Source: Bacteroidota bacterium (lineage in GTDB: Bacteria > Bacteroidota > Bacteroidia > Chitinophagales > Chitinophagaceae). From it: 64,000 nt of DNA. The stretch is from NCBI GenBank assembly GCA_947476145.1, contig CANJPH010000002.1, forward strand, positions 62,001-126,000, in the 5' to 3' direction. Within the stretch, counting starts at the first letter, position 1. Each line of letters starts with the position of its first letter. Below, in pieces: positions 1-64,000 of this stretch. Under the pieces are notes generated by a model. It worked only from the letters and a program-made list of their open reading frames with translations. It did not search any database and was not told where the DNA came from. Both the position numbers and the translations under genes were made by a program.

Positions 1-1953
1 ATTGTCTTTTAATTGGATATGAATGATATCAATTAACTCTTTTTTTATTACTTTATCATTAATAGGCACCGCCACTTCAATGCGGTGGTCTAAATTTCTA
101 ACCATCCAGTCCGCACTAGAGATATACACTTTTTCATTACCGTTATTGTGAAATATCATCACCCTAGCATGTTCTAAGTATTGATCTACTATACTGATTG
201 CATTCAACTTTGCATTCATTTTGTCATTATTCACTTTTAAAGTGGTAATCCCTCTAATAATTAAATGTACTTCTACATTTTCCTTCGCTGCTTTATATAA
301 ATGCTCTATTAAGTTGATATCTGTTATTGAATTAAGCTTTATAATAATGGCAGCCTTCTTTCCTTTTTTAGCCAATAAAATTTCATTGTTTATGAATTCA
401 ATAATAGAATTCCTCATATTGATTGGCGAAACGAGTAGGTTGCGCATTTTTGCAATGGGCCTGTCTCCTTGTTGCCAATTTTCCAAGTAATTAAAAATAC
501 TGTTTGCCTCATTCATAATACTCGCCGAAGCAGTCAGTAAACAATGATCAGCATAAACTCTTGCTGTCTTTTCATTTAAATTACCTGTACTAATAAAGCC
601 ATATTTGACAAGTTTACCTTTTATCTTTTTTTGTATAACACACAATTTTGCATGCACTTTTTTATTAGGCACCCCTACTAGGACATGAATGCCCTCTTCT
701 TCCATAATGGTCTTCCATTCTAAATTTGCCTCTTCGTCAAAACGTGCCTTCAATTCTAAGAATACGGTCACCTGTTTACCGTTTCTAGCAGCATTGATAA
801 GTGCATTGATCACCTTAGAATTGCTTGCTAAACGGTACGCAGTTATTTTGATACTTGTAACGGCATCGTCCATGGCTGCTTCTCTTAACATATCTATGAT
901 AGGATCATAAGTATGATATGGAAAATGCAACATCACATCCTTATTTAGTACGACATCGGAAATCAAATCTTTTTTCTTAAAATCAGGATGTATTAAAGCA
1001 GCAGGTCGATTATTTTTTACGGGTATAACATTTGGGAAATCCATAAAATGTCTAAAATTATGAATATGCCCACCAGGGATAATGCTGCTTTTACGAGACA
1101 GTTTTAATTTTTGTATTAAGAATTCTAACATTTCCGCATTCATTTCTTTTTCATATACAAAACGAACAGGCTTTCCTTTGCGACGATTTTTAATCCCTTT
1201 AGAAATTTTATCAATAAAATTAATACCAATTTCTTGGTCCAAGTCTATTTCAGCGTCTTTGGTTATTTTAAAAATATGGGCTTCAAACTTATTAAATTTA
1301 AAATGGGAAAAAATAAAAGGCAGATTAAAACGTATCAAATCTTCTACTAGTATAATGCTTGCTGTGCCTGCCTTTGAGGGTAACTGAATAAATCTTCCTA
1401 TAGAACGTGATGGCACTTCGATTAGTGAAAACTTTTGATTATAGGCATTGTTTTTATTACTCATTACAATAGCTAAATACAAACTCTTATCTCTCAAATA
1501 GGGTAGCTCAGGTACATTTTCTATCATTAACGGTATAATGTAGGGCCTTACTATATCGTCAAAATATTGCTTTACAAATTGTTTTTGCTCGATGGTTATT
1601 TTTTTGTCATCTACCAAAAACACTTTGTTGAGTTTTAGCTCCTTATTGATATTTAGCCAAATGCGGTTAAATTCATTTTGTTGCTTTAATACGATAGTTT
1701 GTATAAGATCTAATACCTGCTGAGGACTTTCTATTAAGTCCATATTAAGAATATGTCCCTTTTTGTTTGCAAACTCAGACATCCTTTTTAAAGTGGCCAC
1801 ACGTACTCTAAAAAATTCGTCTAAATTATTAGAAAAGATGCCTAAAAAACGCACCCTGTCACTTAAAGAAACAGTAGGATCGTTTGCTTCTTGTAAAACG
1901 CGTCCATTAAAACTTAGCCAACTAATATCTCTTGCAATAAATCTATCTTTCAT
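1..1953 (-). CDS. ppk1: Polyphosphate kinase 1 (3' end outside window)
   Basis: Transfers the terminal phosphate of ATP to growing polyphosphate chains, reversibly. The ORF track misses this gene because the frame runs off the left edge, but the minus strand is open for 651 codons from ATG 1953. The N-terminus reads FIARDISWLSFN as in PPK1. The phospho-acceptor histidine lies in HAKLCVI at residue 434, close to E. coli His435. TGNLNEKTARVYADH and SADWM follow, and the visible end (IIHIQLKDN) is near the family C-terminus, so only about 40 residues are missing. It diverges from the LpxH-like gene across 107 bp. The family assignment is secure. Confidence 0.95.
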   Translation of the reverse strand, partial: MKDRFIARDISWLSFNGRVLQEANDPTVSLSDRVRFLGIFSNNLDEFFRVRVATLKRMSEFANKKGHILNMDLIESPQQVLDLIQTIVLKQQNEFNRIWLNINKELKLNKVFLVDDKKITIEQKQFVKQYFDDIVRPYIIPLMIENVPELPYLRDKSLYLAIVMSNKNNAYNQKFSLIEVPSRSIGRFIQLPSKAGTASIILVEDLIRFNLPFIFSHFKFNKFEAHIFKITKDAEIDLDQEIGINFIDKISKGIKNRRKGKPVRFVYEKEMNAEMLEFLIQKLKLSRKSSIIPGGHIHNFRHFMDFPNVIPVKNNRPAALIHPDFKKKDLISDVVLNKDVMLHFPYHTYDPIIDMLREAAMDDAVTSIKITAYRLASNSKVINALINAARNGKQVTVFLELKARFDEEANLEWKTIMEEEGIHVLVGVPNKKVHAKLCVIQKKIKGKLVKYGFISTGNLNEKTARVYADHCLLTASASIMNEANSIFNYLENWQQGDRPIAKMRNLLVSPINMRNSIIEFINNEILLAKKGKKAAIIIKLNSITDINLIEHLYKAAKENVEVHLIIRGITTLKVNNDKMNAKLNAISIVDQYLEHARVMIFHNNGNEKVYISSADWMVRNLDHRIEVAVPINDKVIKKELIDIIHIQLKDN

Positions 1954-1972
1954 AATGAGTCCAATAACAATA

Positions 1973-2001
1973 CGAATTTACAATTCTACCATAAGTTACA
2001 A
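1973..2001 (-). promoter_or_regulatory. Putative ppk1 promoter
   Basis: Minus-strand TTG, 18-nt spacer, then TAAATTCG, a one-mismatch version of the Bacteroidota -7 box TAnnTTTG. The predicted transcription start lies about 16 nt before the ppk1 ATG, the same leader length as at several other promoters in this window. Confidence 0.5.
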
Positions 2002-2060
2002 CCTAAGTTAATTAAGTTAATAATTAATTAATATTCGCGAAACAATCTGGTAATACGTAT

Positions 2061-2930
2061 ATGCGTATTTTACATAAACCACTACCCATGGAAAAACGTA
2101 AAATTGATGTTTGCGTTGTAAGCGATGTTCATTTAGGCACATTTGGATGTCAGGCCAAAGAAATCCTCAACTATTTAAGAAGCATCCAGCCCACCACCTT
2201 AATTCTAAATGGTGATATTATTGATATCTGGCAATTTAGTAAACGATTTTTTCCAGCTAGTCATATGGCTGTGATCAAAGAGATATTTAATATGGCCAGT
2301 AAGGGAACAAAAGTCGTCTACATTACCGGTAATCATGATGAGGCATTACGAAAATACGCCGATTTTGAAATGGGGAATATTCAATTGACAGATAAGATCG
2401 TGTTTGAAATAAATGGCGAAAAAAACTGGGTATTTCATGGGGATGTATTTGATAGAACTACCAAAGGAAGCGCTAAAATACTGGCTAAACTAGGCGGCTA
2501 TGGCTATGATTTATTAATTGTATTAAATAGCCTGTTTAACTGGATTTCAAGGATCATGGGAAGGGAGAAGATGAGTTTTAGCAAGAAGGTGAAAAATGGC
2601 GTTAAACAAGCCGTTTCATGGGTAGGTAATTTTGAACAAACCGCTGCTGAATTGGCTATTGCAAATGGGTATCAGTATGTGATTTGTGGACATATTCACC
2701 AACCCCAACAAAGGGTAGTTACTACTGACAAAGGGTCGGTTACGTATTTAAACAGTGGGGACTGGATTGAAAACTCCACTTCCTTAGAATATTATGATAA
2801 TGCATGGCATCTATTTCAATATGACCCTAAGCAATTTGAACATGTTTCATCTCAAAAAATTAAAATCGTGCATTTGAATACGGAATTAAATGTAATGACT
2901 AGCGAAGTTGCTTTTCAGGTTTCGCTTTAA
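2061..2930 (+). CDS. LpxH-like UDP-2,3-diacylglucosamine diphosphatase family metallophosphoesterase
   Basis: Calcineurin-type metallophosphoesterase. The metal-binding blocks appear in order: SDVHLG (21-26), GDIID (51-55), GNHD (90-93), HGD (126-128) and CGHIHQP (from residue 209). The spacing matches the family of LpxH, which hydrolyses UDP-2,3-diacylglucosamine to lipid X in lipid A synthesis. Bacteroidota often carry a second paralogue beside a glycosyltransferase, as here (next gene 12 bp downstream), so a role in some other envelope glycolipid is possible. Met10 (2088) is an alternative start that keeps the whole domain. The phosphoesterase call is firm; the exact substrate is not shown. 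Confidence 0.82.
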   Translation: MRILHKPLPMEKRKIDVCVVSDVHLGTFGCQAKEILNYLRSIQPTTLILNGDIIDIWQFSKRFFPASHMAVIKEIFNMASKGTKVVYITGNHDEALRKYADFEMGNIQLTDKIVFEINGEKNWVFHGDVFDRTTKGSAKILAKLGGYGYDLLIVLNSLFNWISRIMGREKMSFSKKVKNGVKQAVSWVGNFEQTAAELAIANGYQYVICGHIHQPQQRVVTTDKGSVTYLNSGDWIENSTSLEYYDNAWHLFQYDPKQFEHVSSQKIKIVHLNTELNVMTSEVAFQVSL

Positions 2931-2942
2931 GTTAATTGATTC

Positions 2943-3950
2943 ATGAAAATATTTTATGCAATTCAAGGCACGGGAAATGGCCATTTAAGTAGGGCTGTAG
3001 AATTGTATCCTTTTTTGAAAAAATATGGAGAAATTGATTTCTTTTTAAGTGGGAGTAATACGAATCTTAAAAATAGTCTACCCATAAAATATACGAGTAA
3101 GGGTGTGAGTTTGTTTTATAAGCATACTGGGGGACTCGATTATATTAAAATTTTACGCTCCTTATCTTTTAGTGTATTTAGTGAGGCTAGGTCTTTGCCT
3201 ATTGAAGATTACGACTTAGTCATTAACGATTTTGATTTTATTACTTCCTTAGCCTGCTCGATAAAAAAAATTCCTTGTGTGCATTTTGGTCATCAAGCAA
3301 GCTTTCAGAGTAAAAGCACTCCAAGGCCTCACAAAAAAGACGTAATTGGGATTTTAATACTTGAAAAATTTGTAAAAAGTAAATCACATTTTGGACTACA
3401 TTTTGAAAGCTATGATCATCATATTTATAACCCTATTATTAAGGAAGATATTATTAAAGCCAACCCCATAAATGAAGGGCATATTACAGTATATCTGCCT
3501 CAGTATGCTACACTTCACTTAGAGGCCCATTTTCTTAAACAATCAAATTATCATTTTGAAGTTTTCTCAAAAGAGTTTGATCAAATTACTTGCAAAAAAA
3601 ATATAACCTACTTCCCCATTCATAATGAACAGTTTACTAGAAGTTTAATTAGGTGTTATGGCATTATTACGGCAGGTGGATTTGAAACCCCAGCGGAGGC
3701 CATGTATATGAATAAAAAAGTGTTAAGTATACCCATAAAGAATCATTACGAGCAAGCTTGCAATGCCGCTGCCCTTGAAAAACTGGGGGTTATGGTAATA
3801 AAAAAGGTAGACGAAAATTTTGAACAATATTTTAAACAATGGATTACGGAGAAAAAAGCAATAAAACTGAACTTGAAACATAGTACTGCTGATATTGTTG
3901 AAATGCTCATAAAATCCAATCAAACCACCAAACATGTATACCATTCTTAA
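2943..3950 (+). CDS. Glycosyltransferase of the MJ1255/VC2487-like family
   Basis: Predicted GT-B-type glycosyltransferase, 335 aa. The N-terminal glycine loop GTGNGHLSRA (residues 9-18) resembles MurG and UDP-glucosyltransferases. A C-terminal ITAGGFETPAEAMYMNKKVL segment fits the sugar-nucleotide site, and a conserved HYEQACNA follows. It has no signal peptide or membrane span, so it is probably cytosolic or peripheral. It starts 12 bp after the phosphoesterase and overlaps the next gene by 17 bp, giving a three-gene operon. Joint work on an envelope glycolipid is inference; donor and acceptor are unknown. Confidence 0.75.
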   Translation: MKIFYAIQGTGNGHLSRAVELYPFLKKYGEIDFFLSGSNTNLKNSLPIKYTSKGVSLFYKHTGGLDYIKILRSLSFSVFSEARSLPIEDYDLVINDFDFITSLACSIKKIPCVHFGHQASFQSKSTPRPHKKDVIGILILEKFVKSKSHFGLHFESYDHHIYNPIIKEDIIKANPINEGHITVYLPQYATLHLEAHFLKQSNYHFEVFSKEFDQITCKKNITYFPIHNEQFTRSLIRCYGIITAGGFETPAEAMYMNKKVLSIPIKNHYEQACNAAALEKLGVMVIKKVDENFEQYFKQWITEKKAIKLNLKHSTADIVEMLIKSNQTTKHVYHS

Positions 3951-4278
3951 TCAAAAAGATGAAGCAGTAGCCTATATTCAGAATATGATGATCATGGATC
4001 TGAATCAAGAGCAGGTGCATGGTATTTTGATAGGAGATTGTTTTTTTGGCAAAAAAAATCACATCATTGGAAAAATATTTAACAACACTGCCTATTTAAT
4101 TAATGGGGAAATAGCGGGTAAGGTGGTGTTGAATACAGCATATAAGAATATTGCGCTCAAGAAAACACATATGCAAGCTGCTTGGGATATATTATCTAAT
4201 ATAAAGGATCATACTAGTCCATGGATTGTTGAAACGAAAAAATGGACAGTGAAGCCTTTTCTATTTCACCTACTATAA
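3934..4278 (+). CDS. Hypothetical protein, last gene of the phosphoesterase-glycosyltransferase operon
   Basis: A 114-aa protein I do not recognise. It is mixed alpha/beta with no signal peptide, membrane span or cysteine-rich motif. It contains GDCFFGKKNHIIGKIFNNT followed by INGEIAGKVV, which look like beta-strand turns. Its start overlaps the glycosyltransferase 3' end by 17 bp, typical of translational coupling. It ends only 17 bp before the convergent arsC stop codon. The overlap and the adjacent position argue that it is expressed; its function is unknown. Confidence 0.6.
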   Translation: MYTILNQKDEAVAYIQNMMIMDLNQEQVHGILIGDCFFGKKNHIIGKIFNNTAYLINGEIAGKVVLNTAYKNIALKKTHMQAAWDILSNIKDHTSPWIVETKKWTVKPFLFHLL

Positions 4279-4295
4279 TCTTATCGGAAAAGGGA

Positions 4296-4715
4296 CTAAA
4301 CAAAAATATACTTTTCGGAAAAATTATGGCAATAGTCCTTAATCATATTTTGTACTAATCTAAATTCATTCATCACTTCTTCCTCTGTGCCTATTGCTTT
4401 TGCTGGATCGGGAAAGTTGTAGTGTAATTTTAAAGCCTTGGTTGGAAAATAGGGACAACGTTCTTTTGCGTTGTCGCAAACAGTAATCACATAATCAAAA
4501 TCTATCCCAAAATATTCAGTAATATTATTGGAGGTATGCCCTGAAATATCAATCCCATCCTCTTTCATAATTGCAATAGCTTTAGGATTGACTCCATGCG
4601 TTTCCACTCCTGCAGAATATACATTTGCTTTTCCTTTAGCCATGGCAGCTAAATAACCATGTGCAATTTGACTGCGACAACTATTGCCTGTACATAATAC
4701 TATAATGTTTTTCAT
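4296..4715 (-). CDS. arsC: Thioredoxin-coupled arsenate reductase (low-MW phosphatase fold)
   Basis: Reduces arsenate to arsenite in the cytosol. The phosphatase P-loop CTGNSCRS (Cys8 to Arg14) is at the N-terminus. VCDNAKERCP supplies the two further cysteines that, in the thioredoxin-linked family (S. aureus pI258 type), pass the disulfide outward. The length of 139 aa is normal. It starts 15 bp after arsM on the same strand as the third gene of arsR-arsM-arsC. Its product, arsenite, is the substrate of the upstream methyltransferase. Confidence 0.93.
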   Translation of the reverse strand: MKNIIVLCTGNSCRSQIAHGYLAAMAKGKANVYSAGVETHGVNPKAIAIMKEDGIDISGHTSNNITEYFGIDFDYVITVCDNAKERCPYFPTKALKLHYNFPDPAKAIGTEEEVMNEFRLVQNMIKDYCHNFSEKYIFV

Positions 4716-4730
4716 AAAATTTATTAAATA

Positions 4731-5570
4731 TTAGCAACAACCAGATCCTGGAGCGCATGCAGCTATTGGTTTTTCAGCATATACTGTTACTGAAAAAATT
4801 CCTAAATCAGATTGATTGAATTTTGCAATTTCAGCATCCGATAAATAATTTTTCAAAATATCATTCGGGATCACAATGGGCTTTTCTTTTTGCAACATCA
4901 CATTTTTAAATCCGCAAGCATTGATCAATTCTAAATACACTTCTTTTTGAATAGCACCGCTCACACAACCTGCATACATTTCGGCTGCATTGCGTAATTC
5001 GTTTGGTAAAGCACCCACCAACACCACATCTGAAATGCTAAAGTGCCCACCTGGCTTTAAGACTCTATAAATATCTGTTAATACTGCATGCTTATTGGGT
5101 ACTAAATTTAAAACACAGTTACTCACTACCACATCAGCAACATTATCAGTGATGGGCATATTTTCAATATCCCCTTGCCTAAATTCAACGTTATTATATC
5201 CCATCTTTTCTGCGTTAGCTCTTGCTTTCTCTATCATGGCAGGTGTAAAATCTACTCCAATTACTTTTCCTGCCGCACCCGTACTTCTTCTTGCAACAAA
5301 ACAATCATTTCCAGCTCCTGATCCTAAATCCACCACCACATTTCCTTCTTTAATTTTTGCAAACTCAGTTGGTAAACCACAGCCTAATCCCAAATCAGCA
5401 TCCGCTACATAACCCTCCATTTTTGTATAATCATCGGACATAATATTATATATTTCGGTACTGCATCCACCTGCACCACAACAAGAAGACATATTGGTTT
5501 CTTTATCCTGTAAAGCAATTTCACTATACTTTGCTTTTACAATTTCTTTTAGTTCTAATTCTGTTTTCAT
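4731..5570 (-). CDS. arsM: Arsenite S-adenosylmethionine methyltransferase
   Basis: Methylates As(III) to volatile or less retained methylarsenicals. The SAM-binding motif VVDLGSGAGNDCF lies at residues 78-90. Family cysteines that bind As(III) are visible in GLGCGLP (Cys64), MYAGCVSGA and NACGFKNV. An N-terminal SSCCGAGGC and a C-terminal GSGCC add more thiols. At 279 aa it matches bacterial ArsM. It sits 22 bp after arsR and 15 bp before arsC. No arsenite efflux gene (acr3 or arsB) lies nearby, so methylation appears to be the local detoxification route. Confidence 0.93.
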   Translation of the reverse strand: MKTELELKEIVKAKYSEIALQDKETNMSSCCGAGGCSTEIYNIMSDDYTKMEGYVADADLGLGCGLPTEFAKIKEGNVVVDLGSGAGNDCFVARRSTGAAGKVIGVDFTPAMIEKARANAEKMGYNNVEFRQGDIENMPITDNVADVVVSNCVLNLVPNKHAVLTDIYRVLKPGGHFSISDVVLVGALPNELRNAAEMYAGCVSGAIQKEVYLELINACGFKNVMLQKEKPIVIPNDILKNYLSDAEIAKFNQSDLGIFSVTVYAEKPIAACAPGSGCC

Positions 5571-5592
5571 AATATTTATTTTAGTAATTTAA

Positions 5593-5907
5593 TTAACAAC
5601 ATTTTTTTGTATTTGTGTAAGCATCAAATATTTTATTAAACAATACCCCCATTTTTGTCCAGTTAGTATCATCAATACAGTAACAGGTTTTAACGCCACT
5701 AATTTCACCTTTAATAATACCAGCTGCTTTTAATTCTTTTAAATGCTGCGAAACTGTACTTTGAGATAATGGTAATTCTTCCACAATATCACCACATATA
5801 CAGGTACTTTTTTTTAACAAAATCGAAATAATCGCTACCCTTGCTGGGTGTCCCATTGCTTTTGCAAATTTTGCAATTTGCTCTTCTTTGTTTGTATAGG
5901 TTGACAT
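5593..5907 (-). CDS. arsR: ArsR/SmtB-family arsenic-responsive repressor
   Basis: Winged-helix repressor, 104 aa. The As(III)/metal site is STCICGDI (Cys36 and Cys38) at the start of helix alpha-3, followed by the recognition helix SQSTVSQHLKEL. A C-terminal CC pair could add a thiol ligand. It is the first gene of arsRMC, and its ATG lies 10 bp from a perfect inverted repeat that overlaps the predicted -7 box. This supports autorepression relieved by arsenite binding; the repression mechanism is family knowledge. Confidence 0.93.
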   Translation of the reverse strand: MSTYTNKEEQIAKFAKAMGHPARVAIISILLKKSTCICGDIVEELPLSQSTVSQHLKELKAAGIIKGEISGVKTCYCIDDTNWTKMGVLFNKIFDAYTNTKKCC

Positions 5908-5916
5908 GGTAATCTA

Positions 5917-5938
5917 TTAATCGTAAAATTACGATTAA
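5917..5938. promoter_or_regulatory. ArsR operator: perfect 10-bp inverted repeat
   Basis: TTAATCGTAA, a 2-bp AA centre, then TTACGATTAA. The two arms are exact reverse complements. It lies between the arsR start codon and the -33 element and covers the predicted -7 box, so bound ArsR would block RNA polymerase. Confidence 0.85.
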
Positions 5939-5954
5939 CTTTTATACTACCCAA
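5924..5954 (-). promoter_or_regulatory. Putative arsRMC promoter
   Basis: Minus-strand TTG, 20-nt spacer, then TAATTTTA (one mismatch to TAnnTTTG). The -7 element lies inside the ArsR operator. The predicted leader is about 13 nt. Confidence 0.6.
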
Positions 5955-5992
5955 TAATTTTTTTATTTATTTTTACAAACTGACAATAGTCA

Positions 5993-6024
5993 TAAAAAAA
6001 AGCCTAGTCTTTTGGACTAGGCTT
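5993..6024 (-). terminator. Intrinsic terminator of ald
   Basis: A perfect 10-bp stem, AAGCCTAGTC paired with GACTAGGCTT, with a 5-nt loop. On the minus strand it is followed by a run of T. It lies 26 bp past the ald stop codon and before the arsR promoter, insulating the ars operon. Confidence 0.88.
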
Positions 6025-6049
6025 AAATCGTATAAAAACTATTTAAAAA

Positions 6050-7138
6050 TTAAGCTGCTGTAAATGCTTCCGAAACGCCCTTATGTAAAATCTTACCCGC
6101 TCGAATATTCAACCCTTTTGCTAAAGCAGGGCTTTCGGCACAAGCTTTTTCCCATCCTTTGTTGGCAATAGAAATGGCATATGGCAAAGTGGCTTGTGTT
6201 AAAGCGCGTGTACTAGTTTGAGGAACTGCTCCAGGCATATTGGCCACGCAATAATGAATTACATTGTCAATAGTAAATACCGGATTTTCATGTGTGGTTG
6301 GTTTACAAGTTTCAATACATCCACCCTGATCCACTGCCACATCCACGATTACCGAACCCGCCTCCATTAATTTTAAATCTGCTTTCTTTACCAAGTGCGG
6401 TGCTTTTGCGCCGTGAAGTAAAACGGCACCCACTAATAAATCCGTGGTCGGTAATTTTTCTTTAATGGCTAATAAAGTAGAATATTGTGTTACCACATTT
6501 GCTGGCATTACATCACTTAAATATCTTAATCTAGCTAAGTTAGTATCCATAATTGTAACATTGGCACCTAAACCTGCAGCCATTTTAGCTGCTTGTGTAC
6601 CTACAATACCACCACCTATAATTAATACTTCTGCTGGCTTCACACCCGGCACGCCACCTAATAATTTTCCTTTGCCACCAAATGGTTTTCCTAAATAGTA
6701 GGCGCCAACATTAATGGCCATTCTTCCTGCTACTTCGGACATAGGAACCAATAATGGTAAAGAGGCGTCTGCTAATTCTACGGTTTCATAGGCAATACAA
6801 ACTGCATGCGTTTTTATCATAGCGTCTGTTAATTCCTTAGAAGCTGCAAAATGGAAATAGGTAAATAATATTTGACCCGACTTAATATATGGGAACTCAA
6901 CGGCCAATGGTTCTTTTACTTTAATAATCATCTCTGCAATCTCATATACTTCTTTAGCAGTGTTTAAAATTTTTGCACCTACCTCTATATAGGCTTCGTC
7001 TGAGAACCCCGAACCCGCACCTGCGTTGGTTTCAATATAAACCTCATGTCCTTGTCTTACGAGTGCATCTACACCTTCGGGCGTTACTCCCACTCTGTAT
7101 TCTTGTATCTTGATTTCTTTTGGGCAACCTATTATCAT
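6050..7138 (-). CDS. ald: Alanine dehydrogenase
   Basis: NAD-dependent interconversion of L-alanine with pyruvate and ammonia. The protein begins with the family signature MIIGCPKEIK. Catalytic residues are visible as Lys75 (KVKEP) and His96 (FTYFHFAA), at the numbering known for the family. A Rossmann fold starts at VLIIGGGIVGTQAAKMAA (171-188). The length of 362 aa is normal. It diverges from an Lrp/AsnC regulator, an arrangement in which the regulator often controls ald (as AldR does in mycobacteria). A strong terminator follows the gene. Confidence 0.95.
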   Translation of the reverse strand: MIIGCPKEIKIQEYRVGVTPEGVDALVRQGHEVYIETNAGAGSGFSDEAYIEVGAKILNTAKEVYEIAEMIIKVKEPLAVEFPYIKSGQILFTYFHFAASKELTDAMIKTHAVCIAYETVELADASLPLLVPMSEVAGRMAINVGAYYLGKPFGGKGKLLGGVPGVKPAEVLIIGGGIVGTQAAKMAAGLGANVTIMDTNLARLRYLSDVMPANVVTQYSTLLAIKEKLPTTDLLVGAVLLHGAKAPHLVKKADLKLMEAGSVIVDVAVDQGGCIETCKPTTHENPVFTIDNVIHYCVANMPGAVPQTSTRALTQATLPYAISIANKGWEKACAESPALAKGLNIRAGKILHKGVSEAFTAA

Positions 7139-7152
7139 TGTATTTTATTTTA

Positions 7153-7252
7153 TTACTGTATAAAGTTCACTAAAAAGAAAATATTCTGCATAGTTATCAT
7201 AAATACAGTAAAATATACTAATAAATACGTTATATATAGAAAATTACAGTAA
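7153..7252. promoter_or_regulatory. Three TACAGTAA sites between ald and the Lrp-type regulator
   Basis: TTACTGTA at 7153-7160 and its reverse complement TACAGTAA at 7204-7211 and 7245-7252. Start-to-start spacings are 51 and 41 bp, close to whole turns of the helix (about 5 and 4). This suggests binding of an oligomeric Lrp-type regulator on one face of the DNA. The sites are seen; the binding protein is inferred. Confidence 0.5.
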
Positions 7253-7257
7253 ATTCG
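7250..7257 (+). promoter_or_regulatory. Putative -7 box of the Lrp-type regulator
   Basis: TAAATTCG, one mismatch from TAnnTTTG and identical to the ppk1 box. It overlaps the last TACAGTAA site, which would fit autoregulation. No clear -33 element was seen. Confidence 0.35.
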
Positions 7258-7307
7258 GGGCTTAATTACCTGATTTACCGAAATAATTACGTTTTCAAAT
7301 TTTGAGT

Positions 7308-7766
7308 ATGAATTTAGATAGTATTGACTTAGCCATTTTAAGCATCCTGCAAAAAAATGCATTAGCCACTTTAAAGGATATTAGCGCCGAAATTAATTTA
7401 TCGGTGAGCCCTACGCATGATAGAATAAAAAGATTAGAAGCGGATGGGGTCATTGCGAGTTATGTGGCCTTAATTAATAGAAAAAAAATTGACTTAGGCA
7501 TGGTGGTTTTTTGCCACGTTACATTGGATAAACAAACCAAAAATAATTTTGCCGAGTTTGAGCAAATTATTTTAAAGTTTGATGAAGTTATTTCCTGTAG
7601 TTTGGTTTCCGGCAGTTTTGATTATTATTTAAAAGTGGTGACCAAAGATGTGGAGACCTATAATAAATTTTACCAGGAAAAATTAGCAGTGCTTCCCATG
7701 GTAGCGCATATTAATAGCTTATTTGTAATGGATGAAATTAAAACCACAACAGCATTGCCGCTATAG
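7308..7766 (+). CDS. Lrp/AsnC-family transcriptional regulator
   Basis: A 152-aa feast/famine regulator. The N-terminal helix-turn-helix contains NLDSIDLAILSILQKNA and LSVSPTHDRIKRLEADGVI. The C-terminal RAM ligand domain includes SCSLVSGSFDYYLKVVTKD. The track begins at TTG 7302; ATG 7308 gives the usual family N-terminus and is preferred. It diverges from ald with repeated TACAGTAA sites between, so alanine-responsive control of ald and of itself is the natural inference. The true effector is not shown. Confidence 0.9.
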   Translation: MNLDSIDLAILSILQKNALATLKDISAEINLSVSPTHDRIKRLEADGVIASYVALINRKKIDLGMVVFCHVTLDKQTKNNFAEFEQIILKFDEVISCSLVSGSFDYYLKVVTKDVETYNKFYQEKLAVLPMVAHINSLFVMDEIKTTTALPL

Positions 7767-7826
7767 TTGTGTATATCTTATTCCGCTCATTTTTAAATTT
7801 ATAATACCCATTTTTTAATATTTTTT

Positions 7827-8441
7827 ATGTACAATATTCCTCATTTTAAAGCCAACAATGATCAGGAAGTTCTTGACTTTATGCAAGCCAATCCTTTTGT
7901 AACCATTTGTGGAGTGGACGCTAATGGATTTCCAGTAGCTACGCATATACCGATACTCATTAAAATAGAAAATGAAATTATTACCATCAGTGGACATATG
8001 ATGCGCAAGCAGGATCATACCGCTGCATTTGAGCTTAACAAAAATGTGCTGGTCATTTTTTCTGCCCCATCTGCATTTGTAAGTGCCAATTGGTACACTA
8101 CAAAAAATATGGGGAGTACTTGGAACTACCAAACCGTTCACGCGCGCGGAATTTTAGATATTAAAGACGAAGCGCATTTGCGAAATTTATTAACCGAGTT
8201 GACTTTACATTTTGAAAAAGATGCGGAATCGCCTACGCAAGTAAAAAATTTATCGGAAGAATATATGCAACAAAACATAAAAGCCATATACTCCTTTGAT
8301 ATTGTGGTTACAGACTTGCAGCATGTTTTCAAGCTCAGTCAAAACAGAGATGAAATCTCACATGCAAATATTAAAGCTGAATTAAACAAAGGGGATGCAG
8401 CTTGTAAGCATATGGCTGCTGCGATGGGGCGCAAAGAATAA
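7827..8441 (+). CDS. PaiB-like FMN-binding protein
   Basis: A 204-aa protein of the FMN-binding split-barrel PaiB family. The N-terminus MYNIPHFKANNDQEVLDFMQ, a central GHMMRKQDHTAAF and SAPSAFVSANWYTTK are family hallmarks. In Bacillus, PaiB affects sporulation and protease genes, but many relatives are probably flavin enzymes rather than DNA-binding regulators, and no helix-turn-helix is visible here. It stands alone, convergent with the VOC gene 26 bp away. Confidence 0.85.
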   Translation: MYNIPHFKANNDQEVLDFMQANPFVTICGVDANGFPVATHIPILIKIENEIITISGHMMRKQDHTAAFELNKNVLVIFSAPSAFVSANWYTTKNMGSTWNYQTVHARGILDIKDEAHLRNLLTELTLHFEKDAESPTQVKNLSEEYMQQNIKAIYSFDIVVTDLQHVFKLSQNRDEISHANIKAELNKGDAACKHMAAAMGRKE

Positions 8442-8467
8442 TTACTTGTAGTAAAAAAGTAAAATAT

Positions 8468-8866
8468 TTATTTTGTTGTAGGCTCAATTAGGTCCCATAA
8501 ATTGCCATAAATATCTTTAAACACTGCAACAGTTCCGTAATCTTCCACATGTGGCGCAATGGTAAATTCTACTCCTTTTGCAGTGTAATTTTCATAGTCT
8601 CTATAAAAGTTATCCGTGTATAAAAATAAAAACACACGACCACCTGTTTGATAACCTATATATTTTTCTTGTTCCGGAGTGGCTGCTTTTGCTAGCAATA
8701 AGGTACAGCCATTTTCAGCACCGGTTGGCCGCACCATTACCCATCGTTTAGTTTCAGACAAAATAGTGTCTTCGATTAATTGAAAACCTAAAGTGTTTGT
8801 ATAATACTCGATGGCTTCGTCGTAGTCTCTTACCACTACTGCGATATGTGCTAAATTTTGTTTCAT
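8468..8866 (-). CDS. Glyoxalase/VOC-superfamily protein
   Basis: A 132-aa vicinal-oxygen-chelate protein with two beta-alpha-beta-beta-beta units. The first unit opens NLAHIAVVVRDYDEAIEYY with a candidate metal-ligand histidine. The second ends DIYGNLWDLIEP with a candidate glutamate ligand. Such proteins include glyoxalases, dioxygenases and resistance proteins, and the substrate cannot be read from sequence. A perfect -7 box TACATTTG lies only 5 nt before the ATG, predicting an almost leaderless mRNA. Confidence 0.85.
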   Translation of the reverse strand: MKQNLAHIAVVVRDYDEAIEYYTNTLGFQLIEDTILSETKRWVMVRPTGAENGCTLLLAKAATPEQEKYIGYQTGGRVFLFLYTDNFYRDYENYTAKGVEFTIAPHVEDYGTVAVFKDIYGNLWDLIEPTTK

Positions 8867-8870
8867 ACTT

Positions 8871-8878
8871 CAAATGTA
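8871..8878 (-). promoter_or_regulatory. -7 box of the VOC gene (leaderless transcript predicted)
   Basis: TACATTTG matches TAnnTTTG exactly on the minus strand. With the usual box position the transcript would start within 1-2 nt of the ATG at 8866. Confidence 0.5.
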
Positions 8879-8927
8879 CAAATATTTAAAAGCTTTGTTT
8901 ATCTTCATCAAAGTTTAATTTTAATGT

Positions 8928-9545
8928 ATGGCCATTACCAAGAATTTGATTTTTGATTTAGGGAATGTTTTGTATGATATAGATTTCGTAAAAATGTATG
9001 ATGCCTTTGAAGCACTCGGTATTCCTCATTTTGAAAATCATTTTACGCTCAATAAATCTGATCCACTTTTTTTCGATTTAGAAAAAGGTTTTATTAATGA
9101 GGATGAATTTTGTGCCGGTTTTAATGCCTTATGCAAATTGAATTTACCCAGGCATCAAATCATTGACGCCTGGAACTCATTGTTAGTGGGGTATCGAAAA
9201 GAAAGCATTGACTGGGTGAAGACTCATAATAATAAGTACCAGACATTTTTGTATTCCAATACCAATCAAATTCATTACGATTATTTTATTCCTCAGTTTA
9301 CTCAAGACTTAGGCGGGCAATTCGAGAATTTGTTCAAAACACCTTATTATTCCCATAAAATGGGTCAAAGAAAACCGGATCCAGCTTCTTTTCAGTTTAT
9401 TTTGGATAAGGAAGGGTTGATTGCTGAGCAAACCCTATTTATAGACGACAATGAACCCAATGTGATTGCAGCCGCCTCGGTGGGTATGCAGGTTTTGTAT
9501 TTACAATCGGGCATGCGGGTGGAAACGGACCTAATTATTTCTTAA
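8928..9545 (+). CDS. HAD-superfamily hydrolase (subfamily IA)
   Basis: A 205-aa haloacid-dehalogenase-fold phosphatase. Motif I is FDLGNVLYD with Asp10 as the likely nucleophile. The helical cap contains FDLEKGFINEDEF. Motif II lies in FLYSNTNQIHYDYF, motif III lysine in GQRKPDPASF, and the acidic motif IV is LFIDDNEPNV. The relatives include dehalogenases and sugar-phosphate or nucleotide phosphatases; substrate unknown. Its 3' end overlaps the convergent DUF4834 gene by 11 bp. Confidence 0.88.
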   Translation: MAITKNLIFDLGNVLYDIDFVKMYDAFEALGIPHFENHFTLNKSDPLFFDLEKGFINEDEFCAGFNALCKLNLPRHQIIDAWNSLLVGYRKESIDWVKTHNNKYQTFLYSNTNQIHYDYFIPQFTQDLGGQFENLFKTPYYSHKMGQRKPDPASFQFILDKEGLIAEQTLFIDDNEPNVIAAASVGMQVLYLQSGMRVETDLIIS

Positions 9546-9768
9546 CTTCTTCAAAATCAATGTATTCTGCATTTAAAGGAGCCTCTTTTTTAGGCGCCGC
9601 AGTGGTTGTATTTGCCTCCGCTTTTTTAAATGCCTCGGCTTGCTGGCGTTGCATCTGTTCCATATTTTGACGCACTTTTTTTACCCCCTTACTAACGGGG
9701 ACCACCACTTCAAAAATGACCTTATATAAAAAGTAGACTACAAATCCGTATAGAATTAGCTTTAACAT
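9535..9768 (-). CDS. DUF4834 family small membrane protein
   Basis: A 77-aa protein. Residues 1-24 (LILYGFVVYFLYKVIFEVVV) form one membrane span, followed by a basic, glutamine-rich cytosolic tail with QNMEQMQRQQAEAFKKAEA likely to be helical. This matches the Bacteroidota-restricted DUF4834 family, whose function is unknown. It overlaps the HAD gene tail-to-tail. A perfect TATTTTTG box stands 5 nt before the start, so a near-leaderless mRNA is predicted. Confidence 0.8.
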   Translation of the reverse strand: MLKLILYGFVVYFLYKVIFEVVVPVSKGVKKVRQNMEQMQRQQAEAFKKAEANTTTAAPKKEAPLNAEYIDFEEVKK

Positions 9769-9772
9769 AGTG

Positions 9773-9780
9773 CAAAAATA
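9773..9780 (-). promoter_or_regulatory. -7 box of the DUF4834 gene (leaderless transcript predicted)
   Basis: TATTTTTG matches TAnnTTTG on the minus strand, 5 nt before the ATG at 9768. It lies just outside the divergent rimP promoter. Confidence 0.45.
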
Positions 9781-9798
9781 AGGCCTGAGTCAATAAAA

Positions 9799-9830
9799 TT
9801 GGGTTATTTCATCCCGTTTTATTACCTTTG
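9799..9830 (+). promoter_or_regulatory. Promoter of the rimP-nusA-infB operon
   Basis: TTG at 9799-9801, a 21-nt spacer, and TACCTTTG at 9823-9830, an exact TAnnTTTG box. The transcript is predicted to start near 9834, giving a 55-nt leader that contains a strong hairpin. Confidence 0.75.
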
Positions 9831-9851
9831 TTCAAGAATAAGCAGAGAAAT

Positions 9852-9885
9852 GAAGGGAACGAAATCGTTCCCTTCTTCTTTTTTA
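9852..9885 (+). promoter_or_regulatory. Terminator-like hairpin in the rimP leader (candidate attenuator)
   Basis: A perfect 11-bp inverted repeat GAAGGGAACGA / TCGTTCCCTTC with two bases between arms (effectively a GAAA-type loop). It is followed by TTCTTTTTT and then the rimP ATG at 9889. The shape is that of an intrinsic terminator, but it lies inside the operon leader. It may therefore be an attenuator or a site for binding or processing. Confidence 0.6.
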
Positions 9886-9888
9886 ACT

Positions 9889-10359
9889 ATGGAAGTAAAC
9901 GATTTAAAAGAAAGGGTATACGGTTTAATTGAGCCTCTATTATTAGAGGATCCGGAATATTTCTTGGTTTGGGTGAAGGTGAAACCAGGACATATAATAA
10001 AAGTATATCTAGACGGAGACAATGGCTTACCTATTTTAAAGTGTACTTACTTTAACCGTAAGTTATACCGAGCCATTGAAGAATCAGGTTGGTTTCCAGA
10101 GGGCGATTTTGCTTTGGAGGTTTCTTCACCAGGTGTGGATGAGCCATTAGAATTAAAAAGACAATACAATAAAAATATAGGCAGAAAAGTGGAGGTGGAG
10201 ATGTTAGATGGTACTAAGAAAGAAGGTACTTTAACAACGGTAGCAGAAGCAGATATTTTGATTGAGTGGACTGAGGGTAAGGGTAAAAAAGCAACCCAGC
10301 AACAATTGCTTATTCCATTTGAAAATATTAAAACAACAATAGTTCAAATTCAATTTTAA
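9889..10359 (+). CDS. rimP: Ribosome maturation factor RimP
   Basis: A 156-aa 30S-assembly factor with the N-terminal domain fold EVNDLKERVYGLIEPLL and the family core FALEVSSPGVDEPL. The C-terminal SH3-like domain ends with IPFENIKTT. The track start at 9799 would translate the promoter and hairpin; ATG 9889 matches family N-termini and is used. It is the first gene of the classical rimP-nusA-infB operon, with nusA 38 bp downstream. Confidence 0.93.
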   Translation: MEVNDLKERVYGLIEPLLLEDPEYFLVWVKVKPGHIIKVYLDGDNGLPILKCTYFNRKLYRAIEESGWFPEGDFALEVSSPGVDEPLELKRQYNKNIGRKVEVEMLDGTKKEGTLTTVAEADILIEWTEGKGKKATQQQLLIPFENIKTTIVQIQF

Positions 10360-10397
10360 CAAATCATCAAGCGAGAAGCTTGAAAAAAAATTATGTT

Positions 10398-11648
10398 ATG
10401 GCAAGTATAAATTTGATAGAAGCCTTTCAGGAGTTTAAAGACGCAGAAAGCATTGACCGTCCAACCATGATGAAAGTGGTTGAGGATGTATTTAAAACTT
10501 TGTTAAGAAAAAAGTATGGTAGCGACGAAAATTTCGACGTTATTGTAAACGCTGAAAAAGGGGATTTGGAAATTATCCGTCGTCGTGAAATTAGACCCGA
10601 TGATGATGTGGACAATCCATTGGCGGAAGTTTCTTACTCTGACGCAATCAAGATAGAGCCTGACTTTGAGATAGGTGAGGAATTATTAGAAGAGGTTAAT
10701 ATTTTTGACTTTGGTCGTCGTGCAATTTTAGCTGCAAAGCAAACTTTAGCATCTCGTATCAACGATTTAAAGAAAAACGCTTTAGTAAAAAAATATTCTG
10801 ATCGCATTGGCGAAATAATGAACGCTGAAATTTATCAGGTTTGGAAAAAAGAAGTTTTGTTATTAGATGAAGAAGGAAATGAATTAATTCTTCCTAAGAC
10901 TGAACAAATTCCTCAAGACTTTTTCAAGAAAGGAGAAAACATTAGAGCAGTGATTGCTCGTGTGGATATGAAAAATAATTCTCCTGTAATTATCTTGTCT
11001 AGAACGAGTCCATTGTTCTTAGCTAAATTATTAGAAATTGAAGTTCCTGAAATTTTTGATGGCTTAATTACGATTAAGAAAATTGTTCGTGAGCCAGGTG
11101 AGCGTGCTAAAGTAGCTGTTGAATCATTCGATGATCGTATCGATCCAGTGGGTGCTTGTGTAGGAATGAAGGGCTCTCGTATTCACGGTATTGTTCGCGA
11201 ATTGAAAAATGAAAATATTGACGTAATCAACTTTACAACCAATACGCAATTGTTAATTCAACGTTCATTGACGCCAGCAAAAATAAGCTTTATGAACATA
11301 GATAATGATCGCATGCGCGCGGAAGTATACTTGCAAGCAGATCAGGTTTCTTTAGCCATTGGACGTCGTGGGGTGAACATTAAATTGGCTTCTGAATTGA
11401 CAGGATATGAATTAGATGTATACCGCGAGGACGAAGAAGTATTAGAAGAGTTTGATATTGACATGGACGAGTTTACAGACGAAATTGAGCCATGGATTAT
11501 CGACGAATTTAAGCGTGTAGGTTGCGATACGGGAAGAAGTGTATTGAAATTAAGCGCGGATGAATTAGAAAGAAGAACAGACTTAGAAAAAGAAACGATT
11601 GCAGATGTGCGACGTATCTTACAAGAAGAGTTTGATAAAGGCGAATAA
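10398..11648 (+). CDS. nusA: Transcription termination/antitermination factor NusA
   Basis: A 416-aa factor that binds RNA polymerase and modulates pausing, termination and antitermination. Order of domains: the N-terminal polymerase-binding domain, an S1 domain near 135-200, and two KH domains. The first KH region carries DPVGACVGMKGSRI and the second LAIGRRGVNIKLA. An acidic helical tail follows. The track starts at TTG 10380; ATG 10398 (MASINLIEAFQEF) fits the family and is preferred. It lies between rimP and infB. Confidence 0.95.
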   Translation: MASINLIEAFQEFKDAESIDRPTMMKVVEDVFKTLLRKKYGSDENFDVIVNAEKGDLEIIRRREIRPDDDVDNPLAEVSYSDAIKIEPDFEIGEELLEEVNIFDFGRRAILAAKQTLASRINDLKKNALVKKYSDRIGEIMNAEIYQVWKKEVLLLDEEGNELILPKTEQIPQDFFKKGENIRAVIARVDMKNNSPVIILSRTSPLFLAKLLEIEVPEIFDGLITIKKIVREPGERAKVAVESFDDRIDPVGACVGMKGSRIHGIVRELKNENIDVINFTTNTQLLIQRSLTPAKISFMNIDNDRMRAEVYLQADQVSLAIGRRGVNIKLASELTGYELDVYREDEEVLEEFDIDMDEFTDEIEPWIIDEFKRVGCDTGRSVLKLSADELERRTDLEKETIADVRRILQEEFDKGE

Positions 11649-11660
11649 GCTTTTTAAAAG

Positions 11661-11712
11661 TATATTTGTATTAGGTGAAACGTCCTATGAATTAATCATA
11701 ATGAAGTAGGAC
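11661..11712 (+). promoter_or_regulatory. Internal -7 box and small hairpin before infB
   Basis: TATATTTG at 11661-11668 matches TAnnTTTG exactly. No ideally spaced -33 element was found. Downstream, GTCCTA (11682-11687) can pair with TAGGAC (11707-11712). infB may have its own promoter with a leader of about 54 nt. Confidence 0.45.
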
Positions 11713-11725
11713 AAAAAACAAAAGA

Positions 11726-14668
11726 ATGTCAGAATTGAAACTACCAAGACTGTTAGCAGCTGCTAAAGAATTCAATGTGGGTCAAGATACCATTGTTGAT
11801 TTCTTGGCTAAAAAAGGTTTTCCTAAGGACGACCTTAAGCCAACAGCTAAATTAACAGAAGCGCAGTACTATGCATTGCAAGCTGAATTTCAAAGCGATA
11901 AAGTTGCTAGGGATAAGGCGGATCATGTTGAGTTGCCAAAGAATGCAAGCACAGATAAAGCAAAGAAAGCAGACGATGCTCCAGTTGCTGATGCAGGGAA
12001 AAAAGTAAATGCAGCTGATACAGAAGTAAAGAAAACCGAAGCGCCAAAAGCAAGTACTAAAAAAGCAGATGGCTTTGCCGAAGAAGCGCCAAAAGCAACT
12101 GTTACGAGTGAAAAAGCAAAAGCAGCTACTTTAAAAGTAGATGCACCGGAAGTGGAATCACCAAAAGTGGTTAATAAAATTGATCTTTCTACAATAGATT
12201 CTTCTACTAGACCAAAAAAGGCTACCAAGAAAACTACGGAAGACACGGATAAAAAAGCGGAAGCTGCTAAACCAGCTGAGGCAACAGAAGCCGCAAAAGC
12301 AGCTGATGCTAGTGGAAAAGCGAAAGCAGGCGCCAAGAAAACGGCTACTAAAAAATCAGAACCAGCACCTCCAACGGATCATTCTATCGCACCAGAAAAT
12401 GTGCACGGAGAAATTACTAATATTCAAGCTGATAAATTAACAGGTCCTAAAATTTTAGGGAAAATAGATTTACCTATTAATAGTGATACAAGACCTAAAC
12501 CATTAAGTCAGGAAGAAAAAAGAACACGTAAACGTATTCCTGTTCAAGGTCAAGGCAATCGTCCTCAAGGACAAGGCCAACAAGGTGGCGGAGGCTATCA
12601 GGGCAATCGTCCTCAAGGTGGCGGAGGTTATCAAGGCAATCGTCCTCAAGGCGGCGGGGGCTATCAAGGCAATCGTCCTAACAATCGTCCTGGACAAGCA
12701 GGTGGTGGTGCACGTAGAAATGTACCTCAAACAGCGGAACAAAAAGAAATCGATAAAAAATCAATTCAAGATAAGATCAAGGAAACACAAGCTAAATTAT
12801 CTGGCCAAGGTGGTAGAGGTAAGAGCATGAAATCCAAGTATCGTCGTCAAAGAAGAGAGGAAGCTGCTGAAAATGAAAACAACGAACAAAGAGAAGACAA
12901 CAAATTACAGGTAACTGAGTTTGTAACCGTGAGTGAGTTATCATCTTTAATGGATGTAAGCTTTGCGGATATTATAAGCAAGTGCATGAACTTGGGGATC
13001 ATGGTTTCTATCAACCAACGTTTGGATGCGGAAGTCATTGAATTAGTTGCCTCTGAATTTGGATTTGAAGTAGAATTTGTTGGATTGGAAGACGTAGAAG
13101 AAATGGATGAACAAGAAGAGGCAGACGATTTAGCTAATTTGGTGGAGCGTCCTCCGATTGTTACCATCATGGGTCACGTGGATCATGGTAAAACATCTTT
13201 ACTAGATTATATCCGTAATGCCAATGTAGTTGCAGGTGAGGCCGGTGGTATCACACAACATATTGGGGCATACGAGGTAACATTGCCAAATGGAAAAGCC
13301 ATTACTTTCTTGGATACACCAGGTCACGAAGCCTTTACAGCGATGCGTGCTCGTGGTGCCAAAATCACCGATATCTCCATTATTGTAGTGGCTGCGGATG
13401 ACGCGGTGATGCCACAAACCAAGGAAGCCATTAGTCACTCGCAAGCAGCGAATGTGCCTATGATTTTTGCGGTCAATAAAATTGACAAAGACGGTGCACA
13501 ACCGCAAAAGATATACGAGCAATTATCTCAAATGAATATTTTAGTGGAAGCTTGGGGTGGTAAATTCCAAAACCAAGAATTGTCTGCTAAACAAGGTTTG
13601 AATGTAGATGCTTTATTAGAGAAAGTGTTACTAGAATCTGAAATTTTAGATTTAAAAGCCAATCCAAATAGAGAAGCGACTGGTAGTGTAATTGAAGCAT
13701 CCTTAGATAAAGGCCGTGGATATGTGGCAACTATATTAGTGCAAAACGGGACCTTGCGCCAAGGAGATTTAATTTTATCTGGCCAATATTATGGTCGCGT
13801 AAAAGCCATGTTCAATGAGCGTAATCAACGTATTGAGGTGGCACCTCCTTCCACACCAGTGGTGATATTAGGCTTGAATGGTGCACCACAAGCGGGTGAA
13901 AAATTCAAAGTATTCGATGACGAAGCAGAAGCAAAAGAATTAGCTACTAAACGCGCTCAATTATTAAGAGAGCAAGGTTTAAGAACTAGAAAACATATTA
14001 CATTAGACGAGATTGGTCGTCGTTTGGCCTTAGGAAACTTTAAAGAATTAAACATCATCATTAAAGGTGATGTGGATGGTTCTGTGGAAGCCTTGAGTGA
14101 CTCTTTACAAAAATTATCTACCGAAGAAATTGCAATTAGAGTTGTATTAAAAGGAGTAGGTCAAATTTCTGAATCAGATGTATTGTTATCGGCTGCATCG
14201 GATGCGATTATCATTGGATTTAACGTTCGTCCAAGTATGCAAGCAAATAAGTTAGCAGAAACTGAAGGCGTTGAAATTAAAATGTACTCTATTATCTATA
14301 ACGCGATTGATGAAATCAAGAGCGCGATGGAAGGTATGTTGGAACCAAAAATTCAAGAAAAAATTGTTGCCAACGTGGAAGTACGTGAGGTATACAAATT
14401 TGATAAAGCCACTGTTGCAGGATGTTTCGTATTAGATGGAAAATTAAGCAGAAACTCTAAAATACGTATCATTCGCGATGGTATCGTTGAGTATCCAAAA
14501 GGCGAAGGTCAGGCCGCTGAATTAGGTAGCTTGAAGCGCTTTAAGGACGACGTAAAAGATGTTGTTTCCAATATGGAGTGTGGTTTAACCATTAAAAACT
14601 TTATTGATTTAAAACCAGGCGACATTGTAGAAGCATTTGAAGAAGAAGAAGTTAAACGTACTTTATAA
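11726..14668 (+). CDS. infB: Translation initiation factor IF-2
   Basis: A 980-aa GTPase that places initiator fMet-tRNA on the 30S subunit. A short N-terminal helical domain is followed by a long Lys/Ala-rich low-complexity linker and an Arg/Gly-rich segment with repeated [11 protein letters not shown] units near residues 277-315. The G domain has GHVDHGKTS (G1, near residue 482), DTPGHEAF (G3) and NKID (G4). Domains II-IV follow to the end. The linker is long, as is common in Bacteroidota. It is the third gene of the rimP operon. Confidence 0.97.
12554..12691 (+). repeat. 33-bp in-frame tandem repeats inside infB
   Basis: Two complete 33-bp units begin GGCAATCGTCCTCAAGG at 12602 and 12635. 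A longer 48-bp variant precedes them (12554) and a partial unit follows (12668). They encode the Gly/Arg/Asn-rich [11 protein letters not shown] repeats of the IF-2 linker. The copy number may vary between strains. Confidence 0.85.
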
Positions 14669-14677
14669 AATAATTAA

Positions 14678-14714
14678 GATTTGATAGTTGGCACAATGGC
14701 CCAGCTATCAGATC
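14678..14714 (+). terminator. Stem-loop between infB and the surA-like gene
   Basis: GATTTGATAGTTGG can pair with CCAGCTATCAGATC over 14 positions including two G-U pairs, with a 9-nt loop. Only a short T run (TTT) follows, so it may be a weak terminator or an mRNA-processing or stability element rather than a full stop. Confidence 0.45.
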
Positions 14715-14737
14715 TTTACCCTATTAATTCTATTTTG

Positions 14738-16126
14738 ATGAAAATTGTTAGTATTGTTTTTTCGCTAGTATTATTGTCGGTTACGGCAAAAGCACAGATA
14801 AAAAAAGTGTTGGCTGATAAAATTGTTGCTACTGTTGGAGATAAATTTATTTTAAGATCTGATATTGACAATTCTATTGCCGATTATAAAAGACAAGCTC
14901 AGGGACAGGAAGGGGTAACCATTCCATCGATTTGTCAAATTATGGAAGGACAATTAATTCGTAAAGCCTTGGTTTTGCAAGCAGAGAAGGACTCTATTAT
15001 TGTAACCGAAGATGAAATTCAAAATGCAATTGACAGTCGTATTAGACAATTCTTACAACAATTTGGTTCCAAAGAAGTATTAGAAGAAGTAGCTGGCCGA
15101 AGCATATTTCAGTTAAAAGATGATTTTAAGATTTTAATTAAAGAGCAAAAGCTAGCGGATGAAATGCAACAAAAAATTGTTGACAAAGTAAAAATAACAC
15201 CAACGGAAGTGCGTGCTTATTATAATAAAATTCCAACCGACAGTTTGCCTTTGTATGAAAGCGAGGTGCAGATTTTAGAATTGGTAATGCATCCAAAAGC
15301 CAATCGCGATATTGAGGAATATGTGATAAAGCAATTAATGGATTATCGTCGTCAAATTGAGGCAGGTATTAACAAATTTGATCAATTGGTTAAATTATAT
15401 TCTGAAGATCCAAGTTCAAAAGAAAATTTAGGACAATTTAGTTTAAATAGAAACGAGAAAAATTTTGATCCCGCTTTTATGGCAGGTTCATTCCGTTTAA
15501 AAGAAGGTCAAATCTCTGCGCCAATTAAATCTAAATTTGGGTATCATTTAATACAATTAATTTCAAGAACTGGTGACGACGCGGTAGTGAAGCATATTTT
15601 AAGAATACCGCCTATTGCTGCGGATGAAATAAATGAGACTAAAACTTTTTTAGATAGCATTAGAAAAGACATTGTTGCGAATAAGTATAGTTTTGGAGAA
15701 GCGGTGAATAAACACAGTGACGACGAAAGTAGCAAGTTCACTGGTGGTGCCGTTTCGGGAAGAGACGGATCTACTTATGTGAATTATGATATGTTACCAG
15801 ATAAGGACATGGTGGTCTTACTTAAATCAATGAAACCAGGCGAAATTTCTGCCCCGCAGGTATATGTAGATGATAGAGGAAGAAAAACGGTTCGCCTTGT
15901 TTATTTTAGAGACCGTACCGAGCCGCACAAGGAAAACTTAAAAGAAGACTACAATCGTATTGCAGCGCGCGCTTTAGAGGTTAAAAAAGCCAAAATGTTA
16001 GAAGCTTGGTTTAACGAGCACATTACTAACTATTACATAAACATTGACGAAGATTACCAGTCTTGTACCGAGATTAAAGAGTGGACCAAGGTGGGGAATG
16101 CGCTAATTAAGCAAAAAACCTACTAA
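14738..16126 (+). CDS. SurA-like periplasmic peptidyl-prolyl isomerase/chaperone
   Basis: A 462-aa exported chaperone for outer-membrane protein folding. Residues 1-19 form a signal peptide ending AKAQ. A SurA-type N-terminal helical domain (KIVATVGDKFILRSDID) is followed by two parvulin domains near VQILELVMHP and AVVKHILRIPP, with repeated GQFS and FGYHLIQL motifs. The track starts at TTG 14681 inside the preceding stem-loop; ATG 14738 gives the signal peptide and is preferred. It follows infB by 69 bp, and co-transcription past the hairpin is possible. Confidence 0.88.
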   Translation: MKIVSIVFSLVLLSVTAKAQIKKVLADKIVATVGDKFILRSDIDNSIADYKRQAQGQEGVTIPSICQIMEGQLIRKALVLQAEKDSIIVTEDEIQNAIDSRIRQFLQQFGSKEVLEEVAGRSIFQLKDDFKILIKEQKLADEMQQKIVDKVKITPTEVRAYYNKIPTDSLPLYESEVQILELVMHPKANRDIEEYVIKQLMDYRRQIEAGINKFDQLVKLYSEDPSSKENLGQFSLNRNEKNFDPAFMAGSFRLKEGQISAPIKSKFGYHLIQLISRTGDDAVVKHILRIPPIAADEINETKTFLDSIRKDIVANKYSFGEAVNKHSDDESSKFTGGAVSGRDGSTYVNYDMLPDKDMVVLLKSMKPGEISAPQVYVDDRGRKTVRLVYFRDRTEPHKENLKEDYNRIAARALEVKKAKMLEAWFNEHITNYYINIDEDYQSCTEIKEWTKVGNALIKQKTY

Positions 16127-16200
16127 TTTAATTTTTTTTCGGCCGGTTGCTAGTTAAGATTGAGGAACTATTGTAAATTCGTGGCTCCTTAAACACCATC

Positions 16201-18048
16201 ATGAGCGACGAAATCAAACACGAATGTGGCCTTGCCTATATTCGACTTAGAAAACCTTTTTCGTATTACTTACAAAAAAGAGGCTCAGTAACTTATGGTC
16301 TTAATAAGTTATACCTGCTGATGGAAAAGCAGCATAACCGAGGCCAGGACGGTGCAGGTTTAGCTACCTTAAAATTAAACATTGAAGCGGGGAATCCTTA
16401 TTTATACCGCCAAAGAAGCAATGCTTCACAACCTATTGCAGACTTATTTTACAAAATTGGATTAGAAGTACAGGAGTTAGAGAAATTTCAACCAGACATT
16501 GCGAAACATCCAGGATTAATGAAAGGTCACTTGCCTTTTATGGGGGAGATATTATTAGGTCATTTACGTTATGGAACCCAGGGCAAAAATGATGTTGAAT
16601 TTTGCCACCCCTTTATCAAAAAGGATTTAGTACCTGGAAAAAACATTGCATTGGCAGGCAATTTTAACCTTGTTAATACAGACGAGTTATTCCAACACAT
16701 AGGATTTGATCCAGGTCCTTTTGAAAAGCAAAGCGACTTAGCTGCCATGATGGAAGTGATTCACCATTTCTTAGTAAAAGAAGAAGCGATGAATCCCAAT
16801 GCGCCAAATATTGTAAATGTATTAAAGCAAGCCGCACCTTTATTTGATGGTGGGTTTACCATTGGAGGTTTAATTGGCAATGGATATAGTTTTATTATGC
16901 GTGACGCCAATGGAATTCGTCCAGCCTATTATTATATTGACGGAGAAGTGATTGTTGCAGCGAGTGAGCGTGCATCTATCAGAACTACATTTAATGTTGG
17001 AGAGAATGAAGTATTGGAATTAATGCCGGGCACTGCTTTAATTGTGGACGATAATGGCGATTATAAGATTGAACAAATTATAGAACCTAAGGAAAGAAGA
17101 GCCTGTTCTTTTGAACGTATTTATTTTTCAAGAGGTAGTGATGAAAAAATTTATAGAGAACGGATTGCTTTAGGAAATCATTTAAGTAAAATTGTATTAG
17201 ATCGAATTGAAAAAGATTTAAAAAATACCATCTTCTCTTATATCCCCAATACGGCCGAGGTAGCTTTTTATGGACTTATCAAAGGAATGGAGCAATACTT
17301 GAATAAAATTAAAGTGGAGCGTATTTTAAGCTGGGGCAAGGAGGTGGATCCTGAGCGTTTAGAAGAAATGGTGAATCGTAAAATTCGTCAAGAAAAAATT
17401 GCAATAAAGGATGTAAAGTTGAGAACCTTTATTACCCAAGATGCCAACCGTAACGAAATGGTGCAACACGTTTATGATATTACTTACGGCACCGTAAAAA
17501 AAGACCAGGACACTTTGGTGGTTATTGATGATAGCATTGTTAGAGGCACTACATTAAGAGAAAGTATTATTAGAATGTTGTCCCGTTTGTCTCCTAAAAA
17601 AATTATTGTGGTTTCTTCGGCACCTCAAATTAGATATCCAGATTGTTATGGTATTGATATGAGCAAGATGGGCGACTTCATTGCTTTTAAAGCGGTAATT
17701 GCACTGCTAGGTGAAAGAGGCATGAACAATGTAATTGACGATACCTATCAGAAAATTAAAGCCATTGAAGCAAGCGGCACTTTACATTCCGAAAATGTAG
17801 TAAGACAATTGTATAAACCGTTTACACCCGAAGAAATTTCTGATAAAATTGCACAATTGATTACACCAAGCAATGTAAATATTCCAGTGGAAGTAATTTA
17901 TCAAACCATTGAGGATTTGCATGAGTGTTGTCCAACCAATACTGGCGATTGGTACTTTACAGGGAATTATCCAACGCCTGGTGGAAACAAGGTTTGTAAC
18001 AAAGCCTTTGCCAATTATGTAGAGGGGAATAATGTACGCGGATACTAA
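16201..18048 (+). CDS. Amidophosphoribosyltransferase-like class II glutamine amidotransferase
   Basis: A 615-aa PurF homologue, longer than E. coli PurF (505 aa). An N-terminal Ntn glutaminase domain begins ECGLAYIRL, with Cys9 as the candidate nucleophile after a short propeptide. RYGTQG and GNFNLVN follow. The C-terminal phosphoribosyltransferase domain has the PRPP motif LVVIDDSIVRGTTL. A C-terminal extension has several cysteines. It would catalyse the first step of purine synthesis. Many Bacteroidota carry this long form, and whether it is the sole PurF is not visible here. Confidence 0.85.
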   Translation: MSDEIKHECGLAYIRLRKPFSYYLQKRGSVTYGLNKLYLLMEKQHNRGQDGAGLATLKLNIEAGNPYLYRQRSNASQPIADLFYKIGLEVQELEKFQPDIAKHPGLMKGHLPFMGEILLGHLRYGTQGKNDVEFCHPFIKKDLVPGKNIALAGNFNLVNTDELFQHIGFDPGPFEKQSDLAAMMEVIHHFLVKEEAMNPNAPNIVNVLKQAAPLFDGGFTIGGLIGNGYSFIMRDANGIRPAYYYIDGEVIVAASERASIRTTFNVGENEVLELMPGTALIVDDNGDYKIEQIIEPKERRACSFERIYFSRGSDEKIYRERIALGNHLSKIVLDRIEKDLKNTIFSYIPNTAEVAFYGLIKGMEQYLNKIKVERILSWGKEVDPERLEEMVNRKIRQEKIAIKDVKLRTFITQDANRNEMVQHVYDITYGTVKKDQDTLVVIDDSIVRGTTLRESIIRMLSRLSPKKIIVVSSAPQIRYPDCYGIDMSKMGDFIAFKAVIALLGERGMNNVIDDTYQKIKAIEASGTLHSENVVRQLYKPFTPEEISDKIAQLITPSNVNIPVEVIYQTIEDLHECCPTNTGDWYFTGNYPTPGGNKVCNKAFANYVEGNNVRGY

Positions 18049-18051
18049 TCC

Positions 18052-19116
18052 TTATACTCTGTAACAAATTGCATTAATGTTCATACCTGCACCCACCGAT
18101 GCAAAAATGACAATATCGCCTTTGTGTAATTGATGCTCGGGATATTTCCCATGTTTTACCAGATCGTATAAGGTGGGAATGGTCGCCACGGAACTATTGC
18201 CTAAATCATGAATACTCATAGGCATAATATTAGCAGGAACCTCTCTGGTACCGTATAATTTATACAAGGCTTTTATAAAACCCTCATCCATTTTTTCATT
18301 CGCTTGGTGCAAGAAAAATTTCTTTACATCCTTGATATCAATGCCCGCTTTTTCAATACATGCTTTCATGGCAATAGGTACATTCTTGATGGCATATTCA
18401 TAAACCTTTCGTCCTTTCATTTTAATATATCTTGTTTCTTCTTCTCCTTCTGGGTGATAAGATTTTCCTAGGTATAAAAAGTAGGCTTCTTCATTACAAT
18501 GGCTTTGTACACTGGCGGCTAAAATACCACTTTCAGAATCTGTATCACCTTCCACGATACAAGCTCCTGCACCATCACTAAAAATCATACTGTCCCTGTC
18601 ATGTGGGTCCACCACTCGGCTTAATGTTTCGGCCCCAATGACTAAGCATCGCTTGGCCATCCCCGATTTGATAAAAGCATCGGCCTGTATTACCCCTTGG
18701 ATCCATCCAGGACATCCAAATAAAATATCATACGCCACGCAATTTGGGTTGCGTATGCCTAATTGATTTTTTACACGAGAAGCAATGGCTGGAATGGTAT
18801 CGGTTTGAATGGTGCCCGGCAAAACGTTTCCAAAATTATGGGCTACAATAATTTGATCAATGGTTTCAGGATCAATCCCTGCATCTTGTATGGCTAACTT
18901 AGAAGCTGCTGTAGCCATTTCGGAAGTATTCATTCCTGATGCGGCATATCTTCTTTCGTAAATCCCTGTAATGTCTTTGAATTTTTCTACAATCTCCTCA
19001 TTAGGCGTTGCTATCAATTCCCCATTTTCACCGTAAAAGGTATTTTCTATAAAATCCTTATTGGTTTTTATAATATTAGGTATATAACTACCCGTGCCGG
19101 TAATAATGGTTGCCAT
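18052..19116 (-). CDS. 3-oxoacyl-ACP synthase III family protein (FabH-like)
   Basis: A 354-aa thiolase-fold condensing enzyme. The catalytic triad is visible as Cys135 in LFGCPGW, a histidine in FFLHQANEKM and an asparagine in DLGNSSVATIP. An N-terminal insert FYGENGELIATPNEE distinguishes it from housekeeping FabH, so it may serve specialised lipid or polyketide chain initiation. Its stop codon lies 3 bp from the convergent amidotransferase stop. Its 5' side faces the mannose-1-phosphate gene on the same strand, 57 bp away. Confidence 0.85.
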   Translation of the reverse strand: MATIITGTGSYIPNIIKTNKDFIENTFYGENGELIATPNEEIVEKFKDITGIYERRYAASGMNTSEMATAASKLAIQDAGIDPETIDQIIVAHNFGNVLPGTIQTDTIPAIASRVKNQLGIRNPNCVAYDILFGCPGWIQGVIQADAFIKSGMAKRCLVIGAETLSRVVDPHDRDSMIFSDGAGACIVEGDTDSESGILAASVQSHCNEEAYFLYLGKSYHPEGEEETRYIKMKGRKVYEYAIKNVPIAMKACIEKAGIDIKDVKKFFLHQANEKMDEGFIKALYKLYGTREVPANIMPMSIHDLGNSSVATIPTLYDLVKHGKYPEHQLHKGDIVIFASVGAGMNINAICYRV

Positions 19117-19173
19117 AGGGGAATCTTAGAGATGAAACAATCGGTGTAATCTAAGTTACGAATTATACATTAA

Positions 19174-20268
19174 TTAAATGTATTTATCTCCCTTATTCCT
19201 TTTCACTTCGGCAACATATTCTTTAATAGATTGTTCTTGTTGCTTACTGCATATTAATAAAACATCCTTGGTATCTACTACGATAAAGTCATCTAATCCT
19301 TGCACTACCACCAGTTTGTCTTTGGGTGCTTTTATCATACATTTGGTTGCATCAATTACCACTACATTGTCCGAGGCTACTGCATTGCCAAAGTAATCTT
19401 TCTCCATATTATCATAGGCACTATTCCATGTACCTAAATCGCTCCATCCAAATGAGGAAGGCAATACATAAACATTACTAGCCTTTTCCATAATAGCAAT
19501 ATCAATAGAGATATTTGTGCATTGAGGATATATTTTTAAAATGGATTGTCTTTCGTTTTCGGTATTGAAATGTTCTTTTTCTTGATCAAATAATTCATAC
19601 ATTTCAGGTTGCAATTTCTCAAAGGCGGCTAATATAGAACTTACCTTCCAAGCAAAAATACCTGCGTTCCATAAAAAGTCGCCACTGTCTAAAAAGGATT
19701 GTGCAATTTCTAAGTTCGGCTTTTCAGTAAAGGTCTTTACTTTAAAAACGCCCTTGGCTACTTCTAATCCTTCATATTGAATATAGCCATAACCCGTATT
19801 CGGGTTACTAGGCTGAATGCCTAAAGTAACCAATGCTTTTATATTGGAAACAAAATCCAATGCATTTTCTACTATTTTCTGAAAGTTATCTTCTTCTAAA
19901 ATTAAGTGATCACTTGGCGCCACAATAAAGGTTGCTTCAGGATCCTTTTGTGCTAATTTAAAAGAGATATAAGCAATACAAGGCGCTGTATTTTTACGAC
20001 TTGGCTCTGCTAAAATATTTTCAATAGGCAGGTTTGGCAACTGCTCTTTTACAATGGCAACATATTCTTCCGATGTGACAATGAAAATATTTTCAACGGG
20101 AATAAATTTCGCATATCGTTCAAAAGTCCACTGGATTAAAGTCTTACCCGTGTTTAAAACGTCTAAAAATTGTTTTGGATAAGCAGTTCTGCTCATTGGC
20201 CAAAATCTACTTCCAATTCCACCCGCCATTATAGCTACATAATGATGTTTATTATTCATCCCTTTCAT
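19174..20268 (-). CDS. manC: Mannose-1-phosphate guanylyltransferase
   Basis: Makes GDP-mannose from GTP and mannose-1-phosphate. The nucleotidyltransferase signature GGIGSRFWPMSRTAYPKQF is near residues 16-34, with FTEKP and FLWNAGIFAW downstream. At 364 aa it has only the pyrophosphorylase domain and lacks the fused isomerase of long ManC/AlgA. MNNKHHY (three residues in) is an alternative start. The gene follows kdsD by 8 bp, forming an envelope sugar-nucleotide operon. Confidence 0.92.
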   Translation of the reverse strand: MKGMNNKHHYVAIMAGGIGSRFWPMSRTAYPKQFLDVLNTGKTLIQWTFERYAKFIPVENIFIVTSEEYVAIVKEQLPNLPIENILAEPSRKNTAPCIAYISFKLAQKDPEATFIVAPSDHLILEEDNFQKIVENALDFVSNIKALVTLGIQPSNPNTGYGYIQYEGLEVAKGVFKVKTFTEKPNLEIAQSFLDSGDFLWNAGIFAWKVSSILAAFEKLQPEMYELFDQEKEHFNTENERQSILKIYPQCTNISIDIAIMEKASNVYVLPSSFGWSDLGTWNSAYDNMEKDYFGNAVASDNVVVIDATKCMIKAPKDKLVVVQGLDDFIVVDTKDVLLICSKQQEQSIKEYVAEVKRNKGDKYI

Positions 20269-20276
20269 TCGTTTAA

Positions 20277-21239
20277 TTATAAAATTCCCTCCCTCATTAA
20301 ATCGTGCATATGAATCATGCCAACATAATTTGATTCTTCTGCGACAATAATTTGGCTAATGTCTTTTTGTTCCATCAATGATAGTGCATTTACTGCTAAT
20401 TCATTGGGATCAATCGTAATAGGGTCTTTATGATAAATGTCTAATGCTTTTAAATCTTGTATACTTGTATGTTGTTCTAACATTCTTCTAATGTCTCCGT
20501 CGGTAATAATACCTTCCACTTTATTTTCATCATTCACTACCGCAGTGGCGCCCAATCTGTTTTTTGAAATGGTATGAATTACTTCCTTTAAACTTGTGGA
20601 GCCTGTTACACTAGGTTTTGGGTTATGATTGGCCATTTGTCCAACTGTCAGCGTTAAACGCTTGCCTAAATTACCACCTGGATGAAATTTAGCAAAATCA
20701 ATCGCTTTAAAATTATTTAACTCCATTAAACAAACTGCAATTAAATCCCCCATCACCATTTGTGCAGTGGTGGAAGAAGTAGGCGCTAAATTATTTACGC
20801 AAGCTTCTTTTTCGACCGTGGTGTTTAAAACCCATTTGGATTGCTTTGCTAAATAGCTATCGGTATTTCCCACCATACCAATTAAAGTGTTACCAAATTG
20901 GTTTACCAATTGCACTAAATTTTTAATTTCAGAACTTTCCCCACTTTTACTAATAATTAAGACAATATCGTTTGGGGTAATCATGCCAGAGTCACCATGT
21001 ATGGATTCTGCGGCGTGTAAAAAAATAGAAGGAGTTCCGGTAGAGTTACAGGTAGCCACTATTTTCTGGGCAATAATGGCACTTTTACCAATTCCGCTTA
21101 CAATAAAACGGCCCTTCGTAGTATAAATGGCATTGACCGCTTCTTCAAAGGACTGGTCAATAAAATTAGATAGTCCATTGATGGCAGCTATTTCAATTTG
21201 TAACGTTCTATGAGCGATGGACTTGATGCTATTTGTCAT
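20277..21239 (-). CDS. kdsD: Arabinose-5-phosphate isomerase (KpsF/GutQ family)
   Basis: Converts ribulose-5-phosphate to arabinose-5-phosphate, the first step to KDO in lipopolysaccharide. A 320-aa protein with an N-terminal SIS domain (SGIGKSAIIAQKIVATCNST, LHAAESIHGD) and two C-terminal CBS domains (ATAVVNDENKVEGIITDGDIRR and DISQIIVAEESNYVGMIH). The track start is TTG 21260, which overlaps the -7 box. ATG 21239 is therefore preferred. The first gene of the kdsD-manC pair. Confidence 0.92.
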   Translation of the reverse strand: MTNSIKSIAHRTLQIEIAAINGLSNFIDQSFEEAVNAIYTTKGRFIVSGIGKSAIIAQKIVATCNSTGTPSIFLHAAESIHGDSGMITPNDIVLIISKSGESSEIKNLVQLVNQFGNTLIGMVGNTDSYLAKQSKWVLNTTVEKEACVNNLAPTSSTTAQMVMGDLIAVCLMELNNFKAIDFAKFHPGGNLGKRLTLTVGQMANHNPKPSVTGSTSLKEVIHTISKNRLGATAVVNDENKVEGIITDGDIRRMLEQHTSIQDLKALDIYHKDPITIDPNELAVNALSLMEQKDISQIIVAEESNYVGMIHMHDLMREGIL

Positions 21240-21257
21240 ATGCGTATTAACGAGTGA

Positions 21258-21265
21258 CAAAGTTA
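21258..21265 (-). promoter_or_regulatory. -7 box of kdsD-manC
   Basis: TAACTTTG on the minus strand matches TAnnTTTG exactly, giving a predicted leader of about 15 nt before ATG 21239. No clear -33 element was identified. Confidence 0.55.
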
Positions 21266-21417
21266 ATGTTTCATACCCTTAGAAGCCCTATTTCCAAGAA
21301 AACCTTAAAAAAAAGCTTTTTAAAAAATAGGAGTGGAGAATGCACATTTCTTTAGTTATTTTCGTTAACTTATAAGCACCAAATTTATAGAAACTGTTGA
21401 TTTTAAGATATTTATAG

Positions 21418-23676
21418 ATGCCTAAAGCAAAAAAATCCACTCCTAAAGCCCCTTCTTCCACTGCCATGAACAACTCTTTTGACAAAAAAGAGGTTTTACA
21501 GGCGCTGGAACAGCATTTTGGCTTTAAAAAATTTAAGGGTACACAGGAAAAGGCCATCATGTCTCTTCTAGGTGGCAGGGATACTTTTGTAATTATGCCA
21601 ACAGGGGGCGGAAAAAGTTTATGTTATCAATTGCCCGCTTTAATGTTACCAGGTTGCGCCATTGTGGTATCTCCTTTAATTGCCCTCATGAAAAATCAAG
21701 TAGACTTAGTGAGAGGGTATAGCGAAAAAGATGATGTAGCCCATTTTTTAAATTCCTCTTTGAATAAAGCACAGATCAAAGAAGTAAAGTCGGATTTATT
21801 ATCAGGTAAAACAAAGCTTTTATATGTTGCTCCTGAAACTTTAACCAAGCAAGAGAACCTCGATTTTTTTAGCGACTTAAATGTTTCGTTTTTTGCAGTA
21901 GATGAAGCCCATTGTATTTCAGAATGGGGGCATGATTTTAGACCAGAATACAGAAGGTTAAAAGAAATGATGGAAGAAATTAATAATGAGGTTCCCATTA
22001 TTGCATTAACCGCTACTGCTACTCCTAAAGTACAATCTGATATTGTAAAAAACTTATCGCTTCGTGATGCAGAGGTTTTGATATCTTCTTTTAACCGCGC
22101 TAATTTGTATTATGAGGTTCAGCCAAAAGTAAAGAAAGAATTGACGGTTAAAAGTATTGTCAAATATATTAGTGGACATAAAGGGAAGAGCGGTATTATT
22201 TATACATTAAATAGAAAAACCACCGAAGAGTTGGCGGAAGTATTGGTGGCCAATAAAATAAAAGCAGTTGCTTATCATGCAGGGCTTGATCAAAAATTAA
22301 GAGCCGATCGTCAGGATCAATTTTTAAACGAGGATGCGCAGGTAATAGTGGCTACCATTGCATTTGGAATGGGTATTGACAAACCAGATATTCGTTTTGT
22401 AATCCATTATAATATTCCTAAATCCATAGAAAACTATTATCAAGAAACAGGGCGTGCAGGACGAGATGGTTTAGAAGGAAATTGTATTTTATATTACTCC
22501 CATGCCGATGTTTCTAAACTTGAACATTTTTTAAGAGACAAGCCGTTGAGTGAAAGAGAAGTGGGTGCGCAATTAATTGATGAAACAGTTGCCTTTGCGG
22601 AAAGTGGGGTTTGCCGAAGAAGAAGTTTATTGCATTATTTTGGTGAGGATTGGGAAGAAAAAAATTGCGGTAATTGCGACAACTGTTTACATCCTAAAGA
22701 AAGTATTGAAGCGAAAACAGAGTTGGTTTCTTTGTTGCAAGTAATTAAAGCATTAGATGAAAGATTTGTTGCCGATTATGTACTTCAAATATTAATGGGT
22801 GAGTATACGCCACAAATTGGTTTATATCGTCACGAGAAATTACCCGTTTTTGGAATTGGAAAGGAACAGGATGCGTTGTTTTGGAATAGCTTAGTAAGAC
22901 AAGCCATGTTAGAGCAATTAATTCAGAAAGATATTGAGGAATATGGTCTTTTGAAATTGACCGTTAAGGGGGAGAAGTTCATCAAAAAGCCAAATAGCTT
23001 TAAGATTGTATTGAATCAAGTATTTGATGATGCCAATGCTGATGATGAGGAGTCAGAGGGGGGCACTAACGCTACTGCAACCACGGATGAGCCCTTGTTT
23101 GAGATGCTTAAGGAAATTCGTCAGGTGGAAGCCAAGAAAATTAAGCTGCCTCCATTTGTAATTTTTTTAGAAACATCGCTACAAGATATGGCCACCTTGT
23201 ATCCCACTACCCTAGAGGAATTGGAAAGATGTCAAGGCGTTAGTAAGGGCAAGGCTATTAAATATGGTAAGCCTTTTGTAGATTTAATTGATAAATATGT
23301 TACTGAAAATAATATAGAAAAACCCGATGATTTTGTGATGAAATCTGTTGCCAATAAGTTTAGCAATAAAATTTATATCATCCAAAATGTAGACAAGAAA
23401 ATACCCATTGAAACCATTGCAAAAAACAAGGGGTTGAAATTAGATGAACTATTAGAGGAAATGGAAACCATTGCGGCAAGTGGTACTAAATTAAATTTAG
23501 ACTATGCCATTGATGAATGGTTAGATGAATATGATCAGGAAGACATACTTGAATATTTCAAAAACTGCGAAACCTCTTCCTTACAAATTGCACAACAGGA
23601 ATTAAGTGATAACCAATATACTTGGGAGCAATTAAAAATTATGCGTATTAAATTTTTAAGCGTCGTTGGAAACTAA
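21418..23676 (+). CDS. recQ: ATP-dependent DNA helicase RecQ
   Basis: A 752-aa 3'-5' helicase in recombinational repair. Walker A is MPTGGGKSLCYQ (60-71). The DEAH box and aromatic loop are FFAVDEAHCISEWGHDFRPEY. Motif VI is QETGRAGRDG. The zinc-binding RecQ-Ct cysteines lie in CRRRSLLHYF and CGNCDNC, then a winged helix, and an HRDC domain near residues 560-640. A further C-terminal segment makes it longer than E. coli RecQ (about 610 aa), as is usual in this phylum. It is convergent with the DUF3089 gene. Confidence 0.96.
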   Translation: MPKAKKSTPKAPSSTAMNNSFDKKEVLQALEQHFGFKKFKGTQEKAIMSLLGGRDTFVIMPTGGGKSLCYQLPALMLPGCAIVVSPLIALMKNQVDLVRGYSEKDDVAHFLNSSLNKAQIKEVKSDLLSGKTKLLYVAPETLTKQENLDFFSDLNVSFFAVDEAHCISEWGHDFRPEYRRLKEMMEEINNEVPIIALTATATPKVQSDIVKNLSLRDAEVLISSFNRANLYYEVQPKVKKELTVKSIVKYISGHKGKSGIIYTLNRKTTEELAEVLVANKIKAVAYHAGLDQKLRADRQDQFLNEDAQVIVATIAFGMGIDKPDIRFVIHYNIPKSIENYYQETGRAGRDGLEGNCILYYSHADVSKLEHFLRDKPLSEREVGAQLIDETVAFAESGVCRRRSLLHYFGEDWEEKNCGNCDNCLHPKESIEAKTELVSLLQVIKALDERFVADYVLQILMGEYTPQIGLYRHEKLPVFGIGKEQDALFWNSLVRQAMLEQLIQKDIEEYGLLKLTVKGEKFIKKPNSFKIVLNQVFDDANADDEESEGGTNATATTDEPLFEMLKEIRQVEAKKIKLPPFVIFLETSLQDMATLYPTTLEELERCQGVSKGKAIKYGKPFVDLIDKYVTENNIEKPDDFVMKSVANKFSNKIYIIQNVDKKIPIETIAKNKGLKLDELLEEMETIAASGTKLNLDYAIDEWLDEYDQEDILEYFKNCETSSLQIAQQELSDNQYTWEQLKIMRIKFLSVVGN

Positions 23677-23685
23677 CTGCTCCAA

Positions 23686-24741
23686 TTAATGTGCCGAACT
23701 TGTCTTTGTTTTATCAAAATAAGTGTTCACTCTTAAAGCAGCATTCTTTCTTATACTTGTATAGTATAAATTATAATCAGCAATATGGTAGTCCTTTGTC
23801 TTAATTAAAAAATTTCCAAAGAAACGCGGTTTGGGTGTCCACAAAACTCCTTCATGATTAATAGCAGCTGCAACATTGGGAACAATTTTATTGAAATTAT
23901 ATAATATGGAGCCTTCGTTGAAAGTCCTTTCAACACTGGTGTTTTCACTATTCCAGGAAAGCGGGTTAGTAACAATAGATCTAAACTTTTCTTTGTCAAC
24001 AAACGGCGCTTGATACCCTTCCTCAAAGGTTCTCCATGCACAAATACACCCTGTTTCATTAGGCTGATCACAAGCTTTTAAGGAAGTATACATAGCTGGA
24101 TCTAATGCCATTCCAACTACATAGGCGGCAACCAATTGTTTGCCAAGTGGCTTACCATCAAAAAATTCTTTTAATATTCTAATGGAATGTGTGGAGCCCT
24201 GACTATGTGATGCAATAATAATAGGGCGACCATTATTGTAATGTGCCAAATAATATTCAAAAGCAGTTTTTACATCTTGGTAAGCTAAATCAAAAGCAGC
24301 TAATGCCTTTAATGTGTCCTCGCGATTATCCGGAGTGTAGGACTTGATATTTGCTTGTCTATATCTTGGGGAATAAATTTTACCTACTTCATTAAATACA
24401 CTTGCTTGATATAAAATAGAAGAATAATCGGTATAGATATTTATTTTAGTATCATTTAATTGTGCATTCCATCCTTCTGGCATTGTTTTATCTAAATAAC
24501 TAGTAGGGTAAACAAAAAAAACATCCACATCTTTCGCATTGTATGCTTGCTTTTGAAAACGTTTTGGAATACTATCAGATGGATTTTTTTTACCAGGATG
24601 GGCTGCCCAATAAGCCAGGTTGCTAAAGTCGGGTATATTTTTCAAAGAGTCTTTTTCATAGATAGGCGCATATTTTGCGTAATTGCTCTTGGAGCAACCA
24701 GCTAATAAAATGAATGCAGCGAAAACAAAATAATTACGCAT
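23686..24741 (-). CDS. DUF3089 lipoprotein with alpha/beta-hydrolase fold
   Basis: A 351-aa probable lipoprotein: a short hydrophobic signal ends in the lipobox LLAGC (Cys16). The DUF3089 core includes VDVFFVYPTSYLD and ASHSQGSTHSIRIL, whose serine fits a hydrolase nucleophile elbow (G/S-x-S-x-G). The substrate is unknown; esterase or lipase activity is only suggested by the fold. It lies alone between recQ (convergent, 9 bp) and the chromate transporter (divergent, 115 bp). Confidence 0.82.
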   Translation of the reverse strand: MRNYFVFAAFILLAGCSKSNYAKYAPIYEKDSLKNIPDFSNLAYWAAHPGKKNPSDSIPKRFQKQAYNAKDVDVFFVYPTSYLDKTMPEGWNAQLNDTKINIYTDYSSILYQASVFNEVGKIYSPRYRQANIKSYTPDNREDTLKALAAFDLAYQDVKTAFEYYLAHYNNGRPIIIASHSQGSTHSIRILKEFFDGKPLGKQLVAAYVVGMALDPAMYTSLKACDQPNETGCICAWRTFEEGYQAPFVDKEKFRSIVTNPLSWNSENTSVERTFNEGSILYNFNKIVPNVAAAINHEGVLWTPKPRFFGNFLIKTKDYHIADYNLYYTSIRKNAALRVNTYFDKTKTSSAH

Positions 24742-24856
24742 AAATGAGTGTCTTTAAGTTTGTAAAGTTATAAAAAATTTTAGTCGAACCAGGTCTAAAT
24801 TGGATAGTCGGGGAATAATGACTAAAATATTTTAATTTTAGGCTACTTACCGCTCA

Positions 24857-26119
24857 ATGAACATCCAAGTATACATATCATTTTTAAAGGATGTGCTTTT
24901 GCACAGTATCACTTCATTTGGAGGACCTCAGGCCAATCTTGGTTTGCTGCAATCTAGATTTGTTCAAAAACGCAAAGATTTAACGGACGAAACGCTTTTA
25001 GAGTACAATGCCCTTTGCCAATTATTGCCAGGTGCTTCTTCTACTCAAAACATTGTATTAATTGGCTTTAAAAAAGGAGGGTATCTTTTGGCTTTTCTTA
25101 CTTTATTAGTTTGGGCTTTTCCTGCATGTTCACTGATGACTGTGATTGCTATTTTGTATGACCGTCAAAACTTTTCTGCAGGATTTTTGATATTGACTTA
25201 TTTAAAACCCATGTCTATTGCTTTTATTTTGAGTGCCACCCTGCTATTGTATAAAAAAGCAGTGAACAATGTTATTACTCGATGGATTTTTATAGGGGCT
25301 TCTATTTTGATACTGTTTGGATTTAAATCTCCTTGGACCATTCCATTGGTCATTATCCTTGCAGGCGTTGCCACCAATTTTAGTAAAAAAAGAATTCCTA
25401 CCGTTTCCACTCCGCAGGTAAAAATTAAAACAAGGGCCCTATTCGTATTTTTATTTCTTTTTTTAGTGGCTGGTTTTTTATCGGAGAAGGCAACTAGAAA
25501 TAATTGGAGCCATCAAAAAATATTTAACGTATTTGAAACCAATTATCGATTTGGTACTTTTGTTTTTGGTGGCGGTGATGTATTAATCCCATTAATGTAC
25601 GAGCAATATGTTACCAGACCTTCCTCGGAGCGCATGATCCAAAGCAAAAGGGATGTTATTAAAATTTCAAGTGACGCGTTTTTTACAGGCGCCGGCATTG
25701 TAAGAGCCGTCCCGGGTCCTGTTTGGTCTGTAGCTAGTTATATGGGCGCTATTGCAGTAAATGATAAGAGTATATTCTGGCAAATTGCAGGTGCCATCAC
25801 GGCAGCCTTAGGTGTTTTTTTACCCAGTTTTTTTATTGTTTTATTTGCGTTGCCTTTGTGGCAAAATCTACAAAAATATGTAATTGTACTCCGTTCATTG
25901 GAAGGTATTCATGCGGCGGTTGTGGGTATTATGTTGGGTGCCAGTTTTTATTTGTCAAAAGATTTATTACAGTCCATGGACATTATTACATGGCCAACTG
26001 TGACCATTAACCTTATTATCTTGGTGGGCTGCACCTATTTATTATATACCAAAAAAATTGCCACGCATTGGTTGGTGCTGAGTGTTGTGGCTCTTGGTAT
26101 GATAAGCTTTTTATGGTAA
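24857..26119 (+). CDS. chrA: Chromate transporter (ChrA, two CHR domains)
   Basis: A 420-aa inner-membrane protein with about ten hydrophobic segments. The first CHR half has SFGGPQANLGLLQ near residues 19-31. The second half has FRFGTFVFGGGDVLIPLM and GIVRAVPGPVWSVASYMG. The fused two-domain form matches long-chain ChrA, which exports chromate, though many homologues have untested substrates. The gene stands alone with no chrB regulator. Confidence 0.88.
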   Translation: MNIQVYISFLKDVLLHSITSFGGPQANLGLLQSRFVQKRKDLTDETLLEYNALCQLLPGASSTQNIVLIGFKKGGYLLAFLTLLVWAFPACSLMTVIAILYDRQNFSAGFLILTYLKPMSIAFILSATLLLYKKAVNNVITRWIFIGASILILFGFKSPWTIPLVIILAGVATNFSKKRIPTVSTPQVKIKTRALFVFLFLFLVAGFLSEKATRNNWSHQKIFNVFETNYRFGTFVFGGGDVLIPLMYEQYVTRPSSERMIQSKRDVIKISSDAFFTGAGIVRAVPGPVWSVASYMGAIAVNDKSIFWQIAGAITAALGVFLPSFFIVLFALPLWQNLQKYVIVLRSLEGIHAAVVGIMLGASFYLSKDLLQSMDIITWPTVTINLIILVGCTYLLYTKKIATHWLVLSVVALGMISFLW

Positions 26120-26175
26120 AAGGTAAAAACCTGTTAATTTAATTCTTATAAAAGGTTTTATAACGTATCCTTGCC

Positions 26176-26183
26176 TAATTTTG
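26176..26183 (+). promoter_or_regulatory. -7 box close to the start of the CarboxypepD_reg-like gene
   Basis: TAATTTTG matches TAnnTTTG exactly, 8 nt before ATG 26192. The predicted leader is only about 5 nt. Confidence 0.45.
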
Positions 26184-26191
26184 CAGCTGAA

Positions 26192-26923
26192 ATGAATTTC
26201 CCAAAAGTTTTTACTGTTTTGTTTTGTATTGTTTTTGTAACAACACTTCATGCCCAATATACTACCATTAGTGGTGTGGTATATGATATCAGTGGACACC
26301 ATCCTGTGGAAGCTGTTGTGGTGAATAGCAATTCAAATGTTTCTATGACCGATTCTTTAGGAAGATATATTATAGTATTAAAGGCCAAAGACTCTATTTG
26401 GTTTTCTCTTTTTGGGAAAAGCTCTCCCAAATTTCCTATTGATACCATCACCGATCCTCAAAATTTCAATGTCATGATTCACGTGATGGGTTATGATTTA
26501 CCAGAAGTAAAAGTGCGAAATAGTAATTACAGATTTGATTCCATTCAAAATAGAACGGACTATGCGAAATACTTTAATTATCGTCCGCCAGGCATTCGAT
26601 TAAGTAACAATCAACAATTATTTGGTCCCGCAGGAATGACTATTGGGTTTGATTTAAATGAGCTTATCAATATGTTTAGGTTTCATAGAAACAGGAACTT
26701 ACAGTTCCTCCAAAACAGACTCCTAGCGCAAGAGCAAGAGAAATATGTAAACTCAAGATTTACGAAGCGATTTGTTCAAAAGCTCACCCATTTAGAGGGG
26801 GATGCGCTTATAAAATTCATGAATTTCTCAAGACCCACTTATGAAATGCTGGGGCTGCTTAACGAGCTTGAACTTGGCGTATATATTGAAAAACGATTTG
26901 AAGCTTATCAAAAACCCGATTAA
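26192..26923 (+). CDS. Exported protein with CarboxypepD_reg-like domain
   Basis: A 243-aa exported protein: residues 1-21 are a signal peptide ending LHAQ. The CarboxypepD_reg-like beta-sandwich has TISGVVYDISGHHPVEAVVV then SMTDSLGRYIIVLKAKDSIWFS. The C-terminal half is helical with no known domain. Such proteins are common in Bacteroidota, and the N-terminal domain resembles that of TonB-dependent receptors without the barrel. The track start (TTG 26171) would precede the -7 box; ATG 26192 is used. Confidence 0.75.
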   Translation: MNFPKVFTVLFCIVFVTTLHAQYTTISGVVYDISGHHPVEAVVVNSNSNVSMTDSLGRYIIVLKAKDSIWFSLFGKSSPKFPIDTITDPQNFNVMIHVMGYDLPEVKVRNSNYRFDSIQNRTDYAKYFNYRPPGIRLSNNQQLFGPAGMTIGFDLNELINMFRFHRNRNLQFLQNRLLAQEQEKYVNSRFTKRFVQKLTHLEGDALIKFMNFSRPTYEMLGLLNELELGVYIEKRFEAYQKPD

Positions 26924-27019
26924 GCGTATTTACTTGCTTGGGAAATCCTAGCCGTTCATCTATTTTATGGCTTTAAAAAGCAATTTTTGGCTACCTTTAA
27001 TGACTAAAATTGCAAAGTT

Positions 27020-28069
27020 TTGAGAAATTTATTATTTATCACATTATTGGGGGGATTGGCATTAGGTTGTAAGGGAAAACCCAAGAGTATTGACAAGTAT
27101 GACCCTAATGCTGCTGTGTCTGTGGACATCACGATTATTTCAACCCAATCTGTTCCAAAATTAGTTGAAGTGAATGGTTCAGTGATCTCCAGCGACTTCG
27201 TTGAACTTCGTCCAGAAATCAATGGGCGTGTTACATTTTTACAAATTCCAGAAGGTAAAGTGGTGAGTGCCGGAACGGTACTTGTAAAACTAAATGATGC
27301 TGATTTACAAGCACAGCTAGAAAAAATTAAAGTACAATTAGAGTTGGCGCAAACCAATGAGCAAAGAAATAAACAATTACTAAGTATCAAGGGTATTAAT
27401 CAAAGTGACTATGATGTTTCAATGCAACAAGTAAAAAGCTATAAAGCGGATATGGCGTATACACAGTCTTTAATTGATAAGACAGTGATTAAAGCGCCTT
27501 TTACAGGGCAGTTGGGACTTAGACAAATAAGCTTAGGTGCATTTATTAATACAGCTACAACCGTCGTCACGCTTCAAAAGACCGACGACTTGAAAATTGA
27601 TTTTACCGTACCTGAGTTGTATAAAAATTTGGTGAAAGTAGGAACCAAAGTTTTAGTGGAGAGTATTGGTGCAGAGGCATCAAAATTTGAAGCGAATATT
27701 GTTGCCATTGAACCACAAATTATAGCGAGCTCCAGAAACTTAAAAGTAAGGGCTGCTGTGAAAGGAAAGCTTTTACCAGGCTCTTTTACAAAAATTTATT
27801 TATCTGATTTAGATGATAAAGCATCTTCTATCATGTTGCCATCTAATGTTATTATACCAGATTCAAAAACAAAACAAATTGTGGTGGTTAGAAATGGCCA
27901 AGCAAAATTTGTAAACGTGGAGACAGGTTACCGTACGCAAACAGCAGTTGAAATTACAAAAGGCTTACAAGTAGGCGATAGTGTTGTGGTAGCAGGTATG
28001 TTATTTGTAAAGGATGGCTCAAAATTAAAAATTGGGAAAGCCTTATCTAATATTGATATTACCAAATAG
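27020..28069 (+). CDS. RND efflux periplasmic adaptor (membrane fusion protein)
   Basis: A 349-aa lipoprotein adaptor linking an RND pump to an outer-membrane channel. A signal ends in the lipobox LALGC (Cys17). The biotinyl-lipoyl half-motifs are EINGRVTFLQIPEGKVV and TVIKAPFTGQLGLRQISLG, with a coiled-coil hairpin between (residues 90-145). The beta-barrel and MP domains follow. Start: between an in-frame stop at 27005 and the signal there is no ATG, so TTG 27020 is the only usual start. The RND pump follows 24 bp downstream. Confidence 0.9.
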   Translation: MRNLLFITLLGGLALGCKGKPKSIDKYDPNAAVSVDITIISTQSVPKLVEVNGSVISSDFVELRPEINGRVTFLQIPEGKVVSAGTVLVKLNDADLQAQLEKIKVQLELAQTNEQRNKQLLSIKGINQSDYDVSMQQVKSYKADMAYTQSLIDKTVIKAPFTGQLGLRQISLGAFINTATTVVTLQKTDDLKIDFTVPELYKNLVKVGTKVLVESIGAEASKFEANIVAIEPQIIASSRNLKVRAAVKGKLLPGSFTKIYLSDLDDKASSIMLPSNVIIPDSKTKQIVVVRNGQAKFVNVETGYRTQTAVEITKGLQVGDSVVVAGMLFVKDGSKLKIGKALSNIDITK

Positions 28070-28093
28070 GTCATAAAAAATTAAGTTATTTAG

Positions 28094-31000
28094 ATGAATA
28101 TATCTGAACTCTCCTTAAAACGTCCGGTCCTTGCTACCGTGATGAATATTGCCATTATTATTTTTGGATTAGTAGGTTTTTCTTTTTTGGCATTAAGAGA
28201 ATATCCAGCCATTGATCCTCCTATTATTATGGTGCAAACTAATTATACTGGGGCCAATGCCGAAGTCATTCAAAGCCAAATTACCGAACCTTTAGAAAAA
28301 GCGATTAATGGTATCCCAGGGATCAAAACAATTAACTCTTCTAGTGCTGTTGGTAATTCTAATATTACCGTTGAATTTAATTTGGGTGTTAATTTAGAAA
28401 CTGCTGCCAATGATGTGCGTGATAAAGTATCACAAGCACAAAGAGCGCTTCCACAGGATTTATCAAGTCCGCCCGTAGTTTCTAAAGCGGATGCAAGTGA
28501 CTTTATTTTAATGCTGACTGTTAGAAGTAAAACCAAAGGTTTGTTGGAATTAACGGAATATGCGGAAAATGTTTTACAACAAAGATTTCAAACGATTGAC
28601 GAAGTGAGTAATGTGGGAGTAAGAGGGAAGCGTCAAAGCATGCGTATTTATCCCAATGCAAGTTTGTTAAATGCATACGGCATTGCTTTCAATGATATTC
28701 AAGCCGCATTGAATAAAGAGAATGTTGAGTTGCCTGCCGGCGGCATTAATGGAAATAAATCTGATTTTGTAATTAGAACCTTAGGAAGACTTACCAAAGA
28801 GTCCGATTTTAGAAATGTAATTTTAAAAGAAGATGCCAATGGAATGGTTCGTTTAGGTGATGTTGCTAAAGTGGAGTTGGGTCCGGAACAAGAGGATCAG
28901 GGGACTTATTTTAATGGAGTACCTGTAGTAATGTTAACTGTATCTCCTCAGCCTGGAGCCAATCAAATTAATATAGCGGATGAATTTTATAAAAGATTAG
29001 AAGAAGTAAAAAAACAAAATAAGTCTGATATTGAATTTGCAATTCCTATTGACAACACGTTAAATGTTCGTCGTGCTTTGTCGGAAGTAAAAGAAACCAT
29101 TGTAATATCTTTTGGCTTGGTGGTATTGGTTATCTTCTTTTTCTTTAGAAACTGGTTAATTGCCATTCGTCCATTAATAGATATTCCTATTTCATTAATT
29201 GCTACTTTCTTTATCATGTACTTGGCAGGGTTCTCTATAAATGTATTAACCCTTTTAGCCATTGTACTAGCCACCGGTTTGGTGGTGGATGATGGAATTG
29301 TAGTGACGGAAAACATTTTTAGAAAATTAGAAGAAGGACTTTCATTAAGAGATGCTGCCAGAGAGGGCAGTAAAGAAATTTTCTTTGCAGTCATTTCAAC
29401 TTCTATTACGCTGGCGGTAGTTTTTATGCCGGTTATTTTCCTAGAAGGTTTTGTGGGGTCCTTATTTAAAGAATTTGGAGTGGTAGTAGCTGGTGCGGTG
29501 CTGGTCTCGGCATTCGTATCTTTAACCATTACCCCTGTATTAAATGTGTATTTAAATAGAAAGGATGGCGCACATGGTAAATTCTATGAACGAACCGAGC
29601 CTTTCTTTAGAGGAATGGAAAATGGGTATAAAAATTTATTGAATGGGTTTTTAAAAGTACGTTGGGTTGCTTGGGCAATTGTAATAGCCTGCGTGGGTAT
29701 CATTTTTGTTTTGGGCAAAACCATACAAAGCGAATTGGCGCCTTTAGAAGATAAAGGGTCCATCAGAATTAGTATGAACGGTGCAGAAGGCACGAGTTAC
29801 GAGGATATGAAAGGTGATTTATTAAAGGCCATTAAAATAATGCAGGATTCCTTCCCAGAGCAGGCGTATACCTGGGGAAGCGTGCCTGGCTATGGTGGTG
29901 GAAGTGGAAATAGTTCTGCATCGGGACGTTTAGGATTGGTTGATAAATCAGATAGGAAAAGAACGCAATCTCAAATTGCGATGGACTTAAATAAAAAAAT
30001 GAAGCGGTTTAAAAACGTTCGTGTTTTTGCCGTTGAAGAACAAACTATTTCGGTAGGAATGATGTCCAGAGGTTCCTTGCCGGTGCAGTTTATTATTCAA
30101 AACTTAGATTTTCAAAAAATCAGAACCGTTATTCCAAAATTTTTAGATGCCGCAAGAAAAGATAAAACTTTTCAAAACGTAGACGTGAATTTGAAATTTA
30201 ATAAACCAGAATTGGACTTGTCCATTGATCGGATGCGTGTTCGTGACTTAGGTTTAACGACTACCGATGTAGCACAGGCTTTACAGGCTGCGTTTAGCGG
30301 GGCACGTTCGGCTTATTTTATTATGAACGATAGACAATATCAAGTAATCACGCAAGTGCCTAGATCAGAAAGAAATGAACCTACAGATATTAATAAAATT
30401 TACGTTAGAAATAATAAGGGGGAAAATATTCCTATTTCAAGTGTTCTTGTAACGGAAGAAAATAGCAATCCCCCCAACTTGTATCATTACAATCGATTTA
30501 ATGCGGCTACTGTTTCCGCATCCTTAGCTGAAGGTAAAACCATTGGAGACGGAGTTGCGGCAATGGAACGCATTGCGAAGGAACAATTAGATGAAAGTTT
30601 CCAAACAGCATTAAGTGGACCTTCCCGTGACTTTAAAGAAAGTTCTTCCAATACCTCTCAGGCATTGTTACTTGCCTTGATATTAATTTATTTAGTATTA
30701 GCAGCGCAGTTTGAAAGTTTTACAGATCCCTTTATTATTATGATCACTGTTCCTTTGGCATTAGCAGGTGCATTACTATGCTTGTGGTTGTTTGGACAAA
30801 CCTTAAATATATTCTCGCAAATTGGAATTATCATGCTAATTGGTTTAGTAACTAAGAATGGTATCTTAATTGTAGAATTTGCCAATAAAAAACGAGAAGC
30901 AGGCTTGCCAATTAAAGAAGCAGTATTAGTAGCGGCAGCCCAAAGATTCCGTCCCATATTAATGACTAGCTTGGCTACCGCATTAGGGGCACTGCCCATT

Positions 31001-31150
31001 GCCATTAGCTTGGGGGCAGCGGCTACCAGTCGCAAACCATTGGGAACCGTAATTGTAGGCGGCTTATTATTTTCATTAGTACTTACCTTGTTTGTAATCC
31101 CTTCGGTATACACTTATGTTTCAAGTAAACATCGAAAACAAGTTGATTAA
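28094..31150 (+). CDS. RND-family (HAE1-type) efflux pump permease
   Basis: A 1018-aa proton-driven inner-membrane transporter of the AcrB/MexF type. It has 12 predicted membrane spans in two halves, each with a large periplasmic loop. The proton relay is visible as VLATGLVVDDGIVVTENI in TM4, with a matching LIGLVTKNGILIVEFANKK in TM10. The porter domain includes SLKRPVLATVMNI at the N-terminus. It pairs with the upstream adaptor. No TolC-like outer-membrane gene follows; a terminator ends the operon. The drug range is unknown. Confidence 0.95.
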   Translation: MNISELSLKRPVLATVMNIAIIIFGLVGFSFLALREYPAIDPPIIMVQTNYTGANAEVIQSQITEPLEKAINGIPGIKTINSSSAVGNSNITVEFNLGVNLETAANDVRDKVSQAQRALPQDLSSPPVVSKADASDFILMLTVRSKTKGLLELTEYAENVLQQRFQTIDEVSNVGVRGKRQSMRIYPNASLLNAYGIAFNDIQAALNKENVELPAGGINGNKSDFVIRTLGRLTKESDFRNVILKEDANGMVRLGDVAKVELGPEQEDQGTYFNGVPVVMLTVSPQPGANQINIADEFYKRLEEVKKQNKSDIEFAIPIDNTLNVRRALSEVKETIVISFGLVVLVIFFFFRNWLIAIRPLIDIPISLIATFFIMYLAGFSINVLTLLAIVLATGLVVDDGIVVTENIFRKLEEGLSLRDAAREGSKEIFFAVISTSITLAVVFMPVIFLEGFVGSLFKEFGVVVAGAVLVSAFVSLTITPVLNVYLNRKDGAHGKFYERTEPFFRGMENGYKNLLNGFLKVRWVAWAIVIACVGIIFVLGKTIQSELAPLEDKGSIRISMNGAEGTSYEDMKGDLLKAIKIMQDSFPEQAYTWGSVPGYGGGSGNSSASGRLGLVDKSDRKRTQSQIAMDLNKKMKRFKNVRVFAVEEQTISVGMMSRGSLPVQFIIQNLDFQKIRTVIPKFLDAARKDKTFQNVDVNLKFNKPELDLSIDRMRVRDLGLTTTDVAQALQAAFSGARSAYFIMNDRQYQVITQVPRSERNEPTDINKIYVRNNKGENIPISSVLVTEENSNPPNLYHYNRFNAATVSASLAEGKTIGDGVAAMERIAKEQLDESFQTALSGPSRDFKESSSNTSQALLLALILIYLVLAAQFESFTDPFIIMITVPLALAGALLCLWLFGQTLNIFSQIGIIMLIGLVTKNGILIVEFANKKREAGLPIKEAVLVAAAQRFRPILMTSLATALGALPIAISLGAAATSRKPLGTVIVGGLLFSLVLTLFVIPSVYTYVSSKHRKQVD

Positions 31151-31159
31151 ATCTTATAA

Positions 31160-31197
31160 AATAAAAGAAGAATGAAGTGATTCATTCTTCTTTTATT
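31160..31197. terminator. Bidirectional terminator between the RND pump and an alpha/beta hydrolase
   Basis: A perfect 17-bp stem, AATAAAAGAAGAATGAA paired with its reverse complement, with loop GTGA. A-rich on the left and T-rich on the right, so it works on both strands. The stop codon of the minus-strand hydrolase lies within the stem. Confidence 0.88.
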
Positions 31198-32185
31198 GTT
31201 TTATGATCACATTTTTTATAAAATCCTTGGTTTCTTTTTCTACTGACGCTATATCTTTTGAAACAATGGGAGAAGCCAATACATGATTTCCTGCATTGGG
31301 AATGGCAATCGCTTTTTTTAAATTTTCAGCTGTGCTTATGGAGGAGAACATTTTTTTAATAGCACTTACTTTTACAACCTTATCTTGGTTGGCTTCGTCT
31401 TTATAGTAGTATAATACGAGTGTGGGTTGATGTACTTTTTGAAAAGTTTCCTTGGTCATGGTTGCTTCCATTAAATTTTGAAGTTCAACCGTAGACTCCA
31501 TTCGGTAATGGGTATTCCAATATTTTGGATATTCCGAATTTTTAAATGGAATATTGGCATAGTTCCCGCCTTTCACAGCCCTTGCAATTTGTAAACCCCA
31601 AGGGTTGTTTAATAAGGGCGCGGCAGCATTGTTAATTTCAATATTGGGTGAATACATGATAAGTCCAGCAATTTCTGGAAAAGCGGCTGCCAATTGTAAA
31701 GACAAGGTTCCGCCGGTGGAAGTACTTATTAAGATTACTTTCTTTCCTAATTTTTTCCCAATCGCATAAGCTTGTTTTGCAGACTCCCAATATTTTTCCG
31801 CAGTTAAATTCATTAGGTCTTCAGTCGTATCAATACCATGTTCAGCGAGTCTAGCTAAATATAAATTGCAATGAAATGCTTTGGCAATATTTTCATGTAC
31901 AGGTGCGCCTTCCATTTGGCTTGCACTAAAACCATGTAAGTAAACAATGGCATATTCCGTTGCCTGATGTAAACTATCGGCCCATATAATCCTAGCTTCA
32001 TTATTTGCCTTTAGACGATGTTGTTTTTCACCAACCTGCACTAAGCTATCTAAATTAACATGATCTGAAATATTGGGAAGTGTATTATTAAAGCTAGCAG
32101 GACTAGGATGTGGTCCTAGTAAGTATCCAACTGCAAGTAATATGATAATAACACCTATTATTTTTAGGAAGCGCATACTATTCAT
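31193..32185 (-). CDS. Membrane-anchored alpha/beta hydrolase
   Basis: A 330-aa serine hydrolase. An uncleaved N-terminal span (FLKIIGVIIILLAVGYLLG) anchors it with the catalytic domain outside. The oxyanion region is VYLHGFSASQMEG. The nucleophile lies in LISTSTGGTLSL, and a late histidine in NAGNHVLASP. It resembles carboxylesterase or monoacylglycerol-lipase relatives; the substrate is unknown. MRFLK, four residues in, is an alternative start. It ends in a shared bidirectional terminator. Confidence 0.82.
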   Translation of the reverse strand: MNSMRFLKIIGVIIILLAVGYLLGPHPSPASFNNTLPNISDHVNLDSLVQVGEKQHRLKANNEARIIWADSLHQATEYAIVYLHGFSASQMEGAPVHENIAKAFHCNLYLARLAEHGIDTTEDLMNLTAEKYWESAKQAYAIGKKLGKKVILISTSTGGTLSLQLAAAFPEIAGLIMYSPNIEINNAAAPLLNNPWGLQIARAVKGGNYANIPFKNSEYPKYWNTHYRMESTVELQNLMEATMTKETFQKVHQPTLVLYYYKDEANQDKVVKVSAIKKMFSSISTAENLKKAIAIPNAGNHVLASPIVSKDIASVEKETKDFIKNVIIKQ

Positions 32186-32263
32186 TAATTTATTGATAAA
32201 GCTAACTTATTCGCTAATGAATAAAAAATATTTTGCGTACCTTGATATACTAAAAAGCCTCCT

Positions 32264-33352
32264 ATGACCAATCAAAGATTTTTATCCCTAGATGTATTTA
32301 GGGGTATGACCATTTGCTTGATGATTATTGTCAATACTCCTGGAGATGGCGCTGCTACTTTTGCACCGTTCTTACACGCGCAGTGGAATGGCTTTACACC
32401 AACTGATTTAGTTTTTCCTTCTTTCTTATTTGCTGTTGGAAATGCAATGAGTTTTGTCCTGCCAAAATGGGAAAAGCTCCCCAATCGTACCGTCCTTTTT
32501 AGAATTTTTAAAAGAACTGCGCTTATATTTTTAATAGGCTACTTAATGTATTGGTTTCCATTTACTGGGCCAGTTGCAGCTACTAGAATCTTGGGTGTAC
32601 TCCAACGTATTGCTTTGTGTTACGGCATTGGATCCATCATTGCTCACTATATGCATGAGCGCGTTGTTATGGTTTTGTCTGCCATTTTATTATTGACGTA
32701 TTGGTATATAATTATGCATTTTGGTGTTGATGGGCAAGAACTAACCATGACGGGTAATGCAGGCTTTTTGTTTGACAAATGGTTGATGGGTGAAGCGCAT
32801 ATGTATCATGGCGAAGGCCTTGCATTTGATCCCGAAGGATGGTTAAGCACTTTGCCGTCCATTGTTAATGTGCTCATAGGATTTATAGTAGGTAAGTTTA
32901 TTCAAGAAAAAGGGAAAACCTATGAAGGGCTAACTCATTTATTAATGTGGGGTGCCGGGTTTATATTTTTAGGATTTATGTGGAATTATCAGTTTCCAAT
33001 TAACAAAAAATTATGGTCTAGTAGCTTTGTCATGTTAACGGTGGGGTTGGATATGGTGATTATTGGAACCATCATATATCGCATTGAATTGCAACGTCAA
33101 TTACAATTTTCAGGCTTTTTTGAGGTTTTTGGTAAGAATCCTTTGGTCATTTATTTATGCTCAGAATTGCTCCTTACTGTTTTAAACCTGGTTCAGGTGG
33201 GGGATATGACCTTATTTAGCTGGATTTTTAAGCATGGATTCTCCTTTTTTGCCCCTTATTGGGCCTCTTTAGCCTTTGCGGTTTCTTATATGTTGGTTTG
33301 CTGGCTATTGGGTTATATATTAAATAAATATAAAATATATATAAGGGTGTAA
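32264..33352 (+). CDS. HGSNAT-like/DUF5009 acyltransferase family membrane protein
   Basis: A 362-aa protein with about ten hydrophobic spans. The N-terminus LSLDVFRGMTICLMIIVNTPG is the hallmark of the heparan-alpha-glucosaminide N-acetyltransferase-like (DUF1624/DUF5009) family, and PTDLVFPSFLFAVGNAMSF follows. These proteins are thought to transfer acyl groups to sugars across a membrane. In Bacteroidota they are often near amino-sugar genes, but none is adjacent here, so the substrate remains open. Confidence 0.85.
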   Translation: MTNQRFLSLDVFRGMTICLMIIVNTPGDGAATFAPFLHAQWNGFTPTDLVFPSFLFAVGNAMSFVLPKWEKLPNRTVLFRIFKRTALIFLIGYLMYWFPFTGPVAATRILGVLQRIALCYGIGSIIAHYMHERVVMVLSAILLLTYWYIIMHFGVDGQELTMTGNAGFLFDKWLMGEAHMYHGEGLAFDPEGWLSTLPSIVNVLIGFIVGKFIQEKGKTYEGLTHLLMWGAGFIFLGFMWNYQFPINKKLWSSSFVMLTVGLDMVIIGTIIYRIELQRQLQFSGFFEVFGKNPLVIYLCSELLLTVLNLVQVGDMTLFSWIFKHGFSFFAPYWASLAFAVSYMLVCWLLGYILNKYKIYIRV

Positions 33353-33403
33353 ATCTATTCAATCCTTTTTCCCCTTTTGTTTTTTTTAGGACTGTAAACG
33401 GCG

Positions 33404-33411
33404 TACCTTTG
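33404..33411 (+). promoter_or_regulatory. -7 box of typA
   Basis: TACCTTTG matches TAnnTTTG exactly, with a predicted leader of about 14 nt. A TTTG lies 24 nt upstream (33376-33379), slightly farther than the ideal spacing. Confidence 0.6.
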
Positions 33412-33428
33412 CAGCCTCAAAACAGTAC

Positions 33429-35231
33429 ATGGAAATAAGAAACATCGCTATTATCGCTCACGTTGACCACGGTAAAACAACCTTGGTGGACAGAATTTTA
33501 CACGCAACTAAGGTATTCAGAGATAACCAAGAAACTGGGGATCTAATTATGGATAGCAACGAATTAGAGCGTGAAAGAGGAATTACCATCTTAAGTAAGA
33601 ACGCTTCTGTAACTTATAAAGACGTTAAGATTAACGTAATTGATACCCCTGGTCACTCTGACTTTGGCGGTGAGGTAGAGCGTGTATTAAAAATGGCAGA
33701 CGGTGTTTGTTTGTTAGTGGATGCTTTTGAAGGCCCTATGCCTCAAACAAGATTTGTATTACAAAAAGCTTTGCAATTAAATTTAAAGCCAATTGTAATT
33801 ATTAATAAAGTAGATAAAGAAAACTGTCGTCCTGACGAAGTACATGATGCTGTTTTTGAATTGTTCTTTAATTTGGATGCAACTGAAGAACAATTAAACT
33901 TCCCTACTTTTTATGGTAGCGGAAAAAATGGTTGGTTTAATGATAGCTTAACACAATGTGAAGATATTTTTCCTTTAATGGATGGTATCTTAAAATATGT
34001 ACCAGGCCCAGACGTGAAGGAAGGTCATACACAAATGCAAATCACTTCATTGGATTATTCTTCTTTCTTGGGTCGTATTGCCATTGGTAAAGTAGAAAGA
34101 GGTACGATTAAAGAAGGTCAAAATATTGTTTTAGTGCAAGCGGACGGAAGCATTAAAAAGAATAAAGTAAAAGAATTATACGTTTTTGAAGGAATGGGCA
34201 AGCGTAAAGTTACAGAAGTAGTTTCTGGTGACTTATGTGCTGTGGTTGGTTTAGAGGAATTTAATATTGGTGATACGATTGCAGATCCTGAAAATCCAGA
34301 AGCCTTACCTATTATTAGTGTAGACGAACCTACCATGAGTATGACCTTTAGTATTAACAACTCACCTTTCTTTGGTAAGGAAGGAAAGTTTGTAACCTCT
34401 CGACATATTCGTGATCGTTTAATGAAAGAAACTGAAAAGAATTTGGCATTGCGTGTGGAAGAAACAGATAGTGCAGATAGTTTCTTGGTATTTGGTCGTG
34501 GTATTTTGCATTTAGGGGTATTGGTGGAAACCATGCGTCGTGAAGGATATGAGTTAACTGTTGGAAATCCACAAGTATTAGTGAAAGACATAGATGGCAA
34601 AAAACATGAGCCATTTGAAATATTGGTAGTAGATGTACCCGCTGATTTTAGCGGTAAAGTAATTGACTTAGTAACCCAAAAGAAGGGCGAAATGTTAATT
34701 ATGGAATCTAAGGGTACCATGCAACATTTAGAATTTGATATTCCTTCAAGAGGATTGATTGGCTTGCGTTCTCAAATGTTAACACAAACTGCAGGTGAAG
34801 CTGTAATGGCGCACCGCTTTAATGAATACAAGCCTTGGAAAGGCCAAATTCCTGGAAGAAGCAATGGTGTATTGGTTGCTAAAGGCGGCGGCACTACAAC
34901 GGCTTACTCTATTGACAAATTACAAGACAGAGGTCGTTTCTTTATTGAACCAGGTGATGAAGTGTATGCAGGTCAAATTTTGGCAGAGCACATTAAGCCA
35001 GGTGATTTAAACATTAACGCCGTGGAGATGAAAAAATTAACCAACCACCGCGCCAGCGGTAGTGATGATAGTGTTCGTATCACTCCAAAAATTCAATATA
35101 CATTGGAAGAATGTATGGAGTATATTCAGTTTGATGAGTGTATTGAAGTAACCCCTAAATCGGTTCGTATGCGTAAGTCAATGCTCGATGAGAACGAACG
35201 TAGCAAAGCTGCAAAGACAAATAACAATTAG
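33429..35231 (+). CDS. typA: Ribosome-associated GTPase TypA/BipA
   Basis: A 600-aa translational GTPase important for ribosome assembly and stress growth. It has G1 AHVDHGKTTL at residues 9-18, the switch-I element ERERGITILSKN, G3 DTPGHSDFGGE and G4 NKVDKE. EF-G-like domains II, III and V follow, then the TypA-specific C-terminal domain with GRSNGVLVAKGGGTTTAYS. Full length for the family. It has its own promoter and a strong terminator. Confidence 0.96.
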   Translation: MEIRNIAIIAHVDHGKTTLVDRILHATKVFRDNQETGDLIMDSNELERERGITILSKNASVTYKDVKINVIDTPGHSDFGGEVERVLKMADGVCLLVDAFEGPMPQTRFVLQKALQLNLKPIVIINKVDKENCRPDEVHDAVFELFFNLDATEEQLNFPTFYGSGKNGWFNDSLTQCEDIFPLMDGILKYVPGPDVKEGHTQMQITSLDYSSFLGRIAIGKVERGTIKEGQNIVLVQADGSIKKNKVKELYVFEGMGKRKVTEVVSGDLCAVVGLEEFNIGDTIADPENPEALPIISVDEPTMSMTFSINNSPFFGKEGKFVTSRHIRDRLMKETEKNLALRVEETDSADSFLVFGRGILHLGVLVETMRREGYELTVGNPQVLVKDIDGKKHEPFEILVVDVPADFSGKVIDLVTQKKGEMLIMESKGTMQHLEFDIPSRGLIGLRSQMLTQTAGEAVMAHRFNEYKPWKGQIPGRSNGVLVAKGGGTTTAYSIDKLQDRGRFFIEPGDEVYAGQILAEHIKPGDLNINAVEMKKLTNHRASGSDDSVRITPKIQYTLEECMEYIQFDECIEVTPKSVRMRKSMLDENERSKAAKTNNN

Positions 35232-35252
35232 AATAAACTAGTTTCAAATAGT

Positions 35253-35284
35253 AAAGGCCTGCGAATTTCGCAGGCCTTTTTTTT
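35253..35284 (+). terminator. Intrinsic terminator of typA
   Basis: AAAGGCCTGCGAA pairs perfectly with TTCGCAGGCCTTT (13 bp) around a single T, which in practice opens to a small loop. A long T run follows. It lies 22 bp past the typA stop, before the convergent obg gene. Confidence 0.92.
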
Positions 35285-35303
35285 AATTTTTTTATTCAAA
35301 TAA

Positions 35304-36305
35304 TTAAATAGGTTTATTCAATGCGCTCCAGAGCATATCTTTTAATTCGACTAAGTTTTTATTAATCGCAGAGGAGATAAATATATGCGGGATGTTTTCT
35401 GGTAATTCTTTCTCAATGGCTTCTGTTAACTCTTCATCTAATAAATCTGATTTACTAATCGCAATAATAAATTCCTTTTGAAGTAATTCGGGATTGAATT
35501 CGTTTAATTCATTTTTTAAAATTTCGAATTCTTTTTTATGATCATTAGAATCGGCAGGAATCAAGAATAACAAAACCGCATTGCGCTCAATATGCCTTAG
35601 AAATCTATGTCCTAAGCCTTTTCCTTCGGCAGCGCCTTCGATAATTCCTGGCAAATCGGCAATACAAAAGGAACGGTTGTCACGATAGGCTACCATGCCT
35701 AATTGAGGTGTCAAAGTGGTAAATGCGTAATTGGCAATTTTTGGTTTTGCTGCGGTGATGGAAGACAATAAGGTGGACTTACCAGCATTCGGAAATCCAA
35801 CCAATCCCACATCGGCTAATACTTTTAATTCAATTTGTTTCCATCCTTCAACACCATCCTCACCGGGTTGTGCATATTCAGGAACCTGTTGGGTGGGTGT
35901 TGCAAAATTACTATTGCCCAGACCTCCACGTCCTCCTTTTAGAAAAATAAACTCTTGACCGTCTAGTAAAATTTCGGCTTCAATCTTCCCTGTTATTTCG
36001 TCTCTTGCAATAGTGCCTAATGGAACTTCAATAATGATATCTTTTCCATCTTTACCCGTGCAATTATTTTTACTTCCATTCTCACCATCCTCTGCAATTA
36101 CATTTTTATGATAACGTAAATGCAATAATGTCCAAAGCTGACTATTTCCTCTTAAAATTACATGACCCCCTCGGCCGCCATCCCCGCCATCGGGTCCACC
36201 TTTTGCTGTTAATTTATTACGCAAAAAATGTTTACAGCCCGCGCCACCATGACCACTGTGGGCGAAAATTCGGATGTAATCAATAAAATTATTTCTTTCT
36301 GACAC
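35304..36305 (-). CDS. obg: GTPase Obg/CgtA
   Basis: A 333-aa essential GTPase of late 50S ribosome assembly. The glycine-rich Obg fold covers residues 1-160 ([29 protein letters not shown]). The G domain has [11 protein letters not shown] (G1), [16 protein letters not shown] (G3) and SKSDLLD (G4). It lacks the extra C-terminal OCT domain, as in many Gram-negative forms. It is preceded on the same strand by a TetR regulator 27 bp away, and is convergent with typA. Confidence 0.96.
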
Positions 36306-36332
36306 GATATAAGATTAGGCGCAAAGTTAATC

Positions 36333-36929
36333 TTATTTATTGGCCTTTAAGCCATCAATTAAAATAGCCACCATGTTTTGTTCTAACTCTTGGGCAGTAA
36401 TTTTTTTTGTAGAACGGTGCCAGCTTTCAATACCACTTACGGCATGTAAGAAAATTAATACCACTGTAGGGGCATCAATGGCTTTAATTTCTTTATTCCT
36501 AATACCTTCTTCTATAATAGCAGCTAAACGCTTTCTATACACTCTTCTTTGATTTTGGTAATTGGATAAATAGGGATCTGATAAGTGTTTCCATTCTCTA
36601 TCACTTACGTATACCTCTTCGTAATGATGAATCATTTCACTAATATGGAAGCGAAGAATCTTTTCCATCTTTTGTAAGGAGGGGATAGACTCTGATTCAA
36701 TTTCATCTAGTTTCAACACAAACTTATTGGCAACACTAAAAACCAATTCGTGTAATAATTCACTCTTTGATTTGATGTGATTATATAAACTTGCTGCTTC
36801 CACACCCACTGCCTCGGCTAAATCACGCATACTGGCGGCCTTGTATCCTTTTTCTCTAAAAAGGGTAGCTGCTTTACTCACTATCACGTCTTTGCGGGAT
36901 AGATTTTTTTCGGTTTTAATTCTGGCCAT
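36333..36929 (-). CDS. TetR/AcrR-family transcriptional regulator
   Basis: A 198-aa repressor-type protein. The N-terminal helix-turn-helix contains ATLFREKGYKAASMRDLAEAV and ASLYNHIKSKSELL. The C-terminal helical domain would bind an unknown ligand. The track extends to 36986, but a -7 box TAAATTTG lies at 36956-36963, so ATG 36929 (MARIKTEKN) is the likely start. It lies 27 bp before obg and diverges from a PfkB kinase, so either might be controlled. Confidence 0.88.
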   Translation of the reverse strand: MARIKTEKNLSRKDVIVSKAATLFREKGYKAASMRDLAEAVGVEAASLYNHIKSKSELLHELVFSVANKFVLKLDEIESESIPSLQKMEKILRFHISEMIHHYEEVYVSDREWKHLSDPYLSNYQNQRRVYRKRLAAIIEEGIRNKEIKAIDAPTVVLIFLHAVSGIESWHRSTKKITAQELEQNMVAILIDGLKANK

Positions 36930-36955
36930 AGTGGGTATTTTATTACTTGTTAGTA

Positions 36956-36963
36956 CAAATTTA
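36956..36963 (-). promoter_or_regulatory. -7 box of the TetR-type regulator
   Basis: TAAATTTG on the minus strand matches TAnnTTTG exactly, giving a leader of about 23 nt to ATG 36929. A TTGTTAGT motif (36947-36954) directly downstream recurs at 37013-37020 and is a possible operator element. Confidence 0.5.
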
Positions 36964-37125
36964 CGCTTTTGAACCTTTAAAATCATTTAATTTTTTAAAA
37001 AAAATGACATTTTTGTTAGTTTTATGATTGTCAAGCACTTAGGGAAAACAGGAGGATAGATTGCTTCAGCTTAGTTAGTTCACTTTAAAATTCGTAGTTT
37101 CGCGCCTATAAAAATACCTAATAAA

Positions 37126-38046
37126 ATGTCTTTAGTAGTTGTCGGCTCCATGGCTTTTGATGCCATTGAAACTCCCTTTGGGAAAAGTGATAAAATAATT
37201 GGTGGTGCAGCAACCTATATTGCTTGGTGTGCATCTAATTTTACACCCGTGAAACAAATTTCGGTAGTGGGTGGTGACTTTCCTCAATCTGAGTTAGATG
37301 CCTTAACCAATCGTGGAGTAAACTTAGAAGGGGTACAAATTAAAAAAGACGAGAAGACATTTTTCTGGAGTGGTAAATATCATTTAGATATGAACACGCG
37401 TGATACTTTAGAAACACAATTAAATGTATTGGAAAATTTCCAACCAGTGGTTCCAGAAAGTTATCAGGATTGTGAAATTTTAATGTTAGGTAATTTAGTC
37501 CCTGGTGTACAAAGTAGTGTGATTAAGCAAATGAAGAATCGTCCTAAATTAATCGTGATGGATACGATGAATTTTTGGATGGAAATTATGTTAGATGATT
37601 TATTACACACTATTAGCTTAGTGGACGTGTTAATGGTAAACGATAGTGAAGCCCGTCAATTAAGTGGTGAATATAGTTTAGTGAAAGCGGCTAAAAAAAT
37701 CATGGCCATGGGTCCAAAGTATTTGATTATTAAAAAAGGAGAACATGGTGCCTTATTATTCCACGAGAACGAAGTATTCTTTGCACCTGCATTGCCTTTG
37801 GAAGAAGTATTTGATCCAACCGGTGCTGGTGATACCTTTGCAGGTGGCTTTGTAGCGCACTTAGCAAGGACCAAGAATTTCTCATTTGAAAATATGAAGT
37901 CAGCTATTATTTTAGGTAGCGCTATGGCGAGTTTCTGTGTTGAAAAATTTGGCACACAGCGTTTAACTGAAATTAATATGGAAGACATAAAAGGGCGCGT
38001 ACAATCGTTTGTTTCTTTAGTGAACTTTGATATTGAATTAGTTTAA
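37126..38046 (+). CDS. PfkB-family carbohydrate/nucleoside kinase
   Basis: A 306-aa ribokinase-fold kinase. The N-terminal substrate region includes GGAATYIAWCASNF. The PfkB signature 2 with anion hole and catalytic aspartate is DPTGAGDTFAGGF. LIIKKGEHGALLF precedes it. The group includes ribokinase, adenosine kinase and fructokinase, and the substrate is not evident. The asd promoter begins directly after the stop codon. It diverges from the TetR-type regulator. Confidence 0.88.
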   Translation: MSLVVVGSMAFDAIETPFGKSDKIIGGAATYIAWCASNFTPVKQISVVGGDFPQSELDALTNRGVNLEGVQIKKDEKTFFWSGKYHLDMNTRDTLETQLNVLENFQPVVPESYQDCEILMLGNLVPGVQSSVIKQMKNRPKLIVMDTMNFWMEIMLDDLLHTISLVDVLMVNDSEARQLSGEYSLVKAAKKIMAMGPKYLIIKKGEHGALLFHENEVFFAPALPLEEVFDPTGAGDTFAGGFVAHLARTKNFSFENMKSAIILGSAMASFCVEKFGTQRLTEINMEDIKGRVQSFVSLVNFDIELV

Positions 38047-38078
38047 TTTGGTGAAGTGATTCTATCCAATTAATTTTG
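38047..38078 (+). promoter_or_regulatory. Promoter of the asd leader transcript
   Basis: TTTG at 38047-38050, exactly 20 nt, then TAATTTTG at 38071-38078. Both elements match the Bacteroidota consensus with ideal spacing. The transcript is predicted to start near 38082, which is 4 nt before a short reading frame. The -33 box starts on the base after the pfkB stop codon. Confidence 0.8.
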
Positions 38079-38085
38079 TGTAACA

Positions 38086-38130
38086 ATGATTAAAAATAAA
38101 CATACAAAACAAATTAAAAAACCACGCTAA
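38086..38130 (+). CDS. Candidate 14-aa leader peptide of asd
   Basis: ATG to TAA encodes MIKNKHTKQIKKPR, too short for the ORF track. Eight of 14 residues (5 Lys, 2 Ile, 1 Thr) are amino acids whose synthesis uses aspartate semialdehyde. The two adjacent Lys codons (38116-38121) lie just past the 5' stem strand, and the stop codon just before the antiterminator strand. That is the geometry expected of a ribosome-mediated attenuator. AAA codons are common in AT-rich DNA, so translation is unproven. Confidence 0.5.
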   Translation: MIKNKHTKQIKKPR

Positions 38131-38203
38131 GCGGAAGGTCTGATTGTTTGTATGCGAATAAATATACTCAGAAGCCTTCCAAGAAATTGGAAGGCTTCTT
38201 TAC
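38101..38203 (+). promoter_or_regulatory. Candidate transcription attenuator controlling asd
   Basis: Three stems can be drawn. Stem 1: CATACAAAACAA (38101-38112) with TTGTTTGTATG (38144-38154), 11 bp and one bulge. Antiterminator: GGAAGGTCTGA (38133-38143) with TCAGA plus CCTTCC (38168-38180), 11 bp and a 2-nt bulge. Terminator: AGAAGCCTTCCAA (38170-38182) with its perfect complement (38187-38199) and a GAAA loop. Antiterminator and terminator share a strand, so only one can form. Ribosome stalling at the Lys codons would mask the 5' strand of stem 1 and leave the antiterminator free. No promoter is seen between the terminator and asd. Confidence 0.6.
38170..38201 (+). terminator. Terminator hairpin upstream of asd
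   Basis: A perfect 13-bp stem with a GAAA tetraloop. The T tract (TTCTTT) is short. It lies 36 nt before the asd start codon and downstream of a strong promoter, so it is read as conditional. It could also end the pfkB transcript. Confidence 0.75.
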
Positions 38204-38237
38204 TTAATAGGAGTCGTTAAAATGTAAAATATATAAA

Positions 38238-39236
38238 ATGAAAGTTGCAGTTGTTGGTGCCACAGGGCTAGTAGGTACAAAAATGTTACAAGTATTAGCA
38301 GAAAGAAATTTTCCCGTAACGGAATTAATCCCAGTAGCATCGGCACGCTCTGTAGGGAAGGAAGTGGTGTTTAAGGGGAAGGCCTATAAAGTAGTAGGCA
38401 TGGAAGAAGGCATTGCTGCTATGCCAGCGGTGGCTATTTTTTCTGCTGGTGGTAGTACTTCTACCCAGTGGGCGCCAAAGTTTGCTGAAGCAGGTATTCG
38501 TGTTATTGACAATTCTTCGGCTTGGAGAATGGATCCTACAAAAAAATTAATTGTGCCGGAAGTGAATGCAAGTGTATTAACAGCTGAGGACATGATTATT
38601 GCCAATCCAAACTGTTCTACCATACAGATGGTTGTGGCATTACAACCCTTGCATACAAAATATAAAATTAAAAGAGTGGTGGTGAGCACCTATCAAAGTG
38701 TAACAGGAACAGGTAAGCAAGCCGTGGATCAATTAATGGAAGAGCGCGCTGGTAATAAATTGGTAGCAGAACAGATGGCCTATAAATATCAGATTGATTT
38801 AAATGCGATTCCTCAAATTGATGTATTCTTAGAAAATGGATATACCAAAGAGGAAATGAAGATGGTAAAAGAAACTTGCAAAATTATGCAGGATGATACA
38901 ATCAAAGTTACAGCAACAACGGTGCGTATTCCAGTAATGGGAGGACATAGCGAAAGTGTAAATGTTGAATTTGAAAATGAGTTTGATTTGAAAGAACTCA
39001 TTGCAGCATTAGCGGCAGCTCCAGGGGTGGTCGTACAACAAGACGATGCTGCTCAGTTTTATCCAATGCCTTTATGGGCACATGAAAAAGACGAAGTATT
39101 TGTGGGACGTTTACGAAGAGACGAAACGCAAGCAAAAACTTTAAATATGTGGATTGTGAGTGACAACTTGCGCAAAGGCGCTGCAACCAATGCAGTTCAA
39201 ATTGCGGAGTACTTGGCTGCTCAAGGGATTATTTAA
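38238..39236 (+). CDS. asd: Aspartate-semialdehyde dehydrogenase
   Basis: A 332-aa enzyme that reduces aspartyl phosphate to aspartate semialdehyde with NADPH, the branch point to lysine/diaminopimelate, methionine, threonine and isoleucine. The N-terminal dinucleotide fold is VAVVGATGLVGTKML. The catalytic cysteine lies in IIANPNCSTIQM and the catalytic histidine in GGHSESVNVE. Length is normal. It stands alone after a terminator and is preceded by the leader described above, so regulation by aspartate-family amino acids is likely. Confidence 0.96.
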   Translation: MKVAVVGATGLVGTKMLQVLAERNFPVTELIPVASARSVGKEVVFKGKAYKVVGMEEGIAAMPAVAIFSAGGSTSTQWAPKFAEAGIRVIDNSSAWRMDPTKKLIVPEVNASVLTAEDMIIANPNCSTIQMVVALQPLHTKYKIKRVVVSTYQSVTGTGKQAVDQLMEERAGNKLVAEQMAYKYQIDLNAIPQIDVFLENGYTKEEMKMVKETCKIMQDDTIKVTATTVRIPVMGGHSESVNVEFENEFDLKELIAALAAAPGVVVQQDDAAQFYPMPLWAHEKDEVFVGRLRRDETQAKTLNMWIVSDNLRKGAATNAVQIAEYLAAQGII

Positions 39237-39297
39237 GTCTATTCACTTTTTTAAGAACCCAAATGCATTTTATTCTTCTCTATCGTCATGGCCGCTA

Positions 39298-39382
39298 AAA
39301 AATATAAATAAGAACTAAAAGTTTGAACTCGCACTTCGTGCTCAGACATGCAGACTTTATTAACGTTCTAATTTATATTTTT
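39298..39382. repeat. 85-bp imperfect palindromic element between asd and ligA
   Basis: AAAAATATAAATAAGAAC (39298-39315) pairs with 39365-39382 at 17 of 18 positions. Inside lie a short GCAC-TTC-GTGC hairpin and further partial pairings. It is the only notable feature of the 193-bp convergent gap and has no good T-run terminator. It could be a dispersed intergenic palindrome, a miniature element or a bidirectional terminator. Confidence 0.5.
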
Positions 39383-39429
39383 CTTTACGCTATGACTCAA
39401 AGTTCAGAATCAAAAATGTATTTGGCTTC

Positions 39430-41526
<2,097 letters not shown>

Positions 41527-41595
41527 CTAAAATACAAATAGTTTTATTCTTTTATTTCGTATTTTGGCATTCGATTGCTTTTATTTTGAATTATT

Positions 41596-42300
41596 ATGCC
41601 AGAAAATAAAGATGCCAGAGCCTTAGTGAGTACCTATCCAACCGTCCCATTGACGGTAGATTGTGTGATTTTTGGCTTTGATGAGAATTCCTTAAAGGTT
41701 TTGCTCATTAAGAGTGACTTAGCCCAGTTTCACGGTAAGTTGACCCTTTTAGGGGACAATGTCCATACGCATGAGCATTTGGATACCGCTGCTAATAGGG
41801 TATTGAAGGAAAGAACCGGGATGAATGATGTTTTCCTAGAGCAGGTACACACATTTAGCAAACCAGATAGACATCCAGGTGGAAGGGTCGTTACCACAGT
41901 GTATGCTTCCTTGTTAAATATTAAGCATCATGAATTAATCATTCATGACAATGAGCTAAAATGGCATGTGGTTAATCAGATATCCGAAATGGCATTTGAC
42001 CACCAGCCCATTTTAGAAGTTTGTACCAAGTGGTTGCAAAAAAAGATTCAAGAACAACCCATTGCCTTTAATTTACTGCCTGTGAAGTTTTCATTAAGAC
42101 AGCTTCAAAATGTATATGAAGCCATTTTAGATATAAAATTAGATCGACGAAATTTTAGAAAGAAATTCGCATCCATGGGCTTCTTAAATGATACCCACGA
42201 GATGGAAACACATGTTACCCATCGACCTGGCAAATTGTATACTTTTGATTTTGATCAGTACCAACAAAAAAAGAAGCATTTCATTGGCATTGATTTTTAA
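41596..42300 (+). CDS. NrtR-like transcriptional regulator with degenerate Nudix domain
   Basis: A 234-aa protein with an N-terminal Nudix fold (DCVIFGFDENSLKVLLIKSD) and a C-terminal winged helix near residues 155-215 (FSLRQLQNVYEAILD, RRNFRKKFASMGFL). The Nudix box at 53-76 retains the first glycine but shows RVLKER where REUXEE is expected, so hydrolase activity is probably lost. Such NrtR/AraR-type proteins sense ADP-ribose or sugar ligands. The regulated genes are not obvious: ligA diverges 84 bp away and yicC follows 58 bp on. Confidence 0.85.
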   Translation: MPENKDARALVSTYPTVPLTVDCVIFGFDENSLKVLLIKSDLAQFHGKLTLLGDNVHTHEHLDTAANRVLKERTGMNDVFLEQVHTFSKPDRHPGGRVVTTVYASLLNIKHHELIIHDNELKWHVVNQISEMAFDHQPILEVCTKWLQKKIQEQPIAFNLLPVKFSLRQLQNVYEAILDIKLDRRNFRKKFASMGFLNDTHEMETHVTHRPGKLYTFDFDQYQQKKKHFIGIDF

Positions 42301-42358
42301 AATATGCCCTAGCTTCCTTATAATTTAATACCTTTATTCACCAATAAAAAGGTATACT

Positions 42359-43234
42359 ATGTTGCATTCAATGACAGGATATGGGCGCGCGGAAACCAGT
42401 TTTAACGATAAGACTTTATTAATTGAAGTAAAATCATTAAACGGCAAGCAGTTTGATTTACGTTTAAATATCCCTTCTTTATTAAAACCTTACGAGGTTG
42501 AAATTAGAAACAAATTAAATGAGACTTTATTTAGAGGAAGTGTAGAATGTTCTATTTCTGTAAAATCAAATGGTGTATCTAAGCCCGTTAGCATTAATAC
42601 GGCTTTAGCAAAATCATATTACCAACCTATTGTTGAATTGGCGAACGAATTAGGGATTGAGAAAGAAAATTTATTAAGTACTTTATTAAAAATGCCGGAT
42701 GTTGTTTCTTCAACCAATGAAATTATTTCAGAGGAAGAGTGGAAGGCCATTTCAAATTTATTACAGTTGGCAATTGATCAATTAATACAACATAGAAAAG
42801 ACGAAGGAAAATCAATTGAAAAAGATTTATTACAAAGAGTCGCAGCCATTGAAGAACAACAAGCCAATATAGCGGTTCACGAACCCAATAGACGTATTAA
42901 GATTAAGGACGGCCTAGTAAAATTATTAGAACAACATGTTGGCGCTGATAAGTATGATACCAATCGTTTAGAGCAAGAGCTTATATATTATATTGAGAAG
43001 ATTGATATTTCCGAAGAAAAGGTAAGACTTACCAATCACTGTGATTATTTTAAAGAAGTATTAAAAGAAGCAGATGCTTCAAAAGGCAAAAAGTTGTCTT
43101 TTATTTTACAAGAAATGGGTAGAGAAATAAATACCACTGGCTCCAAAGCAAACGATATTGAAATTCAGAAGGCAGTCATCCTAATGAAAGATGAATTAGA
43201 AAAAGCAAAAGAGCAAATTTTAAATGTTTTATAA
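42359..43234 (+). CDS. yicC: YicC family endoribonuclease
   Basis: A 291-aa protein opening with the family signature MLHSMTGYGRAE. The conserved C-terminal part includes DTNRLEQELIYYIEKIDISEEKVRL and KGKKLSFILQEMGREINTTGSKAND. E. coli YicC is reported to act as an endoribonuclease affecting a small RNA. In Bacteroidota it commonly neighbours gmk or gld genes; here gldH overlaps its 3' end by 11 bp. A near-consensus TACCTTTA box lies at 42329-42336. Confidence 0.92.
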   Translation: MLHSMTGYGRAETSFNDKTLLIEVKSLNGKQFDLRLNIPSLLKPYEVEIRNKLNETLFRGSVECSISVKSNGVSKPVSINTALAKSYYQPIVELANELGIEKENLLSTLLKMPDVVSSTNEIISEEEWKAISNLLQLAIDQLIQHRKDEGKSIEKDLLQRVAAIEEQQANIAVHEPNRRIKIKDGLVKLLEQHVGADKYDTNRLEQELIYYIEKIDISEEKVRLTNHCDYFKEVLKEADASKGKKLSFILQEMGREINTTGSKANDIEIQKAVILMKDELEKAKEQILNVL

Positions 43235-43715
43235 GATGTTGGGAAATAAATTCATTGCTTCTGTTTGTATTATTTTTACATTGACATTTATCACTGCTTG
43301 TCAAACTAAACAATTGTATGAACAAAACACAATTTATCCAAATCACAATTGGTCTTCCAAGCAGGTAAATGAATATGCTTTTACCATTACAGATACTTCA
43401 GCGGTATATAACGTGTTCTTTGTGATTAGGCATCATAATGCGTATCATTATAAAAATATATTTATACAGTTAAATACGACATCACCCGACAACACCATTA
43501 CGAAACAATCTGTAGATTTAAATTTAGCCGATGATGCTAAAGGATGGTTGGGTGTGGGTATGGATGATATTTATGATCAACGAATTCCAGTGAATACGAC
43601 CCCGGTACATTTCAAGAAGGGCTTGTATAAGTTTGCACTTTCTCATACGATGAGAGAGGATCCGCTTGAAAATGTTTTATCAACAGGCATCCGCGTTGAA
43701 AAAGTGAAACCATGA
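43224..43715 (+). CDS. gldH: Gliding motility lipoprotein GldH
   Basis: A 163-aa lipoprotein with signal and lipobox FITAC (Cys26). The family pattern includes NTIYPNHNWSSKQVNEYAFTI and the ending YDQRIPVNTTPVHFKKG. In Flavobacterium johnsoniae GldH is needed for gliding, but homologues occur widely in non-gliding Bacteroidota, so motility is not implied. It overlaps yicC by 11 bp and the histidine kinase by 4 bp. ATG 43236 is an alternative start without overlap. Confidence 0.88.
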   Translation: MFYKMLGNKFIASVCIIFTLTFITACQTKQLYEQNTIYPNHNWSSKQVNEYAFTITDTSAVYNVFFVIRHHNAYHYKNIFIQLNTTSPDNTITKQSVDLNLADDAKGWLGVGMDDIYDQRIPVNTTPVHFKKGLYKFALSHTMREDPLENVLSTGIRVEKVKP

Positions 43716-44695
43716 TAGATATTTTCAAGAAAATAAATAAGCTTCAATTGGTTAGGGTAGTTTATTGGTTGTTCCTTGCCTATATGGTGGCAGCTTTTAT
43801 TTGGTGGTATGTTACCTTAGTGAATCAGAATGAACAAATTGCCAACGTCCAATATGGAGTGATGCAAACCGGTGACCCTAACCTAGTTCAAAAAGTGCAT
43901 GCGATTGAGGATTTTCAACTTAGAAAAAACAAACAATATTTAGGAGAAGGGATCACTATTTTATTTTTATTTCTATGTGGTGCTATCTATGTATATCGCT
44001 CACTTATAAAGCAGATACGCTATACCAATCAGCAGCAAAATTTCATGATGGCAGTAACCCATGAATTAAAAACACCTATTGCAATTACACAGTTGAATGT
44101 GGAAACACTCCTCAAGCGAAACCTGGATTCAGAACAGCAAAAAAAATTGCTGGAAGTTTCGCTGGTGGAAACCCAAAGACTAGATAATTTATGTAATAAT
44201 ATTTTATTGGCCTCGCAGTTGGATATGGGAGCGTACCAAGCCAATACACAAGAAGTTGACTTTTCTAATATCGTTGAACAAACGGTACAAATATTTAAGA
44301 ATCGCTTTCAGGAAAGAAAATTTACAAGCGCAGTACAAACTGGAATCTTCATAAAAGGTGAATCGGTATTACTACAGTTATTAATCAATAATTTAATTGA
44401 CAACGCAATTAAATATTCTCCAATTGAAGAGGTTATTGAAATTGAGTTATTGCAATTAAATGATATCACTAAATTATTGGTAAAAGATAAGGGGGTTGGT
44501 GTTCAAGTAAATGACAAGGAAAAAATATTTGAAAAATTTTATAGAGTAGGCGCAGAACACACGCGCTCTACAAAGGGTACTGGTCTTGGATTGTATTTAT
44601 GCAAACGCATAGCCCTATTTCACAATGCAAAAATTATGGTATCCTCTAATAGTCCAAAAGGAAGTATCTTTTCATTTACATTCAGATCCAATTAG
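43712..44695 (+). CDS. Sensor histidine kinase
   Basis: A 327-aa membrane kinase. Two membrane spans (about 16-36 and 80-97) enclose a small periplasmic loop of roughly 43 residues. The HisKA box FMMAVTHELKTPIAI has phospho-acceptor His117. The HATPase domain has the N box (LINNLIDNAIKYSP), G1 (VKDKGVGV) and G2 (TKGTGLGLYLCKRI). There is no separate HAMP or PAS domain. It overlaps gldH by 4 bp (ATGA) and precedes its response regulator by 1 bp. Confidence 0.93.
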   Translation: MIDIFKKINKLQLVRVVYWLFLAYMVAAFIWWYVTLVNQNEQIANVQYGVMQTGDPNLVQKVHAIEDFQLRKNKQYLGEGITILFLFLCGAIYVYRSLIKQIRYTNQQQNFMMAVTHELKTPIAITQLNVETLLKRNLDSEQQKKLLEVSLVETQRLDNLCNNILLASQLDMGAYQANTQEVDFSNIVEQTVQIFKNRFQERKFTSAVQTGIFIKGESVLLQLLINNLIDNAIKYSPIEEVIEIELLQLNDITKLLVKDKGVGVQVNDKEKIFEKFYRVGAEHTRSTKGTGLGLYLCKRIALFHNAKIMVSSNSPKGSIFSFTFRSN

Positions 44696-44696
44696 C

Positions 44697-45392
44697 ATGG
44701 CCAATCATTTAATTTTATTGGTGGAAGATGAAGTGCATTTGCACGACGCACTAAAATTAAATTTAAGTTTAGAAGGTTATGAAGTCACTTCTGCCTTTGA
44801 TGGTCCAGAAGCCTTAAAACAAATTGAAAACGCAGCCTTTGATTTAATTATTTTGGATGTAATGCTTCCTGGCATTGACGGTTTTGCGATTACGGAAATT
44901 GTAAGATTAAAAAATAATCAAACGCCCATTTTGATTTTAAGTGCAAAAAACACAACTGCCAATAAAGTACAGGGGTTAAAAATTGGCGCGGATGATTATA
45001 TGACCAAGCCTTTTAACCTGGAAGAACTTTTATTGAGGGTCGCTAAATTGATACAAAAAACAAATAAAGCGGTGCAGTTGCCGAATATAGAAACATATAT
45101 TTTTTCTGGCAATCGATTTGATTTTGAATCCTCGGAAGCCATCAGTTTTTCGGGTGAAAAAATACTTTTGACCAAAAAAGAAGCCATGTTGCTTAAACTA
45201 TTAATAGATCATAAAAACAAGGTGGTTTCTAGGGAGCATATTTTACAAACTGTTTGGGGCTATAATGTATTTCCCAATACCCGCACCATTGACAATTTTA
45301 TACTCAATTTTAGGAAGTATTTTGAGAAAGATGCTAGACAACCTGCCCATTTTATATCCATTCGTGGAGTGGGGTATAAATTCCAAGATTAG
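44697..45392 (+). CDS. OmpR/PhoB-family response regulator
   Basis: A 231-aa regulator. The receiver domain has acidic residues in LLVEDE, phospho-acceptor Asp54 in LIILDVMLPG, and the lysine in DDYMTKPF. A C-terminal winged helix (EAMLLKLLIDHKNKVVSREHIL through RTIDNFILNFRKYFE) binds DNA. The track start at 44625 overlaps the kinase; ATG 44697, one base after its stop, is preferred. It forms a cognate pair with the upstream kinase. Confidence 0.94.
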   Translation: MANHLILLVEDEVHLHDALKLNLSLEGYEVTSAFDGPEALKQIENAAFDLIILDVMLPGIDGFAITEIVRLKNNQTPILILSAKNTTANKVQGLKIGADDYMTKPFNLEELLLRVAKLIQKTNKAVQLPNIETYIFSGNRFDFESSEAISFSGEKILLTKKEAMLLKLLIDHKNKVVSREHILQTVWGYNVFPNTRTIDNFILNFRKYFEKDARQPAHFISIRGVGYKFQD

Positions 45393-45451
45393 CTGCCTTT
45401 TAGGCAATCTTTTGCTAGATTTTGCGTTTAAAGTGTAGTTAATTTAAGTAA

Positions 45452-46585
45452 ATGTCATTGTCTTCCATTCAGGATTTTGTTGAACCCGTTAATTTGGACC
45501 TTCTTTCCAAGGATGAAGGCTATAGAGATACCCAGTTAGGTAAGCATATATTAGTGAATCAGGGTAGTTTGCCTGATATTACCCATGCCGACATTGTTAT
45601 TATTGGAGCTGGTGAATGCAGGGGCGCCGGATTTGCATTAAATGGCCATGAAGCCGCGGATGCCATTAGGGCCGCTTTTTATAATTTATATTATTGGCAT
45701 GCTCAGGTAACCATTGCGGACATTGGGAATGTTAAATTAGGACAAACCATTTCGGATAGTTATGCTGCCATGAGAACGGTCATTTCCGAGTTAATTCTCC
45801 AAAATAAGAAAGTTGTTATTATAGGTGGATCCCATGACCTAACCCTGGCACAGTACCATGCATACACTTCTATTCCAACACTTGTAAATGCAGTGGTTGT
45901 GGATGCTAAAATTGATTTGGATTTGGAAGCGAGGCTTCCGTCGGATCATTTCTTGGAAGAATTATTTACAGGATTACCCAATCACTTGAATCATTATGCG
46001 CATATTGGATTTCAAAGTTATTTTATGCATCCACATATGCTGGAAACTATTGATAAATTAAGATTTGATTGTTTTAGATTAGGTAAAGTGAGAGAGAATA
46101 TTGAGGAAATGGAACCTGCTATACGAGATAGTCATTTAATGAGTTTTGATATTAGTGCCATTCAAAATGCACATGCGCCTGCTAATTTAATTACCACTAA
46201 CGGTTTTAATGGGGAAGAGGCTTGTGTTTTAATGCAATATGCTGGAATGAGTTGGAAAACAAGTAGTATAGGGCTTTTTGGATATCAGACCGAGCAGGAT
46301 CAAAATGGATTAACAGCAATCCAAATGGCACAGATGATTTGGTATATTGTAGACGGGGTGCATAAGGGTAAAAAAGAATCCCCATTAACTGATATTGAAA
46401 GGTTTAAGGAATTTCATATAGCTTTTACGGATATTGACACTAAGTTTTTACAAAGTAAAAGCACGGGTCGTTGGTGGATGCAATTACATAATGAGCAATG
46501 GTGCCCTTGTAGTTATAAAGATTATTTAGTAGCTTCCAATAACGAAATTCCCGAAAGATGGTTAAGAGCATTAGAAAGAGAGTAA
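45452..46585 (+). CDS. Arginase/formiminoglutamase-fold protein with incomplete metal site
   Basis: A 377-aa ureohydrolase-fold protein. One metal-ligand block is kept (VVIIGGSHDLT, His128). The second, normally DAHxD, reads DAKIDLD with Lys153 in place of histidine. The third, normally SFDxD, reads SFDISAI with Ser235 in place of aspartate. A binuclear manganese site is therefore unlikely, and classical arginase or formiminoglutamase activity is doubtful. Similar degenerate forms are known in Bacteroidota. It overlaps the next gene by 28 bp. Confidence 0.82.
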   Translation: MSLSSIQDFVEPVNLDLLSKDEGYRDTQLGKHILVNQGSLPDITHADIVIIGAGECRGAGFALNGHEAADAIRAAFYNLYYWHAQVTIADIGNVKLGQTISDSYAAMRTVISELILQNKKVVIIGGSHDLTLAQYHAYTSIPTLVNAVVVDAKIDLDLEARLPSDHFLEELFTGLPNHLNHYAHIGFQSYFMHPHMLETIDKLRFDCFRLGKVRENIEEMEPAIRDSHLMSFDISAIQNAHAPANLITTNGFNGEEACVLMQYAGMSWKTSSIGLFGYQTEQDQNGLTAIQMAQMIWYIVDGVHKGKKESPLTDIERFKEFHIAFTDIDTKFLQSKSTGRWWMQLHNEQWCPCSYKDYLVASNNEIPERWLRALERE

Positions 46586-47874
46586 GCACTCCCCTACAAT
46601 TTATTTTAATTACGGCATTATTTTCATTGTCTGCATGCAATGTTCAAAAAGCGCAAAAAACGCTATTAAAATCGGCTAGTTTAAAAGGAGCGCATGTAGG
46701 CATTGCGGTATATAACCAAACAACGCAAAAGTGGGTGGACAAGCATAAGAGCAGTGATTATTATACACCTGCTAGTAATACCAAAATTCAGTCTTGTTAT
46801 TTAGGGATGAAATATTTAAAGGATTCCATTCCTGGATGGCAGTTTGCAGAAAATAAAGATTCCATTTTTTTAATGCCTTTGGGTGACCCCACTTTTTTAC
46901 ATCCAGACTTTGCCTATCAGCCGATTGCTGAATTAATAAAGACAACTAAAAAACAAGTTGTTTTGTGTTTACCTAATAACGCTGATAACTTTTCTATGTA
47001 TGGAAAAGGTTGGTCATGGGAAGACTATGATCAGGATTATCAGCCAGAAAGAAATAGATTAAATATATATGGCAATGTGGTAACCGTATATAAAAAAAAT
47101 GGGGGTGTTGAATTAAAGCCCAATTATTTTACAAAAAATCAAACCCTTCCAAAACAATATACTGTTTGGTCTCGTGAAAGAACAAGCAATCAATTTAGTG
47201 CAAATTCAGAAGTGATAAAAAATCCTGAGCAACAAGTGCCATTTATTACGGGTGCAAATTATACGTTGGCAAAATCGTTGATTGAGGATACCTTGCATCC
47301 TGCTTTTCCTATTGTGATCCAAAAAGGATGGAATCAATCCAATTCAACCATTATTAAAACCGTTCCAACAGATAGTTTATTAAAAGTAATGATGTACCGT
47401 AGTGACAATTTTTTTGCTGAGCAGGTTTTATTAATGACGAGTCAACAATTACTAGGGAAAATGGATGATGCTGCTATTATTGATACCATTTTAAAAACAG
47501 ATTTTGCTAATTTTCCTCAGCAACCGCAGTGGGTAGATGGTAGCGGATTAAGCCGTTTTAATTTGACGACACCTGAAAACTATATTAGCCTATTGCAAAA
47601 AATGGAAGCTGAATTTCCAATGGAAAGGATAAAAGCTATTTTCGCACAGGGTGGAAAAGGAACGCTATCAAGTTATTATAAAGAGATACCTGGCCAGTTG
47701 TATGCTAAAACCGGTTCCCTTGGAAATCAAATCGCTTTAAGCGGATATATCTTTACTAATAATGGGTCTAAGTTATTATTCTCTGTATTGGTTGCTAATC
47801 ATGTGAGTCCTACTTCTTATGCAGTAAGACATGCGGTAGAAGAATATTTGACCGCCATCATGAAAGAATATTAG
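46558..47874 (+). CDS. D-alanyl-D-alanine carboxypeptidase/endopeptidase, PBP4 (S13) family
   Basis: A 438-aa peptidoglycan peptidase. A signal ends in SLSAC (Cys27), suggesting a lipoprotein. The penicillin-binding motifs are in order: SNTK (Ser73, Lys76), SDN in MMYRSDNFFAEQ, and KTG in YAKTGSLGN. It trims or cleaves stem-peptide cross-links in the periplasm. The start overlaps the arginase-fold gene by 28 bp, suggesting co-transcription. Confidence 0.9.
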   Translation: MVKSIRKRVSTPLQFILITALFSLSACNVQKAQKTLLKSASLKGAHVGIAVYNQTTQKWVDKHKSSDYYTPASNTKIQSCYLGMKYLKDSIPGWQFAENKDSIFLMPLGDPTFLHPDFAYQPIAELIKTTKKQVVLCLPNNADNFSMYGKGWSWEDYDQDYQPERNRLNIYGNVVTVYKKNGGVELKPNYFTKNQTLPKQYTVWSRERTSNQFSANSEVIKNPEQQVPFITGANYTLAKSLIEDTLHPAFPIVIQKGWNQSNSTIIKTVPTDSLLKVMMYRSDNFFAEQVLLMTSQQLLGKMDDAAIIDTILKTDFANFPQQPQWVDGSGLSRFNLTTPENYISLLQKMEAEFPMERIKAIFAQGGKGTLSSYYKEIPGQLYAKTGSLGNQIALSGYIFTNNGSKLLFSVLVANHVSPTSYAVRHAVEEYLTAIMKEY

Positions 47875-47887
47875 TGTAATTAAATGA

Positions 47888-49747
47888 TTACTTGCTAAAT
47901 AGCCCGTCTAAATACCCTTCTTTAAAATCAATATAGGTGGGAGCGCCACTTGCACTTACATTAGGGGATTCACAATTAAACAGCGAGTCTATCAATCCAT
48001 GCATTTCTTTTTGAGAAAGGGGCTGGCCTGCTTTAATAGCCGACTGTCTCGCCATGCATCGAATTAACTTTTCTCTTTTGCCAAATTTAATATCTCCGCT
48101 AAAATGTTTGAATTGCTCTAATAATAATTCAATTGCATTTTTTTCATTTCCAGAAATTACATCCGCAGGAATTCCCTGAATGATAAAACTGTTTTGTCCA
48201 AAAGGCTCTATCTCATAACCAATGATGGCTAAGTCCTCAATCATATCTTCTAATAAAATAGCATCGGGTACGCTCAATTCTAATACAACAGGGAATAAGC
48301 TTTTTTGCGTTGCATGAGGTTGTACACTTGCCTTTTGATATTTTTCATACAATACTCTTTCGTGTGCTAGTTGTTGGTGCACCATAATAAATCCTGCACC
48401 AACAGGGGCAAGAATATAGGTATTATTAATTTGTAATAAGGCAGCATTTTCGTCTATTAAAACAGCTGCTGAATCCTTATACAGCCCCATAGAAGAGGAC
48501 TTTACAATGTACGATTCGTTCCCATTTTCAATCCCATCTTGATTTGCCGTGGTGGGTAGCTCACTAAAAAAACTTTTCCATGCTGTTTTTTCACCTTCAC
48601 TTACTCTTGGAATAAAGTGCGCTTGATTTTTTTGTGTAAAACCTGCATACAAGGAACTACTTGCTGCATTATTTTTTTGCTCCTCACTTGCTGGTTTTTG
48701 AATCGCATCCAATTGCTGAATATCGGCATCTAAGGAAAAATCTAAAGAAGGAGCGATGCTAAATTGTGCCAACGCATGTCTTACTGCTGCTTGTACAAAA
48801 GCGTAAATAATTTTGTCATCCTCAAATTTAATTTCCTGCTTGGTAGGGTGTACGTTAATATCCACTTGTGCAGGATCCACGTCAATGTACAAAATATAAC
48901 TAGGGAAGCTTTCCTTTGGTATTAAACCATCAAATGCATTGGCAATGGCATGATGTAAATAGGCACTCTTAATAAAACGGCGGTTTACAAAAAAGTATTG
49001 ATCGCTTCTTGTTTTTTTAGCCGTTTCTGGTTTACCAACAAAGCCGGAAATAGTGAGATAGTCTGTTTTTTCGCCTACTGCTACTAGTTTTGTTTGATAA
49101 CTATTACCCAGCACATGTATCGCTCTTTGTTTAAAACTTCCTGACTCCCAATGAAAAACATCCTGACCGTTATTAGTGAAACTAAAATAAATTTCAGGAA
49201 AGGCCAATGCCACTCTAGTAAACTCTTCTATAATATGTTTTAATTCGGCTGAATTACTTTTTAAAAAATTTCTTCTTGCAGGTACGTTGAAAAATAAATT
49301 TTTCATGCTTATGTTGGTACCTACTGGACAGGATACCGGGCTGGTCTCGCTTACCTGACTGTTTTCAATTTCAACACTGGTACCCAATTCATCTTCGGCT
49401 TGTCTTGTTTTTAAATTGACTTGTGCCACTGCAGCAATGGAAGCCAAAGCCTCACCTCTAAAACCCATGGTTCTAATTTGAAACAAATCTTCAATGGAAC
49501 TTATTTTACTAGTAGCATGACGGGCAAAGGCATTTTGAGCATCAATGGGGTTCATGCCCTTCCCATTGTCAATGACTTGAATTAAGGCTTTTCCTGCGTC
49601 ATTGATCATTAATTTAATTTCTGTAGCGCCTGCATCTACCGCATTTTCCAATAATTCCTTCACAGCACTGGCAGGTCTTTGAATAACCTCACCTGCCGCA
49701 ATTTGATTGGCAATATGATCTGGTAATAAATGAATGCTGTTGGCCAC
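47888..49747 (-). CDS. mutL: DNA mismatch repair protein MutL
   Basis: A 619-aa GHKL ATPase coordinating mismatch repair. Motif I is KELLENAVDAGA, motif II DNGKGM and motif III ATSKI plus TMGFRGEAL. A transducer domain and a C-terminal dimerisation domain (LIRCMARQSAIKAGQPLS) follow. Start: family members begin like ANSIHLLPDHIANQIAAGEV, which points to GTG 49747. The track ATG 49789 would add 14 residues and overlap the divergent pepF promoter. The start is uncertain; the identity is not. Confidence 0.93.
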   Translation of the reverse strand: MANSIHLLPDHIANQIAAGEVIQRPASAVKELLENAVDAGATEIKLMINDAGKALIQVIDNGKGMNPIDAQNAFARHATSKISSIEDLFQIRTMGFRGEALASIAAVAQVNLKTRQAEDELGTSVEIENSQVSETSPVSCPVGTNISMKNLFFNVPARRNFLKSNSAELKHIIEEFTRVALAFPEIYFSFTNNGQDVFHWESGSFKQRAIHVLGNSYQTKLVAVGEKTDYLTISGFVGKPETAKKTRSDQYFFVNRRFIKSAYLHHAIANAFDGLIPKESFPSYILYIDVDPAQVDINVHPTKQEIKFEDDKIIYAFVQAAVRHALAQFSIAPSLDFSLDADIQQLDAIQKPASEEQKNNAASSSLYAGFTQKNQAHFIPRVSEGEKTAWKSFFSELPTTANQDGIENGNESYIVKSSSMGLYKDSAAVLIDENAALLQINNTYILAPVGAGFIMVHQQLAHERVLYEKYQKASVQPHATQKSLFPVVLELSVPDAILLEDMIEDLAIIGYEIEPFGQNSFIIQGIPADVISGNEKNAIELLLEQFKHFSGDIKFGKREKLIRCMARQSAIKAGQPLSQKEMHGLIDSLFNCESPNVSASGAPTYIDFKEGYLDGLFSK

Positions 49748-49777
49748 TATTAAATCTTTTAAAGTGTGTAAAAGTAG

Positions 49778-49785
49778 TAAATTTG
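49778..49785 (+). promoter_or_regulatory. -7 box of pepF
   Basis: TAAATTTG matches TAnnTTTG exactly, with a predicted leader of about 16 nt. No clear -33 element was seen. Confidence 0.5.
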
Positions 49786-49804
49786 CCACTTAAAATCTCA
49801 ACTT

Positions 49805-51529
49805 ATGCTTAGAACAGCAGACATCAAAAAAACACCTCATCATTACCTTCCCGGTGACTTTATTTTAACGGATTGGGCAGGTTTAGCGCCCTTTTTTAAG
49901 GAGTTAACCGACAGGCCAATCAATAACAAGGCCGAACTTGAAAAATGGTTAAAAGACTTGAGTGAATTAGAGGCGTTTATTAGTGAAGATGCTTGCTGGA
50001 GACAAATAAAAATGACTTGTGATACCACGGATAAATCTTTGGAAGACGCATTTACGTATTTCTGTATGGAGATTCAACCACAAATGCAACCTTATGCGGA
50101 TGCCTTAAATAAAAAATTAATTGCATCTCCTTTTACTACCGAATTAGACAAAGCCGAATATTTCACTTATTTGCGTTCAGTAAAAAAGAGCATTGAATTA
50201 TTTAGAACGGAAAACATTCCTTTGCAAGCAGAACTAAGTGTGTTGCAACAACAATATGGCACTATTGCTGGTAAGATGACTATTGAAATGAATGGACAGG
50301 AATATACTTTACAACAAGCTTCTCAGTTTTTAGAAAATGAAGACAGATTGGTAAGAGAAGAAGCGTATAAAAAAATTCAAGAACGCCGTTTGCAGGATCA
50401 GGACACCATGCATGAATTGTTTACCACCCTTATTCAAAAAAGACATCAGGTAGCAGTCAATGCTGGCTTTGTTAATTATAGAGATTATAAGTTTGCGGAG
50501 TTAGGTCGCTTTGATTACACTAAAGAGGACTGCTTCCAATTTCATGAAGCCATAAAATTACATGTACTTCCCTTAATTGATAAAATTTATGATCGTAAAA
50601 AACAAAAACTGGGGTTGGATATTTTAAAGCCTTGGGATACCGAAGCGGAACCCACTGGAACCAAGCCTTTGAGGCCATTTACAGATGGTAAGGATTTGTA
50701 TGAAAAATCGGTGGCTTGCTTTGAAAAACTAAACCCTTTCTTTGCGGATTGCTTGAGAAAGATGAACGATTTAAAACACTTTGATTTAGAAAGTAGAAAA
50801 GGGAAAGCCCCAGGTGGATACAATTGTCCTTTAGCAGAATCCGGTGCGCCATTTATTTTTATGAATGCAGCCGGCCAAATGAGTGATGTAACCACCATGG
50901 TGCATGAAGGCGGACACGCTATTCATTCTTTTTTAGCACACCCGCTTTCTTTAAGTGCATTTAAAGAATACCCCATGGAGATTGCCGAAGTGGCAAGTAT
51001 GTCTATGGAATTATTTACCATGAATCATTGGCAATCTTTTTTTGATAATGAATCTGATTTAAACCGTGCAAAAGAACATCAGCTAGAACGCACTATTACC
51101 ATTTTCCCATGGATAGCGATTATTGATAAATTTCAACATTGGGTATACGAAAATCCAAATCATACCATTGACGAAAGAACTAGTAATTGGACTTCTATTT
51201 TAAAAGAATTTTCTACCAATAGTATTGATTATACAGGGCTTGACATGTATCGCGCTATTGGATGGCAAAGACAATTGCATTTATTTGAAGTGCCGTTCTA
51301 TTACATTGAATATGGAATTGCACAATTAGGCGCTATTGGCATGTGGATGCAATATCAAAAAAATCCTATTGAAGCCTTGGAAAATTATATGAATGCTTTG
51401 GCATTAGGAGGCACTAAAACCTTACCTGAATTGTATCAGACAGCCGGTTTAGAATTTAATTTCTCGCCCAACTATGTAAAAACCTTAATGGATTTTACCA
51501 ACGAAGAGCTAGAAAAATTATTTTACTAA
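49805..51529 (+). CDS. M3-family oligoendopeptidase (PepF-like)
   Basis: A 574-aa cytosolic zinc metallopeptidase that degrades short peptides. The HExxH motif is VHEGGHAIHSF near residue 366, with the third ligand glutamate in EIAEVASMSMELF. The N-terminal helical lid includes FTYFCMEIQPQMQPYADALNKK. It has no signal peptide. Diverges from mutL. Its stop codon abuts the convergent ricT stop with no base between. Confidence 0.92.
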   Translation: MLRTADIKKTPHHYLPGDFILTDWAGLAPFFKELTDRPINNKAELEKWLKDLSELEAFISEDACWRQIKMTCDTTDKSLEDAFTYFCMEIQPQMQPYADALNKKLIASPFTTELDKAEYFTYLRSVKKSIELFRTENIPLQAELSVLQQQYGTIAGKMTIEMNGQEYTLQQASQFLENEDRLVREEAYKKIQERRLQDQDTMHELFTTLIQKRHQVAVNAGFVNYRDYKFAELGRFDYTKEDCFQFHEAIKLHVLPLIDKIYDRKKQKLGLDILKPWDTEAEPTGTKPLRPFTDGKDLYEKSVACFEKLNPFFADCLRKMNDLKHFDLESRKGKAPGGYNCPLAESGAPFIFMNAAGQMSDVTTMVHEGGHAIHSFLAHPLSLSAFKEYPMEIAEVASMSMELFTMNHWQSFFDNESDLNRAKEHQLERTITIFPWIAIIDKFQHWVYENPNHTIDERTSNWTSILKEFSTNSIDYTGLDMYRAIGWQRQLHLFEVPFYYIEYGIAQLGAIGMWMQYQKNPIEALENYMNALALGGTKTLPELYQTAGLEFNFSPNYVKTLMDFTNEELEKLFY

Positions 51530-52873
51530 TTAAGATTGCGCAGGTCCAGGATTGCCTCCTTGCGGTGGCCTGTTGTCAGGTCTTGGCCTATTCTTAGGTC
51601 CGTTATTAGGTCTTGGGCCGTTGTTATTTCTCGGACCATTATTATTACGAGGTCCATTAAAGTTTCTTGGCCCGTTATTAGGTCCATTGCTAGGTCCACG
51701 ACTGTCTCTGTTGGGTCCACCGTTTCTATCATTGTTATAATTGCCATTGCCAGGACCTCTTTGTTGGTCTTTGCGACGACGATCATTTTTCTCAAGTGTC
51801 TTAAGACTTATTTGACCAACTAATTCTACAAAAGAAGACTCCACTTCCTTAGCTTTACTACTGATTACTTCTACTGCTTGCAATTCGTCCACCACGATAC
51901 CTTGTTGGTTTAATTTTTTAATTTCAACAACACGATCAATGGTTAAAGGAAAATGCTTTGTATTATTAGGTAGAGTATACCACATAAGATTTTTGAAAAT
52001 ATCTTTCTTTATAAGGAATGCTTGACCCATGGCAGTTTGTAAAGTATCTGCATAGTCTGGAAATCCTTGTAAAGCATCTAAGTAGGTATCTAATTCAAAA
52101 TTCAAACAACATTTTAAACGACCACATTGTCCGCTTAATTTAGTTTGATTAATAGATAAATTTTGATAACGCGCTGCAGTGGTGTTTACACTTTTAAAAT
52201 CGTGTAACCAGGTACTACAACATAATTCTCGTCCACAACTTCCAATGCCACCTAATTTAGCGGCCTCTTGGCGAATTCCAATTTGGCGCATTTCCACTTT
52301 TAATTTAAACTCGCCAGCAAATATGCGGATGAGTTCTCTGAAGTCAATACGGTCGTCGGCAGTATAAAAGAAAGTTGCTTTTTTACCATCGGCCTGCACT
52401 TCTACTTCACTTAATTTCATTGCCAACTTAAAATAAGATGCATGTGTACGACTGCGCGCTAAAATATCGGACTCTCTGCTTTTGCTAATTTTGAAAGCCT
52501 CTATTTCTCTATCATTACTTGGCCTAAGAATTTTTTTCATGTCGGGATTAAATTCATCCGTCCCTCTCTTCTTTAATTGAAGTCTTACAAGTTCCCCGGT
52601 AAGTGATACTTCTCCAACGTCAAATCCATTCACACCTTCCACAGTTACATAGTCCCCTTTTTCAAATTGTTGTAAAGCGGTGTTTTTATAAAATTCTTTT
52701 CTGCTGCCTTGTTTAAAGCTTACTTCTACCACTTTACATTGACTATCAAGATCGTCAATAGGTAGATCACGTAACCAATCGTGTACGTTTAATCTGTTAC
52801 AACCGCCCGAACTACAGCCACCGTTGCTTTTGCAACCGCCTGGTTTACCAGTTCCACATGATCCACATCCCAT
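51530..52873 (-). CDS. ricT: RicT/YaaT-like PSP1-domain protein
   Basis: A 447-aa protein. The N-terminus is cysteine/glycine-rich (CGSCGTGKPGGCKSNGGC). The PSP1 core includes RKEFYKNTALQQFEKGDYVTVE and the conserved cysteines of GSCGRELCCSTWL and CGRLKCCLNFE. In Bacillus, RicT binds an iron-sulfur cluster in a complex affecting RNase Y. The last 80 residues are a low-complexity Asn/Gly/Pro/Arg tail, probably disordered and RNA-binding. In Bacteroidota it lies next to holB, as here (70 bp). Confidence 0.9.
   Translation of the reverse strand: MGCGSCGTGKPGGCKSNGGCSSGGCNRLNVHDWLRDLPIDDLDSQCKVVEVSFKQGSRKEFYKNTALQQFEKGDYVTVEGVNGFDVGEVSLTGELVRLQLKKRGTDEFNPDMKKILRPSNDREIEAFKISKSRESDILARSRTHASYFKLAMKLSEVEVQADGKKATFFYTADDRIDFRELIRIFAGEFKLKVEMRQIGIRQEAAKLGGIGSCGRELCCSTWLHDFKSVNTTAARYQNLSINQTKLSGQCGRLKCCLNFELDTYLDALQGFPDYADTLQTAMGQAFLIKKDIFKNLMWYTLPNNTKHFPLTIDRVVEIKKLNQQGIVVDELQAVEVISSKAKEVESSFVELVGQISLKTLEKNDRRRKDQQRGPGNGNYNNDRNGGPNRDSRGPSNGPNNGPRNFNGPRNNNGPRNNNGPRPNNGPKNRPRPDNRPPQGGNPGPAQS
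51560..51730 (-). repeat. Low-complexity repeats encoding the RicT C-terminal tail
   Basis: Imperfect 12-15-bp units (GGTCC-A-TTATT-like on the plus strand) encode repeats of NGPRNN and NGPKNR. They generate several false ORFs in other frames of the track. Confidence 0.7.
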
Positions 52874-52943
52874 ATATAGTAAATTCTAACTGTTATTGAA
52901 TAAAAATACCCGCCCATGCCTCTTTTATCACCATCCACGCTGC

Positions 52944-54140
52944 TTAGGCTTCTGTCAAAATTAAGGTTTTGTTCTGAATGATATGATAGAACTTGATTCC
53001 CAAGGCCATAAATAGCATTTTTGGGTTCGCATTACGTTCAATATGGTATACAGCCTTGTCCAGTTCTTGAACAATGGCCTCCAATTGACCAACGCTTGCT
53101 ATTTTATTGATTCTGAGGGCAAAATCCTTTAAAGCGGGGTCCAAAGGAATCTCGCTACCCAGTACTTTTATACGAATACTTTGCTCTAATAAGTGGTTAA
53201 AGTACTTTAAAAACTGTTTTTGAGGCTCTCTGCCTATTTTACTGATCTCTTCCACCCATTTCATCTGAGCCAAAGGGCCTCCTTTTAGGATAGCATTTAA
53301 CCATTCCCTGATTTGTGTTAAAAAATCGGCATCACTATGCTGTAATAAATGAAGTGCCTCTCGGTAGTTCCCGTCCGAAATGGCTGCAATTTGAGCTGCT
53401 TTTTCGGGTTCAACATGTCCTTTTTGTATTAAGGCCGTCTCAATTTCGTGGGTGGTTAATCTTGGCACTTTTATAAATTGGCAACGACTTAATATGGTAG
53501 GTAAAATTTGCTCCTCCGAGTTCGCAACTAATAAGAAGATAGTATTGGCAGGAGGCTCCTCAATTAATTTTAATAATTTATTTCCCTCTTTGCCTAAATA
53601 TTCTGGCATCCACATCACTAATACCTTATACGGGCTTTCAAAACTTTTGAAAGAAAGTTTTTTGATAATTTCATTGCATTCCTCTGCGCTAATATTTCCT
53701 TGTTTGTTTTCGGCATTAATAGATTGAAGCCAATCAAATACATTGCCGTATGGATAGCCATTTATAAATTCTCTCCACGCTTCAATAAAATTGGAGCTTA
53801 AATTCTTAGCGCCTGGTTTTTCAGTGATGCTTGGAAATGAGAAATGTAAATCGGGATGCATCAATTGACTAGCACGGTGATAGGCAGGCAATTCCGCTAT
53901 TTCTTCGGGGCTATATACTTTTGGACTCGTTGGCTCCGGTGCACCAAATAAATCACCACCAGCAGATTCATTTTTATTGGGAATACTTACAATATACTGT
54001 GCAAAAGCAACGGCGAGTGGCAGTGCGCCCGATCCTTCCGGTCCCACAAAAAGTATAGCATGACTTAGTCTTTGGTGTTGTACCATTTGGACTAACTGCT
54101 GCTTTAATTTTTCTTGACCAATGACTTCACTCAATAACAT
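52944..54140 (-). CDS. holB: DNA polymerase III delta-prime subunit
   Basis: A 398-aa clamp-loader subunit. The AAA+ N-terminus is SEVIGQEKLKQQLVQMVQHQRLSHA. The P-loop position reads GPEGSGALPLA and lacks the lysine, as expected of a delta-prime subunit that does not bind ATP. The sensor region ILPTILSRCQFIKVPRL follows, with the SRC motif. It stands upstream of ricT on the same strand. Confidence 0.92.
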   Translation of the reverse strand: MLLSEVIGQEKLKQQLVQMVQHQRLSHAILFVGPEGSGALPLAVAFAQYIVSIPNKNESAGGDLFGAPEPTSPKVYSPEEIAELPAYHRASQLMHPDLHFSFPSITEKPGAKNLSSNFIEAWREFINGYPYGNVFDWLQSINAENKQGNISAEECNEIIKKLSFKSFESPYKVLVMWMPEYLGKEGNKLLKLIEEPPANTIFLLVANSEEQILPTILSRCQFIKVPRLTTHEIETALIQKGHVEPEKAAQIAAISDGNYREALHLLQHSDADFLTQIREWLNAILKGGPLAQMKWVEEISKIGREPQKQFLKYFNHLLEQSIRIKVLGSEIPLDPALKDFALRINKIASVGQLEAIVQELDKAVYHIERNANPKMLFMALGIKFYHIIQNKTLILTEA

Positions 54141-54155
54141 GTAGTGAAGATAAGA

Positions 54156-54176
54156 AAAAACCGCGGTGCGGTTTTT
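54156..54176 (-). terminator. Terminator of the glutathione peroxidase gene
   Basis: AAAAACCGC pairs with GCGGTTTTT around GGT. On the minus strand it ends in a T run, 41 bp past the peroxidase stop and just before holB. Confidence 0.8.
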
Positions 54177-54216
54177 GATGTGTAGAAAAGTGTATACATC
54201 TTTTGATGAAAGCCGT

Positions 54217-54741
54217 TTATTTTAAGCGGGACAAAATATCCTCACTATCGGGTTTTACGTTGCTTGGGAAATAGGCAACCATTTTACCATTTTCGTCTAG
54301 TAAGAATTTATTAAAATTCCAACCAATATTAGCATCTAAAACGCCATTTTTCGCCTTCTGCGTTAACCATTGATAAATGGGTGCAATGCTAGCCCCTTTC
54401 ACGTCTATTTTATCCGCCAATGGGAAAGTAACACCATAATTCTTTTTACAAAAACTTACAATTTCTTCGTTGGTGCCGGGCTCCTGTCCGCCAAACTGGT
54501 TACATGGGAATCCAACAATTACCAATTTATCCTTGTATTGCTCATATACCTTTTCTAGACCTTCATATTGAGGCGTATAGCCGCATTTGCTAGCTGTATT
54601 TACGATTAAAATCATTTTCCCTTTAAAAGAAGCAAAATCAATTTGCTTTCCGTCAATACTATTGACTTTAAAACTATGTATGCTTTGGGCGTTGCTTAAT
54701 GTAGCAATGGCAACAAAAAATAAGGTAGCTAGAAATTTCAT
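54217..54741 (-). CDS. Glutathione-peroxidase-family peroxiredoxin, exported
   Basis: A 174-aa thiol peroxidase. Residues 1-19 form a signal peptide (ATLFFVAIATLSNAQ). The peroxidatic Cys53 lies in TASKCGYTPQ (cysteine, not selenocysteine). The conserved glutamine is in FPCNQFGGQEPG, which also carries a possible resolving cysteine, and the tryptophan is in GWNFNKF. Bacterial enzymes of this type usually use thioredoxin. Periplasmic location is predicted from the signal. Confidence 0.9.
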   Translation of the reverse strand: MKFLATLFFVAIATLSNAQSIHSFKVNSIDGKQIDFASFKGKMILIVNTASKCGYTPQYEGLEKVYEQYKDKLVIVGFPCNQFGGQEPGTNEEIVSFCKKNYGVTFPLADKIDVKGASIAPIYQWLTQKAKNGVLDANIGWNFNKFLLDENGKMVAYFPSNVKPDSEDILSRLK

Positions 54742-54829
54742 AAAATTGTTTTTATAATTAAAGATAACAAGATTCGTCTAAAATGGTTTACTGAATCTGC
54801 AGATAATATGTAAATATAGGGCGTATGAA

Positions 54830-55543
54830 TTAATAATAGGTATAGGCTGCAGCGGCAATTTGTATGCTTGCGGGTTGGGCTTGCATTAAACAAGTGTACG
54901 CAGTTTCTAGGGTGGCACCTGTTGTAATAACATCGTCTATGATGAGTAAGTGCTTTCCTTTAAGTGTATTGAATTGATTGAGTGAAAATAGGGAATGGGT
55001 CTCTGCGGATCTTTGTAAACGGTCCTTGTGGGTTTGAGTGTCTCCTTCCTTGGACTTGAGCAGTCCATTAAAAATAGGAACTTGGTATCCATTGGCAATG
55101 ATGGCCTCGCAAATAATTAAACTTTGATTAAACCCTCTTTTTTTCATTTTTCGTTTACTTATCGGAATGGGTATTAAATAATCTATTTGACTATATTTTG
55201 GGTTATTGATGAGTTCGTTTGCCATAAGCCTTCCAAGTAGGTAACCCGCTTTTTTATTTTGTTGATACTTTAATTCAAAAATAATTTGTTGAACGATACT
55301 TTCTTTGGTAAAAAATAACACAGCCATTGCATTTGAAATATTGGCGCGCCCCCAAAATATTTTTTCAATGGGATTAGTTTGCATTTGTTCAAAATGCGTA
55401 AAAGGCAATTGTGTTTCACAGGCATCACAAATAATTTGCTCCTTGCGAAGCTCATCCATACTACATTGCAAACAAATATGCGGGTAAAAAAGATGCTGTA
55501 AAGCTTGTAGATAGGAGCCTATGGTATTTATCCAATGCAACAT
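54830..55543 (-). CDS. comF: ComF-family phosphoribosyltransferase-like protein
   Basis: A 237-aa protein. A four-cysteine zinc finger lies at the N-terminus (CLQCSMDELRKEQIICDAC). The C-terminal phosphoribosyltransferase fold has the PRPP-type loop LLIIDDVITTGATLETA. ComF proteins act in natural DNA uptake in several bacteria, linked to PriA. It follows radA on the same strand with 1 bp between, so they are co-transcribed and both belong to single-strand DNA handling. Confidence 0.9.
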   Translation of the reverse strand: MLHWINTIGSYLQALQHLFYPHICLQCSMDELRKEQIICDACETQLPFTHFEQMQTNPIEKIFWGRANISNAMAVLFFTKESIVQQIIFELKYQQNKKAGYLLGRLMANELINNPKYSQIDYLIPIPISKRKMKKRGFNQSLIICEAIIANGYQVPIFNGLLKSKEGDTQTHKDRLQRSAETHSLFSLNQFNTLKGKHLLIIDDVITTGATLETAYTCLMQAQPASIQIAAAAYTYY

Positions 55544-55544
55544 G

Positions 55545-56915
55545 TTAAAAGAATAGGCGATAAGCTTCGTCTACTCTTTCCACTGGGATAATTTGAATAC
55601 TATGTTTTTTGGGCTCAATACCTTTGCTGTTGAATGCAGAAATATAAATTTTTTCGAAGCCTAGTTTTTCTGCTTCTGCTATACGTTGCTGAATTCTATT
55701 CACTGCTCTAATTTCTCCATTCAAACCCACTTCTCCAGCAAAGCAAATGCCTTGTGGTAGTGGAATGTCTTCATAAGAAGAAAGCAGTGATAATATAATG
55801 GCAAGATCTAAGGAAGGGTCTTCTATTTTTAGGCCGCCGGCAATATTTACAAAAACATCCTTCATGCCAAATGCAAATCCACCGCGCTTTTCCAGCACCG
55901 CTAATAATAATTGTAGTCTTCTTAAATCAAATCCGGTGACCGTTCTTTGAGGTGTGCCATAAACACTTTGGGTCACCAATGCTTGCACTTCTATTAATAG
56001 TGGACGCATGCCTTCCATAGAGGCAGCAATGGTACTTCCACTTAGGGATTCATTTCGTTGTGCAATTAAAAATGCGGATGGGTTGTTCACTACTTTCATG
56101 CCCTCTCCCGTCATTTCATAAATACCCAATTCACTAGTACTTCCGAATCTATTTTTCAAAGTACGCAACATTCTATAGGCGTAATGACGGTCCCCTTCAA
56201 ATTGAAGTACGGTGTCCACCATATGCTCTAAAATTTTTGGACCTGCAATGGTTCCTTCCTTGGTAATATGACCAATTAAAAATACAGGGGTACCTGTTTC
56301 TTTCGCAAAGCGTTGAAATTCCGCAGCCGTTTGTTTTATTTGAGATACACTTCCTGCCGCCGCTTCAATGGTATTAGATTCAAGGGTTTGAATAGAATCC
56401 ACAATCACCACAGTGGGCTTTAATTTTTTGATGGCTTTAAAAATATCCGAAGTACGTGTTTCCGTGAGTAAGTAAAAATTTTCGTTTTGTAAATTTAAAC
56501 GGTCGGCGCGCATTTTAATTTGCTGAATGCTTTCCTCACCACTAATGTATAAAACAGTTTGATCCTTCATCATCAAACCTTGTTGTAAAAACAAGGTACT
56601 CTTTCCAATGCCTGGCTCGCCTGCAACAAGCACAATAGAACCCAATACGATGCCTCCGCCCAATACACGATTAAGTTCGGGGTCGGCACTACTAATTCTT
56701 TTTTCTGATTGACTATTTACTTCGTTGATGGCAATTACTTGCGTGCCTTTTTGTTGGGTGTTATAATCATCCCAACCTGTATCTTTCTTTTCTCCTTTTT
56801 CTACTAATTCCTCAGTGAAAGTATTCCACTCATTACAAGCAGGGCATTTGCCCGCCCATTTCGCAGATTCATAACCACAATTATTACAAAAAAAGGCCGA
56901 TTTAGCTTTGCTCAT
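55545..56915 (-). CDS. radA: DNA repair protein RadA
   Basis: A 456-aa RecA-like branch-migration helicase. The zinc finger has Cys10, 13, 24 and 27 (CNNCGYESAKWAGKCPAC). Walker A is GEPGIGKSTL. The RadA-specific KNRFG motif appears in LKNRFGST. A C-terminal Lon-protease-like domain begins near SVYGTPQRTVTGFD. Complete for the family. A TATCTTTA box lies 5 nt before the ATG, suggesting a near-leaderless transcript with comF. Confidence 0.95.
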   Translation of the reverse strand: MSKAKSAFFCNNCGYESAKWAGKCPACNEWNTFTEELVEKGEKKDTGWDDYNTQQKGTQVIAINEVNSQSEKRISSADPELNRVLGGGIVLGSIVLVAGEPGIGKSTLFLQQGLMMKDQTVLYISGEESIQQIKMRADRLNLQNENFYLLTETRTSDIFKAIKKLKPTVVIVDSIQTLESNTIEAAAGSVSQIKQTAAEFQRFAKETGTPVFLIGHITKEGTIAGPKILEHMVDTVLQFEGDRHYAYRMLRTLKNRFGSTSELGIYEMTGEGMKVVNNPSAFLIAQRNESLSGSTIAASMEGMRPLLIEVQALVTQSVYGTPQRTVTGFDLRRLQLLLAVLEKRGGFAFGMKDVFVNIAGGLKIEDPSLDLAIILSLLSSYEDIPLPQGICFAGEVGLNGEIRAVNRIQQRIAEAEKLGFEKIYISAFNSKGIEPKKHSIQIIPVERVDEAYRLFF

Positions 56916-56919
56916 ACCT

Positions 56920-56927
56920 TAAAGATA
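56920..56927 (-). promoter_or_regulatory. -7 box of radA-comF (leaderless transcript predicted)
   Basis: TATCTTTA on the minus strand, one mismatch at the last position of TAnnTTTG. It lies 5 nt before ATG 56915. Confidence 0.35.
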
Positions 56928-56970
56928 AAGGCTATTTGAATTATTTATGAAGTAAAAACCGAAAATAGTT

Positions 56971-58518
56971 TTACAGCTTAATTTCTTCCTGCTGGTCATC
57001 CAAGAATTTATATTCTACCAAATGACTACTATTATCAGGTTGAGAGGACAGCTTTAACTTATACTTGCTTTTCCACTTTTTAATGATACTCCTAAATATT
57101 CCCTTGGTTAAATGAGAATGGATAATAGGGTGTACTAGTATTTGAATATGCTTGTGTCCATGGGTAGCCAAATAGGAAAGCTTTTTTTCCATCTCATCTT
57201 CTAACAATAAGCTTGAAGTGATCACTCCGGTACCCTTACAAGCCGGGCAATCCTCGGAAGTATTGATATTCACCTCGGGTCTAATTCTTTGACGTGTTGC
57301 TTGCAATAAACCAAATTTGGAAATAGGCAATACAGAATGTCTAGCACGGTCTGTTTTCATAAACTCGTCCAATGCTTCCTGTACTTTGCGTTTATTTTCA
57401 GGAAGCTTCATGTCAATAAAGTCTATAACAATGATGCCCCCAATATCTCTTAGTCTTAATTGACGTGCAATTTCTTCGGCTGCTTCTAAATTAGTTTGAA
57501 AGGCGTTCTCTTCCTGGTTATTGCTCACACTTTTGAATCCACTGTTTACATCAATCACGTGAAGTGCTTCGGTATGTTCAATAATTAAGTATGCACCGCT
57601 AGGTAAGTTCACCGTTTTGCCAAAAGAAGATTTCACTTGCTTAGTGATACCATACTGGTCAAATATTTCCTGATCGCCGCTGTGTAAACTTAAAATATTT
57701 GCTTTCCCTGGGGCGATTCTTTGTAAATAGCTTAAGGTAATGTCAAATATTTTTTTATCGTTGACTACAATTTTGTTGAAGTCCTCATTTAATAAGTCTC
57801 TTAAAATACTGGTTGTCTTGCTCGCCTCACCCATAATACGAGCAGGAGCTATACCCCCTTTCAGGTTGGCTTGTATATTTTTCCAATTCTCTACCAAGGT
57901 CAATAAATCCTCATGCAATTCGGCCGTAGATTTTCCTTCGGCAGCCGTTCTTACAATAACACCAAAGTTTTTTGGTCTAATAGACTCCATCATTTTTTGA
58001 AGACGCTTACGCTCCTCACCACTATGAATTTTTTTTGAGACCGCAACAATTTCATTAAAAGGCGTTAAAACAATAAATCTACCTGCTAAGGATAACTCGC
58101 AAGTTAATCTTGGTCCCTTTGCTGCAATAGGCTCTTTTAAAATTTGCACCAATATATTGGGCTTGCCATTTAATACTTCACTAATCTTTCCTGTTTTGAC
58201 AATTTCAGGTGCGGTTTGAAATTTAGAGAAATCAAAGCTGTTATCATTATTATTAACAACTTCCTGCGTGTACTTAATAATGGATTTAATGTAAGGGCTT
58301 AAATCGGTATAATGCAAGAATGCATCTTTCTCAAATCCTACATCCACAAATGCAGCATTAAGTCCTGGAATAATTTTACGCACTTTTCCTAGGTACAAAT
58401 CTCCCACAGCCCAGCGGGTATCCATTTTTTCGTTATGGATTTCCACCAATTTCTTATCCTCCAACAAGGCTATTTCAACCCCATCAGCGGAACTATTTAT
58501 AATTAATTCTTTATTCAC
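56971..58518 (-). CDS. rng: Ribonuclease E/G family protein
   Basis: A 515-aa endoribonuclease for rRNA and mRNA processing. An S1 domain (VGDLYLGKVRKIIPGLNAAFVD) spans about residues 35-120. The catalytic DNase-I-like subdomain has metal-binding aspartates in HVIDVNSGF and IIVIDFIDMKL. The zinc-link is CPACKGTG. It lacks the long RNase E scaffold tail, so it is RNase G-like in size. A 142-bp leader region with internal complementarities precedes it. Confidence 0.94.
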   Translation of the reverse strand: MNKELIINSSADGVEIALLEDKKLVEIHNEKMDTRWAVGDLYLGKVRKIIPGLNAAFVDVGFEKDAFLHYTDLSPYIKSIIKYTQEVVNNNDNSFDFSKFQTAPEIVKTGKISEVLNGKPNILVQILKEPIAAKGPRLTCELSLAGRFIVLTPFNEIVAVSKKIHSGEERKRLQKMMESIRPKNFGVIVRTAAEGKSTAELHEDLLTLVENWKNIQANLKGGIAPARIMGEASKTTSILRDLLNEDFNKIVVNDKKIFDITLSYLQRIAPGKANILSLHSGDQEIFDQYGITKQVKSSFGKTVNLPSGAYLIIEHTEALHVIDVNSGFKSVSNNQEENAFQTNLEAAEEIARQLRLRDIGGIIVIDFIDMKLPENKRKVQEALDEFMKTDRARHSVLPISKFGLLQATRQRIRPEVNINTSEDCPACKGTGVITSSLLLEDEMEKKLSYLATHGHKHIQILVHPIIHSHLTKGIFRSIIKKWKSKYKLKLSSQPDNSSHLVEYKFLDDQQEEIKL

Positions 58519-58660
58519 TTATAGCAACTTTTTTAAAAACATATAGCAGGCCACCGTGATAGCTTAGCTAAATGCTTTATAATTTTTGTAAACACGGCCA
58601 CTTTACGAAGAAAGGAAAAGGTAAGGTAAAGTTGCTAAGTAGAAGGGTGGCGTGCATTTG
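58519..58660. other. rng upstream region with crossing complementary segments
   Basis: AGCAACTTT (58523-58531) is complementary to AAAGTTGCT (58628-58636), and GCAGGCCACC (58546-58555) to GGTGGCGTGC (58647-58656, one mismatch). The two pairings cross, so a pseudoknotted leader RNA is possible. No gene was found here. Confidence 0.35.
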
Positions 58661-58665
58661 AAAAG

Positions 58666-58704
58666 AATACTAGTGTGAGCCTATTACAGAAACACACTAG
58701 TATT
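58666..58704 (-). terminator. Stem-loop downstream of the COX24-like mini-gene
   Basis: AATACTAGTGTG pairs perfectly with CACACTAGTATT (12 bp) with a 15-nt loop. On the minus strand CTTTTC follows. It lies 12 bp past the stop codon of the 31-aa gene. Confidence 0.6.
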
Positions 58705-58715
58705 TAGGAAGAGAA

Positions 58716-58811
58716 CTATTTATTCTTCTTCTTATGACGATTCTTTCTTAAACGTTTTTTTCTTTTGTGCGTCGCAATTTTATGACGCTTTCTTTTTTTA
58801 CCACAAGGCAT
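58716..58811 (-). CDS. AURKAIP1/COX24-domain very basic mini-protein (31 aa)
   Basis: Too short for the ORF track. ATG 58811 to TAG encodes a 31-aa peptide starting MPCGKKRKRHKIATHKRKKR, with more than half Lys/Arg. This matches a small protein conserved throughout Bacteroidota and annotated as AURKAIP1/COX24 domain-containing. The mitochondrial relative mS38 is a ribosomal protein of the small subunit, so a ribosomal role is plausible by homology. It is flanked by a stem-loop downstream and the TPR gene upstream. Confidence 0.85.
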   Translation of the reverse strand: MPCGKKRKRHKIATHKRKKRLRKNRHKKKNK

Positions 58812-58838
58812 GTCCGATATTTTTTGTTATTAAAAATC

Positions 58839-59681
58839 TTATTTCTTCAACTCTTTAATTCTTTTATCAATTGCATCTTTAGCTTCTGGGTTATCTATCA
58901 ACCCTTTCATCTTTGAATACCACTCTATCGCTAACGACTTTTGATTACTTAGCTCATAACACTCTGCAAGGTTCACCATAGCTTCCATGTTTTTTGGCTC
59001 CAACTTTAGGATGTTCAAAAATCTTTCAATGGCTTTTGGATATTGCCCCGATTTTTTACCCCCCAATCCTAACATCATATTTCCATAAATATTTTGCGGA
59101 TTTTTATCTACTACTTCTTTAACTTTTAAAATGCCTTGCATAGGGTTGTCTGAAATATTTCCAAACAAATAGCAGGCGCCTAAGTTAATGATGGCTGAAT
59201 CATTTTTTGGGTTGATTACCAATGCTTTCTCTAAAAGAACTTTCGCATTTGCTGCTATCCAATTTTGAATGGCAGGGGGTGCTTCCTGTGTTGCTAGGTT
59301 ATCTACCAACAGTTGGGCTGCAAAAGTGAGGCTTTTTTCAGAATTTTCCAACAAAGCAGCACTGTAAGTGTAATATAAATATGGTTCGATCCTATGTGCG
59401 GAGTCGGCCCAAAACTTAGATAATTGTCTATATATTACAGCTCTATCAGCTGGTGATTTAGCTGTATTTAATTGATTTTCAATACTTAACAAAGAAATTT
59501 TCTGTGTACCGGTTAATGCGGTTTTAGCGCCATCAAGGATGGTTTGAGTACTAATTGTTTGATTTTCAGTATTTTCTTTTCCTGCTCCAGGGCCCTCTTT
59601 TTTACTTCTAGGGACAAAAATAATGACTGCTACACATAAAAGCGTGGCAATTAAGACAACAATGAACTGAGGTTTTTTCAA
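58839..59681 (-). CDS. Membrane-anchored tetratricopeptide-repeat protein
   Basis: A 280-aa protein. One N-terminal span (FIVVLIATLLCVAVIIFVP) is followed by a low-complexity linker and helical repeats. TPR-like units are visible at AIINLGACYLFGN, GNMMLGLGGKKSGQYPKAIERF and AMVNLAECYELSNQKSLAIEWY. It probably scaffolds protein contacts outside the membrane. No ATG fits: the frame opens at TTG 59681, 17 bp after an exact TACCTTTG box. Lies between HU and the COX24-like gene. Confidence 0.82.
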   Translation of the reverse strand: MKKPQFIVVLIATLLCVAVIIFVPRSKKEGPGAGKENTENQTISTQTILDGAKTALTGTQKISLLSIENQLNTAKSPADRAVIYRQLSKFWADSAHRIEPYLYYTYSAALLENSEKSLTFAAQLLVDNLATQEAPPAIQNWIAANAKVLLEKALVINPKNDSAIINLGACYLFGNISDNPMQGILKVKEVVDKNPQNIYGNMMLGLGGKKSGQYPKAIERFLNILKLEPKNMEAMVNLAECYELSNQKSLAIEWYSKMKGLIDNPEAKDAIDKRIKELKK

Positions 59682-59698
59682 AATTCGACGATTTCCAG

Positions 59699-59706
59699 CA
59701 AAGGTA
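59699..59706 (-). promoter_or_regulatory. -7 box of the TPR gene
   Basis: TACCTTTG on the minus strand matches the consensus exactly. It lies between the HU stop codon and the TTG start, with a leader of about 14 nt, and supports that TTG start. Confidence 0.55.
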
Positions 59707-59707
59707 A

Positions 59708-59992
59708 TTACTTACGACTGCTTTTCACCTCGTTTACGAATTCTTTTGCAGGTTTAAATGCTGGAATAAAATGTTCAGGAATGGCTACCGCAATATTCTT
59801 TTTAATATTACGCCCAATTTTAGCGGCTCTTTTCTTAGTAATAAAGCTACCAAACCCACGGATATAGATATTCTCGCCGTTTGATAAGCTTTCTTTTACT
59901 TCCTTGAACATCGTTTCCAAAGTAACTAGAACATCCACTTTGGGAATTCCAGTTTTCTCGGAGATTTGATTGATGAGATCAGATTTTCTCAT
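59708..59992 (-). CDS. HU/IHF-family DNA-binding protein
   Basis: A 94-aa histone-like protein. The helical N-terminus is MRKSDLINQISEKTGIPKVDV. The conserved turn NGENIYIRGFGSFITKKRAAKIGRN leads into the beta-arm, with EHFIPAFKPAKEF in the arm and C-terminal helix. The arm has the IHF/HU proline-containing tip partly altered. It bends and compacts DNA. HU beside mutY and gld genes is a conserved order in this phylum. Confidence 0.93.
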   Translation of the reverse strand: MRKSDLINQISEKTGIPKVDVLVTLETMFKEVKESLSNGENIYIRGFGSFITKKRAAKIGRNIKKNIAVAIPEHFIPAFKPAKEFVNEVKSSRK

Positions 59993-60200
59993 GAAGTTGA
60001 TTTTTGGGTTTCAGTATTAAAAATAAATTAAATTTTAACTTTTTACAACTAATTCATCATTTATTTATATCGAATTGTCCATTATTTTAGCATAATATAC
60101 ATATATATTTATTATATATAATAATAGTATAATTTATAATGTATCAATTTTAGACAAAAAATAGGTCAGAATTCATCATTTTTACCCAATTTTACCCAAA
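59993..60200. other. AT-rich intergenic region between HU and mutY
   Basis: A 208-bp divergent gap. A very AT-rich core (about 60100-60140, runs of TATA) is flanked by the direct repeat AATTCATCATTT at 60051-60062 and 60170-60181. TTTTACCCAA occurs twice just before the mutY ATG. No clear promoter box was found. Confidence 0.4.
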
Positions 60201-61271
60201 ATGAATACCCTTTTTTGCGAATTACTTCTAAAATGGAATAAAAAGTCAAACCATCGACCCATGCCTTGGAAAGGGGAGAAAGATCCCTATAAAATATGGC
60301 TAAGTGAGATTATTTTACAACAAACCCGGGTGGAGCAGGGATGGGCTTATTATGAAAGATTTGTAAAACAGTACCCTACGGTACAAAAATTGGCTGTTGC
60401 TAAGGACAAAGACGTTTTTAAATTATGGGAAGGCTTGGGTTATTACAATCGTTGCAAAAATTTACTGTTTACAGCAAGACATATTGCCAGTAATTTAGAT
60501 GGAATTTTTCCTAAAGACTATGAGGCACTTTTGCTTTTAAAAGGAGTGGGTCCTTATACTGCTGCAGCCATTGCTTCCTTCGCTTATAATTTACCACATG
60601 CAGTGGTGGATGGAAATGTGTTTAGAGTATTTGCTCGATATTTTGGCATACCCACCGCTACAGATAGTAAGGAGGGGTTAAAAATATTTAACGCGATTGC
60701 ATTTGAAAATTTAGCAAAAAAACAAGCTGGCATGTACAATCAAGCCTTAATGGATTTTGGGGCCACAATGTGTAAACCTATGTCACCATTGTGTTCCAAG
60801 TGTTTGATGCAATCCTCATGTGTTGCGTTTAATGAAAATAGTGTAGGTCAACTTCCCTATAAAGCAAAGGTGATTCAAAAGAAAAAAAGGTATTTTGATT
60901 TCTTATGCTTGATCGCTGGAGATAAATGGTTTATCCAACAAAGAACTGCGAGAGATATTTGGGCGGGCTTATACCAATTTTATGTAGTTGAAAATGAAAA
61001 ATTAATACCAGCCCAGGAGCATTATTTTAAAGAGGTCCTTTCTAATCAATTGTTAATTAATAAAGAGGTTGATAAAATTGAAGTCGTTAAAAAAGAGTTT
61101 CAACAACAACTCACCCATCAATTGCTATCACTCAGGTTCACAAAAATTTATTTAAAAACGATACCTGCGGCATTAGAAAAAGGCAAGTGGGTTAAAATGA
61201 AGACCCTGATTAAATATCCTTTCCCTAAAACCATAATTGATTTTTTATCACAAGAAGGATATTTGGACTAA
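60201..61271 (+). CDS. mutY: A/G-specific adenine glycosylase MutY
   Basis: A 356-aa glycosylase that removes adenine paired with 8-oxoguanine. The catalytic glutamate is in WLSEIILQQTRVEQG. The helix-hairpin-helix LLLKGVGPYTAAAIASFA is followed by the catalytic aspartate in VVDGNVFRV. The 4Fe-4S cluster motif C-x6-C-x2-C-x5-C is CKPMSPLCSKCLMQSSC. A C-terminal Nudix-like domain recognises 8-oxoG. Next gene is gldE, 69 bp downstream. Confidence 0.95.
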   Translation: MNTLFCELLLKWNKKSNHRPMPWKGEKDPYKIWLSEIILQQTRVEQGWAYYERFVKQYPTVQKLAVAKDKDVFKLWEGLGYYNRCKNLLFTARHIASNLDGIFPKDYEALLLLKGVGPYTAAAIASFAYNLPHAVVDGNVFRVFARYFGIPTATDSKEGLKIFNAIAFENLAKKQAGMYNQALMDFGATMCKPMSPLCSKCLMQSSCVAFNENSVGQLPYKAKVIQKKKRYFDFLCLIAGDKWFIQQRTARDIWAGLYQFYVVENEKLIPAQEHYFKEVLSNQLLINKEVDKIEVVKKEFQQQLTHQLLSLRFTKIYLKTIPAALEKGKWVKMKTLIKYPFPKTIIDFLSQEGYLD

Positions 61272-61340
61272 TGAAGAAAGGTATCTCACCATTCATACTG
61301 ATTTTATTGTTAACTTTCCACTCATAAAATAGACGCTATT

Positions 61341-62696
61341 TTGGACTATCATTCGAATCATTTAAATTTATTATTGACGACTGTTTCCAGCCCAGCGCAG
61401 CAAGATGCATTGCTTTTTTTTGGCATGATCGTTTTATTGTTTTTATCCTTTGCGATTGCAGGATCCGAAGTGGCATTTTTTTCTTTGTCTTATAAAGACA
61501 TTCAAATTCTAAAAACCAAGCACAATAAAGCATTAAAAAGAGTAGTGGTTTTATTGGAGTATCCAAATAAGTTGCTCACCAGTATGCTTATTGCCAACAG
61601 CTTTATTAATATCTGCATTATTTTAATTGCCAACACTTTAATTAATCACCTTTTTGTTTTTGATCAAATCACCATCCCGGGTTTTGAGTTTATTGTAAAA
61701 GTTTTATCTGTAACCTTATTGCTTTTATTTTTTGCAGAAATTTTACCTAAAGTAATGGCTACTCAAAACAACATTCGATTTGCTCAAAGTTTTGGTGGCA
61801 TTATTCAAGTTGTTTATTTTATTTTTTCAAAGCCCAGTAATATAATGGTAAAGTATACCAATATTATTGAAAACAAATTAGCAAAAAAGAGTTTTGGTTC
61901 CACCTATAGTTTAGAAGAATTGGATCATGCCATAGATTTAACGGCTTCTCCCAACGAGCAAGAAAGTGAAAAAAAGATTTTAAAAGGAATTGTCAAGTTT
62001 GGAAATATTACGGTGAAGCAAATTATGAAGACCAGGTTAGATGTATATGGAGTAGATGCCTCTATTGGTTTTAGTGAATTGTTGGAGCATATTAAGGAAC
62101 ATAATTATAGCCGCTTTCCTATATTTAAAGAGGACCTAGATACCATTGTGGGTATGATTCATACCAAGGATGTGCTTCCTCATATTAATGAAACAGTTGA
62201 ATTTAATTGGGCTTCATTAGTAAGGCCCGCTTTTTTTGTGCATGAACAAAAAATGATAGAAGATTTATTGCAGGAATTTCAACTAAAACGAATTCACTTT
62301 GCCATTGTGGTAGACGAGTTTGGAGGCACAAGCGGTATCATCACTTTGGAAGATATTTTAGAAGAAATTGTGGGGGATATAAAAGATGAATTTGATGAAG
62401 AAGAATCCATGGTTAAAAAAATTGACGATTTTCATTATTTGATTGAAGGCAAAACGCCCATTATTGATTTATGTAATTTTATCAATGTGTCTTCCAGTAT
62501 TTTTGATCAGGTAAAAGGAGAGAGTGATACGGTGGCTGGATTATTTTTAGAACTGGCAGGTGTTTTCCCTACCTTACAACAAGTAGTTAAGTATAAGCAA
62601 TATAGTTTCACTGTGATTGAGATAAAGAAAAACAGAATTCACAAATTGCAATTAATTATTTCACCCCAACTAGCTGTACCTGTCGAAAATGCGTAA
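61341..62696 (+). CDS. gldE: Gliding motility-associated protein GldE (CorC/HlyC family)
   Basis: A 451-aa membrane protein. Three or four N-terminal spans form a CNNM/DUF21 domain (ALLFFGMIVLLFLSFAIAGSE). Two CBS domains follow (TRLDVYGVDASIGFSELL, HFAIVVDEFGGTSGIITLEDIL) and a C-terminal CorC_HlyC domain. In F. johnsoniae GldE aids gliding together with GldD. The only plausible start is TTG 61341; the upstream in-frame stretch has no ATG back to a stop. Overlaps gldD by 8 bp. Confidence 0.9.
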   Translation: MDYHSNHLNLLLTTVSSPAQQDALLFFGMIVLLFLSFAIAGSEVAFFSLSYKDIQILKTKHNKALKRVVVLLEYPNKLLTSMLIANSFINICIILIANTLINHLFVFDQITIPGFEFIVKVLSVTLLLLFFAEILPKVMATQNNIRFAQSFGGIIQVVYFIFSKPSNIMVKYTNIIENKLAKKSFGSTYSLEELDHAIDLTASPNEQESEKKILKGIVKFGNITVKQIMKTRLDVYGVDASIGFSELLEHIKEHNYSRFPIFKEDLDTIVGMIHTKDVLPHINETVEFNWASLVRPAFFVHEQKMIEDLLQEFQLKRIHFAIVVDEFGGTSGIITLEDILEEIVGDIKDEFDEEESMVKKIDDFHYLIEGKTPIIDLCNFINVSSSIFDQVKGESDTVAGLFLELAGVFPTLQQVVKYKQYSFTVIEIKKNRIHKLQLIISPQLAVPVENA

Positions 62697-63276
62697 CTAT
62701 TATTATTTCATATTTGTATTAGGCATTTGTACCCTATTCGCATGCAATAGTCCTTTAGTTCCAAAGCCTAAAGGGTATAGCCAACTTCATTTCCCTGAAA
62801 AAAAGTATCAGCCCTTTAATGAACTTGGCTATCCTTATGCTTTTGAGTATCCTATTTATGCCAATATTAGCAAAGAAGTGAATTACTTTGGAGAATCTAA
62901 AAAGGAAGACAATTGGATTAACATCAATTTTCCAGATAACAATGGCACTGTTTATGTTAGTTATCGTGCCATTCAGCCCGGTCAACTGGATACCTTAATT
63001 AGAGATGCGTATACTTTTGTAAATAAACACAATAGTATGGCTAATTCCATTCAGGATTCTATGTTTACCACAGCCAATGGCATTTCGGGTGTTTTTTTTC
63101 ATATTGGGGGTGATGTCGCTACCAATTATCAATTTTTTTTAACGGATTCCACCCATCATTTTTTCAGAGGGGCGCTTTATTTTGATGCCACGCCAAATGA
63201 AGACTCTCTTGCACCGGTGAATGCCTTTATTTTTAAGGACCTAACCCATTTAGTAAATACATTTCGTTGGAAATAA
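62689..63276 (+). CDS. gldD: Gliding motility lipoprotein GldD
   Basis: A 195-aa lipoprotein with lipobox LFACN (Cys19). The family pattern KPKGYSQLHFPEKKYQPF and ANISKEVNYFGESKKEDNWINI is present. GldD is required for gliding in F. johnsoniae, but it is kept in many non-gliding Bacteroidota, so its basic role may lie in envelope biogenesis. Coupled to gldE by an 8-bp overlap. Confidence 0.9.
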   Translation: MRNYYYFIFVLGICTLFACNSPLVPKPKGYSQLHFPEKKYQPFNELGYPYAFEYPIYANISKEVNYFGESKKEDNWININFPDNNGTVYVSYRAIQPGQLDTLIRDAYTFVNKHNSMANSIQDSMFTTANGISGVFFHIGGDVATNYQFFLTDSTHHFFRGALYFDATPNEDSLAPVNAFIFKDLTHLVNTFRWK

Positions 63277-63292
63277 TTATATCTTTACTGCA

Positions 63293-63300
63293 TAATTTTA
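63293..63300 (+). promoter_or_regulatory. -7 box of the DUF3109 gene (leaderless transcript predicted)
   Basis: TAATTTTA, one mismatch to TAnnTTTG, ends 3 nt before ATG 63304. TTG lies 23 nt upstream. The predicted start of transcription coincides with the start codon. Confidence 0.35.
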
Positions 63301-63303
63301 ACT

Positions 63304-63888
63304 ATGATAATTATTGATTCGGTTTTAGTGAGTGACGAGATAGTTGAAGAACAATTTGTTTGTGATTTAACAAAATGCAAAGGGGGCTGTTGTGAAGATG
63401 GTGATGCAGGTGCGCCTTTGGAAAATAAAGAAAAAGACTACATTAAAGAATACTACGAAATCGTTAAGCCTTATATGACCAAGGAAGGCATTAAGGAAGT
63501 AAATCAGGTGGGTCAGTTTATGTATGACAGAGAATTTGGCTGGGTAACGCCCACCATTAATGGGCAGATATGTGCTTATGGCTTTAGAGATGAAAAAGGC
63601 ATTATTAAATGTTCATTTGAGCAAGCCTATAATGACGGCAAAATTCCATGGAAAAAACCCATTAGTTGTCATTTATTTCCCATCAAAATTACCAAGAGCA
63701 AATCAGATCCTGGTGTAGAATATTTGAATTACGAACCAAGAGAAGACTTATGCGCTGCGGCTTGTTCATTGGGTGTGAAGTTGAAAGTACCCGCTTATGT
63801 ATTTTTAAAAGATTCAATTATACGAAAATATGGAACTGAATTTTATGAGGCCCTAGATGCATCCGCTAAACACCTTCAAAAAAAATAA
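63304..63888 (+). CDS. DUF3109 family protein
   Basis: A 194-aa protein of a Bacteroidota-rich family of unknown function. Cysteine clusters typical of a metal or Fe-S site are visible: CDLTKCKGGCCED near the N-terminus, then QICAYGF, IKCSF, PISCHLFP and DLCAAAC. The pattern resembles the zinc/iron cluster-binding CxxxCxxCC proteins (YkgJ-like). It follows gldD by 27 bp and precedes the truncated last gene by 9 bp. Confidence 0.85.
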   Translation: MIIIDSVLVSDEIVEEQFVCDLTKCKGGCCEDGDAGAPLENKEKDYIKEYYEIVKPYMTKEGIKEVNQVGQFMYDREFGWVTPTINGQICAYGFRDEKGIIKCSFEQAYNDGKIPWKKPISCHLFPIKITKSKSDPGVEYLNYEPREDLCAAACSLGVKLKVPAYVFLKDSIIRKYGTEFYEALDASAKHLQKK

Positions 63889-63897
63889 TTTATCATC

Positions 63898-64000
63898 ATG
63901 CAAAGCATTTACGCCGATTCGTTTTTAGAAAAAAGTGCTAGCAAGGCTTTAGACCTTGAACACCGACGTAAAATTAATTTTAACATTGGCAAGTACAATG
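63898..64000 (+). CDS. Partial gene, probable LutB-like lactate utilization iron-sulfur protein
   Basis: Only the first 34 codons lie in the window, starting at ATG 63898. The peptide DSFLEKSASKALDLEHRRKI resembles the N-terminus of Bacteroidota LutB/LUD-domain iron-sulfur proteins, which act in L-lactate oxidation. The stretch is too short for certainty; the domain itself is outside the window. Confidence 0.5.
   Translation, partial: MQSIYADSFLEKSASKALDLEHRRKINFNIGKYN

Follow-up and report, generated by a model that had tools for sequence, protein, structure and literature searches.

The rimP-nusA-infB operon in the genome of a Sediminibacterium-like member of the Chitinophagaceae is preceded by an intrinsic-terminator-type hairpin situated between a predicted promoter and the rimP start codon (Table 1). 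This hairpin is the Bacteroidota version of the known rimP-leader element. It has counterparts before rimP throughout most of the phylum, its stem has been maintained by compensatory changes, and its sequence is confined to this one leader of the genome. The leader probably functions as an attenuator that works by intrinsic termination, without an antiterminator, the fraction of transcription stopped being set most likely by NusA.

Anatomy and genomic context of the leader

The TTG and TAccTTTG elements, which we take to be a form of the main Bacteroidota promoter, place the predicted transcription start at ~9836, and the stem begins ~16 nt into the predicted RNA. The first-pass annotation had read this region as a promoter followed by a perfect 11-bp inverted repeat and a T-rich run ahead of the rimP ATG, all of which is confirmed in the sequence: the arms of the DNA repeat (9852-9875) match over exactly 11 bp and are 2 nt apart (GAAGGGAACGA-AA-TCGTTCCCTTC), and the RNA form of the repeat has 10 bp and a 4-nt loop (-15.8 kcal/mol for the hairpin alone). 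The U-tract has an early C interruption, and 13 nt separate the 3' end of the hairpin from the rimP ATG (9889-9891). A riboswitch-like or antiterminator alternative fold is ruled out by lack of both room and complement, the ~16 nt of leader 5' of the stem containing no usable complement to either arm.

Table 1. Coordinates of the rimP leader and operon features in the window (the whole 64-kb stretch of DNA that was analysed), with the loci of opposite-polarity leaders.
Feature	Position or loci	Strand	Basis or remark
HAD-like ORF upstream of the rimP promoter	8928-9545	+	
-33 element TTG of Bacteroidota-type promoter (predicted)	9799..9801	+	sequence; fits known Bacteroidota consensus
-7 element TAccTTTG	9823..9830	+	21-nt spacer from -33 element; predicted start ~9836
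5' arm of terminator-type stem, GAAGGGAACG	9852..9861	+	G-rich; nearly fixed sequence in own family
Loop AAAT	9862..9865	+	length and sequence variable among relatives
3' arm of stem, CGTTCCCTTC	9866..9875	+	C-rich; both-sided changes in 8/11 pairs
U-tract TTCTTTTTT	9876..9884	+	predicted release zone ~9880-9885
rimP, ribosome maturation factor, first operon gene	9889..10359	+	Pfam PF02576 (RimP_N), PF17384 (DUF150_C)
nusA, candidate trans-acting factor for the leader	10398..11648	+	Pfam NusA_N, KH_5
infB, translation initiation factor IF-2	11726..14668	+	Pfam IF-2, GTP_EFTU, IF2_N
Opposite-polarity leaders (families f35, f53)	L033, L044, L058, L059, L061, L067, L068, L070, L176, L182, L188, L192		

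An in-frame ATG at 9850 or TTG at 9799 (MKGTKSFPSSFLTMEV...) would lead ORF callers to extend rimP through the hairpin. Of 94 distinct own-family leaders, only 20 have an upstream in-frame ATG, and the reading frame is not maintained from one species to the next; the hairpin is therefore taken as non-coding, and its reading as coding sequence from ATG 9850 is rejected, the extension not being conserved. The upstream extension of rimP is probably a pitfall for annotation in this genus, and gene callers should be cautioned against starting rimP inside the hairpin. The intergenic region is shared with a divergent 77-aa ORF on the minus strand (9535-9768), which has a hydrophobic N-terminal segment (MLKLILYGFVVYFLYK).

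The hairpin is not a product of chance, as indicated both by the stability of its fold (-20.4 kcal/mol for the leader at 9836-9900, z = -4.48, with none of 200 shuffles equally stable) and by the enrichment of such hairpins in rimP leaders over other leaders and shuffles that is described below. When 11 kb around the leader were scanned with a generic consensus, terminator-like sites did not exceed those in shuffles (8 versus 7.5), so the pattern alone would not convince; the rimP-leader site has the most G-C pairs among the sites listed by that scan. In the window, the hairpin ranks sixth of 41 terminator-like matches, level with hairpins at gene 3' ends, and, alone among matches of similar strength, sits immediately between promoter and start codon.

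Other inverted repeats of the window include a 17-bp perfect, AT-rich one (31160-31197, AATAAAAGAAGAATGAA...) between converging ORFs, which is probably a bidirectional 3' terminator, and a strong terminator-like hairpin (38170-38199) located 124 nt past the preceding ORF and 39 nt before the ORF at 38238, which is a 3' terminator or else a further leader element.

The core stem motif has one exact site in the 2.06-Mb genome. A covariance model of the leaders (R1) scores 54.1 bits at the rimP leader and 31.6 bits at the next independent genome site, and the two best other matches are ordinary 3' terminators. By both exact search and model, the stem motif is specific to the rimP leader and absent from the other terminators of the genome. 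A repeat or mobile palindrome is ruled out by its single copy.

Conservation and covariation across Bacteroidota

Loci were sampled at genus, order and phylum level; rimP was located by profile in 219 of 220, and nusA follows it in 217 of 219. Perfect-stem terminators were found between -250 and +12 in 193 of 215 rimP leaders, compared with 10-21 of 215 dinucleotide shuffles (5-10%); because about half of the loci come from the own family, these numbers are not independent of one another, yet the rest of the phylum shows the pattern as well. Between -130 and +12, the same finder gave 189 of 215 rimP leaders (88%), whereas of 321 other-gene leaders at the same loci it picked out 19 (6%). A finder based on RNAfold that allows imperfect stems raised the rimP count to 204 of 215, with matches in nearly every family tallied.

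Compensatory change was assessed in an alignment of 67 distinct leaders from the own family and order. Paired bases occupy 94.1% of stem cells, a value inflated by the choice of aligned rows for having the hairpin, which inflates the compensatory counts less: 8 of 11 pairs have changed on both sides (44 such cells versus 11.8 in shuffles, with 0 of 500 shuffles as high). When the partner column is displaced by 1-3 positions, pairing falls to 43-68%, and RNAalifold independently gives the same stem. The GGG of the 5' arm is invariant or nearly so in this alignment (A1), and the middle G-C pair of GGG/CCC is present in 67 of 67 leaders. The check proposed by the first-pass annotation, a search of Bacteroidota rimP leaders for a conserved, covarying hairpin, is thus strongly positive.

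The putative promoter is conserved together with the hairpin. A TAnnTTTG element lies no more than 60 nt upstream of the hairpin in 103 of 106 leaders of the own family and in 56 of the 109 other leaders, compared with 4% expected from shuffled sequence, and the promoter-to-stem spacing is kept at 15-23 nt; every rimP transcript from that promoter must therefore cross the hairpin. It is on this account extremely improbable that the hairpin is an ordinary 3' terminator or insulator against read-through from the HAD-like ORF, with no regulation of rimP, even though its strength equals that of the 3' terminators of the window.

The T-run is likewise a constant companion of the stem: with hairpins picked without requiring one, T accounts for a fraction of 0.84-0.99 at positions 4-7 past the 3' arm in the own family (106 leaders) and for 65-81% at positions 1-6 in the rest of the phylum. 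Most own-family hairpins end 9-19 nt before the ATG, near enough to affect initiation, as would suit a post-transcriptional role in which a 5' stem-loop protects the mRNA or hinders ribosomes from reaching the rimP ATG 13 nt further on. Across the phylum, however, the distance to the ATG varies from <10 to >100 nt while the T-run stays attached directly to the 3' arm, and a stabiliser needs no U-tract; such a role is accordingly rated quite improbable.

The hairpin is not indispensable, since in a deep family (f55, 13 genomes) rimP lacks a convincing hairpin of this type upstream, both where it adjoins nusA and where the two are separated. In 9 of these 13 genomes, nusA has no rimP just upstream. 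In two genomes from one genus of this family (g128; L246 and L249), a conserved hairpin (CAGACTTT-CAGCGT-AAAGTCTG) with a T-run is found ~50 nt before nusA, with no rimP upstream, and may be either a leader attenuator or the 3' terminator of the preceding gene.

Stem classes and the proposed role of NusA

The stems fall into recurring classes, namely GAAGGGAACG, (GA)GGGGAC, AAAGTGGGG and an imperfect GTGAGCGTCG type. Beyond the own order, the leader model matches mainly related GGGGAC-type leaders, which indicates that stem sequence is lineage-bound. CCCG or TCCC cores are found in families f33, f38, f45, f49 and f57, and in families f35 and f53 the polarity is opposite, with a C-rich 5' arm (TCGCCC...GGGCGA or similar) in a short stem that immediately precedes the start codon. 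Terminators that occupy the same position but differ in stem form a clean natural series with which to ask what NusA recognizes.

From the hairpin and its U-tract we infer termination in the leader; the most likely sensor is NusA. Some RNA polymerase would stop at ~9880-9885, releasing an RNA of 45-50 nt, and the remainder would continue into rimP; a rise in NusA would increase pausing and termination and so lower the amount of operon mRNA. Polymerase-bound NusA would itself be the signal, and hence no sensing domain would be needed. The NusA feedback proposed by the first-pass annotation appears well grounded because there are precedents in the nusA leader of Bacillus subtilis, in a short leader RNA of Streptococcus agalactiae and in the E. 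coli operon, the dependence on NusA being carried over by analogy from B. subtilis. The strength of the stem (-15.8 kcal/mol) counts against it, as NusA is said to help suboptimal hairpins or U-tracts (PMC8060035); the U-tract here is, however, interrupted early by a C.

Within a lineage, the stem sequence is fixed well beyond the needs of pairing, which suggests recognition by a partner. That partner need not be NusA: read-through of a leader terminator might be set instead by RimP, which Naville and Gautheret also considered (PMC2965389), by NusG, for which an effect on intrinsic terminators is likewise described in B. subtilis (PMC8060035), or by another RNA-binding protein that reads the stem, or the terminator might be a constant damper of promoter output. 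Control by something other than NusA is nevertheless unlikely, given that NusA is itself a product of the operon and is established in B. subtilis as controlling its own synthesis by way of a leader terminator. A further idea, which is possible but on balance doubtful, is that NusA (or RimP) recognizes the near-fixed stem as a specific binding site, stem and partner having co-evolved lineage by lineage within Bacteroidota, the swap of polarity included. If true, Bacteroidota would hold a family of lineage-specific NusA-reading terminators. Attenuation by protein factors has been little studied in Bacteroidota, and with NusA as the probable regulator the leader offers a simple, testable handle on NusA homeostasis.

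Comparison with known leaders of the operon

A leader element upstream of rimP has been detected before in the same phylum: the transcriptome of Flavobacterium psychrophilum includes a structured 5' element before rimP that is conserved in Flavobacteriaceae and has no Rfam match, and the main text of that study names it in a list only, without a mechanism or a phylum-wide survey (PMC9723704). The Rfam family named for the leader of the same gene (RF01770, rimP) has no match at the Bacteroidota leader studied here in a scan to E 5 (the leader is absent from the 70 genome matches, and the gathering threshold of 47 bits is not reached), so its model does not score this leader.

In E. coli, expression of NusA represses the operon, according to references cited in PMC2965389, and two terminators (t1 and t2) are located upstream of rimP (PMC6511841). 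The earlier statement that E. coli autoregulates this operon by a different leader overstated the contrast, as terminators precede rimP in E. coli also.

In B. subtilis, NusA-stimulated termination in the nusA 5' leader autoregulates nusA (Mondal et al. 2016, as summarized in the review PMC12288461). As that review describes it, the B. subtilis element resembles the Bacteroidota one in being an intrinsic terminator that stands ahead of the nusA operon genes and reduces the transcription that reaches them; stimulation by NusA was demonstrated for the former (PMC12288461) and would apply by extension to the latter. The leaders differ in length, ~50 nt here versus ~180 nt in B. subtilis (PMC2965389). 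Closer in layout is the rimP-nusA-infB operon of S. agalactiae (gbs0413-gbs0418), a member of a different phylum with a similarly compact leader, from which a short RNA ends at an intrinsic terminator 31 nt past the start (PMC4448216); the evidence there is from RNA, whereas that for the Bacteroidota leader is from sequence.

The closest parallel is the rimP-leader of Naville and Gautheret (2010, PMC2965389), called the most ubiquitous bacterial attenuator, whose motif is a GGG...CCC terminator hairpin with a T-stretch and no antiterminator, 4-130 nt before the gene. The Bacteroidota hairpin shares with it the leader of the same operon, the GGG of the 5' arm and CCC of the 3' arm (GAAGGGAACG / CGTTCCCTTC), the T-stretch right past the hairpin, the short distance to the gene (13 nt), the lack of an antiterminator and a stem motif peculiar to this leader among terminators. 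It differs in the bases after GGG, which are AACG in the own family, whereas the published motif continues with a less conserved c. The main text of that paper makes no mention of Bacteroidetes, in which some clades have the opposite polarity. As far as the literature found shows, a near-universal rimP-leader hairpin in Bacteroidota, with stems fixed by lineage and a swap of polarity, is new, and it brings almost all of the phylum within the range of an autoregulatory attenuator already proposed to be near-universal.
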